In this document: piece by piece, positions 1 through 58,744 of the stretch
How the letters are laid out: each line of letters starts with the position of its first letter
Numbering within the stretch: position 1 is the stretch's first letter
From: Sphingomonadales bacterium
GTDB taxonomy: Bacteria > Pseudomonadota > Alphaproteobacteria > Sphingomonadales > Sphingomonadaceae
DNA length: 58,744 nt
NCBI GenBank assembly: GCA_027489295.1
Contig: JAIYAA010000281.1
Coordinates: 1-58,744 of the forward strand
Direction: 5' to 3'
The notes under the pieces: generated by a model
Database searches by the model: none
Seen by the model: only the letters and a program-made list of their open reading frames with translations
What the model was told of the DNA's origin: nothing
Position numbers and translations under genes: made by a program

Positions 1-66
1 CGATGTCAGCGCCACCAGGCTTGCCATTGAGAGCGCCCGCGACGCTTTTCGCTGGCGCGGGGTCAT
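1..66 (-). CDS. virB2: VirB2-like major pilin, N-terminal fragment
   Basis: An ATG at 66-64 opens a frame of 22 codons that leaves the window at its left edge. The peptide begins MTPRQRKASRALSM and then turns hydrophobic, the pattern of a signal peptide with a basic n-region. It lies directly downstream of virB1, the usual place of the VirB2/TrbC major pilin in VirB-type type IV secretion operons. The pilin would be cleaved and assembled into the conjugative pilus. Only the signal peptide is visible, so the call rests mainly on gene order. Confidence 0.5.
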   Translation of the reverse strand, partial: MTPRQRKASRALSMASLVALTS

Positions 67-131
67 CGCCTCAACCCGCTTGGTGACGTGGGTTCGAAGG
101 GCAAGCGCCGGCCCACCGAAAGATGCGAGAT

Positions 132-818
132 TCATCGGTTTTCTCCTTCTTCGGCGAGCCGTGCTCGCTCATATTCCGCCCTCGCGAACACGTCCCACGA
201 TGGCGGCGGTGGTGCGGGCATTGCCTGTGGCGGCCCTGCTGGGGACGTGTTTTCCTCGACCAGCGCGGCGAGCTGCGCAGCCGCGCTCGACCCTCCGCTA
301 GTATCGGTGGCGGGCATCGGTTCACCGATGCGAACGGCGGCGGGCTGGATGCCGTCCGAGACGCCGGCATTGCCGACTACCCGCCCGACATAGCCGTTCG
401 AAAAGCCACGCGACTGCGATCCCGTATTGTACATCGATAAAGCGATGCGAAGCGCGCGCTGCGGGTGAAGTCCGGCGCGCACGCTGTGATAGTTGCCCGA
501 GAGAACCGCTCCGGCAGCGGCGATGTTCGTGCAAGGATCGAACACATTGTCCCAGGTCAGACCCAGGGCTTTCATGTTGCGGGAGTTGATCTGGCCGAGG
601 CCGAGATCAACCGAGTGACCCTTGCCGATATAGTGACGAGCGAGCGCCACCGCCTGCTCACGGCTTGTTGGGACGATCTTGCGCCCGAGACCGTTGACGT
701 TGAGCGCCCATTCGAAGCCTTGGCTTTCGGTCTGGACGATCGCCACGATCGTTGCTGGAGCCGCACTCGGCGCGCATTGCGCTGCCAGACCCATGATGAC
801 CGCGGCGGGGAGCGTCAT
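132..818 (-). CDS. virB1: VirB1-type lytic transglycosylase
   Basis: This 228-residue protein matches the lytic transglycosylase fold of VirB1, which opens peptidoglycan locally so that the type IV secretion channel can assemble. The motif VQTESQGF puts the catalytic glutamate at residue 31. LGLGQINSRN near residues 92-101 and SMYNTGS near 150 are further family motifs. The N terminus is hydrophobic, as expected for export. The last 60 residues are rich in Pro and Ala and look disordered. It is the first recognisable gene of a leftward virB operon and is followed after about 65 bases by the virB2 fragment. Confidence 0.9.
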   Translation of the reverse strand: MTLPAAVIMGLAAQCAPSAAPATIVAIVQTESQGFEWALNVNGLGRKIVPTSREQAVALARHYIGKGHSVDLGLGQINSRNMKALGLTWDNVFDPCTNIAAAGAVLSGNYHSVRAGLHPQRALRIALSMYNTGSQSRGFSNGYVGRVVGNAGVSDGIQPAAVRIGEPMPATDTSGGSSAAAQLAALVEENTSPAGPPQAMPAPPPPSWDVFARAEYERARLAEEGENR

Positions 819-1179
819 TACCGCTCCAATGTCTTCGACCCAAGGGGACTGCCCGGCTGCGCCGTACTTTCCAAATGGGATTTGTGTGCCGCTCCCCGTC
901 CCCCATAGGCGGCATGAAGAGCGAAGTTGAGCCGACCCGGTTGGCTACTGCGCAGGGGGTTCCTGCAGTTCGGCGTGCTGGTGACGCGAACAGGACCGGA
1001 GGCGAACGAAGCCGTCACGAGGCGGCAGCCGCGAGCGATGTAAACAAGCGATAAGCCATGTTTTCACTCCACTGGTGAACAAGGCTAAATCGCTATTGGA
1101 GCGGGGGCTAGTCCGAAAATGCCCCGGTTGCTCGCTTCATCCCTCTTTGAGAACGGTTCGCAGATTGGTCCGATTTGGC
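819..1179. other. Gap of 361 bases without a supported gene
   Basis: Several short overlapping frames exist on both strands, but none has a convincing ribosome site or protein-like composition. The region lies upstream of leftward virB1 and probably holds the virB operon promoter, which I could not place. The stretch near 1060-1110 is locally less GC-rich than its surroundings. Confidence 0.4.
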
Positions 1180-1407
1180 TCAGAATGTAGTTGCGTCCTG
1201 TAATCCCGCGAACGGGTGGACGTGAATCACGCCTTCATAGCCATACCCCAACACTATATGTCGGATGGAAGAAGAAGCCTTTTTATACAATCGGATACGT
1301 TTCTTATCATAGAGGCCGACGTGATAAAGTGCGGTGCCGCGCCAGCTCACGCGGACATTGATATGCCACTTGCCAGATTCGTGCTGACAGACATGAACGT
1401 CAGTCAT
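1180..1407 (-). CDS. Hypothetical small protein
   Basis: This is a 75-residue protein beginning MTDVHVCQHESGKWH, which I do not recognise. It is rich in aromatic and basic residues (VSWRGTALYHVGLYDKKRIRLYKK) and ends with a His-containing stretch. A longer form starting at a GTG at 1473 or an ATG at 1467 is possible. I chose the internal ATG because the product then opens directly into a beta-strand-like segment. It is divergent from the Toprim gene. No signal peptide or membrane segment is seen. Confidence 0.45.
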   Translation of the reverse strand: MTDVHVCQHESGKWHINVRVSWRGTALYHVGLYDKKRIRLYKKASSSIRHIVLGYGYEGVIHVHPFAGLQDATTF

Positions 1408-1561
1408 CGTTCCGCCCGGAGGGCGTTGCGTCGTTAGCTCGCGTTCCAGTATGAGTTCTAATTCCATTGCCACCCTGCTAAAGCGATTTCATTGGTTTTC
1501 GCTGGCGCGCATTGCCCCCGCGCTCTACCAACTATGCGTCCTGTAACGGAGGTGTCCATAG

Positions 1562-2446
1562 ATGGCGCGACGTGAGACAGCTTCGATCGAGGAGCAGGCG
1601 GACCGCATCGTCCGTCAACTTGGCGGAAAGTGGCAAGGTGATTTCGCCATGTGCCGGTGCCCGGCGCACGCAGACGGGAAGGCCAGCCTGTCGATACGTG
1701 TTGGCGAGCGTGCCGTTCTCTTCCATTGTTTTGCCGGTTGCACGGCCGACGCGATCATGTCGGCGTTACGGACAGGCAAGATCCTCGCGCCCGCCAATCA
1801 CGACCCAGGGCAGCGTCAGGATAGCAAGACGGACCTCAACAAGCTCGCGCTCGCGGTCTGGCGTCACGCCGAACCCTTCGCTGGCACACTGGCCGATCGC
1901 TACCTGCGCGAGGGGCGGTCGATCGTTCCTGATGGGATCAACGCTCGTTTCGACCCTCGCTGCCAATGCGGTGCTGGTGCCGCCAAGGCTTTTGCGCCTG
2001 CCCTTATTGTCCCTATCGAGGAGGACGCCGGCGTCGTCGCGATCCATCGCACCTTCCTGCGCCCTGATGGCCGCTGGAAAGCCGATATGGACGAACCCAA
2101 GCGAATGCTTGGTAATCCCGGCGTCGGCGCGGTGCGTTGGGGTGGCGTACCGCTCGACGGCATCTTGCGGCTCGCCGAAGGCGTCGAGGACGCCGCCAGC
2201 GTGATGAACATGCTGGAGCCAGGCCGCTTTGTATGGCCCGTTCTCGGGATCGAACGGTATCAGGCTGTCGCGATCCCGGAGAGCGTGCACACCGTCGTCA
2301 TCTATAGCCAGCATGGGGCCGAGGCAGCGCGCGCGATCGAGCGCGCCACTCCGCATCTGGCGGCCAACGGCCGCCAGCTCGTCGTCAAGCCGCCGCCCCA
2401 TACTGGCGACTGGAACGATCTGCTGCGCAAGATCCGTTCGCTATGA
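1562..2446 (+). CDS. Zinc-finger/Toprim-domain primase-like protein
   Basis: The 294-residue protein starts with a CHC2-like zinc finger (C33, H36, C56, C60) of the kind DnaG-type primases use on DNA. It is followed by a Toprim-like domain from about residue 150. LAEGVEDAASVMNM near 205-218 corresponds to the Toprim glutamate motif. The usual DxD pair is degenerate: the segment reads VIYSQHGAEAA. Such proteins are common on alphaproteobacterial conjugative plasmids and may prime transferred DNA, but the role here is inferred. The stop overlaps the next gene's ATG by four bases, so the two are probably translated together. Confidence 0.8.
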   Translation: MARRETASIEEQADRIVRQLGGKWQGDFAMCRCPAHADGKASLSIRVGERAVLFHCFAGCTADAIMSALRTGKILAPANHDPGQRQDSKTDLNKLALAVWRHAEPFAGTLADRYLREGRSIVPDGINARFDPRCQCGAGAAKAFAPALIVPIEEDAGVVAIHRTFLRPDGRWKADMDEPKRMLGNPGVGAVRWGGVPLDGILRLAEGVEDAASVMNMLEPGRFVWPVLGIERYQAVAIPESVHTVVIYSQHGAEAARAIERATPHLAANGRQLVVKPPPHTGDWNDLLRKIRSL

Positions 2447-3042
2447 AATTGTTTCCTGGAGCGACGCGGTTCCAACGATGGACGATGGGGGCGACGTTCC
2501 TGATCGTGGCAACCTATGCAATCTCGCAGAACAAGCAGTCGCTCGTCGAAGTCTCGAAAACAAGATTGTCTTCGCCAAGTCCCAGGATCATCGATGGGGA
2601 TACGATTGATTTTCCCAATGGACGGGTTCGCGTCGTCGGCATCGATGCGCCCGATGATGATCTGCCACAGCTAAAGGCCATCTCCAGCGAGGCGTTGCGC
2701 GGGCTGGCGCTCCGGGACGGCGGAATGGACTGCTCGGTGTCTATGTTTGACTATGCGCTGCGGCGGGAGAAGCAGTGCCGCACCGATCCGAAAAGCTACG
2801 GGCGGTTGAATCTGGCGTGTCGTTTTCCCGCCAATAAGGCGAGCGTGGGGGCAACGATGGTCGCCCAAGGCTATGCCGTCGACTACCGCATTTTCTCCGG
2901 TGGAGCCTATGTCGAGCTGATGCAGAAGGCGGCAGCGCAGCGGGCAGGATTATGGGGCGTGGACTATGAGGGAATGCGTCAGCTTGCTGTTCGCAGGGCG
3001 CAGGTGCCGCAGGGATGTAGCACAGGGACGATCAAGAAATAG
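2443..3042 (+). CDS. Thermonuclease (SNase) family protein
   Basis: A 199-residue protein with an N-terminal membrane anchor or signal (MGATFLIVATYAISQ, residues 15-29) and a staphylococcal-nuclease-like core. The segment PRIIDGDTIDFPNGRVRVVG shows the DGDT and R-x-R motifs of the calcium-dependent nuclease fold, and IDAPD follows at once. The domain should lie outside the cytoplasm. The start overlaps the Toprim gene (ATGA). Related nucleases are frequent beside plasmid transfer genes. The substrate, and whether it acts in DNA processing or defence, cannot be read from the sequence. Confidence 0.85.
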   Translation: MKLFPGATRFQRWTMGATFLIVATYAISQNKQSLVEVSKTRLSSPSPRIIDGDTIDFPNGRVRVVGIDAPDDDLPQLKAISSEALRGLALRDGGMDCSVSMFDYALRREKQCRTDPKSYGRLNLACRFPANKASVGATMVAQGYAVDYRIFSGGAYVELMQKAAAQRAGLWGVDYEGMRQLAVRRAQVPQGCSTGTIKK

Positions 3043-3050
3043 GCTGCACA

Positions 3051-3380
3051 ATGCTTGAACGCGGATCGCCAAGAGCGGCATTGATCGGCCGCTGGGGGAT
3101 GGCCCTCACACTTGTTACCGGCGCGGTCCTGATCGGCCGCTTGATCCGCAATTTCCCCTATCTCTTGCCCAACCGGCTTCCTGGCCTTGTTCTATACGAG
3201 CTGGGTCCGGCGCTGATCTTGGTTGCTGCGGCCGGCAGCGCCGTGATCTTCACCAAAGAAGACGAACCGCGCCTTGGTATCCCTGCGCGGCTTGCGCTGT
3301 TTGCACTCGCCGCGACGATCGCCGGGACCGCTGCCCTTGCTGCCGAACATGCTGCCGCTCTCGACGGGCAATGGCTATGA
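3051..3380 (+). CDS. Hypothetical membrane protein
   Basis: A 109-residue protein with three likely membrane segments, near residues 14-31, 46-66 and 80-98. It starts eight bases after the thermonuclease stop and probably belongs to the same operon. No family motif is recognised. The strong hydrophobic pattern and tight spacing support it as a real gene. Confidence 0.6.
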   Translation: MLERGSPRAALIGRWGMALTLVTGAVLIGRLIRNFPYLLPNRLPGLVLYELGPALILVAAAGSAVIFTKEDEPRLGIPARLALFALAATIAGTAALAAEHAAALDGQWL

Positions 3381-3383
3381 ACA

Positions 3384-3409
3384 CGAGGTGTGCCACGTGG
3401 CACACCTCG
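3384..3409. promoter_or_regulatory. parS-like palindrome, copy 1
   Basis: A perfect 26-base palindrome centred on the 16-base core TGTGCCACGTGGCACA, the longest of six related copies in the window. It lies between two plus-strand genes. The core differs from the chromosomal parS consensus (TGTTNCACGTGNAACA) only at one symmetric position, so binding by the plasmid ParB encoded at 52989-53990 is inferred. Confidence 0.6.
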
Positions 3410-3451
3410 ATCGCGAGACCCAAATAGCGTCGCGAAGACTTTTGTGAGGGC

Positions 3452-3712
3452 ATGATGCCAATAGAGCCTTTTCTTCTGCTTGTTGCCGATCACGACACGC
3501 GCGTCTTTTCGGTCGAGGGGCCCCTGGGGGCCGACAACCCGTGGTCAAAACCGGTCGTTGATGCTCAAGAAGGCGGCAAGCGCCACATCAACTGCTTCGT
3601 TCCCGGTGGCCCCTCGCGCACCGACGTAGAAACCGCCGCGCGCGAATATCAGCGTGAATATGGGTATGCGCGTGTTGAGCCGGGATCGATCGTCAGCCGC
3701 AAGCCCTGCTAA
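3452..3712 (+). CDS. Hypothetical protein
   Basis: An 86-residue soluble-looking protein, MMPIEPFLLLVADHDTRVFSVEG onward, with an acidic middle and no recognised domain. The second Met could also start it. It ends 21 bases before the convergent reverse transcriptase gene. No clear terminator was seen between them. Confidence 0.5.
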   Translation: MMPIEPFLLLVADHDTRVFSVEGPLGADNPWSKPVVDAQEGGKRHINCFVPGGPSRTDVETAAREYQREYGYARVEPGSIVSRKPC

Positions 3713-3733
3713 GGTCGCAGGAACCGGCGTCAA

Positions 3734-4606
3734 TCAACCCGGTTCGTTCATGCTATCTATCTGGCGCATTTGACCCGCCAAGCCGCTCAGACGGCCTTTC
3801 AGGCGTTGATCGCCGCTCCCGGGCTGTTGGAGGGCCAACATCGTCTGACGGTGCTTCAGGCGCTGGCGATTGGGCACGACGACCTTCCCGTCGCGAACGA
3901 CGACACCCGTGATCTCCGCTGGCCGATCCACATAGTGCTTGAGCTTGTGATAGCGCAGCCCTGTCCGGTGGATCATGCGCCGCACATGCCAAACATCTGC
4001 TACGGGCACTTTCGCGCCGGAAATTGTCACGTCATCGACATAGACCGTCAGCGTGTAGCCCTTGGCCGTGCAGAACGCCGCGATCTCGGCCCACATATCG
4101 TGATAGCTATAATATGCCAGGATCGGGCTGAGGGGACTGCCCGTCGGCAAATGACCCTCGAACGTGCAGAGATCACCAAGAAGGCCGGCAACGTCGGCGC
4201 GGCATCCCATGATGCTTTGGAAGAACGCGATCACCCGCACACGGGGCGTGTTGGGGAAGAACTTCTTGATGTCGAGGCAGTGAACGACGCGGTTGCCGCG
4301 ATGGCGCGCGGCATTGCTGACGTAGCATCGCCCCTTCACCGGGCAGAACAGAAAAGATGGCGGCTCGATCCGCGCCAGCATCTTGGCGATACGGCCCTGT
4401 ACACGCTTGAGCGGCGCGACCGGATCTTCAACCGGACGTTTTCCGCCACTCTTCTTCTCAATCTCAAACTGCCGATACCGATCCGGCCCGGTCGCCATTG
4501 CCCGCAGCTCAGCTTCTGCAAGGCCGAGCACGTCAGCGAGGCGGCGCGGACTCGTGAGCTTATAGAGCTGCGACTGATTGAGCGGGATGACCGTCTTATT
4601 CGGCAT
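3734..4606 (-). CDS. Retron-type reverse transcriptase
   Basis: This 290-residue protein is a reverse transcriptase carrying both retron hallmarks. NAARH (98-102) is the NAXXH motif just before the catalytic LDIKKFF strand (D112), and ITGVVV (232-237) corresponds to the VTG motif. The active site reads YVDD (189-192) rather than the commoner YADD, and HLPTGSPLSP (152-161) is the conserved loop between them. Retron enzymes copy part of a cognate structured RNA into RNA-linked multicopy single-stranded DNA and usually act in phage defence. The start lies inside the upstream XRE gene (11-base overlap), so the two are co-translated. No fused effector domain is present. Confidence 0.9.
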   Translation of the reverse strand: MPNKTVIPLNQSQLYKLTSPRRLADVLGLAEAELRAMATGPDRYRQFEIEKKSGGKRPVEDPVAPLKRVQGRIAKMLARIEPPSFLFCPVKGRCYVSNAARHRGNRVVHCLDIKKFFPNTPRVRVIAFFQSIMGCRADVAGLLGDLCTFEGHLPTGSPLSPILAYYSYHDMWAEIAAFCTAKGYTLTVYVDDVTISGAKVPVADVWHVRRMIHRTGLRYHKLKHYVDRPAEITGVVVRDGKVVVPNRQRLKHRQTMLALQQPGSGDQRLKGRLSGLAGQMRQIDSMNEPG

Positions 4607-4901
4607 GGGTCCGACCGGACCGAGCCTCGAGGAATTGAAGCAGGCTCACCACCTTGCCAGCGACAAAGGTCCGTGCCTGGTCGAGCGTGCTCTTCTGATC
4701 GAGGTTCTCCGAAAAGAACATGATCGACGAGACAGGCATGTCGAAGACAGTGGCATAGCGCTGGATGATGTCCAGCGTCGGCGTCTTCAGGCCGCGTTCG
4801 ATTTCCGACAGATACGACGTCGAAACCTCCAACCGCTCAGCCGCCTGCTTTTGCTTGAGGTCGTGATAGACTCGGATCAAGCGAAGAGCTTCACCCAACA
4901 T
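4596..4901 (-). CDS. XRE-family helix-turn-helix protein, retron partner
   Basis: A 101-residue protein starting at ATG 4901 behind a strong ribosome site (AAAGGAG, about seven bases upstream). Residues 5-60 form a Cro/C1-type helix-turn-helix (KQKQAAERLEVSTSYLSEIE), and the rest is a helical tail. It overlaps the reverse transcriptase by 11 bases. Retrons paired with a small XRE protein are a known class, in which the partner may be a toxin, a regulator, or both. A longer frame reaching to 5135 exists but lacks a ribosome site and is not used here. Confidence 0.8.
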   Translation of the reverse strand: MLGEALRLIRVYHDLKQKQAAERLEVSTSYLSEIERGLKTPTLDIIQRYATVFDMPVSSIMFFSENLDQKSTLDQARTFVAGKVVSLLQFLEARSGRTHAE

Positions 4902-4936
4902 TGCATCTCCTTTCAGGAGGCTATTCAGGGTGCGAA

Positions 4937-5110
4937 TTACTGGCGGAAAACCTTGATGATGGAGAGGGCGATGTGGAGCAGTTGCACCACCACTCGCCCC
5001 AAGGCCACCACCGTCTTCAAAGTGGACGGACGGATCAGGCGCTTTGCCCAATGCTGCCGTCGCACCGTCTTCGTTCGCGCACGCTTCTCGTTCAGACCAA
5101 GCTTTCGCAT
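4937..5110 (-). CDS. Small basic, membrane-type peptide upstream of the retron
   Basis: A 57-residue frame starting MRKLGLNEKRARTKT with a very good ribosome site (GAGGAGG, six bases upstream of ATG 5110). The first 35 residues are strongly basic. The last 20 (VVALGRVVVQLLHIALSIIK) are hydrophobic and could insert in a membrane. It lies 35 bases before the XRE gene in the same direction. It could be a small toxin of the retron unit, or the segment could be part of the non-coding RNA and not translated. No family is recognised. Confidence 0.45.
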   Translation of the reverse strand: MRKLGLNEKRARTKTVRRQHWAKRLIRPSTLKTVVALGRVVVQLLHIALSIIKVFRQ

Positions 5111-5139
5111 GGCGTCCTCCTCTGCCAACCCCCACACCA

Positions 5140-5410
5140 TGCAGGGGCGCCGCCGAGGCTTTGGAGGGTGGGGTAGAAGCACGTTAACCCTGAACACCAA
5201 GGCGGACACCGGGCCGTCCGGTGGCCGCCCGCGGCGCCGCTCGCTCGCACGCACGGAGCCACAAAGCAGAGAAGGTTTCTTCTCCAGGAGGGGTTTCCCC
5301 CTCGGTTGATGGCGACACATCCCCTTTCAAACTGAACGAGAGTGTGATGCCCCAGCGCACTTCGCTAGTCAACGAATAAAATCCGCTCACAGCGAATTTA
5401 TTGCTCTGCC
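5140..5410 (-). ncRNA. Candidate retron msr-msd RNA region
   Basis: No protein-like frame covers this stretch, yet it lies upstream of the retron operon where the template RNA is expected. On the minus strand it has two tandem perfect stem-loops: GAGGGG-GAAA-CCCCTC (5303-5288) and GAGAAG-AAAC-CTTCTC (5284-5269). A third GC stem (ACCGG/CCGGT) lies near 5220-5200. I could not identify flanking a1/a2 repeats or the branching guanosine with confidence, so the boundaries are approximate. Confidence 0.35.
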
Positions 5411-5538
5411 TAAGCGGCGGCCGACGACGTTCCGCCCTTCCCTGCCATGCGACTGGACGACTCGATGCCAATCTACCGGCGAGCAGGTCATTATGTCTGA
5501 AGCTTGCGGGCTGCGTGCCAGTGCCGCAGATAAGCCAA

Positions 5539-5561
5539 GGGCCGCCCTTTTGAGGCGGCCC
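5539..5561 (-). terminator. GC hairpin downstream of the PemK operon
   Basis: A perfect eight-pair stem, GGGCCGCC with GGCGGCCC, around a seven-base loop, about 120 bases past the pemK stop. There is no good T-run after it. The same stem sequence recurs in the ssb terminator at 51769. Confidence 0.4.
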
Positions 5562-5679
5562 CGACCATTTAGTTCCCTCGCGGGAAACGGACACTCCCCA
5601 GGGGGAGGCCGCGCGTGCTCCCCATGTAGAAACCCATCCCTTACGATTCAACTAAAATCTGAAAGGACATCAACCGGCC

Positions 5680-6129
5680 TTACGCGCCGGAACCGGTGGG
5701 CGTAGGCGGCACCCCCTGAGGCGGCGACGGGGGCGTCGAGGGCACCGGCAGCCAGGCCAACACAAGGCGCAGCATGTCGTCGAACTCCCCGACCGGCATT
5801 CGCATGATGCCGCCTTTGTCAGGGATTAGCCGGCTCACCGCCACGGTCGTCAGCTTGTCGCAGATCGCGAACGCCGCCCGACCGTCAATCGTGGTCTGCA
5901 GCGGAAAGGCCCACTTGTTTCCTGGCTGCGCTGCCGTCGAGCAGGGCACCACCGTGACCGCGCCATGCAGCGTGTTCTTGAACGACACGATGATGACGGG
6001 GCGCCGCTTCCAGAACTCCGGGAGCTGGGCGTCTTGCGGAAAGTCACACCAGTAGAGCTGACGGATGCTTGGCGCGGCCGTAACCCTCGGTTCCACTTTC
6101 GGGGGTGGATCTTGGATATGCGCGTTCAC
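5680..6129 (-). CDS. PemK/MazF-family toxin
   Basis: A 149-residue protein with a PemK/MazF core at about residues 22-125. QLYWCDFPQDAQLPEFWKRRPVIIVS is the family's N-terminal strand and conserved R-P turn, and VTVVPCST follows. Members cut RNA. Here the N terminus and a proline-rich C-terminal tail extend the usual ~110 residues. The start overlaps the upstream winged-helix gene by four bases (ATGA). No classic AbrB- or RHH-type antitoxin is present, so the upstream DNA-binding protein is the only candidate partner. Confidence 0.8.
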   Translation of the reverse strand: MNAHIQDPPPKVEPRVTAAPSIRQLYWCDFPQDAQLPEFWKRRPVIIVSFKNTLHGAVTVVPCSTAAQPGNKWAFPLQTTIDGRAAFAICDKLTTVAVSRLIPDKGGIMRMPVGEFDDMLRLVLAWLPVPSTPPSPPQGVPPTPTGSGA

Positions 6130-6611
6130 TCGTCGTCATCCTGTACCAGACGCAGCTTAGGCGCCCCGGCCCGGTTCTGACGGCGCTTCGCCAACTCGGC
6201 CTTGTCCTTGATCTCAGCCAGCTTCTCGACCGCGAACGGCGCTACTGCCTTAATCAGCCCATCGAGATGGTAGATGTTGGTGCGGCTGCCGGTTTCGGTC
6301 CGCCGCTCCTCGCGACGGATATACCCTGCCCCCTCCAGCGCAGCGATGTGCTTCTGGATCGTGCGCGGATGAACGTCCATCGCCTTCGCCATCGTGGTCT
6401 TGGACGGAAAGGGCTTGCCCTCCGCCGTCCACCATTTGCTCGCCAGATACACGATGATGTTGAGATCGAGCGGCGACAGCATGAGCTGGCGCTGATTTTC
6501 GATGATGACGCTCGGCAATGCAGTCCAGCCCGCATCCATCAGCGGCTTGGTCCACTTCTTCTCATTCGTTCGCAGATCGGCGCTGCTGTCCTTTTGCTTT
6601 TTCGCAGCCAT
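6126..6611 (-). CDS. Winged-helix DNA-binding protein paired with PemK
   Basis: A 161-residue protein starting at ATG 6611 behind AAAGGA. Residues 45-115 form a winged helix-turn-helix (SPLDLNIIVYLASKW... KTTMAKAMDVHPRTIQKHIAALEGAGYIRREERR), as in MarR/GntR-type regulators and plasmid replication proteins. The N terminus is lysine-rich and the C terminus charged. It is the first gene of a two-gene operon with the PemK toxin and overlaps it by four bases. It may repress the operon and possibly act as the antitoxin; the latter is inference only. Confidence 0.75.
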   Translation of the reverse strand: MAAKKQKDSSADLRTNEKKWTKPLMDAGWTALPSVIIENQRQLMLSPLDLNIIVYLASKWWTAEGKPFPSKTTMAKAMDVHPRTIQKHIAALEGAGYIRREERRTETGSRTNIYHLDGLIKAVAPFAVEKLAEIKDKAELAKRRQNRAGAPKLRLVQDDDE

Positions 6612-6891
6612 GTGATTATCCTTTCTGGCTGCAAATATGCCCCTCGCGCGAAGGGGATTCAAGTTTGAGGGGGCGGCACTAGGGGCGCCCCACAGGGCGC
6701 GCAGGCCGCCCCCTCCCCGGCCCTTTGGGCCGCCCACCCGGGAGCCGCACGGGGCCTACAAAGCATAGGACATCCCCATATAGGAACCGCTCAGGATACA
6801 CTCCTGGCGTATCAACCGAGGATAAACCCAGCGGGAGCCCCCACGGCCTCCCCCTCTCCCCGTGTTTTCCTATTCGCGCTGCCGCAAGGCA

Positions 6892-6911
6892 GGTGTGCCA
6901 CGTGGCACACC
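6892..6911. promoter_or_regulatory. parS-like palindrome, copy 2
   Basis: A perfect 20-base palindrome with the core TGTGCCACGTGGCACA. It lies 45 bases before leader element copy 1 in the non-coding region upstream of ardC. Confidence 0.6.
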
Positions 6912-6956
6912 CCCCATGACACGCCTGGAGCGTGGCACAGCTTGTTGGGCACGCTG

Positions 6957-7211
6957 CCCTCCCCCGGAGGCCAGACCGGTGCCGGGGAACACCAAGGGCG
7001 GCTGCCCTTTCGTTCCCGAACGACAATCAGGCCCCCCGTGTAATCCGCCAAACGCGGCCCCCGACGCCCTGCGGAGCGTCGGCCGCGCTAGGCGGCTCGC
7101 CCGCGCCAGAGGCCAGATTCTCGCCCTCCCTCCCCATCCCGTTCCTCGCCGGAAAGGCAGAGCCGGTTGCTGTTGCGACCGGCTTTCAGCCTCAAAGGAA
7201 AGGAAGACATC
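6957..7211 (+). repeat. Leader element copy 1, upstream of ardC
   Basis: About 255 non-coding bases that recur upstream of 24789 and 29268. Hairpin I (6985-7017) pairs GGGAAC with GTTCCC and AAGGGC with GCCCTT. Hairpin II (7045-7095) pairs CCGCC with GGCGG and, further in, CGACGC with GCGTCG. Hairpin III lies just before the ribosome site (AGCCGGT with ACCGGCT, about 7160-7185). The element ends at AAAGGAAAGGAAG and the ardC start. Together with upstream sequence back to 6612 it fills a 600-base gap without other supported genes. Confidence 0.75.
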
Positions 7212-8135
7212 ATGGGACGGATCACCGACAATCGAGCTGACATCTATCAGGAAATCACCGATCAGATGATCGCGATGATCGAGGCAGGCACCCGGCCGTG
7301 GTCGAAATCGTGGAATGGCAGCACCGCACCGAATATCCCGCTCCGCTCGACCGGCGTTCCCTATCGCGGCATCAACGTCCTGACCCTTTGGGTTGCCGCC
7401 ATGACCAAGGGCTATGCCTCTCCGCATTGGCTGACCTTCAAGCAGGCGCTCGCGCTTGGTGGTTGCGTCCGCAAGGGCGAGAAGGGTTCGACCGTCGTCT
7501 ACGCCAACAAGATCGAGGTTGACGCCGACAAGGGCGGAGAGAGCAGCGAGGACGGCAGGCGTCAGGTGGCGTTCCTTAAGCGCTATACCGTTTTCAATGC
7601 CGAGCAGATCGATGGCATCGAGGCGAAATATCCAACCCCCGCGCCGATCATCACCGCGACCAATCCCGACGAGCGGGACGAGGAGCTGGACGCGCTTTTC
7701 GCCCGCATCCCCGTTACCGTCAAGCATTTCGGATCGCAGCCCTATTATCAGCCGAGCGGCGATCATGTGGTGATGCCCGAGTTTGCCGACTTCCACACCA
7801 GCGATGACTATTATTCGACCCTAGCGCACGAACTTTGCCACGCGACAGGACATGTTGACCGACTTGCCCGCCCGTCTCTCATTTCCACAAAGCGCGAGGA
7901 CTATGCCCGAGAGGAATTGGTTGCTGAGCTGGGGGCGGCGTTCGTCAGCGCGACCATCGGTATCAAGCTTCACGACCGTGAAGACCACGCCGCCTATCTG
8001 GCGAGTTGGCTACAGGCCCTGCGCAATGACAAGCGGTGCATCTTCACCGCCGCCCGCCTAGCCCAAGATGCGTCCGACTGGCTCTTGAGCCGCATGGCCG
8101 TTGAGACGGCTCCCGAACTGGACGAGGCGGCATGA
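7212..8135 (+). CDS. ardC: ArdC-family antirestriction protein
   Basis: A 307-residue protein from ATG 7212, placed right after an AAGGAAAG ribosome site; a longer frame reaching upstream has none. Residues 5-130 match the ArdC N-terminal single-strand-DNA-binding domain (DIYQEITDQMIAMIEAGTRPW, then a WLTFKQA motif). The C-terminal half is a zincin-like metallopeptidase with HELCHATGH (206-214) and a downstream EELVAELGA that can supply the glutamate ligand. ArdC-type proteins protect incoming plasmid DNA from host restriction during conjugation. The gene is preceded by leader element copy 1, and its template is the predicted entering strand. Confidence 0.9.
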   Translation: MGRITDNRADIYQEITDQMIAMIEAGTRPWSKSWNGSTAPNIPLRSTGVPYRGINVLTLWVAAMTKGYASPHWLTFKQALALGGCVRKGEKGSTVVYANKIEVDADKGGESSEDGRRQVAFLKRYTVFNAEQIDGIEAKYPTPAPIITATNPDERDEELDALFARIPVTVKHFGSQPYYQPSGDHVVMPEFADFHTSDDYYSTLAHELCHATGHVDRLARPSLISTKREDYAREELVAELGAAFVSATIGIKLHDREDHAAYLASWLQALRNDKRCIFTAARLAQDASDWLLSRMAVETAPELDEAA

Positions 8136-8142
8136 GCGCCCC

Positions 8143-8177
8143 CCACGGTCCCGGCCCCGACGAGGGCCGGGGCGTGG
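8143..8177. terminator. Bidirectional hairpin between ardC and the leftward metal array
   Basis: An eight-pair stem, CCCGGCCC with GGGCCGGG around a six-base loop, extended by CCACG with CGTGG. It lies between convergent gene ends. There is no T-run on either side. Confidence 0.5.
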
Positions 8178-8190
8178 CGGCGCGACTGGT

Positions 8191-8418
8191 CTATGAGGAC
8201 TCTCGCCGCGCCGCCGCGTCGAGCTCGGCCACGGCCTGCGCCGCGGCCTCGCAGTCGCTGCCGGTTTCTTGGCCCCGCTCGCAGCGTGTGACGACCAGTC
8301 TCGCCTCTTCCGCGTGGAAGCGGAAAAAGCCCGCATCCCGTGGTTTAATCAGCCCGCATCCGGATAAAACAATTGTCGCGGCAACGGCGATGACCGCCCG
8401 CTGCTTGCCGTCCCCCAT
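8191..8418 (-). CDS. Small predicted lipoprotein
   Basis: A 75-residue protein starting at ATG 8418, behind GGAGAGGA. Its N terminus (MGDGKQRAVIAVAATIVLSGCG) is a lipoprotein signal with the lipobox LSGC at about residues 18-21. The mature part contains two further cysteines (TRCERGQETGSDCEAAAQ) and ends in an Ala/Glu-rich helix. It is the last gene of the leftward metal array. The small size and cysteine spacing resemble plasmid entry-exclusion lipoproteins, but I have no motif to prove that. Confidence 0.6.
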   Translation of the reverse strand: MGDGKQRAVIAVAATIVLSGCGLIKPRDAGFFRFHAEEARLVVTRCERGQETGSDCEAAAQAVAELDAAARRESS

Positions 8419-8423
8419 TATGT

Positions 8424-8681
8424 CTATCCTCTCCATATTCCGGCCCAACGCCACTTCCCTCCGTTGCGACGCCATGCGTGAAATCCGCTGCGGTGAAGCC
8501 ATCCAACCCACTTGATGAGAACGATCGCGCTGGCTGGCGAGATCAGGCTAAAGGCACGAGCGAAGCGTGTGATGCGGACAAGCATCGAAGCCGCCATGAG
8601 CCAAAGGCCGGCAGGAAACGCGGGCAGCAGGTCAGCCGTCAATGGCCACCCCTTGATCGCCCGAAAGTCGCGACCCGCCAA
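8424..8681 (-). CDS. Possible small membrane protein, uncertain
   Basis: A frame of 85 residues overlapping the end of dedA by 43 bases. It contains one or two hydrophobic stretches (LPAFPAGLWLMAASMLV and FSLISPASAIVLIKWVGWL) and a Trp/Arg-rich tail. An internal Met could start it after dedA. I see no strong ribosome site. It is listed because it fills the gap between dedA and the lipoprotein and has membrane-like composition. Confidence 0.3.
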   Translation of the reverse strand: MAGRDFRAIKGWPLTADLLPAFPAGLWLMAASMLVRITRFARAFSLISPASAIVLIKWVGWLHRSGFHAWRRNGGKWRWAGIWRG

Positions 8682-9247
8682 AGATACCAGATGACGGCCA
8701 GCGCGAGCACGGCGTTGCTGACCGGCTCGATGAGGCTCGCCACCTGGCTATAGCGTTCGCCCAGCTCATAGCCCGCCAGCACGAGGATAACGGTCCATAT
8801 GGCCGAGCCGGTGAGCGTCGAGACCAAGAATGGACCAAGGGGCATCCCGCTGACCCCTGCGGGCACCGAAATCAGGGTCCGGACTCCCGGGACCATGCGC
8901 CCGAACAGAACCGCCCAACGACCGTAGCGGTCGAACCAGCGGTCGACATGATCGACCTCACCGGGCGTCAACGTCAGCCATCGGCCGTGGCGGGAAGCAA
9001 AGCTCTTCAATCGATCGATGCCAATCCAGCGGCCGACATAGTACCACAGCACCGCCCCTGCAGCCGATCCGAGGGTGCCGGCGATTGCCACCACCCACAG
9101 CGAGCCGCGCCCCTGCGCAGCGGTGTAGCCGGCAAGTGGCAGGATCACTTCCGACGGGATCGGCGGAAAGACGTTCTCGGCCAGCATCAACAGAAAGACG
9201 CCAAAGCCGCCGAGTGACGCGAGGATCGATGTTATGATGTCGAACAC
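8639..9247 (-). CDS. DedA-family membrane protein
   Basis: A 202-residue integral membrane protein of the DedA/VTT family. Visible features are the re-entrant motif ENVFPPIPSEVILPLAGY (24-41), the GxxLGxxxxY-type segment GTLGSAAGAVLWYYVGRW, and FGRMVPGVRTLISVPAGVSGM (about 114-134), the conserved arginine region. DedA proteins are linked to lipid-carrier recycling and proton-motive-force homeostasis and often influence metal or drug tolerance. It starts 12 bases after the preceding gene in the same leftward operon. Confidence 0.9.
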   Translation of the reverse strand: MFDIITSILASLGGFGVFLLMLAENVFPPIPSEVILPLAGYTAAQGRGSLWVVAIAGTLGSAAGAVLWYYVGRWIGIDRLKSFASRHGRWLTLTPGEVDHVDRWFDRYGRWAVLFGRMVPGVRTLISVPAGVSGMPLGPFLVSTLTGSAIWTVILVLAGYELGERYSQVASLIEPVSNAVLALAVIWYLWRVATFGRSRGGH

Positions 9248-9259
9248 AAACCAGCCTCG

Positions 9260-9739
9260 TCAGAAGATCCAATAGGAGATCGCGCAAATCACGAGCAGGA
9301 GGGCGACGACGGACCCAACGATCCGATTTTCCAGGCGCGGACATTCGACGTTCCTGATCCGCACGGCGACCTGCCAAGCGGGTCGAACCGGACACCGCCA
9401 CGAACCTGCGGCAATCCGATCCAGCTCGGCATCCGACAACCCGAAGAACGATTTTGCTTCACCGCGCGATCGTCCCGCTAACCCCATCACCCGCAGCACC
9501 ACGTCGCTCCATGCGACATCGATCGCGCTCGGCCGATCGACCATCGTGCCGTGCGCGTCGCCGCCCGCCCAAGAAGGGGACAGCAGGCCGATGATCTGGT
9601 GGGGATTGCGCTCCAGCAGCGTCGCCCAGCGCAGCAAGCGATGTTGGCGGTCACGCACCGCGATGGTCCTCGCCGGTGCCCGGCGCCGGGTAAGGGATCG
9701 CACAGGCCGCATCCATCGGCTCGCCCAAGGGCTCGTCAT
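9260..9739 (-). CDS. Hypothetical protein with C-terminal membrane anchor
   Basis: A 159-residue protein whose ATG overlaps the mgtC stop (ATGA). The body is Arg-rich and soluble, with a helical segment SRGEAKSFFGLSDAELDRIAAGSW. The last 20 residues (VGSVVALLLVICAISYWIF) form a membrane anchor. No family is recognised. A longer frame reaching upstream exists but shadows mgtC. Confidence 0.55.
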   Translation of the reverse strand: MTSPWASRWMRPVRSLTRRRAPARTIAVRDRQHRLLRWATLLERNPHQIIGLLSPSWAGGDAHGTMVDRPSAIDVAWSDVVLRVMGLAGRSRGEAKSFFGLSDAELDRIAAGSWRCPVRPAWQVAVRIRNVECPRLENRIVGSVVALLLVICAISYWIF

Positions 9740-10191
9740 CGGCTTGCCGAGCTGCCGACGTCGCCATTGGTGGCGCGCTTGAGCGGACGAGAGCAGCGCA
9801 GGGTGAGGAAGGTGGTAGCGCTCAGGATAAAGGCGATGTCGTATAGGCCATAGCCCACGGCCGCGCCGAGTGCGCCAGTCGCCCACAGACTGGCCGCCGT
9901 CGCCGTGCCTGACGCTTTGTCGCCCTTCTTCAGAATCGCGCCGCCCCCGATGAAGCCGACTCCCGTAATCAGACCTTCGAGCAACCTGGCTTGCGCTGGA
10001 GACGTGCGGCCGAGGATCGCAATGCCCACCAGCACGAAGCCGCAACTGGCGATGGCAACCAACGGGAATGTACGGATGCCTGCGCTGCGGGCGTCCTTCT
10101 CGCGATCCCAGCCAACAGGAAGGGCGAGCCCATAGGCGATGGCGAGACTGACAATATGGGTAGCTATTTCGATCCACGAGCTTTGAAACAT
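9736..10191 (-). CDS. MgtC/SapB-family protein
   Basis: A 151-residue membrane protein with the MgtC pattern: ALPVGWDREKDARSAGIRTFPLVAIASC, then LLEGLITGVGFIGGGAILKKGD and TAASLWATGALGAAVGYG. The family is tied to growth at low magnesium and to ATP-synthase and membrane-potential control; its exact biochemical role is debated. It belongs to the leftward metal array and is followed by an overlapping small gene. Confidence 0.9.
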   Translation of the reverse strand: MFQSSWIEIATHIVSLAIAYGLALPVGWDREKDARSAGIRTFPLVAIASCGFVLVGIAILGRTSPAQARLLEGLITGVGFIGGGAILKKGDKASGTATAASLWATGALGAAVGYGLYDIAFILSATTFLTLRCSRPLKRATNGDVGSSASR

Positions 10192-10275
10192 GCCTTCCCC
10201 TGCCCAGAAGCGGCAATCTGGTTGCCCCGATCCTCGTTCTTTTCGTCGGCGAGGCCGACGGCAAATCGACAGAGC

Positions 10276-10656
10276 CTATTGGGGGCGAGACTTCTCGGGC
10301 CTGATAAATTCTAGTTCCATGCTCATCAGTTGATCGGGTGACCCATTGAACCCAAATTTGAATGGAATTTCACGTCGGCGAGAACTGTCAGTCATGAGGA
10401 CAAATCTCTCTTTGCACTCGCGGTTTCCTGAATACCACGTAGCACAGGCTTTCATATATCCGTGAGTTGGATAGTGTCCAATGGAGTGACTGACGTTGCC
10501 GATCAGTATAATTCCGCTGCCTTTGGCATATATATTTGATGAAACAAGCATGTTTGGATATCTAGTAATTTTTATACGATCGTTTAATATGGAAGGTGAG
10601 CATCCTGCGCCGAGGGCGCATATAGCGACGGTTGCTAAAAGATACGTTGGCTTCAC
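10276..10656 (-). CDS. Predicted lipoprotein, low GC
   Basis: A 126-residue protein with a lipoprotein signal, MKPTYLLATVAICALGAGC, with the lipid-bearing Cys at residue 19. The mature domain has two cysteines (MKACATWYSGNRECKERF) that could form a disulfide. The family is not recognised. The DNA from about 10,380 to 10,660 is visibly more AT-rich than its neighbours, which suggests a different origin. It lies between the P-type ATPase and mgtC in the same orientation. Confidence 0.65.
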   Translation of the reverse strand: MKPTYLLATVAICALGAGCSPSILNDRIKITRYPNMLVSSNIYAKGSGIILIGNVSHSIGHYPTHGYMKACATWYSGNRECKERFVLMTDSSRRREIPFKFGFNGSPDQLMSMELEFIRPEKSRPQ

Positions 10657-10714
10657 TGAGATTATCTCCCTTAAACTGCGTCAGCGATCCTGTCAGGCTT
10701 GATGGGGGGCGTTT

Positions 10715-13216
10715 TCATGCCGCCTTCCCCGCCGGATCGCGGTAGGCGAGCAGCCTGAGCGCGTTGACGACAACAAGCAGCGTTGATCCCTCATGAACCG
10801 CCACCGCTGGCCCAATGCCGAGGCCAAGGATGGTCGCAGGAACGAGGAAGGCGACGACACCCAGGCTGACGAAGACGTTCTGCCGGATGATTCCACGCGT
10901 ATGCCGGCTTAGGCCCACCGCGAATGGCAGGTGCGCCAGATCGTCAGCCATCAGGGCGACGTCGGCTGTCTCCAGCGCAACGTCCGACCCCGCCGCGCCC
11001 ATCGCAATGCCGACCGTGGCGCTTGCCATCGCCGGGGCATCGTTCACGCCGTCACCCACCATTGCGACCTTGTCTTCGCCGGCGAGTTTCTTGATCGCGG
11101 CAACCTTGTCTTCGGGCATGAGGTCGCCCCACGCCTCGTCGATCCCGACATCGTTGGCGATCGCTTCGGCGACTTTCTGGTGGTCGCCAGAGATCATTAT
11201 CATCCGCGACACGCCCATTTCGTGCAGCCGGCGCAGCGCGGTCTTTGCCGCTTCGCGGGGCGTGTCCATTAGGCCGATCGCGCCCAGGTCGCGGTCCCCC
11301 TTGCGGACCACCATCGTCGTGCGACCGTTCTCGCGCAGTTTCGCGATCGCGTTCTGCGCTCCCTGCCCCAGCGCCGGAATGCCCTCACTCCCGAACATCT
11401 CGGCCTTGCCGATCCAGACCGTCTCGCCATCCACGCTCGCGGTGACGCCTCGACCGGTCAGGCTCTTGAGGTCGCCGACATTCGGCATGGCGCGATCGTT
11501 CAGACGGTCGCGGCCGTCCCTGACGATAGCTTGGGCCAAAGGATGGTCGCTTAGCGCCTCGACGGCGACCGCCAGCGCCAGCAACTCGCCTTCATCGGCG
11601 CCATCGACGGGCACGACATCCGTGATGCGCGGACGCCCTTCAGTCAGCGTACCCGTCTTGTCAAAAGCGATCGCTTTGAGTGACCCAAGGTTTTCGAGCG
11701 GTGCACCACCCTTCACGAGCACGCCGCCCCGCGCTGCACGGGCAACGCCAGACAGGACAGCGCTCGGCGTTGCGATGGCGAGCGCGCACGGGCTTGCCGC
11801 CACCAGTACAGCCATCGCGCGATAGAAGCTGTCGCGGAACGGCTCGTCGACGACCACCCATGCGAAAAGCAGGAGCACCGACAGGATCAGGACAGCAGGC
11901 ACGAAGATCCGCTCAAACCGATCGGTGAAGCGCTGCGTCGGCGACTTCTGCGTCTCCGCTTCGCTCACCATCTTCACGACCTTGGCGAGCGCGCTTTCAT
12001 TGGAGCGGCGTGTCACCTCGATCTCGATCGCGCCGCCACCGTTGATCGTACCGGCAAAAACCCGGCTCTCCGCGTCCACTGCATCAGGCTTTGCCCGCGC
12101 CGCGGCGGCATCGGCGACCGGCACCTTGTCGACCGGGATGCTTTCACCCGTCACCGGGGCCTGGTTGATTGCGCTGTTGCCCTTGATGACGAAGCCGTCA
12201 GCAGGCAGGCGCTCGTTCGGGCGGACGATGGCAACGTCCCCAACGACCATTTGCTCGACCGGGATTTCGCTGGTCTGGCCGTCGCGTCGCACGGTCGCGG
12301 TTTCGGGCGCGAGCTTCGCCAGCGCCTCGATCGCCTTCTTGGCGCGTCCCATCGCGTAATGCTCAAGCGCATGGCCAAGGCTGAAAAGGAATAGCAGCAG
12401 CGCGCCTTCGGCCCATGCGCCCAGCGCAGCGGCGCCGGCGGCAGCGACCAACATCAGCGTGTCGATCTCGAACTTCTTCATCCGAAGGTTGTCGATCGCC
12501 TCGCGCAGCGTGAAGAACCCGCCGAAGAAATAGGCTGCGACATAGCAGGCCGTGGGCAGCCACTCCGGTGCGCCGGCAACCAGCCTCTCGATCGCATAGC
12601 CGATTCCCAGCAGCGCGCCGCAGGCAAGCGCGAAGATCAGCTCGGTATTGGGGCCGAGAAATTCGGCGTGGCTATGGTCGTGACCATCGCCGGGGCCGTG
12701 CTTCTCTTCGCCTGCGTCGTGGCCCCCGGGGCCGTGGTCGTGGCCGGCATGGTCATCGGCGGCGACCCGCTTGCCAACCCTCACCTGCAGCTTGCGAAGA
12801 GCAGCGCGCACTTCCTCTTCTGTGGTCTCTCGGCGATCATATTCGACCCGGACCGACCCGCTGGTGCTGGCGCTTGCCTGTACCACCCCGGGCAACGCGC
12901 ATAGCGCATCGCTGACCGTGCGCGCCCGCCGTTCGTGACTGATCCCTGTCACCTGCCAGATCGCATGACCGTAGCGTTCAGTGATTTCGGCACCTGCGGC
13001 CCGCACCATTTCACGCAATCGCGGCAGCGGCAGCTTGGCGGCGTCGAAATGGATGCACAGGGCCGCCGGCGTGTCGCCGTCGAGGCAGATCACATGCGCC
13101 CGGTCGACGCCTTCGCGCTTCGACAGGGTTGATACGAGACGGTCCAGGCAAGCGTCGGCCGCGTCAGGAAGGTCCGGCAACAATACTGGAATATCGAGTT
13201 CGAGCTTGTCGTTCAT
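10715..13216 (-). CDS. P1B-4-type heavy-metal ATPase
   Basis: An 833-residue pump starting at ATG 13216 behind AAAGGAGG. Two ferredoxin-like HMA-type segments lie at about 20-150. A His/Asp-rich linker (155-183, HAGHDHGPGGHD) looks like a metal buffer. Catalytic landmarks are TGES (357-360), SPC in the metal-binding helix (475-477), DKTGT (519-523) and HEGST near residue 808. SPC plus HEG(S/G)T is the signature of subgroup P1B-4, which moves Co, Zn, Cd, Ni or Fe out of the cytosol, rather than the CPC copper pumps. The start overlaps the CDF gene by four bases. Confidence 0.93.
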   Translation of the reverse strand: MNDKLELDIPVLLPDLPDAADACLDRLVSTLSKREGVDRAHVICLDGDTPAALCIHFDAAKLPLPRLREMVRAAGAEITERYGHAIWQVTGISHERRARTVSDALCALPGVVQASASTSGSVRVEYDRRETTEEEVRAALRKLQVRVGKRVAADDHAGHDHGPGGHDAGEEKHGPGDGHDHSHAEFLGPNTELIFALACGALLGIGYAIERLVAGAPEWLPTACYVAAYFFGGFFTLREAIDNLRMKKFEIDTLMLVAAAGAAALGAWAEGALLLFLFSLGHALEHYAMGRAKKAIEALAKLAPETATVRRDGQTSEIPVEQMVVGDVAIVRPNERLPADGFVIKGNSAINQAPVTGESIPVDKVPVADAAAARAKPDAVDAESRVFAGTINGGGAIEIEVTRRSNESALAKVVKMVSEAETQKSPTQRFTDRFERIFVPAVLILSVLLLFAWVVVDEPFRDSFYRAMAVLVAASPCALAIATPSAVLSGVARAARGGVLVKGGAPLENLGSLKAIAFDKTGTLTEGRPRITDVVPVDGADEGELLALAVAVEALSDHPLAQAIVRDGRDRLNDRAMPNVGDLKSLTGRGVTASVDGETVWIGKAEMFGSEGIPALGQGAQNAIAKLRENGRTTMVVRKGDRDLGAIGLMDTPREAAKTALRRLHEMGVSRMIMISGDHQKVAEAIANDVGIDEAWGDLMPEDKVAAIKKLAGEDKVAMVGDGVNDAPAMASATVGIAMGAAGSDVALETADVALMADDLAHLPFAVGLSRHTRGIIRQNVFVSLGVVAFLVPATILGLGIGPAVAVHEGSTLLVVVNALRLLAYRDPAGKAA

Positions 13217-13821
13217 GACGACCTCCTTTCGCTTTTCTTGGTTTCGGCGCTCGCGTCGCGCAGGATTTCGACACCGCCCTTGATGGCGATGATGGCGGTA
13301 GCGAAGCCGACCAGAAGGTCCGGACAGTTGGTGCCCAGCCACAGCACCAGCACGCCCGCGATCAGGATGCCGCCATTGGAAATGAAGTCATTGAAGCTGA
13401 AGGTGGTGGCGGCCCGTAGGTTAACGTCCGGATCCTTGAGCCGCTGGAGCAGCCGCAGGCAGAGGTAGTTTACGACGCCGGCGATCGCCGACATGACCAT
13501 CATGGTCGGTCCGATCGGCTCGCTGCCCTGAAGGTAGCGCCGGCCAACGTCGATCAATATACCGCCCGCGAAGATCAGCAGCATGACGCCCGAAGCGACC
13601 GCAGCGCGTGTCTTCCACGTCTGGCCCCGGGTTAGCGCCACAAGGCTCAACGCATACACGGCCGTATCGGACAGGTTGTCGACACCGTTGGCGATCAGGG
13701 CGCTCGAATCCGCGAAAAATCCTGAGACGAAGAAGCCCGCCGCGATTGCCGCGTTCAGCAGCAGGACGATCCAGAGGGTGCGACGCTCTTCGCCGCCATT
13801 ATTGTCGTTGCTCGGGATCAT
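13213..13821 (-). CDS. Cation diffusion facilitator family transporter
   Basis: A 202-residue membrane protein of the CDF family, with NAAIAAGFFVSGFFADSSALIANGVDNLSDTAVYALSL in the first half (the metal-site D..N pattern of helix 2) and FSFNDFISNGGILIAG in the second. It lacks the cytoplasmic C-terminal domain of full-length CDFs (about 300 residues), as in other short plasmid members. Such proteins exchange divalent metal for protons. It overlaps both the ZIP gene upstream and the ATPase gene downstream by four bases, so it is tightly coupled. Confidence 0.88.
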   Translation of the reverse strand: MIPSNDNNGGEERRTLWIVLLLNAAIAAGFFVSGFFADSSALIANGVDNLSDTAVYALSLVALTRGQTWKTRAAVASGVMLLIFAGGILIDVGRRYLQGSEPIGPTMMVMSAIAGVVNYLCLRLLQRLKDPDVNLRAATTFSFNDFISNGGILIAGVLVLWLGTNCPDLLVGFATAIIAIKGGVEILRDASAETKKSERRSS

Positions 13822-14504
13822 CCCATGATCTCCTCGAGCGTTAGCAGGGCAAGGAACCCTACGAAGAACATCGAGCTGATGAGCGGGGTGTCAGGCTTCT
13901 CGTGCGCCTCAACCAGCAGCTCTTCCGTGACGAGGTAGAGCAGCGCCATCAGCCCAAAGCTCAGGAAGCCAGCGACCATTACCGGCGAGAGTGTGGCGAC
14001 AGGAACGGCAGCGAGCGCGCCGAGCGGCAGCAGCAGCGCCAAGGCCGAGACGATCACGATGATGCGCAGGCGCGAGCGATAGGTTTCCGCCAGCTCGTTG
14101 GTCAGTGTCAGACCCAGGAAGAGCACTTCGAGTGTCAGCGCGATCGTCAGCAGAAATCCCGCCTTCTCGCCCGCGACGAACGCAAGGCCGAGCACCAAGC
14201 CATCGACCAGAATGTCGATGCCGATCGCGGCGAGCAGCGCCATCGGCCCCTTGAAGCGGGCCTCGAAAGCCTTGAGACCCAGCATCGTTACGACGCCCGC
14301 CGCCCCGCCGATCAACGTCGCGCTGGGCGAAGCCTCATGCTTGACCTGCGGCAGGATTTCAGTCGCTGCCGCCGCGAACACGACGCCGGCAGCAAGATGC
14401 TGTAGCCCCGCCACGAGGCCAGGATTTAACTTGGTGCGGCTCGCGATGATCGCGCCGAGCACGACCGCCAACACAGGCGCAAGCGTGTAGAGCAATGCCT
14501 GCAT
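13818..14504 (-). CDS. ZIP-family metal transporter
   Basis: A 228-residue membrane protein with eight predicted helices. GLQHLAAGVVFAAAATEILPQV (33-54) is the ZIP helix carrying the metal-site His and Glu, and GIDILVDGLVLGLAF (93-107) is the second half-site. ZIP proteins normally admit Zn or related ions, although some act in export or storage balance. Its presence among exporters suggests metal balancing rather than pure efflux. It overlaps the downstream CDF gene by four bases. Confidence 0.88.
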   Translation of the reverse strand: MQALLYTLAPVLAVVLGAIIASRTKLNPGLVAGLQHLAAGVVFAAAATEILPQVKHEASPSATLIGGAAGVVTMLGLKAFEARFKGPMALLAAIGIDILVDGLVLGLAFVAGEKAGFLLTIALTLEVLFLGLTLTNELAETYRSRLRIIVIVSALALLLPLGALAAVPVATLSPVMVAGFLSFGLMALLYLVTEELLVEAHEKPDTPLISSMFFVGFLALLTLEEIMG

Positions 14505-14507
14505 ATC

Positions 14508-14903
14508 CTATGATTCCTCCGGTGTTCGATGACAGACGTGGATCTTCCCGCGCTGCGTGAAGGCGATCGACCCGCCCGCCACGACTGCCCGCGACTGGTC
14601 GCCGCGAAATTCTTCGCCGGTCCGTTGCGCGTGCAGGATCTCGGTTCTGCCTTTGGGCAGCCAGGTGACAGCCATCTTCAGGCCGTCGTCGATGAAGTCG
14701 ACATCGGCGCGCGATCCATCGTCGCAATACATGATGCGCTGCGCGATCAATCGAGGCGTCAGATGCTTTTCATGCGCCGGCTCGGCCGGTTCGCTTGGAG
14801 CGGGATTGCACGCCCCTACGACCATACCCGCGAACAGAACGGCGCCGATGCGCGCGGCTGTCAGGCCAGGCAGGTGCCGCAAGGCGCGCACCGCCCTCAC
14901 CAC
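14508..14903 (-). CDS. MliC-like lipoprotein 1
   Basis: A 131-residue lipoprotein (GAVLFAGMVVGAC, Cys at about 32) whose mature part resembles the MliC/PliC fold of lysozyme inhibitors: YCDDGSRADVDFIDDGLKMAVTWLPKGR, then SIAFTQRGKIHVC. The two cysteines match the family disulfide. MliC proteins sit at the outer membrane facing the periplasm. A second, divergent copy lies at 16203-16577. The start overlaps the bestrophin gene by seven bases. The role within a metal operon is unknown. Confidence 0.75.
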   Translation of the reverse strand: MVRAVRALRHLPGLTAARIGAVLFAGMVVGACNPAPSEPAEPAHEKHLTPRLIAQRIMYCDDGSRADVDFIDDGLKMAVTWLPKGRTEILHAQRTGEEFRGDQSRAVVAGGSIAFTQRGKIHVCHRTPEES

Positions 14904-15784
14904 AGCACGCCGTGATCGGGCGTCAGCGGCTCAGGGGCCGGTAGTCCCGCCGTCTGAAGAAGGTCGATCTCGATCGTGCGGCACATGGCCGTGAGTGGGA
15001 CATCGTGGACGCTATTGGCGAACGGATCGGTCAGATCCTCGCCTATGCTCAGCACCGCGAGGAAGACGAGTCCGATCAGCGTCGATCCGATCGGCGTGGC
15101 AAGGCCCAGGGATTCGACCAGCGCGATCGGAAGAAGCAGGCAGAACACGCGCGTGAAGAGGTTCGGGAAGAACCGAAAGCCATTGGGCAGCGGCGTATTC
15201 TTGATCCGCTCCATGCCACCCTGCGCATTGGCGATGTCGATCAGGACGCGCTCCACAGTTGCCTGCTGGATCTCGGTGATCCGACCTTCCGCGAGCGCGT
15301 CGGCGTAAATGCCCGATACGTCCTCCAAGAGCGCGTTGGCAGGGTTCAGGCGAGCGACCGCCATATCGGCGACGTCCGTTCCGGCGATCCGGGCAATGTC
15401 TTCATAGGGCGACTGTCGGCGAAGCTGGCAGCGCATCGAGTGCGCGAAGGCGATCTGCCGCAGGATGATGTTGTGCCGCGTCTCACTGCCCTCGGGTTCC
15501 CCCTTGGTCAGGCTGCGTGTGATCCTGGCCAGGCTGCGCGACGCATTGATGAGCGTGCCCCAAAGGGTTCGCGCTTCCCACCAGCGCGCATAAGCTGCGT
15601 TGGTCCGAAACCCCATGAAGAGCGCGATGGCAGTGCCGAACAGCGCCGTCGGCAAAGGCGGTTCCTTGATCGGGGTCATCATGTGGAATGCCGTCACCGC
15701 CACGTCCCACACGAACAGGATCGTGAGAGGCTTCCAAACCTCGATAATGATCTGCCTAAAACGTGGCCTCGCGCCGACTATCAT
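14897..15784 (-). CDS. Bestrophin-family channel protein
   Basis: A 295-residue membrane protein typical of bacterial bestrophins: WKPLTILFVWDVAVTAFHM in the first helix, LFGTAIALFMGFRTNAAYARWWEAR (49-73), and the acidic DLTDPFANSVHDVPLTAMCRTIEIDL near the C terminus. Bacterial members form pentameric channels for ions. It sits between fliE and the first MliC-like gene in the leftward array. Confidence 0.9.
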   Translation of the reverse strand: MIVGARPRFRQIIIEVWKPLTILFVWDVAVTAFHMMTPIKEPPLPTALFGTAIALFMGFRTNAAYARWWEARTLWGTLINASRSLARITRSLTKGEPEGSETRHNIILRQIAFAHSMRCQLRRQSPYEDIARIAGTDVADMAVARLNPANALLEDVSGIYADALAEGRITEIQQATVERVLIDIANAQGGMERIKNTPLPNGFRFFPNLFTRVFCLLLPIALVESLGLATPIGSTLIGLVFLAVLSIGEDLTDPFANSVHDVPLTAMCRTIEIDLLQTAGLPAPEPLTPDHGVLW

Positions 15785-15815
15785 ATCAATTACGCCCTAA
15801 ATCTCTTAGTGATCG

Positions 15816-16157
15816 TCATCCGATCGGCATGTTCATGATGTCCCGATGAGCGGACAGCAGCTTGTTCCGGACTTGCAGGGTCGCCTCGAAAGTAATGGAT
15901 GCGCGGCTCTGGATGAGCGCGACGGTTGCAATGTCGGTGGTTTCGCCACGCTCATATGCTTCGGTGACGACATCCTCTTGCTCTTGGGTCTCGTTGACCT
16001 TCGCGACCACGGCATTGAGGGTGTCGGCGAAGTTCGACGCCGGAGCGGTCGGCGTCACGCCGGGCGGTGCCGTCGGCTGCGCCTTACGCAAAGCGCGGCT
16101 TCGCGCGATCACTTCTGCCCGAATGACCATCACATTCGAGATCGACGTGTCAGACAT
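15816..16157 (-). CDS. Orphan FliE-like flagellar basal-body protein
   Basis: A 113-residue protein whose C-terminal 70 residues match FliE, the adaptor joining the flagellar MS ring to the rod. FADTLNAVVAKVNETQEQ is followed by the highly conserved end LQVRNKLLSAHRDIMNMPIG. Normal FliE is about 105 residues, so this one is full length. No other flagellar gene is in the window. It lies in a metal-resistance operon between bestrophin and an MliC-like lipoprotein. The first 40 residues are variable and proline-rich, as is common in the family. The function here is unclear. Confidence 0.85.
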   Translation of the reverse strand: MSDTSISNVMVIRAEVIARSRALRKAQPTAPPGVTPTAPASNFADTLNAVVAKVNETQEQEDVVTEAYERGETTDIATVALIQSRASITFEATLQVRNKLLSAHRDIMNMPIG

Positions 16158-16202
16158 CGTTTCTCTCCCGTTCCAGTGCGACGTGTCGGAAGACAGGACG
16201 GT

Positions 16203-16577
16203 TCATCGGGTGCCCTCCCGTTCGCAGATTCGGGTGCGGCCCTCGCCTTCCACGACGGTGAGCTGCGACCCCTTGAAGGTCGCGGTGGCTGTCTCGCCGA
16301 CATATTGGAGGCTCTGCGCTGGCGCGGTCAGCGTCATGGGCACGGCGCTGCTGGAGCGCCGAAAATCGATCTGCAGGCCGTTGTCCTTGTAGTCGACGAA
16401 CAGCGGTTCCCCGTCGGAACAGCGATAGGGATGGCGCCCCATTTCCCCGGTCGCCACGGCGCTGTCGGACGAATGGATTTGCTGCTCCGTTGGCGGGGCT
16501 GGCGGCTTGCTTTCCGTGCAAGCCGCCAGCCCGACAACGAGGATGAGGGCGGGCAGTACCCGCTTCAACGGCATCAT
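16203..16577 (-). CDS. MliC-like lipoprotein 2
   Basis: A 124-residue lipoprotein with signal MMPLKRVLPALILVVGLAAC (Cys 20). The mature part shows an MliC-like pattern: YRCSDGEPLFVDYKDNGLQIDF, then QYVGETATATFKGSQLTVVEG and a closing Cys (RICERE). It is only distantly similar to copy 1 at 14508-14903. The start overlaps the SRPBCC gene by four bases. The substrate or target is not evident. Confidence 0.7.
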   Translation of the reverse strand: MMPLKRVLPALILVVGLAACTESKPPAPPTEQQIHSSDSAVATGEMGRHPYRCSDGEPLFVDYKDNGLQIDFRRSSSAVPMTLTAPAQSLQYVGETATATFKGSQLTVVEGEGRTRICEREGTR

Positions 16578-17062
16578 CGCGCCTTCCTCCTGTAGCGGGA
16601 GGGGACGTGCTGACGATTGATCCCACGGGCAGGCTGACCCACCCGCCAGCGCAGATAGGTTGCGAGGCGATCGTCAGCCTCGATCATCAGGGACCGCAGA
16701 CGACGCAACATCATCGCCGCGAACGGCAGAGACAGCGCCCCGCCCAGCCTGCAGCTATGTGTTAGCCTAGTGCCACCATCGTCCCCTGCCAGCTCGTACC
16801 GTTCTTCGAGCGTGAACAGATAAGGGATGCCGCAGGACCAAGCGAAGGCGCGCGGCTTATCGAATTGATCGACCCGGGCCGGCGTCCGAATTGGCCGGGT
16901 GATGCCCTGGATCGCGAAGGTACATTCCGTTTCGCCAAGCTGGCACGGGTTGTCGAGGAATACGAGCGGACTCCAAGCCCGACGATGATCCGGATCGGTG
17001 ATCGCCGACCAGATCCGCAGTGGCCCGCCGTGAAGCATTGAGCTGGTTTTGGTGCGAGGCAT
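16574..17062 (-). CDS. SRPBCC (START-like) domain protein
   Basis: A 162-residue protein from ATG 17062, behind GGGAGATGGGG. It has the SRPBCC helix-grip pattern: PLRIWSAITDPDHRRAWSPLVFLDNP at the N terminus, and FTLEERYELAGDDGGTRLTHSCRLGG further on. The fold binds hydrophobic ligands; the ligand is unknown. It is the gene after czcA in the leftward array and overlaps the next gene by four bases. A longer start at 17116 would overlap the czcA stop and is less likely. Confidence 0.7.
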   Translation of the reverse strand: MPRTKTSSMLHGGPLRIWSAITDPDHRRAWSPLVFLDNPCQLGETECTFAIQGITRPIRTPARVDQFDKPRAFAWSCGIPYLFTLEERYELAGDDGGTRLTHSCRLGGALSLPFAAMMLRRLRSLMIEADDRLATYLRWRVGQPARGINRQHVPSRYRRKAR

Positions 17063-17115
17063 ATCCCCATCTCCCAGAGATGAGCGGGGCGATCGCGGAT
17101 CGCCCCGCGCACCCA

Positions 17116-20100
17116 TCAGGCCAAGTTGTTCACGAAGGTCTGACCGTGGTCGTCCCCTTCATGCTCCTCATTGTAGTGCTCGGGCTTCTCGATCACTTTC
17201 TGCCCGAACCGGGTGTAGAGCGTCGGCAGCACGAACAGCGTCAGCAGCGTCGCCGAGATCAGGCCGCCGATGACGACGGTCGCCAATGGCTTCTGCACCT
17301 CCGCGCCCGCCCCCTCGCCAAGCGCCATCGGCACGAAGCCGAGGCTTGCGACGAGCGCGGTCATGACGACTGGCCGCAGACGCTGCATTGCGCCGACATG
17401 GGCCGCCTCCTCGCGCGATAGCCCCGACCGGATCAGATCCTGGATTGAGCTGACCATGACGAGGCCGTTGAGGACCGCGATGCCCGACAGGGCGATGAAG
17501 CCCACCGCCGCCGAGATCGAGAAGTCCATGCCGCGCAGGAAGAGCAGCAGAACGCCGCCCACCAGCGCGAATGGCACGCCGGTGAAGACGATCGCGGCAT
17601 CGCGGACCGATCCCAATGCGCCATAAAGCAGCAACAGGATCAGGATGAAGCAGGCCGGAATGACCAGCTTCAGCCGCTCGCTCGCCGATTGCAGGTTCTC
17701 GAACTGACCGCCCCATTCGAGATAGGCACCGGCAGGCAGCCGGACCTGGCTGCCGATCGCCGCCTGCGCGTCTGCAACGACGCTACCGACGTCGCGACCA
17801 CGCACGTTGGCTTGCACCACCACGCGCCGCTTCCCGTTTTCGCGGCTGATCTGATTGGGACCGTCGACGACCTTGATGTCAGCGACACTGGACAGCGGCA
17901 CATAGCCGCCGCCTGCCACCGGCACCTGCACCTGTTCAAGCAGGCCGATGTCGGCGCGCTGCGCCTCCGACATCCGGATCACCACCGGGAAGCGGCGGTC
18001 GCCCTCGAAAATCTGGCCCGAGGTGCGTCCGCCGATTGTCGCGGTGACGGTATCCTGCACATCCTGCGCGGTGACGCCCAGGCGCGCCATCGCGTCACGA
18101 TTGACGCGAATGTCGAGCATGGGCAGGCCCGTCGTTTGCTCGACCTTCACGTCCGCCGCGCCCTGCGTTTTGCGCAGTACGGCGGCGATTTGCTCGGCCG
18201 TCCGGTTCATCGTGTTGAAGTCGTCCCCGAACACCTTCACCGCGATGTCGCCGCGCACGCCGGCGATCAGCTCGTTGAAGCGCATCTGGATGGGCTGGGT
18301 GATCTCATAGGCGTTGCCCGGGATCTTCGCGAGATTTCCCTCGATCCGGCTTACCAGCTCCTCCTTGGGAAGCTCAGGATCCGGCCAATCCTTGCGCGGC
18401 TTCAGGATGACGAACATGTCGGTCGCGTTCGGCGGCATCGGGTCGGAAGCGAGTTCCGCCGTGCCCGTCTTGGAATAGACGAACGCCACCTCCGGCTGCT
18501 TCGACATCATCCGTTCGATCGGCACCTGCATCGCCTGACTTTGCTGGACCGACGTGGCGGGGATGCGCAGCGACTGGATCAGCAGATCGCCTTCATCGAG
18601 CTGCGGCAGGAACACCGAGCCGAGCGTCGTGAAGGCGAGCGCCGCCACGACAAGGCTCGCGACACCCGCGCCGATCGTCAGGGTCGGGCGCTTCATGGCC
18701 CGGTCAAGACCGGGCTCGTAGCGCTTCTTCAGCCACGTGATGATGCGGCCGTCCTTCTCCTCAACCTTCTTCGACAGCCAGATCGCGATCATGGCCGGCA
18801 CGAAGGTGATCGAGAGGATGAAAGCGAAGGCGAGCGCGATGATGACGGTGAGCGCCATCGGCACGAACGTCTTGCCCTCCACGCCGGTCAGCGTGAGCAG
18901 CGGCACGTAGACAAGGACGATGATCGCCTGCCCGTATACCGAGGGACGGATCATCTCGCGCGCGGCGGCCGCCACGGTCGCGAGCCGTTCCCTTACGCTC
19001 AGCAAGCGGCCTTCATGATGCTGTTGCTCGGCAAGCCGTCTCAGCGCGTTCTCCACGATGATGACAGCGCCGTCGACGATCAGACCGAAGTCGAGCGCAC
19101 CGAGGCTCATCAGATTGGCCGAGACGCCGGCACGCAGCATCCCGAAGCCGGTCAGCATCATGGTGATCGGGATGACCAGCGCCGCGATCAACGCCGCGCG
19201 GAAATTGCCGAGCAGCAGGAAGAGCACGACGATGACCAGCACCGCGCCTTCCGACAGGTTCTTGGCGACCGTCTTGATCGTCGAGTTGACCAGCTCGGTG
19301 CGGTTGAGCACCGGCTGAACCACGACGTCGGGTGGCAGCGAGGCGTTGATCGACTTCAGCTTCTCGGCGACCGCCGTGGACACGACGCGGCTGTTCTCGC
19401 CGATCCGCATGATCGCGGTGCCGACAACGACTTCCGTGCCGTTCTCCGAGGCCGAACCCATGCGGATCGCCTGACCCGTCTTCACGGTCGCGACTTGTTC
19501 GACCGTGATCGGCACGCCGTTACGTGTCGCGATCACGGTCCTGGCCAACTCGCCGGCATTGCGCACGAGCGCATCCGAGCGGACAGCCAGACCTTCGCCA
19601 TTGCGATTGACGAAGCCGCCGCCGACGCTGGTGTTGTTGCGCTCCAGCGCATTGCCCAGGTCCGTCAGCGTGATGCCGAGCGAGGCCAGCTTCTGCACAT
19701 CGGGCACGACGAGGAACTGCTTGGCGTACCCGCCAATCGAGTCGACGCCGGCGAGGCCCGGTGTGTTCTTCAGAAGCGGCGTGACGATCCAGTCCTGCGC
19801 GGTGCGCAGGTAGGTCGCCTTGTCCTCTTCAGTCGTCAGTCGCTCACCCTCTGGCGTGATGTAACTGCCATCGGGCTGTTGGCCCGGTTCACCGGGCTTG
19901 TGCTTGTCGTCCTCGCGATGCTCGAGCCGGACGGTGTACATGTACACCTCGCCCAGGCCCGTCGCGATCGGACCCATTTCGGGGTTCACGCCATCGGGCA
20001 GGTTCTCTTGCACGCCCTGCAGACGCTCGCCCACCTGCTGGCGGGCGAAATAGATGTCCGTAGAGTCGGAGAAGACCGCAGTGATCTGCGCGAAGCCATT

Positions 20101-20361
20101 ACGGCTCAGCGAGCGCGTATATTCGATGCCGGGCGTGCCGGCGAGCGCGGTTTCGATCGGGAACGACACCTGCTTCTCGACCAGCTCGGGCGAGAGCGCG
20201 GGTGCGCGGACGTTGATCTGCACCTGGTTGTTGGTGATGTCCGGCACTGCGTCGATCGGCAGCCGGTAAAGCGAAAATGCGCCAATGACGGCGACGATGG
20301 CGGTGAGCAGCAGGACAAGCCAGCGCTTCTCGACCGCCCATGTGACGATGCGGGCGATCAT
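17116..20361 (-). CDS. czcA: CzcA-type heavy-metal RND efflux pump
   Basis: A 1081-residue inner-membrane RND pump of the heavy-metal (HME) branch. GALDFGLIVDGAVIIVEN in transmembrane helix 4 gives the DFG..DGA..VEN pattern found in Co/Zn/Cd exporters. The periplasmic loop near residue 150 has an insert rich in His, Asp and Lys (EHREDDKHKPGEPG), and the C-terminal tail ends in an acidic, His-containing stretch. With CzcB and CzcC it spans both membranes and removes divalent metal from the periplasm. It starts three bases after czcB. Confidence 0.95.
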   Translation of the reverse strand: MIARIVTWAVEKRWLVLLLTAIVAVIGAFSLYRLPIDAVPDITNNQVQINVRAPALSPELVEKQVSFPIETALAGTPGIEYTRSLSRNGFAQITAVFSDSTDIYFARQQVGERLQGVQENLPDGVNPEMGPIATGLGEVYMYTVRLEHREDDKHKPGEPGQQPDGSYITPEGERLTTEEDKATYLRTAQDWIVTPLLKNTPGLAGVDSIGGYAKQFLVVPDVQKLASLGITLTDLGNALERNNTSVGGGFVNRNGEGLAVRSDALVRNAGELARTVIATRNGVPITVEQVATVKTGQAIRMGSASENGTEVVVGTAIMRIGENSRVVSTAVAEKLKSINASLPPDVVVQPVLNRTELVNSTIKTVAKNLSEGAVLVIVVLFLLLGNFRAALIAALVIPITMMLTGFGMLRAGVSANLMSLGALDFGLIVDGAVIIVENALRRLAEQQHHEGRLLSVRERLATVAAAAREMIRPSVYGQAIIVLVYVPLLTLTGVEGKTFVPMALTVIIALAFAFILSITFVPAMIAIWLSKKVEEKDGRIITWLKKRYEPGLDRAMKRPTLTIGAGVASLVVAALAFTTLGSVFLPQLDEGDLLIQSLRIPATSVQQSQAMQVPIERMMSKQPEVAFVYSKTGTAELASDPMPPNATDMFVILKPRKDWPDPELPKEELVSRIEGNLAKIPGNAYEITQPIQMRFNELIAGVRGDIAVKVFGDDFNTMNRTAEQIAAVLRKTQGAADVKVEQTTGLPMLDIRVNRDAMARLGVTAQDVQDTVTATIGGRTSGQIFEGDRRFPVVIRMSEAQRADIGLLEQVQVPVAGGGYVPLSSVADIKVVDGPNQISRENGKRRVVVQANVRGRDVGSVVADAQAAIGSQVRLPAGAYLEWGGQFENLQSASERLKLVIPACFILILLLLYGALGSVRDAAIVFTGVPFALVGGVLLLFLRGMDFSISAAVGFIALSGIAVLNGLVMVSSIQDLIRSGLSREEAAHVGAMQRLRPVVMTALVASLGFVPMALGEGAGAEVQKPLATVVIGGLISATLLTLFVLPTLYTRFGQKVIEKPEHYNEEHEGDDHGQTFVNNLA

Positions 20362-20364
20362 GGC

Positions 20365-21546
20365 TTAATCCTCGTGGCTCGCTTCGCCCTTGCCGATCTC
20401 GGCCTTGAGCGTGAAGCTTCCGGTGGTGGCGATTTGTTCGTTGCCGGTGAGACCCGAGCGGACGATCACCGTGTCGCCCGACGCATCGCCGAGCTGCACC
20501 GGGGTCGCCTTGAAGCCCGTAGGTGTGCGAACGAACACGACCGACTTGCCCTCGAAGCTCTGCACGGCCGTCGTCGGCACGCGGATTGCGCCGCTACCGC
20601 CGCTGCCCGTGAGCTGGACGGCGGCCGTCACCGGCTCGCCGACCCGCCATTCGCCGCCCCGGTTGTCGAGGGTGGCGAGCGCGGGCACGAGCCGCGTTTG
20701 CGGATCGAGCGCCGGCGACACGAAAGTGACGCGCGCGGTCGCCTGACGGCCCGCCGCCTTGACCAGCACCGTGTTGCCGGGACGCACCCGACCCGCATCC
20801 TCAGCCTTCAGGTTGAGGGCGATCGACACCTGGCTCAGGTTCGCAATGCGATAGAGTTCCGCGTCCGCCGCGACCGTCTGTCCCAGCGTCACGGGGCGAG
20901 CAATGATCTGGCCCGAGATCGGCGCGGCGATGCCGAGCCGGTTGAGACCGCCGCCGCCGACACCGGCGGCCGACACCATGCTCTGCGCCTGAGTCAGCGC
21001 GATCCGCGCTTCCGTCGCCGCCGTGCGGGCAGCGATCAGATCCTGCTCAGGCGATACCTTCTGGGCGAAAAGCCGCTGCTCGCGCACGAGGTTCGAATTG
21101 GCGAGCTGAAGCCGTGCCCGTGCTGCCTCGACCTCGCCCTTGATCTGCGCCGCCTCGCGGCTCTCGATCACCGCGATGGTCTGGCCGCGCCCGACCGACT
21201 GGCCAAGGTTGCGCGTCAGCGCGACCACTCGTCCCGCGATCGCGGCCGAGACGACTTGCGTCCCTTGGGGGTCGCCCTCGATGATCGCGGGAAGCTCGAT
21301 CGTTCCGGCTCCGCCGATGATCGGCCGTCCGACCTGGACGCCCGCCGCCGCGATCTGATCGGAACCCAATGTGACGACGCCTTCATAGGCGTGGCCGCCT
21401 TCGGCACCGCCCTTTTCCGCGCTAGCAGCCGCTTCGTTGCCGGCCGCCCCATTGGCGGCCGCCTCGTTCCCGGCGTCCTTGCCACCACAGGCAGCCAACA
21501 GCAGGGCGAGCGACGCCGCGCCCGCGAGATAGAAACTCTTAATCAC
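20365..21546 (-). CDS. czcB: CzcB-type periplasmic adaptor protein
   Basis: A 393-residue membrane-fusion protein with a lipoprotein signal (LALLLAACGG). Residues 25-50 are Ala/Glu/Gly-rich. GRVVALTRNLGQSVGRGQTIAVIESREAAQIKGEVEAARARLQLA is the lipoyl/hairpin region, and a matching half-lipoyl motif is GLNRLGIAAPISGQIIARPVTLGQTV. It links the CzcA pump to the outer-membrane channel. The start overlaps czcC by four bases. Confidence 0.93.
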   Translation of the reverse strand: MIKSFYLAGAASLALLLAACGGKDAGNEAAANGAAGNEAAASAEKGGAEGGHAYEGVVTLGSDQIAAAGVQVGRPIIGGAGTIELPAIIEGDPQGTQVVSAAIAGRVVALTRNLGQSVGRGQTIAVIESREAAQIKGEVEAARARLQLANSNLVREQRLFAQKVSPEQDLIAARTAATEARIALTQAQSMVSAAGVGGGGLNRLGIAAPISGQIIARPVTLGQTVAADAELYRIANLSQVSIALNLKAEDAGRVRPGNTVLVKAAGRQATARVTFVSPALDPQTRLVPALATLDNRGGEWRVGEPVTAAVQLTGSGGSGAIRVPTTAVQSFEGKSVVFVRTPTGFKATPVQLGDASGDTVIVRSGLTGNEQIATTGSFTLKAEIGKGEASHED

Positions 21547-22820
21547 TGATTTCTCCCATTCGGCGCAGGAGCGGTCAGTCGCTCCACTTGCGCGCGGGCA
21601 TTCTGGTACTTGGCGAGCGCATCGATCGCGGCGACCCGCGTTTCAGCGAGTGTGCGTTCCGCATCGAGCAGTTCGAGCTGGCCGAACTTGCCCTCGCGAT
21701 AACCGATCCGCGCGATGCGGGCCGCCTCCTGTGCAGCCGCCAGCGCTGGCCCCGACGCCGCACGAGCCGTCGTTGCGGCATTGGCCGCCTGCGCCTGCGC
21801 GTCCGTGATCGCCTGTTCGATGTCGAGCGCGGTCACGCGACGTTGTGCATCCGCCTGCGTCCGCTGCGCGGTCGCCTGCGCGATCGCCGCGCGACCATTA
21901 TTGAACACTGGGATCGGGATCGACACGGTGAACACCGCCGCCATGTCATTGGTCGCTTCCAGTCGGCGGATCGCAGGCCCGACATTGAGGTCAGGGACGC
22001 GATTGGCGCGAGCAAGCCGAACGCCCGCTTCCGCGATCGAGAAATCCGCGTTCGCCGCCGCCAGCGCGAGCGTGCCGGTCGCCTCGACCGGTGCCACCGG
22101 TCCATAGATGTTCGCCCCCGGCAGGCGATCGAGCAGCGTGTCATCGAGCGCACCGTCAATCGGTCGACCGATCCGGCGCGCCAGATTGGCCCGCGCCGCC
22201 TCCGCCAAGCGAAGCTGCCGCTCCACATTGGCGTCGGCATTGATGCGCGCGACATCTGCGCGCTGTTGCTCGAGCGGGGAGGCCCGCCCCGCCTGCACGC
22301 GAACGCTCGCGGCCCGCAGCGCGTCGCTGGCGATCCGGGCCTGGTCGCGGGCTGTTGTAACCCGGCGATCGGCCGCGACCGCCTCGACATAAAGCTGCGT
22401 CACCTGAAGCCGGACATCTGCCGCGATGATCGCGGCCTGGATTTCGGCCCGGGACAATTGCGCATTGGCGACCGCGACGCGGGCGCCGCGCTTGCCGCCT
22501 AGCTCGATCGGGATCGCAAAGCCGACCGTGGATTCCGCGCTGCGGACCCCACGATACGGCCCCGAGCCGATGACATTCTCAACCTGGCCTTGGAAAACCG
22601 GGTTGGGCCGCAGTCCGGCGACCGTGCGGCCCGCACGGGCCGCATCGACCGCAGTTGTCGCCGCTTCGGCAGCAGGGGCCGAACCGCCCGCTGCACTGAC
22701 CGCTTGGTCAAGTGTGTAGACCGGCGCGTCCTGCGCAAAAGGCGCGGATGGTCCGACCTGCGCCTGCGCCATAGTGGCGCACGACGCTGCGGCCAGCATG
22801 GCCGCGAGGATACGATGCAT
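21543..22820 (-). CDS. czcC: CzcC-type TolC-family outer-membrane channel
   Basis: A 425-residue outer-membrane factor with a cleavable signal (MHRILAAMLAAASCATMAQAQ). It has two TolC-like repeats rich in long Ala/Arg helices, each with a PNPVF or PDLNVGP-type strand entry. It forms the outer-membrane exit of the CzcCBA system and is the first gene of the three, in the usual order czcC-czcB-czcA. Confidence 0.93.
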   Translation of the reverse strand: MHRILAAMLAAASCATMAQAQVGPSAPFAQDAPVYTLDQAVSAAGGSAPAAEAATTAVDAARAGRTVAGLRPNPVFQGQVENVIGSGPYRGVRSAESTVGFAIPIELGGKRGARVAVANAQLSRAEIQAAIIAADVRLQVTQLYVEAVAADRRVTTARDQARIASDALRAASVRVQAGRASPLEQQRADVARINADANVERQLRLAEAARANLARRIGRPIDGALDDTLLDRLPGANIYGPVAPVEATGTLALAAANADFSIAEAGVRLARANRVPDLNVGPAIRRLEATNDMAAVFTVSIPIPVFNNGRAAIAQATAQRTQADAQRRVTALDIEQAITDAQAQAANAATTARAASGPALAAAQEAARIARIGYREGKFGQLELLDAERTLAETRVAAIDALAKYQNARAQVERLTAPAPNGRNQ

Positions 22821-22880
22821 GAAAATAGGACTCCTGACGATGATCGACAGGGGCGCGCCAATGCGCGCCCAAATCGGACG

Positions 22881-23243
22881 TCAGGCTTGGGGGGGCCTCA
22901 AATGGACCATGCCAGTGCGGCCATCGAGCGACGCAGAGGCGGAGATTGTCGGCTTGGGCATCGTGAGGACGTGGGTATATTCCATCGTCATGCGCGACGG
23001 CGCACCAACATCATGACCATGACAGTTGTGATGGTGCGGGACGTTCTTGTCCGAATCCGACGGCACCTCGTCGATGTCGCCGGCGGTATGAACGGTAAAC
23101 TCAACGCCCGCGATGCTTCCCCCCGCCAAATCGGCGGCATGAGCCATGCCGGAGAAGCTGGTTAGGACCAGCATCAGGCATGTCAGGAGAGGCAAAAAGG
23201 CTCGCACGAACCCGCCCCTATCACGGAAAGGTTTCCATGTCAT
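22881..23243 (-). CDS. His-rich periplasmic protein, CzcI-like
   Basis: A 120-residue protein starting at ATG 23243, which overlaps the CDF stop (ATGA). A signal peptide (FLPLLTCLMLVLTSFSGMAHA) is followed by a short mature part with HHHNCHGHD at about residues 72-80, a likely metal-binding patch. Small periplasmic proteins of this kind precede czcCBA operons in other proteobacteria (CzcI, NccX) and modulate the metal response. The match here is by position and composition, not close sequence. Confidence 0.7.
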   Translation of the reverse strand: MTWKPFRDRGGFVRAFLPLLTCLMLVLTSFSGMAHAADLAGGSIAGVEFTVHTAGDIDEVPSDSDKNVPHHHNCHGHDVGAPSRMTMEYTHVLTMPKPTISASASLDGRTGMVHLRPPQA

Positions 23244-23890
23244 TGCAATAACTCGCGAGCCGGTGCCTTCGCGGCACGCCATGCCGGCCAGGCTTCCCCA
23301 AGCACGCGCCATGCCGAGCGCAGGAAGATCACGGCGATCAACCCGCCGACGATGATGTCCGGCCAAGCCGAGCCGGTCAGGCCGACTAATCCGGCAGCCG
23401 CGAGAACCCCGACGTTTGACGCGACATCATTGCGCGAGCACTCGAACGTGCTCGACATGTTCACATTCTCGCGGCGGAAGCGCCAGAGCAGCGCGAGGCA
23501 GATCAGGTTCGCAACCAGCGCGGCGCTGCCAACCCCGAGCATCAAGCCCGATGCCGGAGGAACGCCGTTCGCAATCTTGTCAGCGATCTCGAAAATGACC
23601 GCGACGCCGAAAGCCAGGATGATGCCACCCTTCGCCAGTGCTGCCCCCGCTTCCCAGCGCGCACCCCGATGCAATGCATAGAGACTGAGCGCATAGACCA
23701 CCGCGTCGCCGAACATGTCGACCGAATCCGCCATCAAGGCAGAGGAACGCGCGACGACGCCGCCGCCAAACTCGACCACGAACATCGCGAGATTGATGAG
23801 CATCACGATGATGAGCACGCGGCGCTGCTCGGCCTTGCGACCAAGTTCCGCGATCGTGTCGCGTTTTGATGAGCAACAAGCGTCTGCCAT
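23240..23890 (-). CDS. Cation diffusion facilitator transporter
   Basis: A 216-residue membrane protein of the short CDF type. It starts MADACCSSKRD, a cysteine pair at the N terminus. NLAMFVVEFGGGVVARSSALMADSVDMFGDAVVYALSL gives the D..D metal site of helix 2, and STFECSRNDVASNVGVLAAAGLVG the second. It is the first gene of the leftward array, reading from the MerR-controlled promoter at 23952-23922. It probably moves Zn, Cd or Co across the inner membrane. A paralogue lies at 13213-13821. Confidence 0.9.
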   Translation of the reverse strand: MADACCSSKRDTIAELGRKAEQRRVLIIVMLINLAMFVVEFGGGVVARSSALMADSVDMFGDAVVYALSLYALHRGARWEAGAALAKGGIILAFGVAVIFEIADKIANGVPPASGLMLGVGSAALVANLICLALLWRFRRENVNMSSTFECSRNDVASNVGVLAAAGLVGLTGSAWPDIIVGGLIAVIFLRSAWRVLGEAWPAWRAAKAPARELLQ

Positions 23891-23921
23891 TATCGAAGCT
23901 CGATTCGTGGATCAGACGCCC

Positions 23922-23952
23922 TATATGAACCCTCATCCTACTAGAGGGTCAA
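23922..23952 (-). promoter_or_regulatory. MerR-type promoter and operator for the metal array
   Basis: On the minus strand, -35 TTGACC (23952-23947) and -10 CATATA (23927-23922) are separated by 19 bases, the elongated spacing typical of MerR-controlled promoters. The spacer holds the inverted repeat ACCCTC-N9-GAGGGT (23949-23929). It lies between the CDF gene and the divergent merR gene. Confidence 0.75.
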
Positions 23953-23963
23953 GAGGTTCGGCG

Positions 23964-24350
23964 ATGAAAATCGGTGAGATCGCAAAGCGCACTGGGTTGA
24001 AGATAGAGACGGTCCGTTTCTACGAGGCAGAAGGGCTGGTTCCCGCTCCCATCCGTAGCGGTGGCAACTATCGACTCTATGATCGCTCGCACCTTGATCG
24101 CCTGTCGTTCATCAAACGCTCGCGTGATCTGGGTTTCACCCTGGATCAGGTTCGTGCGCTCCTGCGGCTTTCAGATGATCCGCGCGGTTCCTGTGCCGAG
24201 GCCGACCAGATAGCTGCGGTCCACATCGCGGAAATCGATCGCAAGCTGGCCGACCTTACAGCGCTGAGGTCGGAAATCGCGCAGTGGGGTGACACCTGCA
24301 ACGCCAGCATCGTTGCCGAATGCAAGGTTATCGACGCCCTGTCGCATTGA
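23964..24350 (+). CDS. MerR-family regulator, CadR/PbrR type
   Basis: A 128-residue regulator starting at ATG 23964 (MKIGEIAKRTGLKIETVRFYEAEGL). Cysteines at 77, 112 and 120 match the metal triad of CadR/PbrR/ZntR-type sensors of Cd, Pb and Zn. The N-terminal winged helix binds the divergent operator at 23929-23949 and would untwist the 19-base-spaced promoter when metal binds. A longer frame reaching back to 23715 crosses the operator and is rejected. Confidence 0.92.
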   Translation: MKIGEIAKRTGLKIETVRFYEAEGLVPAPIRSGGNYRLYDRSHLDRLSFIKRSRDLGFTLDQVRALLRLSDDPRGSCAEADQIAAVHIAEIDRKLADLTALRSEIAQWGDTCNASIVAECKVIDALSH

Positions 24351-24463
24351 ACCAAACCAAGTTGGGCGCGACCCTGCCGGGCACGGCTCTATCGGCGCCC
24401 TGGCGTGCGCCGACCGAGCCACCGTGCCGGCGTCTCGGCCCAAAGGGTAACGATCCTCGCGTG

Positions 24464-24485
24464 AGGTGTGCCACATGGCACACCT
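24464..24485. promoter_or_regulatory. parS-like palindrome, copy 3 (variant centre)
   Basis: A 22-base repeat matching the other parS-like copies except for its centre, which reads CACATG instead of CACGTG and so is not fully symmetric. It lies 46 bases before leader element copy 2. Confidence 0.5.
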
Positions 24486-24531
24486 GTCGCCGCTGCCCGA
24501 TGGGCGCGACTTCACTCGCCTAGCGCCGCGG

Positions 24532-24788
24532 CCCTCCCCCGGAGGCCCGCCAGCGCGGGGAACACCAAGGGCTGCTGCCCTTTCGTTCCCGAAGGAAAAT
24601 AGACGCCCCCGTGTTGTCCGCCAAGCGCGGCACCCGACGCCCTGATGGGCGTCGGCCGCGCTAGGGCGGCCTGCCCGCGCCAAGGCCATCGATTTTCCTC
24701 CTCCCTCCCCATCCCGCTCCTCGCCGGAGAGGCAGACCCGGTCGCTGCGGCAACCGGCTTTCAGCCGCAGGAAGAAGGAGAAAGGACA
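24532..24788 (+). repeat. Leader element copy 2
   Basis: A 257-base non-coding copy of the element upstream of ardC. Hairpin I spans 24558-24590 (GGGAAC with GTTCCC, AAGGGC with GCCCTT). Hairpin II spans 24618-24669 (CCGCC with GGCGG, GCGCGG with CCGCGC, CCGACGCC with GGCGTCGG). A CCGGT/ACCGG hairpin precedes the ribosome site of the gene at 24789. The sequence between merR and this gene holds nothing else that I can support. Confidence 0.75.
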
Positions 24789-24980
24789 ATGGCTTACACC
24801 CGATACAAGGGCGATCCCTACTGGAAACGGGCCAAGGTGGGCGGGACCAGTGCAGACGGCACCCCCTACGCCAAAGGCGACCGCGTGTTCTTCTATCCAC
24901 GATCCGGCGCGACCTATGCAGGCGACGCCGCGTCCCGCGCATCAGCCGAGTTCGACGAGCTGGCAAGCCTCGAAGGCTGA
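24789..24980 (+). CDS. Small conserved-looking plasmid protein
   Basis: A 63-residue protein from ATG 24789 behind GAAGGAGAAAGG: MAYTRYKGDPYWKRAKVGG followed by GDRVFFYPRSGATYAGDAA. It looks like a compact beta-fold with a basic N terminus, possibly nucleic-acid binding. No family is recognised. It is the first gene after leader copy 2 and precedes the large ParB-domain protein by 43 bases. Confidence 0.6.
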   Translation: MAYTRYKGDPYWKRAKVGGTSADGTPYAKGDRVFFYPRSGATYAGDAASRASAEFDELASLEG

Positions 24981-25023
24981 CCCTTTCCCCCCAATCGACA
25001 CCACAGATCACAGGAGTTTCATC

Positions 25024-26877
25024 ATGGGTATCACCACCATCAAGCTGTCGCAGCTTCGCCTTTCCCCGCTCAATCAGCGGCGCGTGAAGCCTTCCGCCGT
25101 GGAAGCGATGGCCGACGACATTGCCGCGCACGGCCTGTTGCAGAACCTTGTCGCCTACGAGGACGAGGGCCTGTTCTATGTGTTCGCCGGAGGGCGGCGC
25201 TATCGGGGCCTCAAGGAACTGGCGAAGCGCAAGCGGATCAAGAACAGCGACACCTTCCCCGTCGAGGTCCGCACCAAGGAAGAGGCCATCGAACTGTCGC
25301 TCGCGGAGAACTTCCAGCGCGAGGACATGCACCCCGCCGACAGCATCCGCGCCTTTGCGGCACTGCGCGACACTGGCATGGACGCCGAGGAAATCGCAGC
25401 CCGGTTCGGTCAGGCAGTCAGCTTCGTCTACAAGATGCTTCGCCTTTCCGCGCTCGCACCCACGCTGATCGACCTGATCGCCAAGGACCAGTTGTCGCTT
25501 GAGGCGGCGCGCGCGCTCACCCTCACCGAGGATCACGACCAGCAGATCAAGGTCTGCAAGGCGGCGAATGGTCACGCCCACACCATCCGGCGGATGCTCA
25601 CCACGGAGAAGGTGGACACCACCAGCGGTGCGTTTCTTTTCGTCGGACGCGATGCCTATGAGGCGAAGGGCGGGACGATCACGGTGGACCTGTTCAGCCA
25701 AGGAGCGGAGGGCTTTGCCGACCAGCCCGAGCTTGTGCAGGAACTGGCCGAAGAAAAGCTGGACGGCATTGCGGATGAATATCGAGCGATCGGTTGGCAC
25801 GAGGTCCGCGCCACGCTGGAACGGCCCTATGATCTCTACATGAAGGGCAGCATCTATCCGGCCACCCGCGAGCCGACCGAGGACGAGGTGGCGCGGCTTG
25901 CCGCCATCGATGCCGAAATCGAGGCGATTGCCGAGGCCGAGGGCGAAGATAGCGACGGCATCGAGCCGCTGTCCGACGAGCGCGACACCATCACCGAAGG
26001 AATGCGGGCGTTCAATGCGGAGCAGGTCGCAGTCGGGGGCGTGGCGCTATGGGTTTCGCATGACGGTTCGCTCGGCAAGAGCTTCTATCGCGCCAAGGCC
26101 GAGGCGAAGCCCAAAGCGAGCAGCGGCGAACCCCAACCCCTCTATAGCAACAGCCTGTTCGCGGACCTGACCCGCATCAAGACGCAGATCGTGCAGGAAG
26201 CCGTCGCGGCCGACCCGGCGCTGGCGCTCGACATCATGCTGGACAGCCTTGCAGGCCAGTTGCTCCACGGCGCGCACAGCTACCAAATGGCCCTTGAGGT
26301 TCAGGCCAAGACGGTCGCGACCGATGTGGCCGACGAGCTTATGGCAACGAGCGACGTTCGTCCCGTCGAGGAAGTGATGGCGACCCGCTTCGCATCGATC
26401 CCCACCGAAGGCCGGTTCGACGCAATCCGCGCCATGACCAGCGACGACAAGATGGCATTGCTGGCGGGCCTTGTCGCCATGACCGTTGACGGCACTGTGT
26501 TCGCGGGTGGCTCCCCCGGCAGTCGGCATCACCATTTCGAGCAGATCGCGCGCGCGACCGGCGTGGACATCGCAGCCCGTTGGACCGCCCCCATCGCACT
26601 GTTCGACAAGATGCGACGAGCCGCGATGATCGACCTGTTGCGCGAGGAATGCGGTGCTTCCAGCGCCGAGAATTGCGCGACCATCAAGAAGAAGGGTGAT
26701 CTTGCCGTCAATGTGTCGGGACGGCTTCCGGGAGGGTGGCTACCTGCCCCCATGAAGATTGGCGCGTTCGATCAGCCCGAGGCCGACCCGGAGGATTTCG
26801 ACACCGACATGGACGGTGACGGGATCGAGGACGACGACATGGAGCGCGGCGAATTTGCCGACGATGAAATGGCCTGA
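25024..26877 (+). CDS. Large ParB-domain protein (not the partition ParB)
   Basis: A 617-residue protein from ATG 25024, with an AGGAG ribosome site; the longer upstream frame overlaps the preceding gene and is rejected. Residues 1-110 are a ParB N-terminal domain (LRLSPLNQRRVKPSAVEAMADDI, AGGRRYRGLKEL, ENFQREDMHPAD). A helix-turn-helix follows (AEEIAARFGQAVSFVYKMLRLSAL, about 115-140). The remaining 450 residues, with an acidic tail, have no domain I recognise. Proteins of this length on conjugative elements are thought to act in DNA binding or protection during transfer. The position behind leader copy 2 fits an early-entry function. Confidence 0.8.
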   Translation: MGITTIKLSQLRLSPLNQRRVKPSAVEAMADDIAAHGLLQNLVAYEDEGLFYVFAGGRRYRGLKELAKRKRIKNSDTFPVEVRTKEEAIELSLAENFQREDMHPADSIRAFAALRDTGMDAEEIAARFGQAVSFVYKMLRLSALAPTLIDLIAKDQLSLEAARALTLTEDHDQQIKVCKAANGHAHTIRRMLTTEKVDTTSGAFLFVGRDAYEAKGGTITVDLFSQGAEGFADQPELVQELAEEKLDGIADEYRAIGWHEVRATLERPYDLYMKGSIYPATREPTEDEVARLAAIDAEIEAIAEAEGEDSDGIEPLSDERDTITEGMRAFNAEQVAVGGVALWVSHDGSLGKSFYRAKAEAKPKASSGEPQPLYSNSLFADLTRIKTQIVQEAVAADPALALDIMLDSLAGQLLHGAHSYQMALEVQAKTVATDVADELMATSDVRPVEEVMATRFASIPTEGRFDAIRAMTSDDKMALLAGLVAMTVDGTVFAGGSPGSRHHHFEQIARATGVDIAARWTAPIALFDKMRRAAMIDLLREECGASSAENCATIKKKGDLAVNVSGRLPGGWLPAPMKIGAFDQPEADPEDFDTDMDGDGIEDDDMERGEFADDEMA

Positions 26878-26885
26878 TCTGATCG

Positions 26886-26909
26886 GGGGGCCGGTGATAA
26901 TCGGCCCCC
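26886..26909 (+). terminator. Terminator of the ParB-domain gene
   Basis: An eight-pair stem (GGGGGCCG with CGGCCCCC, eight-base loop) starting nine bases after the stop, followed by a pyrimidine-rich run. Confidence 0.65.
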
Positions 26910-26941
26910 TTCCCTCTGTCTCAGCAGCGCCCTCGCCGCCA

Positions 26942-26974
26942 GCGCGACAGCCATGCCCCGCATGGCTGTCGCGC
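26942..26974. terminator. Strong 15-pair hairpin between convergent genes
   Basis: A perfect 15-base-pair stem, GCGCGACAGCCATGC and its complement, around a CCC loop. A second ten-pair hairpin (GCGCCGCCCG with CGGGCGGCGC) follows at 26998-27028. They separate the plus-strand ParB-domain gene from a minus-strand gene ending at 27050, so a bidirectional stop or a transcription-collision barrier is likely. Confidence 0.55.
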
Positions 26975-27049
26975 CCGCTGCCCTTGCAGGCCAGCGCGCG
27001 CCGCCCGCCCACAAGGGACGGGCGGCGCGATTGCGGCTAAGTTATAGCC

Positions 27050-27415
27050 TCAGTCGTAGTGTGGGCCATCCACGTGCGTGCCGCTGAAATCCACGCCGCG
27101 CCGCGTCGCCACGAGGTCGAAGCGCTTGAAGAAGGCGAGGGCTTCTCCTGGCGTAACGCGCACCTCGACGGCGCGCACCGCTGCCGGAGCAGGCTCAAAT
27201 TCAGCAGATCGAAGGAGGTATGCCACCAGCGACACGTCAGTCACAGGGGTGCCCCGGTTCTCTCCGGAAGCGATCCTGAATCCTACGACACGCTCGTCAC
27301 TTTCGGCCTTCCCCAAGGACACCAGATAATCGGCAAGCGCCACGTTGTCGGAAATGTCCGCCGCAACAGTCCCCTTGAAATCGTTATATTGGACGCCAGC
27401 GTTGAAGGTATCCAT
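27050..27415 (-). CDS. Hypothetical protein
   Basis: A 121-residue soluble protein, MDTFNAGVQYNDFKGTVAADISD onward, acidic overall, with a beta-rich middle (ERVVGFRIASGENRGTPVTDVSLVAYLL). No family is recognised. It ends near a cluster of hairpins shared with the convergent ParB-domain gene. Composition and codon use look like a real gene. Confidence 0.6.
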   Translation of the reverse strand: MDTFNAGVQYNDFKGTVAADISDNVALADYLVSLGKAESDERVVGFRIASGENRGTPVTDVSLVAYLLRSAEFEPAPAAVRAVEVRVTPGEALAFFKRFDLVATRRGVDFSGTHVDGPHYD

Positions 27416-27579
27416 TCCATTTCCCCGTTCTGCTATTTCGCGCGAGCCGATCTCGCTGCGCTCCTACCTAATGCTGCGCGCCGTCATTCGTCGCTTGAAA
27501 CAGCCACGAGCATATAAGTCCGCGTTTAGCGCTGCCGGGAGCCGCAAAAGCAAAGGGCGGAAGACCGCTCTCCCGCCCC

Positions 27580-27768
27580 CTACTGGTGACGCTGGCGCAA
27601 CTGCGCCGATGGTGCGGGGCCGGCCACACCAGCAGACCAGCCAACGATCAGTGCCCAGACGGTTTCGAAAGAAACAGAACAGAGCTTCATCACGTTAGTC
27701 ACTGGGTTCAGGTTGGTGTTCTTGACCTTGTGCGCCTTGCGAGCGCGAGATTTTGAACGTGTAATCAT
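27580..27768 (-). CDS. Possible small membrane-active peptide
   Basis: A 62-residue frame from ATG 27768 with GGAGGG eight bases upstream. The first 20 residues are strongly basic (MITRSKSRARKAHKVKN), and the segment SFETVWALIVGWSAGVAG is hydrophobic. The same frame stays open upstream through another hydrophobic stretch (LIIGVLFLALALRYASVIF, about 27840-27790), so a two-helix protein starting at a non-ATG codon is possible. Unrecognised. Confidence 0.4.
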   Translation of the reverse strand: MITRSKSRARKAHKVKNTNLNPVTNVMKLCSVSFETVWALIVGWSAGVAGPAPSAQLRQRHQ

Positions 27769-27893
27769 AGGCAATCCCTCCATGAAGATGACGCTCGCAT
27801 AGCGAAGCGCCAGGGCCAAAAAGAGGACACCGATAATCAGCCAGCCTGCGGGAATTGAACCCCCCAGCACCCCGAAGCCACGAAGGCCAGCTC

Positions 27894-28394
27894 CTAAGTA
27901 GGTTCGTGGGTTCGCATGTTCAATGTTCGCATAGGTGTGCCACGTGGCACACCCTCGTTCGCCATGATCGAGCGCGCTTCGAACCACGCGAACAGGTCCG
28001 CCACAGCGCGCCGGCGATAGGCATTGAGCCATCGACGACGCCGATGCTCGTCAGCATCGTGGATCATGTGGCACCGCTGGCAGAGCGCAGCCAGGTTGCG
28101 CGGGGCGTTGTCGGTCGGATCATGGTTGAGGTGGGCGCAGGCGATATAGACCCGCGTGATACGGACGATCGCCACGAGGTCTATCGCCCCGACCCTGATC
28201 CGCCTTCCGCGCCCGTCTCGCCATTGCCGACGATCCATGTCCCACCACCGTCCGTCGCCCAAGTGGAATACGCGCTGACCATGCGGGCGATGGCAATGCT
28301 CGCACCGCCCATTGGCGCGGCCGAAGCGAATGGCTCTCGACAGCTCGGGCCAGTCGATCGGGTAAAGCCAGCGATGTTCGGCCATGATCGGCAT
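27894..28394 (-). CDS. HNH endonuclease
   Basis: A 166-residue protein with an HNH fold. C31-x2-C34 (RCEHCHRPHG) and C98-x2-C101 style pairs (LAALCQRCHMIHD) bind structural zinc, and the catalytic segment reads CAHLNHDPTDNAPRNL. Such enzymes nick or cut DNA and occur on phages and plasmids. A parS-like palindrome lies inside the 3' part of the gene and is translated as GVPRGTP. An alternative start is Met 4. The C-terminal 30 residues appear to be an add-on beyond the nuclease core. Confidence 0.85.
   Translation of the reverse strand: MPIMAEHRWLYPIDWPELSRAIRFGRANGRCEHCHRPHGQRVFHLGDGRWWDMDRRQWRDGRGRRIRVGAIDLVAIVRITRVYIACAHLNHDPTDNAPRNLAALCQRCHMIHDADEHRRRRWLNAYRRRAVADLFAWFEARSIMANEGVPRGTPMRTLNMRTHEPT
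27934..27953. promoter_or_regulatory. parS-like palindrome, copy 4, inside the HNH gene
   Basis: A perfect 20-base palindrome with core TGTGCCACGTGGCACA, within the last 20 codons of the minus-strand HNH gene. Confidence 0.55.
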
Positions 28395-28668
28395 GACAAT
28401 TCTATGAGTCAGCGGGAACGAGAACGAAAGCAGAAAATCACCTGATCGACCGCCCTGGTGGGCGGGCGTTGTTTGGTAGGGCTGTCCGTCAGTCTCCTCC
28501 CATCGTGAGGGACGCGGCCCGCCGCCTCAAGGATCAGCGGTCCCCCCAATTCACTGCGTAAATCGGCTCCCCCGCTGTCCGGCAAGCCGGCCGCTTCGCG
28601 GTCCTGTGACCCGGCGTTCCGCGCACCTCCCGCTGTCGTCGCCAATCACGGCAACACGGAGGTTTTCC

Positions 28669-28968
28669 ATGTCCCATCATCGCCTGTTTGCGCAGCTCGC
28701 CTTCGAGCGTGCGCTTGGGATGGCCGCGCTCAATGCGCTGGCTCAGGCCGTTGCCGAGTGCGACCAATTCCGCGCCGTAGGCCGCGAGCGCGACCCGATC
28801 CATTTCTGGGTTCTGGCCGGTGAACTGGAAGACGTGGTGCAAGATCGCATCCGCGACGTGTTGGATGGTCCTGGCCTTGCCGTCGTCGAGCGCGGCGAGC
28901 TTTTCCATCAGCCCCGCATCGTCGAGCTGGTGATCGCCGCTCGCGACGCACGCACCGCGCCGTCATGA
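28669..28968 (+). CDS. Hypothetical plasmid protein
   Basis: A 99-residue protein from ATG 28669 behind a GGAGG site. It is largely helical: HRLFAQLAFERALGMAALNALAQAVAECDQF, then HFWVLAGELEDVVQDRIRDVLDGPGLAVVERGELF. No family is recognised. The 270-base stretch upstream (28395-28668) holds no other gene that I can support. The gene ends about 40 bases before leader element copy 3. Confidence 0.55.
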   Translation: MSHHRLFAQLAFERALGMAALNALAQAVAECDQFRAVGRERDPIHFWVLAGELEDVVQDRIRDVLDGPGLAVVERGELFHQPRIVELVIAARDARTAPS

Positions 28969-29009
28969 CGGCGCGCTTGCGCGCAAGAATGCCGTGCGGA
29001 GATCCGCAC

Positions 29010-29267
29010 CGCGCCGTCCTCGCCGCCCGCGCATCGCGCGATCGGCGCGAGGGAACACCAAGGGCGCCGCCCTTTCGTTCCCGAACGACAATCGACCGCC
29101 CGTGTAATCCGCCAAGCACGGCACCCGGCGCAAAGCGCCGACCGCACTAGGGCGGCTCGCCCGCGCCAGCAGTAGATTCTCGCTCCCCCTCCCCATCCCG
29201 TCCTCGCCGGACAGGCAGGGCCGTGAGGCCGAGCGGCCTTGCGGCCCATGCAGCAGGAGGATCAGTT
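29010..29267 (+). repeat. Leader element copy 3
   Basis: A third non-coding copy, about 258 bases, in front of the DUF3768 gene. Hairpin I is at 29051-29082 (same pairs as copies 1 and 2). Hairpin II is at 29109-29155, where the inner stem is CGGCGC with GCGCCG in place of CGACGC with GCGTCG, a compensatory change. Hairpin III is GGGCCG/CGGCCC with a nested AGGCCG/CGGCCT, just before the AGGAGG ribosome site; its sequence differs from the other copies but the structure is kept. Confidence 0.75.
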
Positions 29268-29654
29268 ATGCGCAGCCCCGAACAACTCGACACCATCCGT
29301 CGCCTGAACGATGCGGCCCGGAGCAATCCCGGCACGGCTTCCATTGCCAACGTCACGCTAGGGTTTCAGTCCCTTCCCGATGCCGACCGCTTTGCGGCAC
29401 TGGCGGCGATCGTGGGATTTTCCCGGTTCGACGGAGACAATGACCCCTATGGGGAACATGATTTCGGCGCGGTCTATCGCCTCGCGACGGGAGGGTGGAC
29501 GCAGGAGCGGCCCAAAGACGAGAAGACGATTGCCGAGACAGTGTTCTGGAAAGTGGATTACTACGATAATACGCTCACCTATGGCAGCGAAGTGCCGTGG
29601 GATGAGCACCAGACCAAGCGTGTGCTGACCATCATGTTAGCCAACGAATACTGA
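29268..29654 (+). CDS. DUF3768-family protein
   Basis: A 128-residue protein from ATG 29268, behind AGGAGG. The segment FSRFDGDNDPYGEHDFGAVYRL is the hallmark of DUF3768, a small family frequent on alphaproteobacterial plasmids and of unknown function. It is the first gene after leader copy 3 and stands alone, with a hairpin 16 bases past its stop. Confidence 0.85.
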   Translation: MRSPEQLDTIRRLNDAARSNPGTASIANVTLGFQSLPDADRFAALAAIVGFSRFDGDNDPYGEHDFGAVYRLATGGWTQERPKDEKTIAETVFWKVDYYDNTLTYGSEVPWDEHQTKRVLTIMLANEY

Positions 29655-29670
29655 TAGTTGCGGCGATCAT

Positions 29671-29692
29671 CCCGCGCCCGAACGGGCGCGGG
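29671..29692 (+). terminator. Hairpin after the DUF3768 gene
   Basis: A ten-pair GC stem (CCCGCGCCCG with CGGGCGCGGG, two-base loop) 16 bases after the stop codon. No T-run follows. Confidence 0.5.
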
Positions 29693-29780
29693 ACATGGTG
29701 AACCGAGTGACTGCCGCGTCGAGTGATTTGTTGAGGAATCGCGCCGGGGAGAGTAAGGTTAAGATAGAAAGGATGACGCG

Positions 29781-30038
29781 ATGGCCCAGATCGATATTGA
29801 AGCGCTGCGCGAGCGCATCCGCCAGATGGATTTCGAACGCGGCACTCCCGAACAGATCGCGCTCTGGCGCGAGGATGTCGCGGAGTCCCGCGCCAATCTC
29901 GTGATTGAAGACATGACGCCGACCATCGATGAAGACGCGATGTTCGCGATGATGCTCGACGAGGGTGTGCCTCCCGCACTCATGCCCTCGATCATCCTTA
30001 GTCTCTATCCGCCCGGAACCCGCCAGATCGCTGCCTGA
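29781..30038 (+). CDS. VbhA-like antitoxin of a Fic toxin
   Basis: An 85-residue protein whose middle, VAESRANLVIEDMTPTIDEDAMFAMMLDEG, lines up with the VbhA antitoxin family (normally VAEARASVRIEG...). In that family an (S/T)xxxE(G/N) motif plugs the Fic active site; here the positions read N39-x3-E43-D44, so two of the three motif residues differ. It lies directly before the fic gene, with two bases between stop and the TTG start, so they are translationally coupled. It would hold the AMP-transferase inactive until displaced. Confidence 0.8.
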   Translation: MAQIDIEALRERIRQMDFERGTPEQIALWREDVAESRANLVIEDMTPTIDEDAMFAMMLDEGVPPALMPSIILSLYPPGTRQIAA

Positions 30039-30040
30039 CA

Positions 30041-31330
30041 TTGGCAAGCGATCCTTACACGTATCCCGGCACCGAGACGCTTCGAAACCGGCTCGGGCTC
30101 ACCGATGAAAAGACGCTCATCGAAGCTGAGCGGCGCCTAACGCAGGCGCGCGGCGCAGAGGCCGCGCGCCTGACTTTTCCAGCGACGACCGACGGCTATC
30201 GCGCGCTTCACAAGCATCTGTTTCAAGACCTCTATGATTGGGCGGGGCAGGACCGGACCGTCAACATCGCCAAGGGCGGCTCGAGCTTCGCAGCCGTGCC
30301 CTATGTCGCGCGTGAACTCGACAAGCGGTTTGCCGACATGGGCGCGCAAAGCGGCTTTCGCGGACTTCCTCGAGACGAGTTTTTCGACCGGCTCGGCGAC
30401 CACATCAACGAGATCAACGCCATCCATCCTTTCCGCGAAGGTAATGGGCGCACCATGCGCCACCACGCGGCGCAGCTCGCGCGCGAGGCCGGACACCCGA
30501 TCCGCATCGCCGCGATCGACAAAGACAAGTGGATGGAGGCATCCCGGCACGGCTTTCTAACGGGGGATCATCGCGGCATGGCCGCGGTTCTTTCCGCAGC
30601 GGCAGTCAAGCGCGACCTCGCGCCCGAGGCGCGCATCGGTCCCGCCGGGATTGCCATGCTTCCGAACCGCGCGCCACCCGAGGGGCAACGCTATCGCGTC
30701 ACCCTCGCTAAGGCGCGCGAAGAACTGGAACGCTACCTGCCCGCCGCCCGACAGCAGGCGGCCGAACGATTGCGCGAATTGATCGGAGAAAGCGCGCCAT
30801 CTACTGCCATCGCGAATGCACGAACCGAGCTTGCCTATGTCCGGCACGCCAAGGGTCCGATCTACCAGTCCCACCTTTTGACCTATCTCGGCGTGCGGCA
30901 GGTCGATGCCGTCGTTACCGCCCAACAAACGCCCCTTGAGCGTGTGCGTGAGATCGGGGCCGCCCTGGGCGTGCAGATCAACGGTCAGCAATCGGCGCAG
31001 CTTCAACGCGCCGTGCGGGCGCTGGAGCGGCCGATCCTCCCCCCCGGCCATTCACCCGGGCAAGAGCGGCTTGCCGAGCTTTTCATCAAGAACACGCCCG
31101 AAAAGAACCATGCCGATCCACGCCTTTCGCCCGCGCAAGCGATTGTCGATGCCGCCATGAAGACGGCGGCCGATCGGGGTGAAAGCGCCCGCATGGTCGC
31201 AACGATCAGGGAGTCGACGCGCCAGCTCGTCGCCGATCGGATCAAGGCTGGCGGTTCACTGGACGGCGAGATCGGCCGCGCGGCGCAGGTGCAGGCACCT
31301 GCACCGCGCGATAAGGACCGGAGCCGCTAA
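30041..31330 (+). CDS. Fic-family AMP-transferase toxin with C-terminal extension
   Basis: A 429-residue protein starting at a TTG two bases after the vbhA stop. The Fic core (about 1-190) has the complete catalytic motif HPFREGNGRTMR (129-140), so it should transfer AMP to target proteins, as VbhT and Bep proteins do. The remaining ~240 residues are a helical Ala/Arg/Gln-rich region. In VbhT and Bep proteins this place is taken by a BID domain, the signal for secretion by a VirB/D4 system; I cannot confirm that fold here. A VirB/D4 system is encoded on the same plasmid. Confidence 0.88.
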   Translation: MASDPYTYPGTETLRNRLGLTDEKTLIEAERRLTQARGAEAARLTFPATTDGYRALHKHLFQDLYDWAGQDRTVNIAKGGSSFAAVPYVARELDKRFADMGAQSGFRGLPRDEFFDRLGDHINEINAIHPFREGNGRTMRHHAAQLAREAGHPIRIAAIDKDKWMEASRHGFLTGDHRGMAAVLSAAAVKRDLAPEARIGPAGIAMLPNRAPPEGQRYRVTLAKAREELERYLPAARQQAAERLRELIGESAPSTAIANARTELAYVRHAKGPIYQSHLLTYLGVRQVDAVVTAQQTPLERVREIGAALGVQINGQQSAQLQRAVRALERPILPPGHSPGQERLAELFIKNTPEKNHADPRLSPAQAIVDAAMKTAADRGESARMVATIRESTRQLVADRIKAGGSLDGEIGRAAQVQAPAPRDKDRSR

Positions 31331-31335
31331 CGGCT

Positions 31336-32598
31336 TCATCGCGCAACGGGTATCTCCCCGATCCGGGTCGTCCATGCCGGGCTCTTCTGTGATCGCTTCG
31401 TATCGAACGACCGCGCACCGCACCCCTGCGCCGCCAAGATGACCGTGTTTCTCCCAAACCGGCTATTGAGACCATCCATTGCCGCCAACAGCGCGGGTGC
31501 CTTGGGATCGGCTGTCGCAAAGAGGTCCGCCTGCCCCGCCCCTTCCGCTGTCAGATCCTCCAGCAAGACGCCGCATTTGGTATAGACGCCTCCCGGTTGA
31601 AACATCGCTTCCATCATCTTCCCCGCGATCCCCACGATGATGCGCGGATCGTTGGTCGGCGGGGACAGCCGCGCCGATCGGGATGCCGAAGGCGGGTTCG
31701 GGCGATAACGCGAGCCATGTGCGAAGGCGATCAACCGGCTCGCCGCCAGTCCTTGCGCGCGTATCTTCTCGGCCGCACGCGCTGCGCGGCGCGCCATCGC
31801 TTCGCGCAGCTCGGCGAGATCGGAGACGGGCGCGCCAAATTGCCGCGTCACTGCGGTCGCCTTGAGCGGTTCGGGCGCCACCTTGAAGTCGTCGCACTCG
31901 ATCCCACCCAGCTCGCGCACGAGCCGTTCCAGCACCACCGTTCCCACATCGCGTGCGACCGCCGGAGGTAGCGCGGCCAAGTCCGCCGTCGTCTTCACAC
32001 CGAGCGGGCGGAGCCGCGCTGCCAGCGCGTGCCCGATGCCCCACACTTCTCCTACCGGCCATTGGTCGAACAGACGCCGGCGCAGCTCGACGTCGTGGAG
32101 ATCGACCACCCCTCCCCACACCTTCTCGGTCGCCTTCGCCAAGGCGTTTGCCACCTTGGATAACGTGCGGGTCGGACCCAAGCCGATCCGGGTCGGCAGG
32201 CCGACCGATCGCGCTATATCCTCGCGGACCGCGTGCGCGGCCACGACGTTGCCGAGGCCGTCCGGCAGCACCGGCAGCCGGAAAAAGCTTTCGTCGATCG
32301 AGTAGATCTCCACCATATCGGAGTGATCGGCGATGACCGCGTTGAAGCGTCGATTGAGGTCGGCATACAGTTCATAATTGCTCGATCGGAGCTGGATTCC
32401 GTGGCGTTTGATCCGATCGCGCATCTTGAAGACCGGGTCGCCCATACGGACGTGCAGCGCCTTCGCCTCTTCACTGCGCGCGATCGCGCAGCCATCGTTG
32501 TTGGACAAGACGATGACGGGCACATCGCGCAGGGCCGGATCGAACAATCGCTCCGCGCTGACGTAGAAATTGGCTATGTCGACGATTGCCCATGACAC
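31336..32598 (-). CDS. umuC: UmuC-type Y-family DNA polymerase
   Basis: A 420-residue translesion polymerase. I place the start at GTG 32598, giving VSWAIVDIANFYVSAERLF, which aligns with the UmuC N terminus; the longer frame upstream is a shadow of umuD. The active-site motif EIYSIDESFF contains the D-E pair of Y-family polymerases, followed by GLPTRIGLGPTRTLSKVANALAK. It synthesises across damaged template in the SOS response. It begins four bases after the umuD stop and is convergent with fic. Confidence 0.93.
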   Translation of the reverse strand: MSWAIVDIANFYVSAERLFDPALRDVPVIVLSNNDGCAIARSEEAKALHVRMGDPVFKMRDRIKRHGIQLRSSNYELYADLNRRFNAVIADHSDMVEIYSIDESFFRLPVLPDGLGNVVAAHAVREDIARSVGLPTRIGLGPTRTLSKVANALAKATEKVWGGVVDLHDVELRRRLFDQWPVGEVWGIGHALAARLRPLGVKTTADLAALPPAVARDVGTVVLERLVRELGGIECDDFKVAPEPLKATAVTRQFGAPVSDLAELREAMARRAARAAEKIRAQGLAASRLIAFAHGSRYRPNPPSASRSARLSPPTNDPRIIVGIAGKMMEAMFQPGGVYTKCGVLLEDLTAEGAGQADLFATADPKAPALLAAMDGLNSRFGRNTVILAAQGCGARSFDTKRSQKSPAWTTRIGEIPVAR

Positions 32599-32602
32599 GG
32601 CG

Positions 32603-33034
32603 CTAGCGTCGATAGTCGCGGACGCCGGTCCGCACGACACCCCATATCTCCACCCCTTCCACGGGTGTCGGCTCGTAGATTTGCTGCGCGTTCCGCGCTT
32701 CCAGGAGGAGGTCGCCGCGTCTCCGGCAGAGCTGACGGCACACGAAGCCGCCATCCACGATCGCAATAACGATATGCCCCTCGACGGGGCGCGTGTCGCG
32801 ATCGACCACCACGACGTCGTTGTCGTGGATGCCAGCGTCGATCATGCTCGATCCGCTGATGCGGAAGACGAAACTTGCCGCCCGATCGAGCCGCAGCAAC
32901 TCGATCAGGCTTATGGCGTCGTCCTGCCAGTCTTGGGCAGGGCTTGGAAAGCCGGCTCCTGCTGCACCAACGATCCGGAGAATGGTCCCCTGCGGCACGT
33001 CGGCAAGCGGGACCGGCTGCATCAGAGGCAGCAT
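32603..33034 (-). CDS. umuD: UmuD-like protein with substituted catalytic lysine
   Basis: A 143-residue S24-family protein. The cleavage site is A27-G28 (AAGAGFPSPAQD), and the nucleophile is S63 in GSSMID. Where E. coli UmuD has the general-base lysine (K97, FTVKKL), this protein has arginine 100 (FVCRQL, codon CGT). Self-cleavage to the active form may thus be impaired or may rely on another residue. It is the first gene of umuDC and is preceded by an SOS box. Confidence 0.88.
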   Translation of the reverse strand: MLPLMQPVPLADVPQGTILRIVGAAGAGFPSPAQDWQDDAISLIELLRLDRAASFVFRISGSSMIDAGIHDNDVVVVDRDTRPVEGHIVIAIVDGGFVCRQLCRRRGDLLLEARNAQQIYEPTPVEGVEIWGVVRTGVRDYRR

Positions 33035-33071
33035 CAGAGATTCCCTTCACCCTCCATTGTAACACTCGCGC

Positions 33072-33086
33072 GAACGAAAGGGGAAC
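33072..33086. promoter_or_regulatory. LexA (SOS) box upstream of umuDC
   Basis: GAAC-N7-GAAC (GTTC-N7-GTTC on the minus strand) is an exact match to the alphaproteobacterial LexA site, 38 bases before the umuD start. It lies between umuD and the divergent helix-hairpin-helix gene and could control both. Confidence 0.8.
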
Positions 33087-33177
33087 AGGAGAGTTGAACC
33101 ATTCGCCGCAACGCGGGGGACGGTTCCTCTTGCGACCGTCGCGACAGATGGCACGATGCGCGTTCAAGGAGATCACG

Positions 33178-33378
33178 ATGCCCGCCACCAACGTCAATAC
33201 CGCCAGCGCCGCAGAACTCGACGCTGTTCCGGGTCTCAATGGGCATGGCCCGGAGATCGTGCGCTACCGCGAGGAGCGCGGCGGCTTCAGCGATTTGCGC
33301 CAACTGGAGGAAGTGCCCGGACTTGCCGGAAAGGTCGACGGCAGCAGCGCGGCCCTTACCGTGGGCGACGCGAATTGA
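33178..33378 (+). CDS. Helix-hairpin-helix (ComEA-like) protein
   Basis: A 66-residue protein from ATG 33178 behind AAGGAG. NVNTASAAELDAVPGLNGHGPEIVRYREERGGF is the ComEA-type helix-hairpin-helix, which binds DNA without sequence preference. It consists of little else and has no signal peptide, so it should act in the cytoplasm. It is divergent from umuDC across an SOS box, consistent with a damage-response or DNA-handling role. Confidence 0.8.
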   Translation: MPATNVNTASAAELDAVPGLNGHGPEIVRYREERGGFSDLRQLEEVPGLAGKVDGSSAALTVGDAN

Positions 33379-33387
33379 GAGACGAGC

Positions 33388-34047
33388 ATGAGTGACACGG
33401 ACGCAGATGACGACGACGATGGCGCCTATTATGTCGTACCCGAAGAGGCGATCCAGTATCTGCCGCGAGAATGGCAAGAAGCGATCTACGCGCGTGCCGA
33501 GGACGGTCGCAAAGTCTTGGAAGCCGCCGACAAGGAGCTGAAACAGCTCTCGCGACTATCGCTGTCCTTCTACCACGTGACGGTCCTGAAGCACATCAGG
33601 GACAAGCTGGCCGTCTATCGTTTCAAGGCGGATATGGCCGCGTTCCTCGAATTGGACATGCTAACGACCGCCTTCGTCGCCACCTATGTCCGGCTTCACA
33701 CCGGAGGGAGCGGCAGCGGCTTCGCTCGCGACGCGCTGCCCGAGGCGTTGCGCAGCGCCCATGACGAAATCATCGATATGCGGAACAAGCGATATGCCCA
33801 TGTTGCAGAACACGATTCCGTCAACGATGAAATGGAGATCCAGGAGGATGAAGGGCGCTTCATCGTCAATCTAGGCTTCCGCTTCGGGTTCTATATCGGA
33901 GGGTCGAACGACTGGACGAAGCTCGTCGATGCGCTCGACGAGATATTCGCCGAGCGAGGTCAAAAGATCGTCGAGCGGCTTCAGGCCAGGACCGGTAGAG
34001 AATGGTCGATCGCGCAAGGCCCCCCTCCCGACGCGACGCCGACCTGA
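33388..34047 (+). CDS. Candidate HEPN-domain protein
   Basis: A 219-residue, mostly helical protein with a very acidic N terminus (DTDADDDDDG). The segment MRNKRYAHV (131-139) contains R132-N-x4-H138, matching the Rx4-6H active-site motif of HEPN ribonucleases with the polar residue after Arg. It starts nine bases after the helix-hairpin-helix gene. HEPN proteins are frequent toxins and abortive-infection effectors. No nucleotidyltransferase partner is seen, and the family is otherwise unrecognised. Confidence 0.5.
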   Translation: MSDTDADDDDDGAYYVVPEEAIQYLPREWQEAIYARAEDGRKVLEAADKELKQLSRLSLSFYHVTVLKHIRDKLAVYRFKADMAAFLELDMLTTAFVATYVRLHTGGSGSGFARDALPEALRSAHDEIIDMRNKRYAHVAEHDSVNDEMEIQEDEGRFIVNLGFRFGFYIGGSNDWTKLVDALDEIFAERGQKIVERLQARTGREWSIAQGPPPDATPT

Positions 34048-34357
34048 CTGGAGGGGGCGCAGCCGGCACGGGGTCTAAGGATCGGTCCTTAGCGTGTCAT
34101 TCCGCCCCGAGCCGGAACCGATTGAGGTGCATAGATTGCGTGACGGGTTAGGTGACACCGCTCGATGCCGATCGAGCCGGACAGGCGCTCCGTCACACAT
34201 ACGCACGTTTGCGGATCGTCCCGTTTCTCCATCTTCAACTGGCCATGTTGGGAAAACCCATTGGGGAACAGACTTGGGAAAACCGTGCAGTCGCGACGCG
34301 CGCGATCAGCGCAAACTCCCCGGCTGTCTCGCTACGGGTTCCCAATCGAGAAAGGCG
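34048..34357. other. 310-base gap without a supported gene
   Basis: The stretch carries the direct repeat TTGGGAAAACC twice, at 34248-34258 and 34274-34284. Its right end (about 34310-34357) resembles sequence at 47630-47680, in the same relation to an arsH-type tail. No coding frame looks real. Confidence 0.4.
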
Positions 34358-35104
34358 TCAGGACTGTGGCGCGGTCGCGATGTTCGACAGGTCCGTGGCC
34401 GGATTGATCGGCATCCCGGCCTCCCTGCGCTCCGAGTAGCGATCGATAAGCTGGACGGTGTGGGGGCGCAGCAGGACGGTAAAGCGCACCAGTTCCTCCA
34501 TCAAGTCCACGATCCGATCGTAATAGCTAGACGGCTTCATGCGACCGGCGTCGTCAAACTCGTTGAACGCCTTAGCGATGCTCGATTGGTTGGGGATCGT
34601 CACCATCCGCATCCATCGGCCCAACACGCGCAGCGTGTTGACGCTGTTGAACGACTGCGACCCGGCCGACACCTGCATCACGGCGAGCGTGCGGCCCTGC
34701 GTCGGACGCATCCCACCCATCGAGAGCGGCAAGTGGTCGATCTGCAACTTCATGATGCCGGTGATCTGTCCGTGCCGTTCGGGGCTGCACCATACCTGCC
34801 CTTCCGACCACATCGATAGCTCGCGCAACTCATGGACGGCCGGGTGATCGTCGCCAGCGTGCTGATCAGGTAGCGGGAGGGTGGACGGATCGAAGAGGCG
34901 CGTTTCGCAGCCGAAAAAGCGGAGCAGACGCGCCGCTTCCTCGACGCACAGCCGGGAATAGGATCGTTCGCGCAGCGAGCCATAGAGCAGGAGAATACGC
35001 GGCGCCGGATCGATCGCGCCCAGCCCCAGCGCCGGCCGCTGGATGGCATAGGCGGTATCGAGTGCCGGCAGATATTCGGGGTCGGCAAGGTCGCGAAGGG
35101 GCAT
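34358..35104 (-). CDS. arsH: ArsH, organoarsenical oxidase/FMN reductase
   Basis: A 248-residue flavoprotein from ATG 35104; the longer upstream frame shadows arsB. Motifs typical of ArsH are [25 protein letters not shown] (flavin binding, about 36-60) and [24 protein letters not shown]. ArsH uses NADPH to oxidise trivalent organoarsenicals. The start overlaps the arsB stop by a few bases. The last 16 residues, [16 protein letters not shown], are unusual and recur in a small frame at 47677. Confidence 0.93.
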
Positions 35105-36390
35105 CAGGTAAGTCCGATCCGCAGCGCGAGCGCGGCAAGGGTGATGAGCAGGACGGGCACGGTGAGCGTGACCCCGACCCGGAAATAATAGCCCCATCCG
35201 ATCCGCACGCCCTTCTGCCCCAAGACGTGCAGCCACAGCAGCGTGGCGAGTGAGCCGATCGGCGTCAGCTTGGGGCCGAGATCGCAGCCGATCACGTTGG
35301 CGTAGATCATTGCTTCCCTGATCGCGCCCGTCGCGTGGGTCGCGTCGATCGAGAGCGCGCCTAACAGCACGGTCGGCATGTTGTTCATCATCGACGACAA
35401 GACGGCCGCGATCACGCCCGTTCCCAGCGCCGCGCCCCACACCCCGCCTTGGGCGGGGCGGTCGAGCAGCGCCGCCAGATGATCGGTCAGGCCCGCGTTC
35501 CGCAGGCCATAGACGACCAGGTACATGCCGAGCGAGAATATGACGACCTGCCACGGCGCGCCGCGCAGCACCTTGCCGGTCTGGATGACATGGCCTCGCC
35601 CCGCAGTCACCAGCAGCAAGATCGCGCCGGCAACGGCTACGGCGCTGACCGGGACGCCGAGCGGTTCCAGCAGAAAGAAGCCGGCGAGCAGCAGGGCAAG
35701 GACGATCCATCCGGCGCGGAAGGTCGTGGTGTCGCGGATTGCGGCACCGGGCGCACGCAGCGCGGCCACGTCGTAATTTCGCGGTATATCACGTCGAAAG
35801 AAGATCAGCAGCGCGCCCAGTGTGGCGGCAATCGACACCAGATCGACCGGCACCATCACGGCTGCATAGTCACCGAACCCGATCTTGAAGAAGTCAGCCG
35901 ACACGATGTTAACGAGGTTCGACACGACCAGCGGCAGGCTTGCGGTGTCGGCGATGAACCCGGCCGCCATGACGAAAGCCAGCGTCGCCTTGTCCTTGAA
36001 CCCCAGCGCCCGCAGCATGGCGATGACGATCGGTGTCAGGATCAGCGCCGCACCATCATTGGCGAATAGCGCGGACACCGCCGCGCCGAGCAGCACGGTC
36101 AGGACGAACAGCCGACGACCATGCCCCCCGCCCCAGCGGGCGACGTACAGCGCCGCCCATTCAAAGAACCCGGCTTCATCCAGCAACAGGCTGATGACGA
36201 TGATCGCAACGAACGCGGCCGTCGCGTTCCAGACGATGCCCCATACTACCGGCACGTCGGACAAGGTGACGACGCCTGCGAGCAGCGCCACGACGGCCCC
36301 GCCTATCGCGCTCCACCCGATGCCGAGGCCTTTGGGTTGCCAGATGACGAGCGCGATCGTCGCGACGAAGATCAGGACGGCAAGAAGCAT
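35104..36390 (-). CDS. arsB: ArsB arsenite exporter
   Basis: A 428-residue membrane protein with about 12 helices of the ArsB/NhaD type. [29 protein letters not shown] and [24 protein letters not shown] are conserved family segments. It exports arsenite and antimonite. It follows arsC directly and is followed by an overlapping arsH. Confidence 0.95.
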
Positions 36391-36818
36391 CAGGCGACGC
36401 GCTGGCCCGAAGCATCAACCACCTGTTCGCCGTCTTCCTTGGCAAACGCGGCAAGCTGGCCACTCGGCAACAGATCGAGGACGGCTTCGGAAGGGCGGCA
36501 CAGCTTCACGCCGAGCGGCGAGACGACCAGCGGCCGGTTGATGAGGATCGGATGCGCCATCATCGCGTCCACCAGCGCGTCGTCGGACAGGAACGTGTCG
36601 CCTAGGCCCAGCTCCGCATAGGGGGTTCCCTTCTCGCGCAGCAGCTCGCGAGGCGTCATGCCGGCGCGGTCGATCAGCTCGACCAGCAGCGCGCGTGCGG
36701 GCGGGGTTTTCAGATACTCGACCACATGCGGTTCGATGCCGGCATTGCGGATCATGGCGAGGGCGTTGCGTGACGTGCCGCACGCAGGGTTGTGATAGAT
36801 GACGATATCAATGGCCAA
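36390..36818 (-). CDS. arsC: ArsC arsenate reductase, glutaredoxin-dependent type
   Basis: A 142-residue protein with a TTG start at 36818 behind AAAGGA, giving [19 protein letters not shown]13 in [10 protein letters not shown] is the catalytic cysteine of the E. coli-type enzyme. [13 protein letters not shown] carries the conserved arginine that binds arsenate. It reduces arsenate to arsenite for ArsB. Confidence 0.94.
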
Positions 36819-36829
36819 GGGGCGTCCTT

Positions 36830-37162
36830 TCAGCAGCAAGGGGCGAGTTCGGCGAGGAGCGGCACACATAGTTCGGGCGAGCCGGCGCAGCAGTCCTTGA
36901 CGAGAAACAGGGTCAGCGCGCGCAGGCCGCCCAGATCGGCGCGGTAGATGATCGACCGGCTATGCCGTTCGGATCGGACCAAGCCGGCGCGGGCGAGGAT
37001 ACCGAGGTGCGCCGACATAGTGTTTTGCGGCACGTCAAGCTGACGGGCGATTTCACCGGCCGCCAGTCCGGTCGGTTCATGGCGAACCAGCAAGCGAAAC
37101 ACATCGAGCCGTGTTCCCTGTGCGAGCGCACCAAGAGCAGCGATTGCCGAATCGATTTCCAT
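36830..37162 (-). CDS. arsR: ArsR-family arsenite-responsive repressor
   Basis: A 110-residue winged-helix repressor starting at ATG 37162. LFLVKDCCAGSPELC near the C terminus holds three cysteines suited to trivalent arsenic, and the protein ends in a CC pair. The DNA-binding region is LDVPQNTMSAHLGILARAGLVRSERHSRSIIY. It should repress the arsRCBH operon from the operator at 37161-37184. Confidence 0.93.
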   Translation of the reverse strand: MEIDSAIAALGALAQGTRLDVFRLLVRHEPTGLAAGEIARQLDVPQNTMSAHLGILARAGLVRSERHSRSIIYRADLGGLRALTLFLVKDCCAGSPELCVPLLAELAPCC

Positions 37163-37184
37163 ATATCCAGCATAGCAGATATAT
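37161..37184 (-). promoter_or_regulatory. ArsR operator
   Basis: An inverted repeat, ATATATC-N10-GATATAT, overlapping the start of arsR. It is an AT-rich dyad in a GC-rich setting, the usual form of ArsR operators. Confidence 0.65.
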
Positions 37185-37372
37185 CGGTTAACGCTATTGT
37201 CTCGCGCCTGTTGGTAGATCACGTGTCTCGCCACTCACCCGCAACGGGTTTCGGGAGGACTAAGGGCGTCCCAAAACTCGATCCCAGTTGGGAAGGGCTG
37301 CATGACCTTGCCGGCCCTTCGGCTGAAAGGTTGCGCGGAAGAATGCGAGAAGATGGTCGCGTAAGTGGCGTC

Positions 37373-37394
37373 GGGCGACCTTGATCGGTCGCCC
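37373..37394 (-). terminator. Hairpin after copD
   Basis: An eight-pair stem (GGGCGACC with GGTCGCCC, six-base loop) seven bases past the copD stop. The 190 bases between it and arsR hold no gene that I can support. Confidence 0.5.
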
Positions 37395-37400
37395 TACTCT

Positions 37401-38330
37401 TCACATCGCCGACATGGGTGGTTCGAGCGTTCCCAGCCATGCGACGAGCGCGAGGATCGTAATGGCACTGACCGCCTCGATCCCGAGGCTGCGCCGTAAA
37501 GCGCTGAGTGCGCCGCGTTGATCGCTACCCGGCAGCGCTTGCTCCAATGCGGGCGTCAGCCGGAAGCGATTGAGCGATGCCAGCACCAGCATCGCGCCGA
37601 ACAAGACGAGCTTGGCGAGCAGGAGCTGGCCGTAAAGGGATGTGGCGAGCTTTGGAAGGTTGCCTACACCGACTAGCAGCCATGTATTGACGAGGCCGGT
37701 AACGATAATGGTGCCGACCACGATCGTACCGACCAGGCCGAACCCGTGCAGTACACGATGCGTAAGCGTCAGATGAGCCGCGTCGGCCCGGCGGGTAGGG
37801 CGAGCCACAAGCAGGACAAGGCCAAACAGCGCCCCGACCCAAGCACCGGCTGCGAGCAGGTGGAGAATATCGGCAAGGAGGTGAGCCCAGCCTTTTGCGC
37901 CCTCATCCATCGCACCGTGCCCGGTCCAGGCGAGTGTCGCCAGCGCCACAGCGCTGGCGATCACCACGACGCCGAGGAGAGGCGCACGTCCGGCCGCCGC
38001 CAAGGCGGCGACCGACGCCACGACCAGCGCGGTCATGCGTGCTTCCCATGCCGTGCCTATGGTCGACCCGGAAAGCAGCATTCCGATCGCCTCGCGATCG
38101 ATTGGCCAGGGCGGTGTGCCCGCCATCGCCGCAGCGAGTAGCGCGAGTGCGATGGCGGAGAGCAGAAGGCCCAGCAAACCGAGACCGACGAGCCAGAGGC
38201 GCAACGCGAGCGCGCTGGCGCGCTCGCGTCCCTTGAGGCCGTAGAGGCCGAATGCCGACAGGCCGAACAGCCCGCCCAGCGCCAGAAAGAGCGCGAAGCG
38301 TACAGCGATCAGCGGCCAGTCGGTTTCCAC
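37401..38330 (-). CDS. copD: CopD copper-resistance membrane protein
   Basis: A 309-residue membrane protein with a GTG start at 38330, one base past the copC stop; the longer upstream frame shadows copC. It has eight predicted helices. AWTGHGAMDEGAKGWAHLLADILHLLAAGAWVGALFGLVLL is the conserved CopD segment, with histidines for copper. With CopC it is thought to move copper across the inner membrane. Confidence 0.9.
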   Translation of the reverse strand: METDWPLIAVRFALFLALGGLFGLSAFGLYGLKGRERASALALRLWLVGLGLLGLLLSAIALALLAAAMAGTPPWPIDREAIGMLLSGSTIGTAWEARMTALVVASVAALAAAGRAPLLGVVVIASAVALATLAWTGHGAMDEGAKGWAHLLADILHLLAAGAWVGALFGLVLLVARPTRRADAAHLTLTHRVLHGFGLVGTIVVGTIIVTGLVNTWLLVGVGNLPKLATSLYGQLLLAKLVLFGAMLVLASLNRFRLTPALEQALPGSDQRGALSALRRSLGIEAVSAITILALVAWLGTLEPPMSAM

Positions 38331-38331
38331 G

Positions 38332-38703
38332 TCACTTGACCGCGAAGGTGTAGTTGCCGGCGACGCGGTGGGTGTCGCTCGACACGACATGCCATGCAAC
38401 GGTGTAGCGGCCCGGAGCGAGCGGCGCCTTGGGCGTAAGGACAAGCGTGCTGCCGTCACCGGCGACGGCTGCCGTCGTCGTGATCTTCATCGGCGCGTGC
38501 GTTGCCCCGCCATGTCCGGTCATCATGAGATCGGCGCCGGAGAACTTCGGCATCAGCTTTTCGCTGAAACGCAGCTCGATACGGGCAGGCTTGTCGACGG
38601 TCGCATTCGCGGTCGGCGAGGCTGTCACGAGTTTCGGATGAGCCTGCGCTGCGCTGGCGATGCCGAGAAGGGCGAGGGCGGTAGGGAGGAAGATGCTACG
38701 CAT
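38332..38703 (-). CDS. copC: CopC periplasmic copper-binding protein
   Basis: A 123-residue periplasmic protein with a signal peptide ending AQAHP; His22 becomes the mature N terminus and is the CopC copper ligand. TDHRVAGNYTFAVK-like C-terminal strands (SSDTHRVAGNYTFAVK) are the family's closing motif, with the second histidine site. It is coupled to copD. Confidence 0.92.
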   Translation of the reverse strand: MRSIFLPTALALLGIASAAQAHPKLVTASPTANATVDKPARIELRFSEKLMPKFSGADLMMTGHGGATHAPMKITTTAAVAGDGSTLVLTPKAPLAPGRYTVAWHVVSSDTHRVAGNYTFAVK

Positions 38704-38822
38704 GAGATTACTCCGTGGGTTCGTGCCCTATCTACGCGCCCCGGTCGCGCACCCCTTAGCCGCCCGATGAGGGATGTCGGGCAATCCTGCGTATGAAATG
38801 CTAGTGGGGTGGAGTGGAAAGC

Positions 38823-39095
38823 ATGGACGAACTGGACAGAGCATTGGCGAGGCTGGCGGGCGCACCCGCCCCTGCCGCGCTGGACGGCATCGAGACGCGG
38901 GTACTTGCACGGATCGGCTCGCGGCCCGTCGTGCGGCAGGCCGGCATCGGTCTTGGCGTAGTGACGGCAGCGGCGCTTGCGATCGGCATCGTCGGAGCCG
39001 AGCTGCCCGTCGCTGCCCGCCCGACCGTTTCCCTGGCCCCGCTTGGCGGAGCGTCGCCGCTTGCGCCTTCCTCCTTGCTCCTGGGTGAGCAATGA
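38823..39095 (+). CDS. CnrY-like anti-sigma membrane protein
   Basis: A 90-residue protein with an N-terminal cytoplasmic helix (MDELDRALARLAGAPAPAALDGIE) and one membrane helix (QAGIGLGVVTAAALAIGIVGAEL). It precedes a CnrX-like sensor and an ECF sigma factor, overlapping the next gene by four bases. In the CnrYXH system of Cupriavidus the first protein is the anti-sigma factor holding the sigma factor at the membrane. Assignment is by order and topology. Confidence 0.7.
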   Translation: MDELDRALARLAGAPAPAALDGIETRVLARIGSRPVVRQAGIGLGVVTAAALAIGIVGAELPVAARPTVSLAPLGGASPLAPSSLLLGEQ

Positions 39096-39532
39096 CCTCG
39101 ACGACGCGCATCGTTCTCGGTGTCGTGCTCGCCTTTCTGGCCGCGATCGGAGGCGTGTTCGTCGGGCGGGCGCTGTTGCCGCAGCCCAAGCAGCCAGGTG
39201 CCGCGCTGCATGACGTATTGCACCACAAGCTGACGCTCGACGACGGCCAGCAGGCACGGTTGAAGGTGCTGGAAGATCGCTTCGCGATGCAGCGGCGTGC
39301 GCTCGAGCTCGAAATGCGCGCTGCCAACACCCGGCTCGCCGAGGCGATCCAAACCGAACATGGCAATGGCCTCAAGGTCGCAGCCGCGGTGGACCAGAGC
39401 CATGCGGCGATGGGCGAGCTGCAAAAGGCGACGCTCGCGCATATCTTCGCCATGCGGCAGTTGCTGCGACCCGATCAGACCTCCCAATTTGATGCCGCGG
39501 TGGTGAAGGCACTCACCGACGGTCAGGGGTGA
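39092..39532 (+). CDS. CnrX-like periplasmic metal sensor
   Basis: A 146-residue protein with an N-terminal membrane helix (IVLGVVLAFLAAIGGVFVGRALL) and a helical periplasmic domain. ALHDVLHHKLTLDDGQQARLKVLEDRFAMQRRALELEMRAANTRL resembles the CnrX/Spy/CpxP helical hairpin, with two histidines that may bind metal. It overlaps the sigma gene by four bases. Confidence 0.8.
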   Translation: MTSTTRIVLGVVLAFLAAIGGVFVGRALLPQPKQPGAALHDVLHHKLTLDDGQQARLKVLEDRFAMQRRALELEMRAANTRLAEAIQTEHGNGLKVAAAVDQSHAAMGELQKATLAHIFAMRQLLRPDQTSQFDAAVVKALTDGQG

Positions 39533-40104
39533 GCATCGACTGGACCGCATTGTCTGACGGCGAACTGGCGACGCTCAGTATCGCCGGCCGTCAGGCGGCC
39601 TTTGCGGAAATCATGCGCCGTTACCGTCAGCCGGTTTTTCGGCTCGCGCGTGCCTCTGTAGGCGAAACCGATGAAGCGCTTGATCTGGTTCAGGAAACCT
39701 TTGTTGCCGCGCATCAGGCGTTGCCGCGCTACGACACGCAGCGCGCGATGAAGGCATGGCTGTCGACGATCGCGATCAACAAATGCCGGGATTGGGCGAG
39801 GAAGCGCGCCGTTCGCCGTTTTCTGTCCTTCGGCTTCGCGGCGGAGGATCAGGCTGACACCCTTCCCGACAACGCCGTGCCGATCGATGACAGTGCAGCC
39901 GATCGCCAGGAGCTTGATCGGGTGACGCGCGCTATCTCGACGTTGCCGGTCAATCTGAAGGAGCCGCTGGTGCTGCGGACGATCGAGGGCTTGAGCCAGG
40001 CGGAGACGGCCGAGGTGTTGGGTATCAGCCAGAAGGCGGTCGAAACCCGCCTTTATCGCGCGCGGGCGCAGCTCATGGAAAAGTTGAACGCGGCTAAGGG
40101 ATGA
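39529..40104 (+). CDS. ECF-family sigma factor, CnrH-like
   Basis: A 191-residue sigma factor with a GTG start at 39529 overlapping the sensor stop. Region 2 (IMRRYRQPVFRLARASVGETDEALDLVQETFVAAHQALPRYD) and region 4 (LPVNLKEPLVLRTIEGLSQAETAEVLGISQKAVETRLYRARAQL) are complete. When the sensor binds metal the anti-sigma should release it to transcribe the adjacent copper genes. Confidence 0.9.
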   Translation: MSIDWTALSDGELATLSIAGRQAAFAEIMRRYRQPVFRLARASVGETDEALDLVQETFVAAHQALPRYDTQRAMKAWLSTIAINKCRDWARKRAVRRFLSFGFAAEDQADTLPDNAVPIDDSAADRQELDRVTRAISTLPVNLKEPLVLRTIEGLSQAETAEVLGISQKAVETRLYRARAQLMEKLNAAKG

Positions 40105-40164
40105 TCGGGCGAGACGCGTAGAAGGGGTGAGGGCCGATCGCGGCCCGACCCTTGAGGAGCTTCG

Positions 40165-42156
40165 ATGTCGCGCGTTCTCGATCGCCGCCAAGTGCTGCGC
40201 GGTGCCACCATGGCGGGAGGCGGCCTTGCCCTGTCGGCCTATATGCCGGCGTGGGCGCAATCCGTTTCCGCTGGTATCGCCAAACCGTTGCCGACCGTCT
40301 CGGGCGAGGACATTACGCTGAGGGTCGCGCATCAGAAGATGATGATCGACGGGCGGGAAAGCCACGCGATTGGCATCAACGGCACCGTGCCGGCACCGCT
40401 GATCCGCCTGCGCGAAGGCCAGAATGTGCGCCTTCATGTCGTCAACGACCTGGACGAAGAAACCTCGATCCACTGGCACGGCCTGCTGGTGCCGTTTCAG
40501 ATGGACGGTGTTCCTGGCATCAGCTTTCCCGGCATTCCAGCGCGCTCGACCTTCACCTACGAATTTCCGATCATCCAGAGCGGCACTTACTGGTATCACA
40601 GCCATTCGGGGCTTCAGGAACAGGACGGTCACTACGGGCCGATCCTGATCGATCCCAAGGACCCGGACCCGGTGCAGTTCGATCGCGAGCACGTCATCGT
40701 GCTATCCGATCACAGCTTCCAGCATTCGCATTACCTGTTCGACCGGCTCAAGAAGGAGTCGGGCTATTTCAACCGCCAGCGCCAGACCTTGGCCGGCTTG
40801 CTCGCGGGCAAGGATCAGCCGCTCAAAGAGCGGTTGATGTGGGGCAAGATGCGGATGGACCCAGCTGACGTCGCCGACGTGACCGGATCGACCTACACCT
40901 ATCTGGTCAACGGTCATGGGCCGCGCGACAACTGGACCGCGCTGTTCAAGCCCGGCGAGCGGGTCCGGCTCCGCTTCATCAACGCATCGTCCATGACGAC
41001 CTTCAACGTCCGCATTCCGGGCCTGCCGATGACGATCGTCGCAGCGGACGGCCTGAACGTGCGGCCGGTCCAGATCGATGAGTTCCAGTTCGGTCCCGCC
41101 GAAACCTATGATGCGATCGTTACGCCTCCCGACATGCGCGCGTACACGCTCGTCGGCGAAAGTGTTGACCGCTCTGGCCAAGCCCGGGCCACGCTCGCGC
41201 CGCGTGAGGGCATGGCTGCCGAGGTTCCTCCCCTCCGCAAGCGTCCGCTCGCGACCATGAAGGACATGGGCATGGGCGGCCACGACATGGGCACCATGGA
41301 TCACGGCGCCATGCAAGGCATGGGGAACGGTGCGGCGGGCGCGCAGGCCGGTTCGATGGCGGGCATGGACCATAGCGCGATGAACCATGGTGCCGGTGCC
41401 GGCTCGATGCAGGGGATGAATCATTCCCAGATGAACCACGGCACGGCCGCTGCCGCTGCCGGAGGGATGGCCGGAATGGCGATGCCGCAGGGTCAAAGCG
41501 GCACGATGGCCGGGATGGATCATGGCTCGGGCGCAATGCCCGGCATGGCAGGCGATCAGTCGATGGCCGGCATGGACATGGGTGGCATGGACATGGGCAA
41601 CATGAACATGCGCGACTTCTCGAAGGCACCGGAGGTGAAGAAGGGGCCGGGCGTTCAGACCATCTCGGCTATGCCGGTGGACCGCACCGGCGATCCGGGT
41701 CAGGGGCTGGAGAATGTCGGCCACCGCGTGCTGACCTATCGCGATCTGATGGCGCTCGACCGCAACCCCGATACGCGGGCACCAGAGCGCGAGATCAAGC
41801 TTCACCTCACCGGCAACATGGAACGCTACATGTGGGGCTTCGACGGCGAAAAGCTGTCAGAGAACCCCGATCCGATCACGCTGCTGCATGGCGAGCGGGT
41901 GCGCGTCACCCTCATCAACGACACGATGATGGGCCACCCGATCCACATTCACGGTCACTTCTTCGAGCTGGTGACGGGGAAAGGCGCCTATGCGCCCCGA
42001 AAGCATACTGTGCTGGTCCAACCGGGCGGAACTGTCAGTTGGGACGTGACGGGAGAGGAAGGCGACTGGGCGTTCCACTGCCACATGCTCTACCACATGC
42101 ACGCGGGCATGATGCGTGTCGTCCAGGTCCGCAAGGCCGGGGAGGCCGCAGCATGA
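40165..42156 (+). CDS. copA: CopA multicopper oxidase
   Basis: A 663-residue periplasmic oxidase with a twin-arginine signal (LDRRQVLRGATMAGGGLALSAYMPAWAQ). Copper motifs are HWHG, YWYHSHSG, HPIHIHGHFFEL and HCHMLYHMHAGM. Between about residues 370 and 480 is a Met/His-rich stretch with many MDHG/MAGM repeats that can store copper. It oxidises Cu(I) in the periplasm. It follows the sigma trio, and copB overlaps its stop. Confidence 0.95.
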   Translation: MSRVLDRRQVLRGATMAGGGLALSAYMPAWAQSVSAGIAKPLPTVSGEDITLRVAHQKMMIDGRESHAIGINGTVPAPLIRLREGQNVRLHVVNDLDEETSIHWHGLLVPFQMDGVPGISFPGIPARSTFTYEFPIIQSGTYWYHSHSGLQEQDGHYGPILIDPKDPDPVQFDREHVIVLSDHSFQHSHYLFDRLKKESGYFNRQRQTLAGLLAGKDQPLKERLMWGKMRMDPADVADVTGSTYTYLVNGHGPRDNWTALFKPGERVRLRFINASSMTTFNVRIPGLPMTIVAADGLNVRPVQIDEFQFGPAETYDAIVTPPDMRAYTLVGESVDRSGQARATLAPREGMAAEVPPLRKRPLATMKDMGMGGHDMGTMDHGAMQGMGNGAAGAQAGSMAGMDHSAMNHGAGAGSMQGMNHSQMNHGTAAAAAGGMAGMAMPQGQSGTMAGMDHGSGAMPGMAGDQSMAGMDMGGMDMGNMNMRDFSKAPEVKKGPGVQTISAMPVDRTGDPGQGLENVGHRVLTYRDLMALDRNPDTRAPEREIKLHLTGNMERYMWGFDGEKLSENPDPITLLHGERVRVTLINDTMMGHPIHIHGHFFELVTGKGAYAPRKHTVLVQPGGTVSWDVTGEEGDWAFHCHMLYHMHAGMMRVVQVRKAGEAAA

Positions 42157-43364
42157 GCCGGTCGATCCTCCTTGCCGGTTTGGCATCAGCGATCATCGCT
42201 GTTCCTGCCTTCGCACAGAGCATGGACCATTCCATGCACGACATGCCGGGCATGACCATGCCGGCCAAGCCTGCCGCCAAGGCCGCCCCGAAACCCGCGC
42301 GGAAAGCCGCCGCGAAGCCGGCATCCAAGCGCAAGGCACCTGCCAGAAAGACGGCGTCCCGACGTGCGCAGGCCCAAGCTCCGGCGACTGACCCGCACGC
42401 CGGTCACGATATGAGCGGGATGCAGGGGATGGACATGGGCGGCCAGCAGTCGGCCCCCGCCTCGAACCCGCACGCGGGCCACGATATGTCGGCCATGCCC
42501 GGCATGGGTGCCCCGGCAGGAACGGCGCAGGACCAACACGCCGGCCACGACATGAACGCGATGCCGGGCATGGCGATGAACGGCGATCAGGGCGGCGCTA
42601 AAGTCGGGACCGACCTGCCCCCCGGCAATAAGCCCGCACCCGCTCCCTCCGGCGATCATCTTGCCGATCGTTTCTGGGGTGCGAAGGCGATGGCGACCTC
42701 CCGCGAGGACGATCTGCGTCGCGAGCATGGCGGGATGACCTACTATCAGGTGCTCTTCAATCTGGCCGAGTACCAGGCTCGCAAGGGTAGCGACGGGTAT
42801 CGTTGGGATGGCGAGGCGTGGGTCGGAGGCGACATTGATCGCCTGTGGCTGAAGTCGGAGGGCGAAGGCAGTTTCGGCAAGTCGCTCGACAGCGCCGAGG
42901 TTCAGGCGCTCTACAGCCATGCACTCGACCCCTATTGGAACCTCCAGGCGGGCGTCCGCTACGACATCAAACCCAACCCTTCCCGGACCTATGCGACCGT
43001 GGGTATCGAGGGGCTGGCACCTTACTGGTTCGAGGTAGAAGGTGCGCTGTTCCTGTCGAACAAGGGCGAGGTGCTGGGTCGTGCTGAGGGCTATTACGAT
43101 CAGCGCATCACCAATTATTTCACGCTTCAGCCAAGGGTCGAAGCCAACTTCTCTGCGCAGGACGTGCCGGAGACAGGCACCGGGTCGGGGCTTACCGATC
43201 TGGAGGCAGGCCTGAGGCTTCGGTATGAAGGCCGGCGCGAGCTGGCGCCGTATATCGGCGTGTCGTGGGAACGGCAGTTCGGCGACACCGCGCGCTTCAC
43301 GCGGGCACGCGGCGGTGACACCGGCGGGTTCAGCTTCGTCGCTGGCGTGAGGACCTGGTTCTGA
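42153..43364 (+). CDS. copB: CopB outer-membrane copper-resistance protein
   Basis: A 403-residue protein from ATG 42153 (ATGA overlap with copA). After a signal peptide (IIAVPAFAQ) comes a Lys/Ala-rich segment, then repeated Met/His motifs (DPHAGHDMSGMQGM, NPHAGHDMSAMPGM), and a C-terminal beta-barrel domain from about residue 165 (DRFWGAKAMATSREDDLRREHGG onward). CopB is needed for full copper resistance. Confidence 0.93.
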   Translation: MSRSILLAGLASAIIAVPAFAQSMDHSMHDMPGMTMPAKPAAKAAPKPARKAAAKPASKRKAPARKTASRRAQAQAPATDPHAGHDMSGMQGMDMGGQQSAPASNPHAGHDMSAMPGMGAPAGTAQDQHAGHDMNAMPGMAMNGDQGGAKVGTDLPPGNKPAPAPSGDHLADRFWGAKAMATSREDDLRREHGGMTYYQVLFNLAEYQARKGSDGYRWDGEAWVGGDIDRLWLKSEGEGSFGKSLDSAEVQALYSHALDPYWNLQAGVRYDIKPNPSRTYATVGIEGLAPYWFEVEGALFLSNKGEVLGRAEGYYDQRITNYFTLQPRVEANFSAQDVPETGTGSGLTDLEAGLRLRYEGRRELAPYIGVSWERQFGDTARFTRARGGDTGGFSFVAGVRTWF

Positions 43365-43372
43365 GCCCGCGG

Positions 43373-44101
43373 TTGCGCCTCCACATCGGGGCGAGCAAGG
43401 TCCATCGCTGGCTTGCTCTCCTGATCGGGGCGCAGGTGATCGTATGGTTCACCAGCGGACTCATTATGAGCCTGCTGCCGATCGACACGGTTCACGGCGA
43501 TCACCGGATCGATCGCAATGCCGAGCCGGCGCTGTCGATCGACCAAACCTTTGCACCCGTTCCTGCCCTGCTCGCGAATGCCGGCGTGCCTGTCCGTCAG
43601 CTTCAACACCGGATGCTGCTCGGCCGACCCGTCGTTGAGGCGCAGCTTGCCGATGGCAAAATCCGGTTGCTCGACGCCCGGACGGCTGCGCCGCTCCCAC
43701 CGATCGACATGAGGGCCGCGGCGGCCATCGCCGGCAGGGCCTATCGAGGCGGACCCGCAGTTCCGACGATGGAGCGGGTGGAGCGCCCGAGCACCGAATA
43801 TCGCGGCAGCCTTCCCGCATGGCGCGCATCGTTCCCTGACAAAGATGCGACGCGCATCTACGTGTCGGCGGAAACCGGCCGGCTGACCTCGGTGCGTACC
43901 GGAACGTGGCGGCTCTACGACTTCTTCTGGGGCCTCCATATCATGGACTGGACCGAGCACGAACGCTTCAACACGCCGTGGCTGATGGCCTTTGCGGCGG
44001 GTGGCCTCGTGTTCGGCGTCGCGGGTGCGATCCTCCTGTTCATGCGCTGGCCGCGACGCAGGCGGAGAAAAGTGCAAGGGACAGCCCGAACCGCCGCGTA
44101 G
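43373..44101 (+). CDS. PepSY-domain membrane protein
   Basis: A 242-residue protein with a probable TTG start at 43373, eight bases past copB. Membrane helices are at about 12-32 and 208-228. The periplasmic part shows PepSY-like segments (MRAAAAIAGRAYRG, ATRIYVSAETGRLTSVRTGTWRLYDFFWGLHIMDW). The pattern is that of the PepSY_TM group, often near copper and iron genes. Its role is unknown. Confidence 0.8.
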   Translation: MRLHIGASKVHRWLALLIGAQVIVWFTSGLIMSLLPIDTVHGDHRIDRNAEPALSIDQTFAPVPALLANAGVPVRQLQHRMLLGRPVVEAQLADGKIRLLDARTAAPLPPIDMRAAAAIAGRAYRGGPAVPTMERVERPSTEYRGSLPAWRASFPDKDATRIYVSAETGRLTSVRTGTWRLYDFFWGLHIMDWTEHERFNTPWLMAFAAGGLVFGVAGAILLFMRWPRRRRRKVQGTARTAA

Positions 44102-44133
44102 TTTCTTTGGGGGGTGCCAAAGGAGAACGAGCG

Positions 44134-44736
44134 ATGGACCACGACCAGCACCGATCCGGCCAGGGTGGCGGGATGGGCATGAGCTACGGGCGGTTCGCCG
44201 CCATGATAGCGACATCGACCGTCGTGATGTTCGGGTTGATGTACCTGAACACCTATGCCCTGAGCCACGTCGAGTACAGTCAGACCCGGACGTGGATGGC
44301 GATCGTCATGGGTGCCGTGATGGCGATCATCATGCTCGGTTTCATGTGGGGCATGTACCCGAACCGCCGCGCCAATCTCGGCATCGTGGCAGGCGCCGTC
44401 ATCGTGTTCACCGGCGCGCTGTGGCTTGTCCGCAGCCAGGACACAGTCGGTGACGTTGCCTACATGAAGGCGATGATCCCGCACCACTCGATCGCGATCA
44501 TGACGAGCGAACGGGCACACATCAAAGACCCGGAAGTGCGTAAGCTCGCTGACGGCATCATCGACGCCCAGGTTCGCGAAATTACGCAGATGAAGCGGAT
44601 GATCGCCCGACTGGAAGCGAACCCCACGCCCCCGAACGCGCCGGACCTGCCTTCCTATCGCGACCGGCAGGTGCCGCCCCCGCCCCCCGAGACGGATCAG
44701 AGCACCGGCATCAACACCTTGCAGCCGGTCCGATAG
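44134..44736 (+). CDS. DUF305 protein with four membrane helices
   Basis: A 200-residue protein from ATG 44134 behind AGGAG. The N terminus is His/Met/Gly-rich (MDHDQHRSGQGGGMGM), then three to four membrane helices. A C-terminal DUF305 segment reads YMKAMIPHHSIAIMTSERAHIKDPEVRKLADGIIDAQ. The PHHSIAIM histidine pair is the DUF305 hallmark. DUF305 is a ferritin-like helical domain common in copper clusters. Confidence 0.85.
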   Translation: MDHDQHRSGQGGGMGMSYGRFAAMIATSTVVMFGLMYLNTYALSHVEYSQTRTWMAIVMGAVMAIIMLGFMWGMYPNRRANLGIVAGAVIVFTGALWLVRSQDTVGDVAYMKAMIPHHSIAIMTSERAHIKDPEVRKLADGIIDAQVREITQMKRMIARLEANPTPPNAPDLPSYRDRQVPPPPPETDQSTGINTLQPVR

Positions 44737-44814
44737 ATTTACCGTTGGTTGAGGGGTGGCGTGCTGGTGCACGTACCTTTTCGCATGGGCGGGGGTAACG
44801 TGGAGAAATCAGAC

Positions 44815-45195
44815 ATGAAGACAATCGCGATCATGACCGCCGCCCTGTTCGCCGCCGCCCCGGCATTGGCGCAGCAGACCGGGCATCAGGGGATGGATCA
44901 TCAGGGAATGAACCATGCAGGCATGATGCAGCCGAGCGCGGCCAATCCCTACGGCCCCGACATGATGAAGATGCACGAGCGGATGATGGCGGCAAAGGGT
45001 GCCGACGCCGGCGAGACGTGGATTCGTCAGATGATCGAGCATCACCGCGGCGCGATCACGATGTCGCAGACGGCACTTCGCAGTACCCGGAATGCGGAAA
45101 TCCGTCGTGAGGCGCAGAAGACGATCGACAGCCAGAACCGTGAGATCGCGACGTTGAACGCCATGCTTCGCAAAATGGGCAAGAACCCGCAGTAA
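44815..45195 (+). CDS. DUF305 periplasmic protein
   Basis: A 126-residue protein with a signal peptide (MKTIAIMTAALFAAAPALA) and a Met/His-rich stretch (HQGMDHQGMNHAGMMQ). A DUF305 segment follows: WIRQMIEHHRGAITMSQTALRSTRNAEIRREAQKTIDSQ. It is a soluble paralogue of the preceding protein and probably a periplasmic metal binder. Confidence 0.88.
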   Translation: MKTIAIMTAALFAAAPALAQQTGHQGMDHQGMNHAGMMQPSAANPYGPDMMKMHERMMAAKGADAGETWIRQMIEHHRGAITMSQTALRSTRNAEIRREAQKTIDSQNREIATLNAMLRKMGKNPQ

Positions 45196-45244
45196 CCGAC
45201 CCGCCCTCGCCTTTGGGCGACACAAGTCAGCTATTGGAGAGCCG

Positions 45245-45694
45245 ATGATGAGCCGACCTTTTCGTGCTGCGATAGCCGCCTTGTTGATGGGGCTTCCCGC
45301 GACCGCGATGGCCGCAGCCGACATTGCCATGCACCGCGATCCGGGGTGTGGTTGCTGCGAGAAGTGGGCTGAGCAGGTCCGCCAGCAGTTCGGCCGCAAG
45401 GTGCGGATCATCGACGATGCCAATCGCGGCGCTTTGCAGCGTCGCGTCGGCGTCCCGGCGGATCAGCTATCCTGTCATACCGCCATCGTCGACGGCATGG
45501 CCTTCGAGGGCCATGTTCCGATCGCTGACATGAAGCGCGTTCTGGCGCAGCGTCCCAAAGGCGTCAGTGGGCTGGCAGTCGGCGGGATGCCGCTCGGGTC
45601 GCCCGGCATGGAGGTAGCGGGCATGAAGGCCCAGCCCTTCTCCGTCATCGCGTTCGGCCCGGGCGGTCGCCGCGTCTATGCCCGGCATGGTTAG
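45245..45694 (+). CDS. DUF411 metal-binding protein
   Basis: A 149-residue protein with a signal peptide. MHRDPGCGCCEKWAEQVRQQFG (31-52) is the DUF411 cysteine motif in a thioredoxin-like fold. LSCHTAIVDGMAFEGHVPI and LAVGGMPLGSPGME follow. Members of this family, including CopG, bind copper. It ends the rightward copper operon. Confidence 0.9.
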   Translation: MMSRPFRAAIAALLMGLPATAMAAADIAMHRDPGCGCCEKWAEQVRQQFGRKVRIIDDANRGALQRRVGVPADQLSCHTAIVDGMAFEGHVPIADMKRVLAQRPKGVSGLAVGGMPLGSPGMEVAGMKAQPFSVIAFGPGGRRVYARHG

Positions 45695-45700
45695 GTAGCT

Positions 45701-45726
45701 GGCGGGAGCGATGAACCGCTCCCGCC
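45701..45726. terminator. Bidirectional terminator hairpin
   Basis: A ten-pair stem, GGCGGGAGCG with CGCTCCCGCC around a six-base loop, between the convergent DUF411 gene and the Cys-rich gene. Confidence 0.65.
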
Positions 45727-45736
45727 CGCCGTCAGA

Positions 45737-45934
45737 TCAGTGCTTCATGCCCGACATGTCGTGGCCAGCGTGATCGCCGCCCTTCTTCATGTCCGCGCAG
45801 CAATCCTTCTTGCAGCAGTCGCTGCCGTCCTTGCAGCAGGTCTTGTCCGCGCCGCAGCAGCCGGCATCGGCCGCGAATGCAACGCCGGGGATCGCCAGCG
45901 CCAGGGCAGCGCCGATCAACTTGAACTTGGTCAT
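45737..45934 (-). CDS. Cys-rich exported peptide, metallothionein-like
   Basis: A 65-residue protein with a signal peptide (MTKFKLIGAALALAIPGVAFAA). Its short mature part holds ten cysteines, eight of them as adjacent pairs (GCCGADKTCCKDGSDCCKKDCC), and ends in HAGHDMSGMKH. This is a periplasmic thiol cluster plus a His/Met tail, suited to Cu(I) or other soft metals. No named family is recognised. Confidence 0.75.
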   Translation of the reverse strand: MTKFKLIGAALALAIPGVAFAADAGCCGADKTCCKDGSDCCKKDCCADMKKGGDHAGHDMSGMKH

Positions 45935-45974
45935 TGGTAACTCCGTCGATTGAATGTGTGGGTAGTTCGGATCG

Positions 45975-46331
45975 TCACACAGCTCGCGGAGGGGGTGTTG
46001 CAGGCGGAACGGGCATTCCCATCAATCCCGCAACAGGTAGTGGTTTGAGCGCGATGCGGATCGGAGCGTTAGGTCCGGTCTGCGCCAACGCTTCACTCTG
46101 AACTGCCATGCAGGGCGTCGAGCAGGCTGCTTGTTGCGGGGCCTTCGTGGGTTTGTGACTTCCCTCGCAATCGGCCATCTCGGATGCGACCGGCGCGGCG
46201 TTCGCCACGGCCTCGCAGATCGGGCCGAGGTGCAGGACAAGCATCACCGCCAGCATGGTCAGCACCGCCAGGCGAAGCGGGCGGGCAAGGCGGTTCAATC
46301 GACGCTCCACAGGCTTATCGATCCCGATCAC
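45975..46331 (-). CDS. Hypothetical membrane-anchored protein
   Basis: A 118-residue protein with one N-terminal helix (LRLAVLTMLAVMLVLHLGPICEAVA). The tail carries cysteines (MADCEGSHKPTKAPQQAACSTPCMAV). Such small proteins recur in copper and mercury clusters, but I do not recognise the family. It lies nine bases downstream of the glutaredoxin-MauE gene in the same direction. Confidence 0.55.
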   Translation of the reverse strand: MIGIDKPVERRLNRLARPLRLAVLTMLAVMLVLHLGPICEAVANAAPVASEMADCEGSHKPTKAPQQAACSTPCMAVQSEALAQTGPNAPIRIALKPLPVAGLMGMPVPPATPPPRAV

Positions 46332-46340
46332 CGTTCGATG

Positions 46341-47108
46341 TCAATGCGCCATCGAGAGCGCTGCTGGCGCGGCAATCATCCAGATCGCCATCGCGACCAT
46401 CATCACGTTCTCGGTGAGCGACAGGAAGCCGAGCGGCACGTTGCTGTCTCCGCCGACACAGGCGCACTTCAGCTCGCGCTTGTCGATATAGACGGCCTTG
46501 ATGACCGACACCGCACCGATCGTGCCGATGACGAGCGCGACCGGCACCGAGAGCCAGGTCAATGCACCCGCCGCCATCAGAACGCCCGCCAGACCCTCCG
46601 CGTAGGGGTAGATATAGGAATAGGGCACCCATCGCTTGGCAAGTAGGTCGTAGTTGAGGAACATGCTCGAAAAGCTCTCGACGTTCTGGAGCTTGAGCAT
46701 CGCGAGCACGCACATCGAGAAGGCGATGAACCACTCTCCCGCGCGCACCGTGACGGGCGTACCGAACGCGGCGTAGCTAGCGGCCAGCGCCATCAGTGCC
46801 GTCATAGCGAACACCGCGATCACCGGGCGGTAGGTGACGGCCTTGGGATCGCGCACTGCCTTGCCGAAGAAACGGCGCAGGTCGTCATAGCCTCCTACCC
46901 GCTCGCCCCCGATGAAGGTTTGCGGCGTCGTCTTGACCCCGTGCTTCGCCTTGAAGGCGTCAGTTTCCTCCCGCGTGCGCAGCCAGTGGTCCTCGACCTC
47001 ATAACCCTGTCGCCGAAGCAGATCCTTCGCCTTCAGACCATAGGGGCAGGTGTGCTCCGGCATCACCATCCGGTAGATTATCGCGCTTTTGGGGGCCGCG
47101 GTCGCCAT
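46341..47108 (-). CDS. Glutaredoxin-MauE fusion protein
   Basis: A 255-residue protein. Residues 8-85 form a glutaredoxin-like domain with CPYG as active site (EHTCPYGLKAKDLL) and TTPQTFIGGERVGGYDDL. Four membrane helices follow, of the MauE/DoxX type. LKCACVGGDSNVPLGFLSLTEN includes a Cys-x-Cys. It probably passes electrons or metal-bound thiols across the inner membrane. Its promoter faces the divergent MerR gene. Confidence 0.85.
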   Translation of the reverse strand: MATAAPKSAIIYRMVMPEHTCPYGLKAKDLLRRQGYEVEDHWLRTREETDAFKAKHGVKTTPQTFIGGERVGGYDDLRRFFGKAVRDPKAVTYRPVIAVFAMTALMALAASYAAFGTPVTVRAGEWFIAFSMCVLAMLKLQNVESFSSMFLNYDLLAKRWVPYSYIYPYAEGLAGVLMAAGALTWLSVPVALVIGTIGAVSVIKAVYIDKRELKCACVGGDSNVPLGFLSLTENVMMVAMAIWMIAAPAALSMAH

Positions 47109-47134
47109 CGTCTTCTCCGTGTTCTCGCGACCCC

Positions 47135-47166
47135 TATATGGGGTCTGTAGTATAGTACGGAGTCAA
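47135..47166 (-). promoter_or_regulatory. MerR-type promoter upstream of the glutaredoxin-MauE gene
   Basis: On the minus strand, -35 TTGACT (47166-47161) and -10 CATATA (47140-47135) are separated by 20 bases; CCATAT, one base earlier, would give 19. The spacer contains a partial dyad, CCGTAC-tata-CTAC. It lies between divergent merR and the fusion gene. Confidence 0.65.
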
Positions 47167-47168
47167 GC

Positions 47169-47576
47169 ATGGTATCCCTCACGATTGCCGGTTTAGCGCG
47201 TGAGGGTGGCGTCGGCGTCGAGACGGTTCGCTATTATCAGCGACGCGGACTCCTCGACACGCCCCAACGTCCTCAGGGAGCCGGATCGAGCGGCGGGGTC
47301 AGGCGCTATGGGCCCGAAGATGTGCGCCGGCTTCGCTTCATCCGCTCGGCTCAGGCCGCGGGATTCAGACTTGAACAGATAGGTGACCTGCTCGTGCTGA
47401 ACGCGACCGATGATCGTGCGCAGGCGCGCCAGCTTGCCCGCGAGCAGATTGCTGCCTTGGACATAAAAATCAAGGAACTCAATCGCGCGCGCGCGTCTCT
47501 TCAACATTTAGCCGACGAATGCGGTAATGGCTTCGACGGCCCGTGTCCGATCCTGACGGCCTTCGATCGATCCTAA
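47169..47576 (+). CDS. MerR-family regulator, two-cysteine type
   Basis: A 135-residue regulator (MVSLTIAGLAREGGVGVETVRYYQRRGLL). It has C118 and C126 (ECGNGFDGPCPIL), the eight-residue spacing used by Cu(I) sensor CueR; the first MerR cysteine near residue 80 is replaced (NATDDRAQ). It should therefore sense a monovalent soft metal such as Cu(I), although a mercury sensor variant is possible. It is divergent from the glutaredoxin-MauE gene. Confidence 0.85.
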   Translation: MVSLTIAGLAREGGVGVETVRYYQRRGLLDTPQRPQGAGSSGGVRRYGPEDVRRLRFIRSAQAAGFRLEQIGDLLVLNATDDRAQARQLAREQIAALDIKIKELNRARASLQHLADECGNGFDGPCPILTAFDRS

Positions 47577-47676
47577 GCGTCGGTTAACCTTCGTTGTCCC
47601 ATAAATGGGGAGGTTGCGCTTTCTGAGACGCGTCAAACCTTCCCAAATCTTGATCGAAAGCGGGAAAGGGGCGCGA

Positions 47677-47829
47677 TCAGGATTGCGGCGCGGCGGCGAT
47701 GCTCGCCAAGTCCGTGGCCGCATCGATCGACGTGCCGGCTTCCCCATCGCTCATGACGATCTCCGCTTCCGGATGATCCTTCGTGATCGCGACAATGCTT
47801 CGACTAGCGAGGCCAGTCTCATCGTTCAC
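47677..47829 (-). CDS. Small frame with an ArsH-like tail, coupled to the resolvase
   Basis: A 50-residue frame starting at a GTG that overlaps the resolvase stop (GTGA). Its last 16 residues, IDAATDLASIAAAPQS, match the ArsH tail [16 protein letters not shown] at 11 positions, and the DNA is similar too. It may be a remnant of an arsH 3' end left by recombination, or a small gene in its own right. The remaining 100 bases to merR hold a TTCTGAGACG segment similar to the res arms. Confidence 0.4.
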   Translation of the reverse strand: MNDETGLASRSIVAITKDHPEAEIVMSDGEAGTSIDAATDLASIAAAPQS

Positions 47830-48449
47830 TTCATAGGCTTGCTGGGCGACGCGCCTGCCGCGCCATCCCGTTCCATTTCTTCCGCGCTTATCGCCTCTTG
47901 TTCGGGGGCAGGCAGATGGCGGTACAACGTCGCCACCGACACACCGATCGTTGGTGCGATCTCACGGGCGGACATGCCCGATGCCAAGAGCTTTCGCGCG
48001 GCCTCGATCCGCTTGGGCGTCATGACCTTCTTGCGCCCGCCTACCCGGCCCTCGCTACGCGCGACGATGAGCGCGGCCGTCGTTCGCTCGCGCACGAGGT
48101 CGCGTTCCATCTCGGCCATCGCAGCCATGATGTGAAAGACGAGCTTCCCCGCCGTCCCTGCTGTGTCGATGCCATCGGTGATGGATCGGAGGCCGATGCC
48201 GCGATCTGCCAGCTCGGCCGCAAGGTCGACCAGCCCCTTCATCGTCCTGCCAAGGCGATCGAGCTTCCATACGACCAGCACGTCCCCCTCGCGAGCGTGC
48301 GACAACGCTTCGGCCAGGCCAGTGCGGTTCGCCTTGGCGCCAGATGCCTTGTCCGAGAAAGTGCGATCGCAGCCAGCTTCCTTCAGCGCTACGAGCTGCG
48401 GCGTCAGATCCTGTTCCGCGGTCGACACGCGTGCATAGCCGATTAGCAT
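47826..48449 (-). CDS. Serine resolvase/invertase
   Basis: A 207-residue site-specific recombinase of the resolvase type. YARVSTAEQDLTPQL carries the catalytic serine (S9), VVWKLDRLGRTMKGLVDL the arginine motif, and a C-terminal helix-turn-helix (MSAREIAPTIGVSVATLYRHL) binds DNA. It has no transposase beside it and sits next to repA, so it is more likely a plasmid multimer-resolution enzyme than part of an intact transposon. Confidence 0.92.
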   Translation of the reverse strand: MLIGYARVSTAEQDLTPQLVALKEAGCDRTFSDKASGAKANRTGLAEALSHAREGDVLVVWKLDRLGRTMKGLVDLAAELADRGIGLRSITDGIDTAGTAGKLVFHIMAAMAEMERDLVRERTTAALIVARSEGRVGGRKKVMTPKRIEAARKLLASGMSAREIAPTIGVSVATLYRHLPAPEQEAISAEEMERDGAAGASPSKPMK

Positions 48450-48455
48450 CGATCA

Positions 48456-48582
48456 GTCTCAAAACTCATCCACGCCCCCTATCATGACCATCTCATTTTG
48501 CGAAAGCGTTTTGAGACACGGCCGATTGCTGCTATCGGTGTCTCACATGAAGTCGCTTCAAAAACGATCGTTTGCGAGACAC
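48456..48582. other. Candidate res site
   Basis: A cluster of TCTCA/TGAGA arms upstream of the resolvase. GTCTCAAAAC (48456-48465) pairs with GTTTTGAGAC (48508-48517), a 26-base imperfect dyad starts TCTCATTTT near 48491, and GTGTCTC (48538-48544) pairs with GAGACAC (48576-48582). Resolvases act at such multi-subsite regions. Overlap with the repA promoter region is possible. Confidence 0.5.
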
Positions 48583-48594
48583 GCCGGCAGCTTC

Positions 48595-48726
48595 GGTCGC
48601 CAAAAGCACGAAGCCACGCGTCGCGCACCGCAAACGGTCACCGAAAGCACGAACTTTGCAGCCTGTGCCGAGGCGATTGGAGGGAGGCGGGAGATTTCGC
48701 GGCCCATCTTCGTGCTTTCACCGACC
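48595..48726. repeat. Upstream iterons of repA
   Basis: Three copies of the 18-base iteron GGTCRSCRAWAGCACGAA before repA. Two are direct, at 48595-48612 and 48636-48653, and one is inverted at 48709-48726. The inverted copy, just before the repA start, is suited to autorepression by RepA. Confidence 0.8.
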
Positions 48727-48755
48727 GATCGCTATCGGGCGGGGGCTGGCGCGCG

Positions 48756-49616
48756 ATGAACGACCCCGCTTCGATCCAGGGCGACCTTTTCGCGCTCGAC
48801 AGCCCGTTGCTGACTGAGGTCCGTGGCGAGCGCTCGTTGATGGCCTTTCCGTTCTTTGCCTTGAGCAAAGGGAAATGGACAAAGCCGCTCGCCTATAAGA
48901 CCGACGCGGTTTCAATCGAAATCGTCGCCACGTCCAAGGGTATTGCGACGATCTATGACAAGGAAGTGCTGCTCTATATCGCCAGCCTGATGGTGGCGAA
49001 ACTGGAAGCCGGTGTCGGCGTGTCGCAAGACTTCTACTTCACGGCTCATGATCTATTCCGCGTCACTGGCGTCAATGGATCGGCGCGATCCTACGCTCGC
49101 CTGTCGGACGCATTGGAGCGGCTGCAGGGCACGCAGATCAAGACCAACATCGAGGCTGGTGGCGAGGGCCAGGCCGGCTTTTTCTCGTGGCTGTCCGAGG
49201 CCCAGCTTCATTACACCAAGACCAAAACTGGCGATAAGCGGCTGAAAGCCGTCAAGGTACGGCTGTGCGATTGGCTATACCGTGCCATTCTGCGAGACCG
49301 GCGTGTGCTCGACTATGCTCCCAGCTATTTCCAGCTCGGTCCCATCGAGCGGCGGCTTTACGAGGTTGCCCGCTCTGCCTGTGTGCATGGTGCTGTCGAT
49401 GTCGATCTTGACGAGCTGCGCTTACAACTCGGCTATCAAAGCTCGCTCAAGCATTTCCGCTACGAGCTTAAACGAATAGCCGACGAAAACAGCATTCCCG
49501 GCTTCACCTTCGATTTGCTCGAACATGCCGCGACATCTGAAAAAGGGCGATCGCGACGCAACGCCGGAGCTGGACGGGTCAAGATTACTCCCCGCGCCCT
49601 CTTGGCAAGTGCCTGA
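48756..49616 (+). CDS. repA: RepA replication initiator
   Basis: A 286-residue protein of the RPA family of plasmid initiators from ATG 48756. ALSKGKWTKPLAYKTDAVSIEIVATSKGIATIYDKEVLLYIASLM is the characteristic N-terminal domain, followed by the winged-helix region RRLYEVARSACVHGAVDVDLDELRLQLGYQSSLKHFRYELKRI. It is flanked by iterons on both sides. A longer frame reaching back to 48498 crosses the upstream iterons and is rejected. Confidence 0.94.
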   Translation: MNDPASIQGDLFALDSPLLTEVRGERSLMAFPFFALSKGKWTKPLAYKTDAVSIEIVATSKGIATIYDKEVLLYIASLMVAKLEAGVGVSQDFYFTAHDLFRVTGVNGSARSYARLSDALERLQGTQIKTNIEAGGEGQAGFFSWLSEAQLHYTKTKTGDKRLKAVKVRLCDWLYRAILRDRRVLDYAPSYFQLGPIERRLYEVARSACVHGAVDVDLDELRLQLGYQSSLKHFRYELKRIADENSIPGFTFDLLEHAATSEKGRSRRNAGAGRVKITPRALLASA

Positions 49617-49668
49617 CCTCTTCATCAGTTCGACTTCGCGAATCAACTAAGCGGCGTTGCCGCCCTTC

Positions 49669-49793
49669 GGTCAGCGATAGCACGAAGTAGGGTCGGCCAA
49701 AGCACGAAGCGCGGTCGCCAATAGCACGAACGCGATCGGCAACGGTCAGCGAAAGCACGAACTTTTGTTGGGGTCGGTCGTCGAAAGCACGAA
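49669..49793 (+). repeat. Iteron array, predicted oriV
   Basis: Five direct copies of GGTCRSCRAWAGCACGAA start at 49669, 49691, 49713, 49744 and 49776. Spacings are 22, 22, 31 and 32 bases, about two or three helical turns, so RepA molecules would face the same side of the DNA. They lie 52 bases past the repA stop. No DnaA box was found. The remaining gap to 50066 holds no gene that I can support. Confidence 0.85.
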
Positions 49794-50065
49794 CTTCAAC
49801 TGTTTCGCCCCCCCGCGTAATTCGCCAAAAATATCGGAGTGCCGGAAGCATTCTGCGATCGGCCATCAGGGAGCGGCCGTGACCACATAAACGAATGCCC
49901 GGCACGAAGGCCGGGCACCCTGGAACGTGATGAGCGATGCCTGCAAGCATCGATCGGGACGTAAGACACCCCCCTCATACTCGTTCCCGAGCCTTGGTTC
50001 AAGGGAGCGCGCTTCGCGCCACGCTCTAGTTTTGCCTGGTCCCGGCCCCACGAAGGGGACGGAAG

Positions 50066-50902
50066 ATGGGAGCTGTTTCACTCGCGAAGGCGAGCTTCAT
50101 GGCGCTCGACCGCATCGAGCGGGCGCGCCCACGATCGCGATCGGGGTCTGCAAATCCGACACGGGCGCATGTCCACCCGAACAGCCGCAAGGCGGGCACG
50201 TTCGAGGACGACTTCTTCTATAGCTATGCCAAAGGCGAGACCGACCGGCTCTACAAGAAGGCCGTCGAGCTGCTGAAGCGCAAGAATGCCGTGCGCAGGC
50301 TGGCGCGCGCTGAGGGGCGACAACTCACCGAAGACGAGCGGCTTGTGACGCTAATAACGCCGGCAGCCGTGCGCGTGTTCGAGCAGCTTACCACCTTGGC
50401 CCGGACGTGCGCCGGCAAGGTGTTTCCGACCTGGGAGTGGATCGAGGCTGCAAGCGGCCTGTCTCGTGCGAGCGTCGGGCGGGGCCTTTCGATCCTCGCC
50501 ACGATGGGCTTGATCGAGAAGCAGCGCCGCTGCGTGCCGATCGATCCGCCCGCTGATCGTCCCAAGGCCCGCAATGCGCAGACGTCGAACGTCTATCGCA
50601 TGAGCTTTCCCAATCGGCTTGCTCGATTTCTTCCGCGCTTCCTGCGTCCCGCTCCGCTCCCCGACGATGTTGTGCAACGCGAGATCGACCGCATCGAAGA
50701 AATCGAGACGATGCGCCTTTGGCGGACGCCGCGACAGGTGGTGGCTGAGGAGATCGAGGACGACGGTCTGCGCCGGGTGTTGGACAGCCTTGCCATTGCG
50801 CTCGAGAAGCAAGAGTCTCAAAAAAATGGTCAACCGCTCCTAGATTCATATAACCTAAGGCCAGATGGAGTTGGCCTAGTCGGCCAACGCTCTAACGCCT
50901 GA
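50066..50902 (+). CDS. Winged-helix plasmid replication-associated protein
   Basis: A 278-residue protein. Residues 95-155 form a winged helix (LTTLARTCAGKVFPTWEWIEAASGLSRASVGRGLSILATMGLIEKQRR). The N terminus is Arg/Ser-rich, and GTFEDDFFYSYAKGETDRLYKKAVELLKRKNAVRRLAR precedes it. The pattern resembles replication-accessory proteins encoded next to repA on alphaproteobacterial plasmids. The function is inferred from domain and position. Confidence 0.65.
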   Translation: MGAVSLAKASFMALDRIERARPRSRSGSANPTRAHVHPNSRKAGTFEDDFFYSYAKGETDRLYKKAVELLKRKNAVRRLARAEGRQLTEDERLVTLITPAAVRVFEQLTTLARTCAGKVFPTWEWIEAASGLSRASVGRGLSILATMGLIEKQRRCVPIDPPADRPKARNAQTSNVYRMSFPNRLARFLPRFLRPAPLPDDVVQREIDRIEEIETMRLWRTPRQVVAEEIEDDGLRRVLDSLAIALEKQESQKNGQPLLDSYNLRPDGVGLVGQRSNA

Positions 50903-51127
50903 CGGCGCAGAACGGCCTAGACGAACCCGCAGGACAAAATCCCAGCCCGAGGCACCTAGCCGCTCCGTCGGACGCGCCGCTACGCGTCGCGATGCTCCCG
51001 AGAGGAGCAAGCGGTTTCCGTCGCGCTCAAATGGCCACGTTCGTGCTTGCTGATAGCGATTTTCATCGACGAACGCGGCCGTAGCATCCAGCCCAAAGGG
51101 CCGCAGAGGCGTGATCGGCACCGTCAT
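50876..51127 (-). CDS. Possible hypothetical protein
   Basis: An 83-residue frame starting MTVPITPLRPFGLDATAAFVDENRY. It has fairly protein-like composition, but no strong ribosome site, and it overlaps the end of the preceding plus-strand gene. The region 51128-51438 has no other supported gene; it contains an A6 run (51315-51320) and a T6 run (51359-51364) bracketing GC-rich sequence. Confidence 0.25.
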   Translation of the reverse strand: MTVPITPLRPFGLDATAAFVDENRYQQARTWPFERDGNRLLLSGASRRVAARPTERLGASGWDFVLRVRLGRSAPSGVRALAD

Positions 51128-51438
51128 CTCATTTCCAAAGCTGCCTGCCATCTCAATTCGGCTCGGTGGTTGCGGCTTGAACGACCTTCCTCTTGTCGCG
51201 TCGGCATTCCTGTTGGGCGCGAAGTCGATGCCGCGCGATTGTGATTGCCGTCCTTCGATTGGCTATTCCTGTATTGATGGGAAAATGGGCGCTGGCCGCC
51301 TTGTACGATCAAGCAAAAAACCGGCTGCGCCTACGGTTTCCGCCACGCGGACCCTCCGTTTTTTAGCTGGATCGCGGCGTCTGCACTCCCCTTCAATTCC
51401 CATCAGGAATGAGCCTGATCGATCGAAAGGACAGGACC

Positions 51439-51759
51439 ATGCAGAATATCGCGGAGTTTCGGATCATCGGCCGGGTGGGCAAGATCTCTGAGCACGACAA
51501 GGTGACGAAGGTGAACGTCGCCGCCAACTACAACCGCCAGGAGAATGGCGAGTGGGTGACGGACACCCATTGGAACGAGGTGACGCTGTTCGGCAAGCTG
51601 ATCGAGCGCGGCGGCAAAGCCCAGAAGGGCGACCTGGTGCATATCACGGGCCGCGTGCGCCAAAACTCCTACGACACGGCTGAGGGCCGGCGCTACACGG
51701 TGGAGCTGATCGCCGACGGCTTTGCGGTACTCGCCAAGGGATCGGAGGATCGCGACTAA
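51439..51759 (+). CDS. ssb: Single-stranded DNA-binding protein
   Basis: A 106-residue OB-fold protein from ATG 51439 behind AAAGGACAGG. NIAEFRIIGRVGKISEHDKVTKVNVAANY and THWNEVTLFGKLIERGGKAQKGDLVHITGRVRQNSY are typical of SSB. It lacks the long acidic tail of chromosomal SSB. In the predicted transfer direction it enters early, as do the ssb genes of other conjugative plasmids. Confidence 0.9.
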   Translation: MQNIAEFRIIGRVGKISEHDKVTKVNVAANYNRQENGEWVTDTHWNEVTLFGKLIERGGKAQKGDLVHITGRVRQNSYDTAEGRRYTVELIADGFAVLAKGSEDRD

Positions 51760-51959
51760 GAGCGGTCGGGGCCGCCTACTGGCGGCCCTTCTCGCCGGCG
51801 AAGTTCCAGCTCGACCGCTTCGCGCATGAAGTCGGACTGGTTCTCACCATCCCGCAGCACGGCCTTGATCCGGCCGAGCGTCCCTTCCGGAAATCGCGCC
51901 ATCGTCTTTTCCGCGTTAATCCGCGGGCGACCTGCCGTTCCTGATTTGCTAGTGGTCAT
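51756..51959 (-). CDS. Ribbon-helix-helix-type DNA-binding protein
   Basis: A 67-residue protein: GRPRINAEKTMARFPEGTLGRIKAVLRDGENQSDFMREAVELELRRRE. The pattern of a short strand and two helices fits a ribbon-helix-helix regulator of the plasmid type. It overlaps the convergent ssb end by four bases, and its upstream region carries a direct repeat that could be its operator. Confidence 0.7.
   Translation of the reverse strand: MTTSKSGTAGRPRINAEKTMARFPEGTLGRIKAVLRDGENQSDFMREAVELELRRREGPPVGGPDRS
51769..51788 (+). terminator. ssb terminator
   Basis: A perfect eight-pair stem, GGGCCGCC with GGCGGCCC and loop TACT, followed by TTCTC, ten bases after the ssb stop. It lies in the 3' end of the convergent RHH gene. 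Confidence 0.7.
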
Positions 51960-51979
51960 CCCGAAGTACGCATATTGTT

Positions 51980-52017
51980 GATACCACCTATTGACGTGAT
52001 TTCAGATACCACTTATT
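51980..52017. promoter_or_regulatory. Direct repeat, candidate RHH operator
   Basis: GATACCACCTATT (51980-51992) and GATACCACTTATT (52005-52017), 25 bases apart, in an AT-rich stretch between the RHH gene and the parAB operon. It is a plausible operator and promoter region for either or both. Confidence 0.5.
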
Positions 52018-52056
52018 ACAGGATGCGCCTTTCATCAAGGCGACGGAGGCACTGCC

Positions 52057-52248
52057 ATGTGGGATAATCTGCTGACGATCGGACTATTCGTCCTGATTGG
52101 TTGGGCCGTCCTTCGGGGCGGTGGCGGCCGTAATCCGCGCATTTGGAGCGGCGACACGCCCGATGAGGAGGCGCGTCGCAACACGCGAACCGATTCCAAC
52201 TATCGCGGCTATGACCATTGGAACAACAATTCGGATCGGGGTTGGTAG
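52057..52248 (+). CDS. Small membrane-anchored protein before parA
   Basis: A 63-residue protein with one N-terminal helix (MWDNLLTIGLFVLIGWAVLRGGG) and a polar tail ending in an Asn/Asp-rich stretch. It ends three bases before the parA GTG, so it is probably in the same operon. The family is unrecognised. Confidence 0.55.
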   Translation: MWDNLLTIGLFVLIGWAVLRGGGGRNPRIWSGDTPDEEARRNTRTDSNYRGYDHWNNNSDRGW

Positions 52249-52251
52249 GGC

Positions 52252-52992
52252 GTGAAGACCATTGCCATTAATGTGGAGAAGGGCGGCGCCGGCAAGACGA
52301 TGATCGCTTGTCACTTGGCGTGGGTGCTGGCTGATGCCGGGCATCGTGTGCTGTTCCTCGACCTTGACCGGCAGTGCAATGCAACCGATGCCCTCGCCGA
52401 CTTCGAGAGCCTTGGCACGTGTAAGCCGCTGTTCGAGCCGAACTATGTTCCGCCGACCAGCCTTCCCCGCCTCTCTATCTATTCGAACCGCATGGGCGGC
52501 GAATACGATGCCGACTATCCTCGCGCGCTGACTAACATTAATGCCAATTTTCCCGCGCTCGATTCTCATTTCGACTTTTGCGTCATCGATACGCCGCCCT
52601 CTTGGTCGTGGATCAACTATGCGGCGCTGCTGGTATGCAATCACTTGATTGTTCCCGTCGAGCTAGGACCGTTCGGGCCGGCAGCGACGAAGCAGGTTTC
52701 GGACTCGATTGCGACGGTGAACCAGCGCCGGAAGACGCCAATCCACGTCGTGGGGCTAGTTCCGAACCGAGTGCGTGCAAACGACACCCATCAAATGAAG
52801 ATGCTTGCTGCGATCAAGGAGAAGATCGGGCGCAATCTGTTCACGAACTTTCTTCCCGAGCGTGCGCACTACAGCCAGGCGATGCAGGAGCATGTCCCGG
52901 TCTGGCGGTTCGACAAAGACGTTCGGACCTCTTTGCCGCCCATGCGCGCCTTCCTTGAGGAAGCCATGACCCGGATCGGGAGCCACAAATGA
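52252..52992 (+). CDS. parA: ParA partition ATPase
   Basis: A 246-residue Walker-type ATPase with a GTG start. KGGAGKT (10-16) is the deviant Walker A loop, LFLDLDRQCNATDAL and FCVIDTPPSWSWIN follow. It lacks an N-terminal helix-turn-helix, so it does not bind the operator itself like type Ia ParA. It moves plasmid copies with ParB and overlaps parB by four bases. Confidence 0.93.
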   Translation: MKTIAINVEKGGAGKTMIACHLAWVLADAGHRVLFLDLDRQCNATDALADFESLGTCKPLFEPNYVPPTSLPRLSIYSNRMGGEYDADYPRALTNINANFPALDSHFDFCVIDTPPSWSWINYAALLVCNHLIVPVELGPFGPAATKQVSDSIATVNQRRKTPIHVVGLVPNRVRANDTHQMKMLAAIKEKIGRNLFTNFLPERAHYSQAMQEHVPVWRFDKDVRTSLPPMRAFLEEAMTRIGSHK

Positions 52993-53990
52993 CAGATTTC
53001 TCCGGCTTTGATGTTTTCAGCGAGAAAGCGGCTGTTGCTGACGCCGATCGCGTCCAGCTTCTCGATCCCGAGCTGCTCTACCCCGATCCCGAGAACGTGC
53101 GGAGTGCGATCGACGAAGCGACGATCGATGAGATGGCCGAGACGATCAAGGAGCGGGGCCAGCTTCAACCGATCACCGTCGCGCCCAAGGATGAAGATGG
53201 GCGCTATCGGATCATGTTCGGCGAGCGGCGCTGGCGTGCGTGCCGGAAGCTGGGAATGCAGGTCCGCGCGATCGTCAGCAAGGCCGACGACATCGAACAG
53301 GTGCGCATCGATCAATTCATCGAGAACGATCAGCGCGAGGACTTGTCGACCGCCGACATGATCCGTTTCGTCACCGGCCAGGTAGCGAAGGGACGTTCGC
53401 TCGCCGAGCTGGCACGCGCGACAGGCCGCAACCGCACGTTGCTGACCCGCTATCAGGGGCTGGCAAAGGCTCCCGATTATGTCGCGGCGCTATTTGCGGA
53501 CATCTCGATGCGAAGTGCTGTCGCTTTGACCCAGGCTGCGAAGGCCGATGATGCGGCGACACGTGCGTTTGTTGCGAATACCGCCGCTGAGGACATGACC
53601 GTGCTGGCGTGTGAGCGGTTCGCGCGCGAGATTGGCGGGAAGAAGTCCACATCAAAGCCCGAGGCGGCTCCAGTGGAGGGTGTCGCGCCCCCTACCCCTG
53701 CCCCCACGCCGGAACCGTCGACTGATAGCGAGCCGGATGCAACTTCTTTGGCACCGACGACGGACGAGATCAGGGACGACGAAGCCGAACGCGCGCTGGA
53801 TGAGACACCGGTTCCTGTTCTTTCCGCGCCGTCTCAAACCCCACCCCCCCGAGCAACGTCGAAACCGAAGGGTGGCAAGCCGCGCATCGAGCGCCCTACG
53901 ATCGAGCTTGAAGGCAAGCGCGCAATGGTGGTCGAGGCGCTGCTACATTTCGACGGTGAAGCAGAGCCCCGGATCGTTAGCTGGCGCTAA
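52989..53990 (+). CDS. parB: ParB partition protein
   Basis: A 333-residue protein with a ParB N-terminal domain (about 20-115). GERRWRA (78-84) is the CTP-binding loop and ENDQRED (112-118) the following motif. The helix-turn-helix GRSLAELARATGRNRTLLTRYQ (135-156) follows. Residues 215-300 are Pro/Thr/Glu-rich and disordered. It is the likely reader of the parS-like palindromes across the window. Confidence 0.93.
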   Translation: MTDFSGFDVFSEKAAVADADRVQLLDPELLYPDPENVRSAIDEATIDEMAETIKERGQLQPITVAPKDEDGRYRIMFGERRWRACRKLGMQVRAIVSKADDIEQVRIDQFIENDQREDLSTADMIRFVTGQVAKGRSLAELARATGRNRTLLTRYQGLAKAPDYVAALFADISMRSAVALTQAAKADDAATRAFVANTAAEDMTVLACERFAREIGGKKSTSKPEAAPVEGVAPPTPAPTPEPSTDSEPDATSLAPTTDEIRDDEAERALDETPVPVLSAPSQTPPPRATSKPKGGKPRIERPTIELEGKRAMVVEALLHFDGEAEPRIVSWR

Positions 53991-54085
53991 TCTCGCCGAG
54001 TGAACGGAGAGCGCCGGCAGTTGCCGCCCCTCGCTTCCAGGCTCAATCCTTCTTTCCGCGATTTCTCACTTGCAAGATGGATTGC

Positions 54086-54101
54086 TGTGCCACGTGGCAC
54101 A
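54086..54101. promoter_or_regulatory. parS-like palindrome, copy 5, beside oriT
   Basis: The 16-base core TGTGCCACGTGGCACA, 96 bases after the parB stop and 35 bases from the predicted nic. It is the copy nearest the partition operon. Confidence 0.65.
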
Positions 54102-54135
54102 CGTGAAGGCAGATTTTAGTGGGGGATGTTTGATG

Positions 54136-54150
54136 GCAGGATAGGTGTTG
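54136..54150 (-). other. oriT: oriT nic region, P-type
   Basis: The minus strand reads CACCTATCCTG|CC, identical to the nic core of IncP plasmid RP4 (CACCTATCCTG|C), with the cut between 54137 and 54136. It lies 93 bases upstream of mobC and the relaxase gene. A UUCG-type hairpin (AGCC-TTCG-GGCT, 54172-54183) is close by. The T-strand would run from 54136 toward lower coordinates. Confidence 0.75.
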
Positions 54151-54228
54151 CGGCGTCTTGTGTATTACATTAGCCTTCGGGCTATGTCGATTGCGCCGCA
54201 GCCTGCATCCCCCACAAAGGACACAGCG

Positions 54229-54753
54229 ATGCTGACGGCGCGCGTCGATCGCGAGTTGCTGGCGGCGTTCGATGCAGTCGCCGAGGGGAGGGGAGGGCGG
54301 AGCGCTCTCCTCCGCACCGTCCTCCAGCAGTCATTGAAGCATGTCGCTGACGCGCCCCGGATCGCACCCAGGGCGGACAGCCCCAGCAATCGGGTCAACC
54401 TTCGTTTCACCGACGTCGAAACCGCAGTCCTCGATCATCGGGCGGCGCAACGCGGTGTCGATCGGGCAGGGTGGATCAAGGCGCTTGTCCGTCGCCATCT
54501 TGCGCTCAAGGCAGGTGTCGACGACGGGCTGCGCGACGCGGTGGCGCCGATCCGGATGCAGCTCACGCGGATCGGGCGAAATCTAAATCAGGCCATGAAG
54601 GCCGGGAACGCTGCGATGATGGCCGATAGCGGCCTGCAAATCGATCGTGAGCTGCGCAGGATCGCCGACATGCGCGAAGAGATCAACGAGCAGATCGAGG
54701 CGCTGGCGGCTGCGCTGCGCGGCGAAACCGCCTTTTGGGAGGTGGCTGACTAA
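54229..54753 (+). CDS. mobC: MobC-like relaxosome accessory protein
   Basis: A 174-residue protein from ATG 54229 behind AAAGGA; an in-frame start at 54184 lacks a ribosome site. LTARVDRELLAAFDAVAEGRGGRSALLRTVLQQSL is a ribbon-helix-helix. GWIKALVRRHLALKAG and MQLTRIGRNLNQAMKAGN are MobC-type motifs. It should bind oriT and help the relaxase melt it. The relaxase start overlaps its stop. Confidence 0.85.
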   Translation: MLTARVDRELLAAFDAVAEGRGGRSALLRTVLQQSLKHVADAPRIAPRADSPSNRVNLRFTDVETAVLDHRAAQRGVDRAGWIKALVRRHLALKAGVDDGLRDAVAPIRMQLTRIGRNLNQAMKAGNAAMMADSGLQIDRELRRIADMREEINEQIEALAAALRGETAFWEVAD

Positions 54754-55859
54754 TGTCGTTCGGGGATCGCGAGGACGAGCTGTGGGAGGCAATGAAGCCC
54801 AGCTTCAAGCCACGCCTCGTCAGCGATCCGAACATCAAATACGCCAAGCATCTGGTCAATCGGACCGGGCCTTTCGCTACAAGAGGGGCGCTAACGTCAC
54901 TTGGCCGCACTGATGTTCGGGCGACGCTTGCGCGCGTCGTGCGCCGAGCCCCGGAGGTGCTGGTCAAGGTTACGGGGCGGAAGAAGGGCGCGAAGCACCT
55001 TGCCGCGCATCTCGATTATATCGGCCGTCATGGCGACATTCCTCTTGAGACGCGCGACGGGGAACAGCTCGCGACGAAGGAGGATGCGCAGCGGATCGCG
55101 GATGAGTGGTCCGATTCCCTATACTGGCGGCAAGGGACGTCCGTTTCAGCCGTCGCGATGGTGTTTTCGATGCCGGCAGGCACGGACCCTGAAACTGTGA
55201 AGCAGGCCGTGCGCGAAACCGCCGAGCGCATGATCGGCGATAATCACGATTATCTCATGGCGCTCCATACGGACACGCCGCGACCTCACGTGCATTTGAC
55301 CGTCCAGGCCGAGGGATTGAACCGCAAGCGGTTCGACCCACGCCGCGAGGATCTGTTTCGATTTCGCGAGGCGTTTGCCGAGGCGCTGCGCAGCCGGGGC
55401 GTCGAGGCCGAGGCAACGCCTCGTTACAGCCGAGGCCAGGGGAGGGCGGGGACCAGCATGGCGCTGACACAGCTTCGCGCCCGCATACGCAGCGGCGCAT
55501 CCCGTCAGCCGACCGAAACAGATCTTCGTCAGGCCCGTGAGGCGATGCAGATCGCACTTGGCAATGCCGAGCAGCCCGCATTCGTGTCGAAGACCCGCGC
55601 GCGCTGGCAGGACACGAGGCGCCGCTATGAGGCTGCGGCCGATCGGCTCGACCGCAGCGCCGATCACGAGGATCGCAAGCTCGCCGGCGATGTCCGAACA
55701 TTCCTCCAAGAGCGGGCCAACATCGAGACGGTCCCCGATAGGATGCTACGGGATGCCGAAGCGCGGGTCATAGCGGCGCGACAGCCAGCGCGGACCGATC
55801 CTTCGCCTGAACCGGGTGTGCCACGTGGCACACCTCCACCTCCGGCAAGACGTCGCTGA
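54753..55859 (+). CDS. MobP/VirD2-type relaxase
   Basis: A 368-residue relaxase. The metal-binding histidines are in LHTDTPRPHVHLTV (about 171-184), preceded by KGAKHLAAHLDYIGRHG. The tyrosine nucleophile is probably one of the N-terminal tyrosines (Y30 or Y88); I cannot fix it. It is shorter than TraI of RP4 and has no helicase or primase domain. A parS-like palindrome near the 3' end is translated as GVPRGTP. It acts on the oriT at 54136. Confidence 0.92.
   Translation: MSFGDREDELWEAMKPSFKPRLVSDPNIKYAKHLVNRTGPFATRGALTSLGRTDVRATLARVVRRAPEVLVKVTGRKKGAKHLAAHLDYIGRHGDIPLETRDGEQLATKEDAQRIADEWSDSLYWRQGTSVSAVAMVFSMPAGTDPETVKQAVRETAERMIGDNHDYLMALHTDTPRPHVHLTVQAEGLNRKRFDPRREDLFRFREAFAEALRSRGVEAEATPRYSRGQGRAGTSMALTQLRARIRSGASRQPTETDLRQAREAMQIALGNAEQPAFVSKTRARWQDTRRRYEAAADRLDRSADHEDRKLAGDVRTFLQERANIETVPDRMLRDAEARVIAARQPARTDPSPEPGVPRGTPPPPARRR
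55815..55834. promoter_or_regulatory. parS-like palindrome, copy 6, inside the relaxase gene
   Basis: A perfect 20-base palindrome with core TGTGCCACGTGGCACA, in the last 20 codons of the relaxase gene. Confidence 0.55.
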
Positions 55860-55861
55860 CA

Positions 55862-56218
55862 ATGCGCCATCAACTCACAGGAAATGCCGGCCTCTACCAT
55901 GTCGCGCGCGAGCTATCCCGGCGGGGTTGGCATGTGATGCCGACGGTCAGAAATGCGCGTGGAGCCGATCTCTACGCCGCAAGCGATGACGAGGCGAGCG
56001 TACTGCCGATCCAGTCAAAAGCGCTGTCGAAGCGGGCGACGGTGCCCCTTGGCGGATCGCTCGACCGACTTTGCTCGCACTGGTGGGTCGTCACCATCAA
56101 TGCAAACACTGCCTCGCCTACATGCTTCGTGCTGACGTTGGATGAAGTGAAGGCCGCAGCCCATCGTGGCGTCAACCAGGCCGGCACTGTCTCATACTGG
56201 CTCCAGCCCAAGTCCTAG
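55862..56218 (+). CDS. PDDEXK-like nuclease domain protein
   Basis: A 118-residue protein starting two bases after the relaxase stop. GLYHVARELSRRGWHVMPTVRNARGADLYAASDDEASVLPIQSKAL matches the compact PDDEXK nuclease pattern: D31 in GADL and Q-x-K in IQSK. The role in conjugation or DNA repair is not known. No other domain is visible. Confidence 0.6.
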   Translation: MRHQLTGNAGLYHVARELSRRGWHVMPTVRNARGADLYAASDDEASVLPIQSKALSKRATVPLGGSLDRLCSHWWVVTINANTASPTCFVLTLDEVKAAAHRGVNQAGTVSYWLQPKS

Positions 56219-56282
56219 GCGCTTGAAGAATATCGCGAGGCGTGGGATCGGCTTGGATCACCAGACGCACTGAGCGAACCCG

Positions 56283-57122
56283 CTAGTTCTTATTGAGGCC
56301 CATTTCCCTGCTCTGAAGCTTTGCTTTCCAAAGGGCCTCCACGCGGATGATCTCGTCAACCGTTAAGCCCGACCCGCAGACCTCCAGAATGGATACTTGG
56401 TAGTCCGAGAGCTCGCGACTTTTCAGCCCGATGTTGCCACCGTGGCCATCGCGCGCGTAGCCTGTCCAGCGGCCGAGAAAGCCATCCTCACCATAGGCGG
56501 AGCCTACATATTGCTCTTTGGTGCGGGGGCAGGTCAGAAGGTAGATCCCGCGCGCGGCCCTGAGCGCGGCGAGCCAGTTCGACGGCAGCGCCTCGATCGC
56601 CGAGAGGTTCGCGATGAAGGCCGTGTAGCCCGGGAAAGCCTCTTCCTGAAAGATGCGGGTGACTTTCAAAATGGGCTTCGGCTTCTCTTGTGCCCTTTGA
56701 ACCCAGGCCCGCGTTCCCGGCCCCCAATCGATATAGACGCGACCCGCGTCCTCCATAGAGACGCCCACTACGGCCTGTCGGTATAGATCGAGTTCGCGGG
56801 CGCCTCCCTGTGTCACCGGCACGCCCCGCAGGGGATCAATGATGGTGGGATCGCACGGTCCTATCTTCTCGATCTCGTAGAGTCCTACGAACAGCGTCGA
56901 GGCTGCTGGGGTGACGACGAAGCTGGCCCAATATCTCCCTGTCAGCTTCGGTCCATTCTGAACGCTTTGGATGGACTGATAGAGCAGGAACCCGTCATGG
57001 TCGTCTCGCCACAAAGTGTATGGCGTCCGACCTGCATATTTGATTGTTTGGTGACGCAGCAGGCGCACGTCACGCGGATCGATGCCGTAGTCGTCCAGCA
57101 GTGAATTGAAGGTCAGCCCCAT
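56283..57122 (-). CDS. GIY-YIG nuclease family protein
   Basis: A 279-residue protein. The C-terminal 90 residues carry a GIY-YIG domain: GIYLLTCPRTKEQYVGSAYGEDGFLGRWTGYARDGHGGNIGLK, with Y193 and Y206-G-S standing for the GIY and YIG tyrosines, R215 and the closing acidic residue in ILEV. The first 180 residues form an unrecognised domain. It is convergent with the PDDEXK gene. Confidence 0.8.
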   Translation of the reverse strand: MGLTFNSLLDDYGIDPRDVRLLRHQTIKYAGRTPYTLWRDDHDGFLLYQSIQSVQNGPKLTGRYWASFVVTPAASTLFVGLYEIEKIGPCDPTIIDPLRGVPVTQGGARELDLYRQAVVGVSMEDAGRVYIDWGPGTRAWVQRAQEKPKPILKVTRIFQEEAFPGYTAFIANLSAIEALPSNWLAALRAARGIYLLTCPRTKEQYVGSAYGEDGFLGRWTGYARDGHGGNIGLKSRELSDYQVSILEVCGSGLTVDEIIRVEALWKAKLQSREMGLNKN

Positions 57123-57186
57123 ACCGCGATGGTAGCTCCGCGCCGAGGGAATGCGATGCGAAAATGGTCAGGCTCGATGGTGCGCT

Positions 57187-57924
57187 TCATCGGCTCCGGG
57201 ATTTCTGAAGGATCTGATCCTGCGCCATCTCACGCACCCGCTGTTCCTGGCGCGCTTTGACCTCAATGCCGGCAATCGTCTCGCCACGGCCGATCCGAGC
57301 TGCCACTTCCTCCTTGCGCTCCGCCACGAACTCGCGCCGTTTATCGTAATCGCTGGGGAAGCGTTCGGCCGCGACCGCCATTGCAAGTGCGACATGGCTT
57401 TGCGCCTTGCGCAACTCGGGGTCTTTCGCGTTCTGGACATCTGACTGCCGGCGGAATCGTTCGGCCAGATCGGCACGCGGTTCGGCCTGTTCTCTCGTGT
57501 CGCGGGCCTGGTTGGCGGTCCGCGTCGATCGCGCTTGATTGTCGGGCACGCCGCCTTGCCGCAACGCCTCACGCTCGGCCGCGGCCTTCGTCTTCTCGTC
57601 AGGTTTGTAGCCGTCAACCTTTATGCCCTGCGCCGAGGCGGCGAGATAGGCAGCCCGCTGGAACTCGGCATCGCCGCTGACCTTGATCGCAGTCCACCCG
57701 TTTTCCTTCGCGAGCCGGATCAGATCGGGAAGGGAGTTTGGGTCTTTCGCCTTGATGCGATCAGGGGTGATGGTCGCGACCGGCTGTTTGTCGTGCGCGC
57801 TTCGATAGAGCTTGTCGCCAACCCGGAGGAACCGAGAGTCCAGCTCGGCGGGCACTTCCATCGGACGCCTGCGGCGTGCCTCGCCTTCCTTGCCTGTGCC
57901 GGCAGCTTCGACATTCTCAACCAT
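57187..57924 (-). CDS. LPD7-domain protein
   Basis: A 245-residue protein with the LPD7 (large polyvalent protein-associated) domain at about 26-105: LDSRFLRVGDKLYRS, ATITPDRIKAKDPNSLPDLIRLAKENGWTAIKVSGDAEFQRAAYLAAS. It has a long charged helical tail. LPD7 domains are usually parts of relaxases or conjugation proteins; here one stands alone. It follows virD4 by a base and is probably in that operon. Confidence 0.8.
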   Translation of the reverse strand: MVENVEAAGTGKEGEARRRRPMEVPAELDSRFLRVGDKLYRSAHDKQPVATITPDRIKAKDPNSLPDLIRLAKENGWTAIKVSGDAEFQRAAYLAASAQGIKVDGYKPDEKTKAAAEREALRQGGVPDNQARSTRTANQARDTREQAEPRADLAERFRRQSDVQNAKDPELRKAQSHVALAMAVAAERFPSDYDKRREFVAERKEEVAARIGRGETIAGIEVKARQEQRVREMAQDQILQKSRSR

Positions 57925-57925
57925 G

Positions 57926-58744
57926 TCAGCGCTCCTGTTCGATTACACCAATGACCTCATTGCCACTTTGCTCGGCCGACACGTCGATGAGCATGTCGGG
58001 ATGATCCTGGATGACGACGCAATCCATCGCGAAGGTGAATGGATCGGGGTCCGTGAGCTGATCGAATGTCGGCAGCACACAGTCGGGAAGATCCTCGTCA
58101 TCACGCACTACGCGCGGGATCGGAGCCACTTGCGGCGCTGCCTCCACGCGCGCGCGAAAGAGGCCATCCGCGTAGTAGCGAATTTTGTCCCCGTGGATGG
58201 GTGGTATGCCGCCCCGCAAAAGGAGTAATTCGGTGTCGGGGAATTGCATCAACTCCTGCGGAAGCAGGAGGGCGCGGCGCTGATCCGACATGGATTTGGA
58301 GCGGTTCGCCAGAACGCCGTGGATCGTGAGCGACTTGGTGATCGATTCCTGCCCGATATAGCCGATCCGTTCGGAAAGCTCGTTCGCCACGCGCAGCTCT
58401 TTCGGCGTGAAGGCGACCTCGACGCCGCAGTTGGCGACGATCTCATTCGCCACGTGCTCACCATAGACAGCGCGAAGTTGAGAGCGGGACTGGATGACGG
58501 GCAAGAGCCGAATGCCGTAGCCCGCCACATAGGAAAAGGCGCTCGCAATCACCTGCGCCCGCCCTATCCGCGCAAATTCGTCCAGGATGACGAGGATCTT
58601 TAGCGGCGTCTTCTCGTCAGGGAGGTCACGCACGTTCAGGTCGACGAGTTGCTGAAACAGGAGGTTGTAGAGCGGCGCCACCCGATCCAGTTCGTCAGGG
58701 GAGACGCCCAGATAGATCGACATGCGCTTGGTGCGCAGCTCGCG
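57926..58744 (-). CDS. virD4: VirD4/TraG-type coupling protein, C-terminal part
   Basis: The frame is open at the right edge of the window; 272 residues of the C-terminal part are visible. KILVILDEFARIGRAQVIASAFSYVAGYGIRLLPVIQSRSQLRAVYG includes the Walker B aspartate/glutamate and the coupling-protein family motifs. It links the relaxosome to the VirB channel and pumps DNA with ATP. The start is outside the window. Confidence 0.93.
   Translation of the reverse strand, partial: RELRTKRMSIYLGVSPDELDRVAPLYNLLFQQLVDLNVRDLPDEKTPLKILVILDEFARIGRAQVIASAFSYVAGYGIRLLPVIQSRSQLRAVYGEHVANEIVANCGVEVAFTPKELRVANELSERIGYIGQESITKSLTIHGVLANRSKSMSDQRRALLLPQELMQFPDTELLLLRGGIPPIHGDKIRYYADGLFRARVEAAPQVAPIPRVVRDDEDLPDCVLPTFDQLTDPDPFTFAMDCVVIQDHPDMLIDVSAEQSGNEVIGVIEQER

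Follow-up and report, generated by a model that had tools for sequence, protein, structure and literature searches.

A folded single strand of DNA can recruit the host RNA polymerase; the sso of rolling-circle plasmids does so for priming, and does not lie before genes. In the Frpo and ssi elements of F and ColIb-P9, the strand that enters the recipient is described as folding into a stem-loop that restores −10 and −35 boxes and as serving as the template (PMC9849209, PMC11541004). The single-stranded DNA (ssDNA) promoters of the literature, as these two papers present it, come from enterobacterial plasmids. One large survey of ssDNA promoters, by its own description, searched for Frpo/ssi sequence or for E. 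coli boxes, and hence a GC-rich form would be missed. A structured repeat is also described for the Bacillus plasmid pLS20, where EGeRS1, present in five copies, sits at the ribosome site of operons for establishment, that of ardC among them. An ssDNA promoter is rejected by those who described it, since in pLS20 it is the non-template strand that enters (PMC8708921). Searches of open-access PMC articles, judged by title and the beginning of the abstract, gave no report of such an element in Alphaproteobacteria.

Here we analyse a 58,744-nt stretch of DNA from a Sphingomonadales bacterium (contig JAIYAA010000281.1), referred to as the window, in which a structured element occurs three times. 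We argue that each copy is probably a promoter that acts on single-stranded plasmid DNA.

Copies in the window, relatives and neighbouring genes

The initial annotation had described three ~255-bp copies of a non-coding repeat, each ending at the ribosome site of a different gene. Both statements hold. In blastn, copy 1 matches copy 2 at 85.5% over 242 columns (E 6e-70) and copy 3 at 82.9% over 193 columns (E 1e-47), and every copy ends in a ribosome site followed by an ATG, at 7212 (ArdC), 24789 (63-aa ORF) or 29268 (DUF3768). No fourth copy was found in the window by covariance-model search at E up to 1. The genes upstream of the element differ from copy to copy. The copies and the genes referred to below are as follows.

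6957–7211, plus strand: copy 1 of the element, upstream of ardC
24532–24788, plus strand: copy 2, upstream of the 63-aa ORF and the ParB-like gene
29010–29267, plus strand: copy 3, upstream of DUF3768
7212–8135, plus strand: ArdC-type antirestriction protein (ArdcN and MPTase-PolyVal; Pfam)
24789–24980, plus strand: 63-aa ORF, no Pfam match
25024–26877, plus strand: ParB-like protein (HTH_ParB; ParB_N below cut-off)
29268–29654, plus strand: DUF3768 protein (Pfam)
1562–2446: toprim protein (Pfam)
51409–51759, plus strand: single-strand-binding protein (SSB) near oriT (Pfam)
54136–54143, minus strand: predicted nic TATCCTG^C, a motif-based call that makes the minus strand the transferred (T-) strand, running to lower coordinates
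54145–54753, plus strand: MobC-like relaxosome protein (homology)
54753–55859, plus strand: relaxase (Pfam Relaxase; MOBP typing taken from the relative p4)

The window corresponds to most of a plasmid like p4 of Sphingobium xenophagum C1, which is MOBP by PLSDB typing, has VirB transfer genes and carries copy 1 at 100%. From left to right, the window holds toprim, thermonuclease, ArdC (copy 1) and metal-efflux genes; then the 63-aa ORF and ParB-like gene (copy 2), DUF3768 and Fic (copy 3) and further cargo; and finally SSB, ParA and ParB, followed by MobC and the relaxase, with transfer genes on the minus strand at both ends. In p4 an IS256 element splits the DUF3768 gene behind copy 3 (L005 18502–20321). 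Between the thermonuclease and ArdC modules, on the opposite strand, lies an RVT_1 reverse transcriptase gene (3734–4606, minus), possibly of a retron or a defence system; in one relative (L001) this gene adjoins an HTH regulator. The palindrome GTGTGCCACGTGGCACAC (0–1 mismatch) occurs six times in the window (3388, 6893, 24466, 27935, 54085 and 55816; expected 0.01): ~50–60 bp before copies 1 and 2, beside the predicted nic and at the relaxase end among other places. Its appearance is that of an operator to which a plasmid regulator would bind on the duplex.

Relatives were sought at increasing distance. With copy 1 as the blastn query, PLSDB returned 94 places in 41 records, all sphingomonads by name, and these similar stretches place the copies beyond chance. 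A copy from plasmid pRW412c as query returned 50 records and reached, over ~30% of its length, Acuticoccus before ArdC and Leisingera before DUF2958. Covariance model R1 found matches in 47 of 397 Sphingomonadaceae genomes. A long form sits on plasmid-like contigs, often three times per contig, and there is a short form of ~112–131 nt. Class-wide, R1 matched four of 385 genomes, three of them outside the Sphingomonadaceae, before ArdA (two) or a methylase operon, and model R2 returned the same four. A phylum-wide search matched four of 398 genomes, two of them weakly (E 0.004–0.005) and not counted as members.

A hairpin-I pattern, drawn from three alphaproteobacterial copies, gave 16 matches in 84,980 genomes, 16 of 16 in Alphaproteobacteria by record title. 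R2 recovered ten of the 16 at E < 1e-8, although for two of the ten, L065 and L072, the loci (G503 and G651) had themselves gone into building R2; L071 scored 2e-5, and L059, L061, L062, L063 and L069 are weak, broken or cut. Downstream of the 16 lie ArdA (8), an ArdC-like gene (1), a methylase operon (1), a 399-aa protein (2) and an unnameable gene or cut end (4). DUF932 was considered for the 399-aa protein behind L063 and dropped, as there was no Pfam match. The ArdA form is also carried by one IMG/VR contig; a sphingomonad-type pattern gave no match in IMG/VR. Phage records yielded one match (92.9% over 99%), in an unannotated ‘Bacteriophage sp.’ from human faeces (H92, MT835687.1) that is perhaps a plasmid filed as a phage. 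The element is real and widespread, with relatives in sphingomonads and other Alphaproteobacteria.

Two side observations concern single plasmid types. The three copies of pRW412c-type plasmids (L004, L006) are nearly identical to one another and ~70% identical to the window type, which suggests homogenisation within the plasmid. In NZ_CP063842.1 the element precedes DUF3768 at both ends (L006 4–166 and 44712–44874); these ends seem to be a terminal repeat kept from circularisation.

For gene context we used 86 places, taken from 87 model matches after leaving out L006:4-166, which is identical to L006:44712. A reference gene lies within 700 nt downstream in 77 of them. By best match, these are DUF3768 or the small ORF before it (34), ArdC (16), ParB-like/63-aa (15), ArdA (10), a methylase (1) and DUF2958 (1), and the extrapolated gene start is 45–80 nt from the element in 70 of the 77. 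At L091 the start is 365 nt away and the methylase is the second gene. Nine places had no reference-gene match; five of these were read further downstream, where the two at G235:C2 and the one at G113:C9 are followed by ORFs of 62, 295 and 113 aa, and those at G016 and G154 by none that is clear.

Short-form loci (L019–L039), found in many Sphingomonadaceae genomes, mostly hold one copy each, followed by a small ORF and DUF3768, and lie near tyrosine integrases; at L046 a cytosine-methylase/Vsr-like gene pair, named by eye, is nearby. Of 22 short-form genomes, at least 15 have a tyrosine integrase no more than 20 kb from the element, and two (G385 and G406) have a PF03432 relaxase no more than 10 kb from it. 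The chromosomal short forms look like islands, some of them perhaps moved in trans. As such a relaxase is mostly absent nearby, entry as ssDNA is less certain at these sites.

Fold, covariation and strand preference

Folding the plus strand with RNA parameters gives the hairpins of the initial annotation. The copies do contain hairpin I and, in hairpin II, the inner stem; the change from CGACGC/GCGTCG to CGGCGC/GCGCCG in copy 3 was read correctly, and hairpin III is there too, differing in sequence between copies. What did not stand is hairpin II as a unit: on the minus strand, with DNA parameters, it is only the top of a longer hairpin, whose foot in copy 1 pairs 7020 with 7124. This long stem escaped the first reading, as did the nic site, the relatives outside sphingomonads and a sigma70-like box. 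The parts of the fold are listed here.

6985–7017, minus strand: copy 1 hairpin I (GGGAACG...GTTCCC), from the DNA fold of the minus strand and covariation
7020–7124, minus strand: copy 1 long T-strand hairpin (stem A, A' and inner hairpin II), from fold, covariation and strand tests
7099–7108, minus strand: copy 1 conserved TGGCGCGGGC, facing the spacer from the template side (alignment)
7125–7141, minus strand: copy 1 G-rich T-strand tract at the foot of the hairpin, a pyrimidine tract on the plus strand (alignment); candidate start region
7156–7192, plus strand: copy 1 hairpin III, which precedes the ribosome site within the leader (fold; strand bias not clear)
24558–24590, minus strand: copy 2 hairpin I (DNA fold)
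24593–24699, minus strand: copy 2 long T-strand hairpin (DNA fold)
29051–29082, minus strand: copy 3 hairpin I (DNA fold)
29084–29184, minus strand: copy 3 long T-strand hairpin (DNA fold)

With DNA parameters, all of the 12 copies folded, which come from four plasmids, have the long stem in their minus-strand optimum. Among 80 distinct cores, the T-strand optimum has the long stem in 79 and hairpin I in 77. The stem also appears in the plus-strand optima of 78 of the 80; being an inverted repeat, it can fold on both strands, and the choice of strand therefore rests on wobbles and energy. The arms change in a compensatory way, reading in the plus sense CGACAATC/GATTCTCG in copy 1, GGAAAATA/ATCGATTTTCC in copy 2 and AGCATAATCGA/TCGATTTTGCT in pRW412c. 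T-strand arms in relatives include CCCCAATC/GATTGGGG, CCGGAAT/ATTTCCGG and GCAAAATC/TATTTTGC. In a 92-nt copy (L088 6300–6391, G382:C5) the long hairpin is without its apical part, while stem A and hairpin I remain; this copy is still upstream of a ParB-like gene. Rfam 15 gave no match at gathering score in the whole window. P26 was set aside for copy 1, where a permissive search of that copy gave 27.3 bits, under its cut-off of 36.

A lack of covariation had been put forward initially as the result that could overturn the reading; analysed by measures other than R-scape, covariation upholds the fold. When 31 relatives are aligned by MAFFT, without reference to structure, RNAalifold recovers stem A, A' and hairpin I under RNA parameters, and 12 of the 23 pairs show two-sided change, with 93.0% of cells paired. 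Slid controls of this alignment have 33–62% of cells paired, and none of 500 shuffles scored as high on any of five measures. The slid version at −1 has 13 two-sided pairs, yet only 62% of its cells are paired. Over 80 distinct rows, two-sided change is seen in 25 of 29 pairs, with 94.1% paired versus 38–52% when slid, in an alignment fitted by covariance model that hence leans towards structure. With DNA parameters, RNAalifold returns the whole fold from a 12-copy alignment, and from the 31-sequence alignment hairpin I only, the long stem being absent. One caveat here is that the sequences in all counts are related, and hence counts are not independent events.

A hairpin that is used in one strand tolerates G·T pairs there, and the same pair is A·C in the other strand. 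Scoring the two alike, we find on the T-strand 48 G·T versus 2 A·C in the 31 sequences. For the 74 of 80 distinct cores used in the strand counts (six lacked text anchors), the numbers are 127 versus 18 in the stem and 72 versus 4 in hairpin I. Folding energy favours the T-strand over its complement in 79 of 80 cores, by a mean of −4.9 kcal/mol; in the control it does so in 154 of 300 random 160-nt stretches of the window. These data show that the minus strand is the strand kept foldable. Unlike hairpin I and the long stem, hairpin III has no clear strand preference (G·T 69 versus A·C 49, a slight lean to plus), and we dropped it from the fold for this reason.

The initial annotation had left the choice between an ssDNA promoter and a shared regulatory RNA. 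A structured mRNA leader, acting as a riboregulator of the downstream gene, would account for an element that ends at the ribosome site and for hairpin III, which lies in the leader and has the slight plus lean. However, an mRNA would call for the opposite strand from the one on which hairpin I and stem A show their wobble bias, the plus-strand consensus fold is weaker than that of the T-strand, and Rfam gives the element no match at gathering score; we consider a leader of this kind extremely unlikely. The first alternative, the ssDNA promoter, is favoured in addition by the nic motif, the template strand and the covariation. The wobble and energy bias fits ssDNA or a minus-strand RNA alike and does not by itself separate them; what favours ssDNA is that the fold goes with the entering strand and with start codons downstream.

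The entering strand

The minus-strand sequence in the interval from ParB to MobC includes CACCTATCCTG^CC, with its core at 54143–54136, which we take to be an RP4-type nic sequence. Given RP4 polarity, presumably, the minus strand enters 5' first, towards ParB, ParA, SSB, DUF3768, ParB-like and ArdC, with the relaxase last. The motif bears out an earlier prediction that the entering strand is minus and serves as template of all three genes. The window copies lie ~25, 29 and 47 kb from nic, distances that speak against an ssDNA promoter.

We extended this comparison to the nine plasmids with a MobC/relaxase homologue (the window, pRW412c, G018:C3, G113:C9, G076:C12, G076:C13, G115:C4, G235:C2 and G018:C2). 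All 25 copies in the nine match the model on the strand opposite mobC coding, and each plasmid has a nic-like motif directly before mobC on the element's strand. The motif is exact in five of the nine, fits a relaxed pattern in G235:C2, and was read by eye in G018:C2 and G076:C13, each with a single base changed, and in G115:C4, with an additional base. By this motif, the element folds on the nicked strand, the template of the downstream gene, in nine of nine plasmids. G176:C4, a contig without a relaxase homologue, has four scattered nic-like motifs, of which the best-looking would point the opposite way, but is located on a coding boundary. For L049, the strand that enters may be the wrong one for the model if the order of NikA and relaxase follows an RP4-like polarity.

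These results bear on two further explanations. The element could be a leader that blocks read-through on duplex DNA, an insulator or terminator like EGeRS1, with activation after transfer by another route: in pLS20 the repeats that precede ardC and other establishment operons are described as blocking upstream transcription (PMC8708921). We regard this as very unlikely, given that the entering strand is the non-template strand for EGeRS1 and the template in nine of nine plasmids here, that termination needs a plus-strand RNA whereas hairpin I and stem A prefer minus, and that scans of 6700–7300, around copy 1, for E. coli sigma70 promoters and for terminators found none.

Alternatively, the T-strand hairpin could be a single-strand initiation site, read by a primase (DnaG or the toprim protein) that starts the second strand and leaves the gene undriven. 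Several copies per entering strand would speed conversion, the plasmid encodes both a toprim-domain protein and an SSB, the short forms have no −35, and Frpo itself is tied to both jobs, promoter and priming; the title of Masai and Arai 1997 reportedly names it for both. An initiation site leaves unexplained, however, the short and near-constant spacing to anti-restriction start codons (70 of 77 at 45–80 nt, as above), and we think it unlikely as the sole function.

Promoter boxes and comparison with known systems

In the arm of the long hairpin that would be the non-template strand, the long form carries boxes of the form CTTG(G/T/A)C or near it, a spacer of 16–17 nt and C(T/G)ATT(T/A/G). In the window these are as follows.

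7047–7052, minus strand: copy 1 −35-like TTTGGC in the hairpin arm (scan)
7024–7029, minus strand: copy 1 −10-like TGATTG in the arm near the stem base (the scan prefers CTGATT one base away)
24620–24625 and 24597–24602, minus strand: copy 2 arm, CTTGGC and CTATTT, spacer 17
29111–29116 and 29089–29094, minus strand: copy 3 arm, CTTGGC and CGATTG, spacer 16

The sigma70 consensus given for S. meliloti is CTTGAC-N17-CTATAT (PMC2873474). Of 34 distinct long-form cores, at least 27 have the end of the box 6 nt away from hairpin I, and two more have it at 7 nt. The mean score of the box is 8.35 of 12, versus 6.93 when shuffled, and it is weak per sequence, with a median of 10.5 of 60 shuffles scoring equally well. 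In 46 distinct short-form cores there is no −35 and no excess (6.87 versus 6.60 shuffled), and a single −35/−10 pair for all copies was dropped accordingly for the short form. Because the box is weak and the short form lacks a −35, RNA polymerase as the reader is something that we infer. On the plus strand of the window copies, CTAGGC/CTAGGG is separated from GATT(C/T)T by 22, 24 and 22 nt, an abnormal promoter spacing that would fit silence as a duplex.

The same box could serve as a leftward promoter on double-stranded DNA (CTTGGC-N17-CTATTT, minus), giving an antisense RNA that begins with hairpin I; the box is on the minus strand, and a minus-strand RNA would give the same wobble bias. Yet stem A pairs both flanks of the box and shows covariation, for which a double-stranded promoter would have no use, short forms have no −35, and the upstream genes differ between copies. 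The chances of such a promoter seem to us very slim indeed.

For a promoter on the incoming single strand, we envisage the following course. During conjugation the nicked minus strand would enter the recipient with its 5' end leading, and on arrival hairpin I and the long hairpin would fold. The stem of the latter would offer RNA polymerase a short duplex. The −10-like CTATT/GATT would lie immediately within the foot of this duplex, and the long form would add the CTTGGC-like −35 another 16–17 bp into the stem. Where the foot opens to single-stranded template, at a start site possibly within the G-rich tract, transcription of ardC, the ParB-like operon and DUF3768 could begin before second-strand synthesis. 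Once the plasmid is double-stranded, the hairpin would be gone and the genes presumably off. The RNA may double as a primer, as for Frpo.

A bolder proposal is that the element represents a second, separately evolved class of ssDNA promoter, on alphaproteobacterial plasmids and integrative islands, that defines a shared ‘first minute’ regulon (ArdC, ArdA, ParB-like, DUF3768, DUF2958 and methylase operons), with the short form read via a TGGNGCGG/CACGG bulge and the fork at the stem foot, not a −35. We hold this to be a serious possibility, though one that we stop just short of favouring. If an ssDNA promoter is indeed what these copies are, expression from the incoming strand extends well past enterobacterial plasmids, DUF3768, DUF2958 and the small ORFs are flagged as candidate anti-defence genes, and the wobble-strand test becomes a computational means to separate ssDNA promoters from RNA leaders.

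Several described systems resemble the element in part. EGeRS1 differs in size (420–750 bp; PMC8708921), and the element's entering strand is the template, the opposite of the pLS20 case. EGeRS2 of p576 is similar in that a shared upstream sequence marks an establishment regulon that includes ardC; it differs in being described as a strong promoter of the ordinary kind, equipped with an operator on which a plasmid regulator acts (PMC8708921).

The likeness to Frpo/ssi, as these are portrayed, lies in a non-coding repeat placed in front of the early genes (SSB, antirestriction) that the entering region carries (PMC9849209, PMC11541004). As in the elements studied here, the core of F Frpo1 is more stable on the entering strand (−58.9 versus −51.3), and so is that of Frpo2 (−62.0 versus −57.4); these are two cases in all, and a wider Frpo2 stretch is barely more stable there (−72.4 versus −71.6). 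Neither R1 nor R2 matched within F 50000–67000, the 17 kb around the leading region, and the best 5000 Frpo2 blastn records are Enterobacteriaceae by name except for one Pseudomonas and four uncultured, with no sphingomonads among them. Compared with Frpo, the element is GC-rich, has a separate hairpin I, resides in alphaproteobacterial hosts and includes short forms without a −35. With its conservation, covarying fold, strand bias, motif-assigned entering strand and position before early genes, it passes most of the computational tests expected of an ssDNA promoter, one that is probably Frpo-like in action and is of another sequence family.
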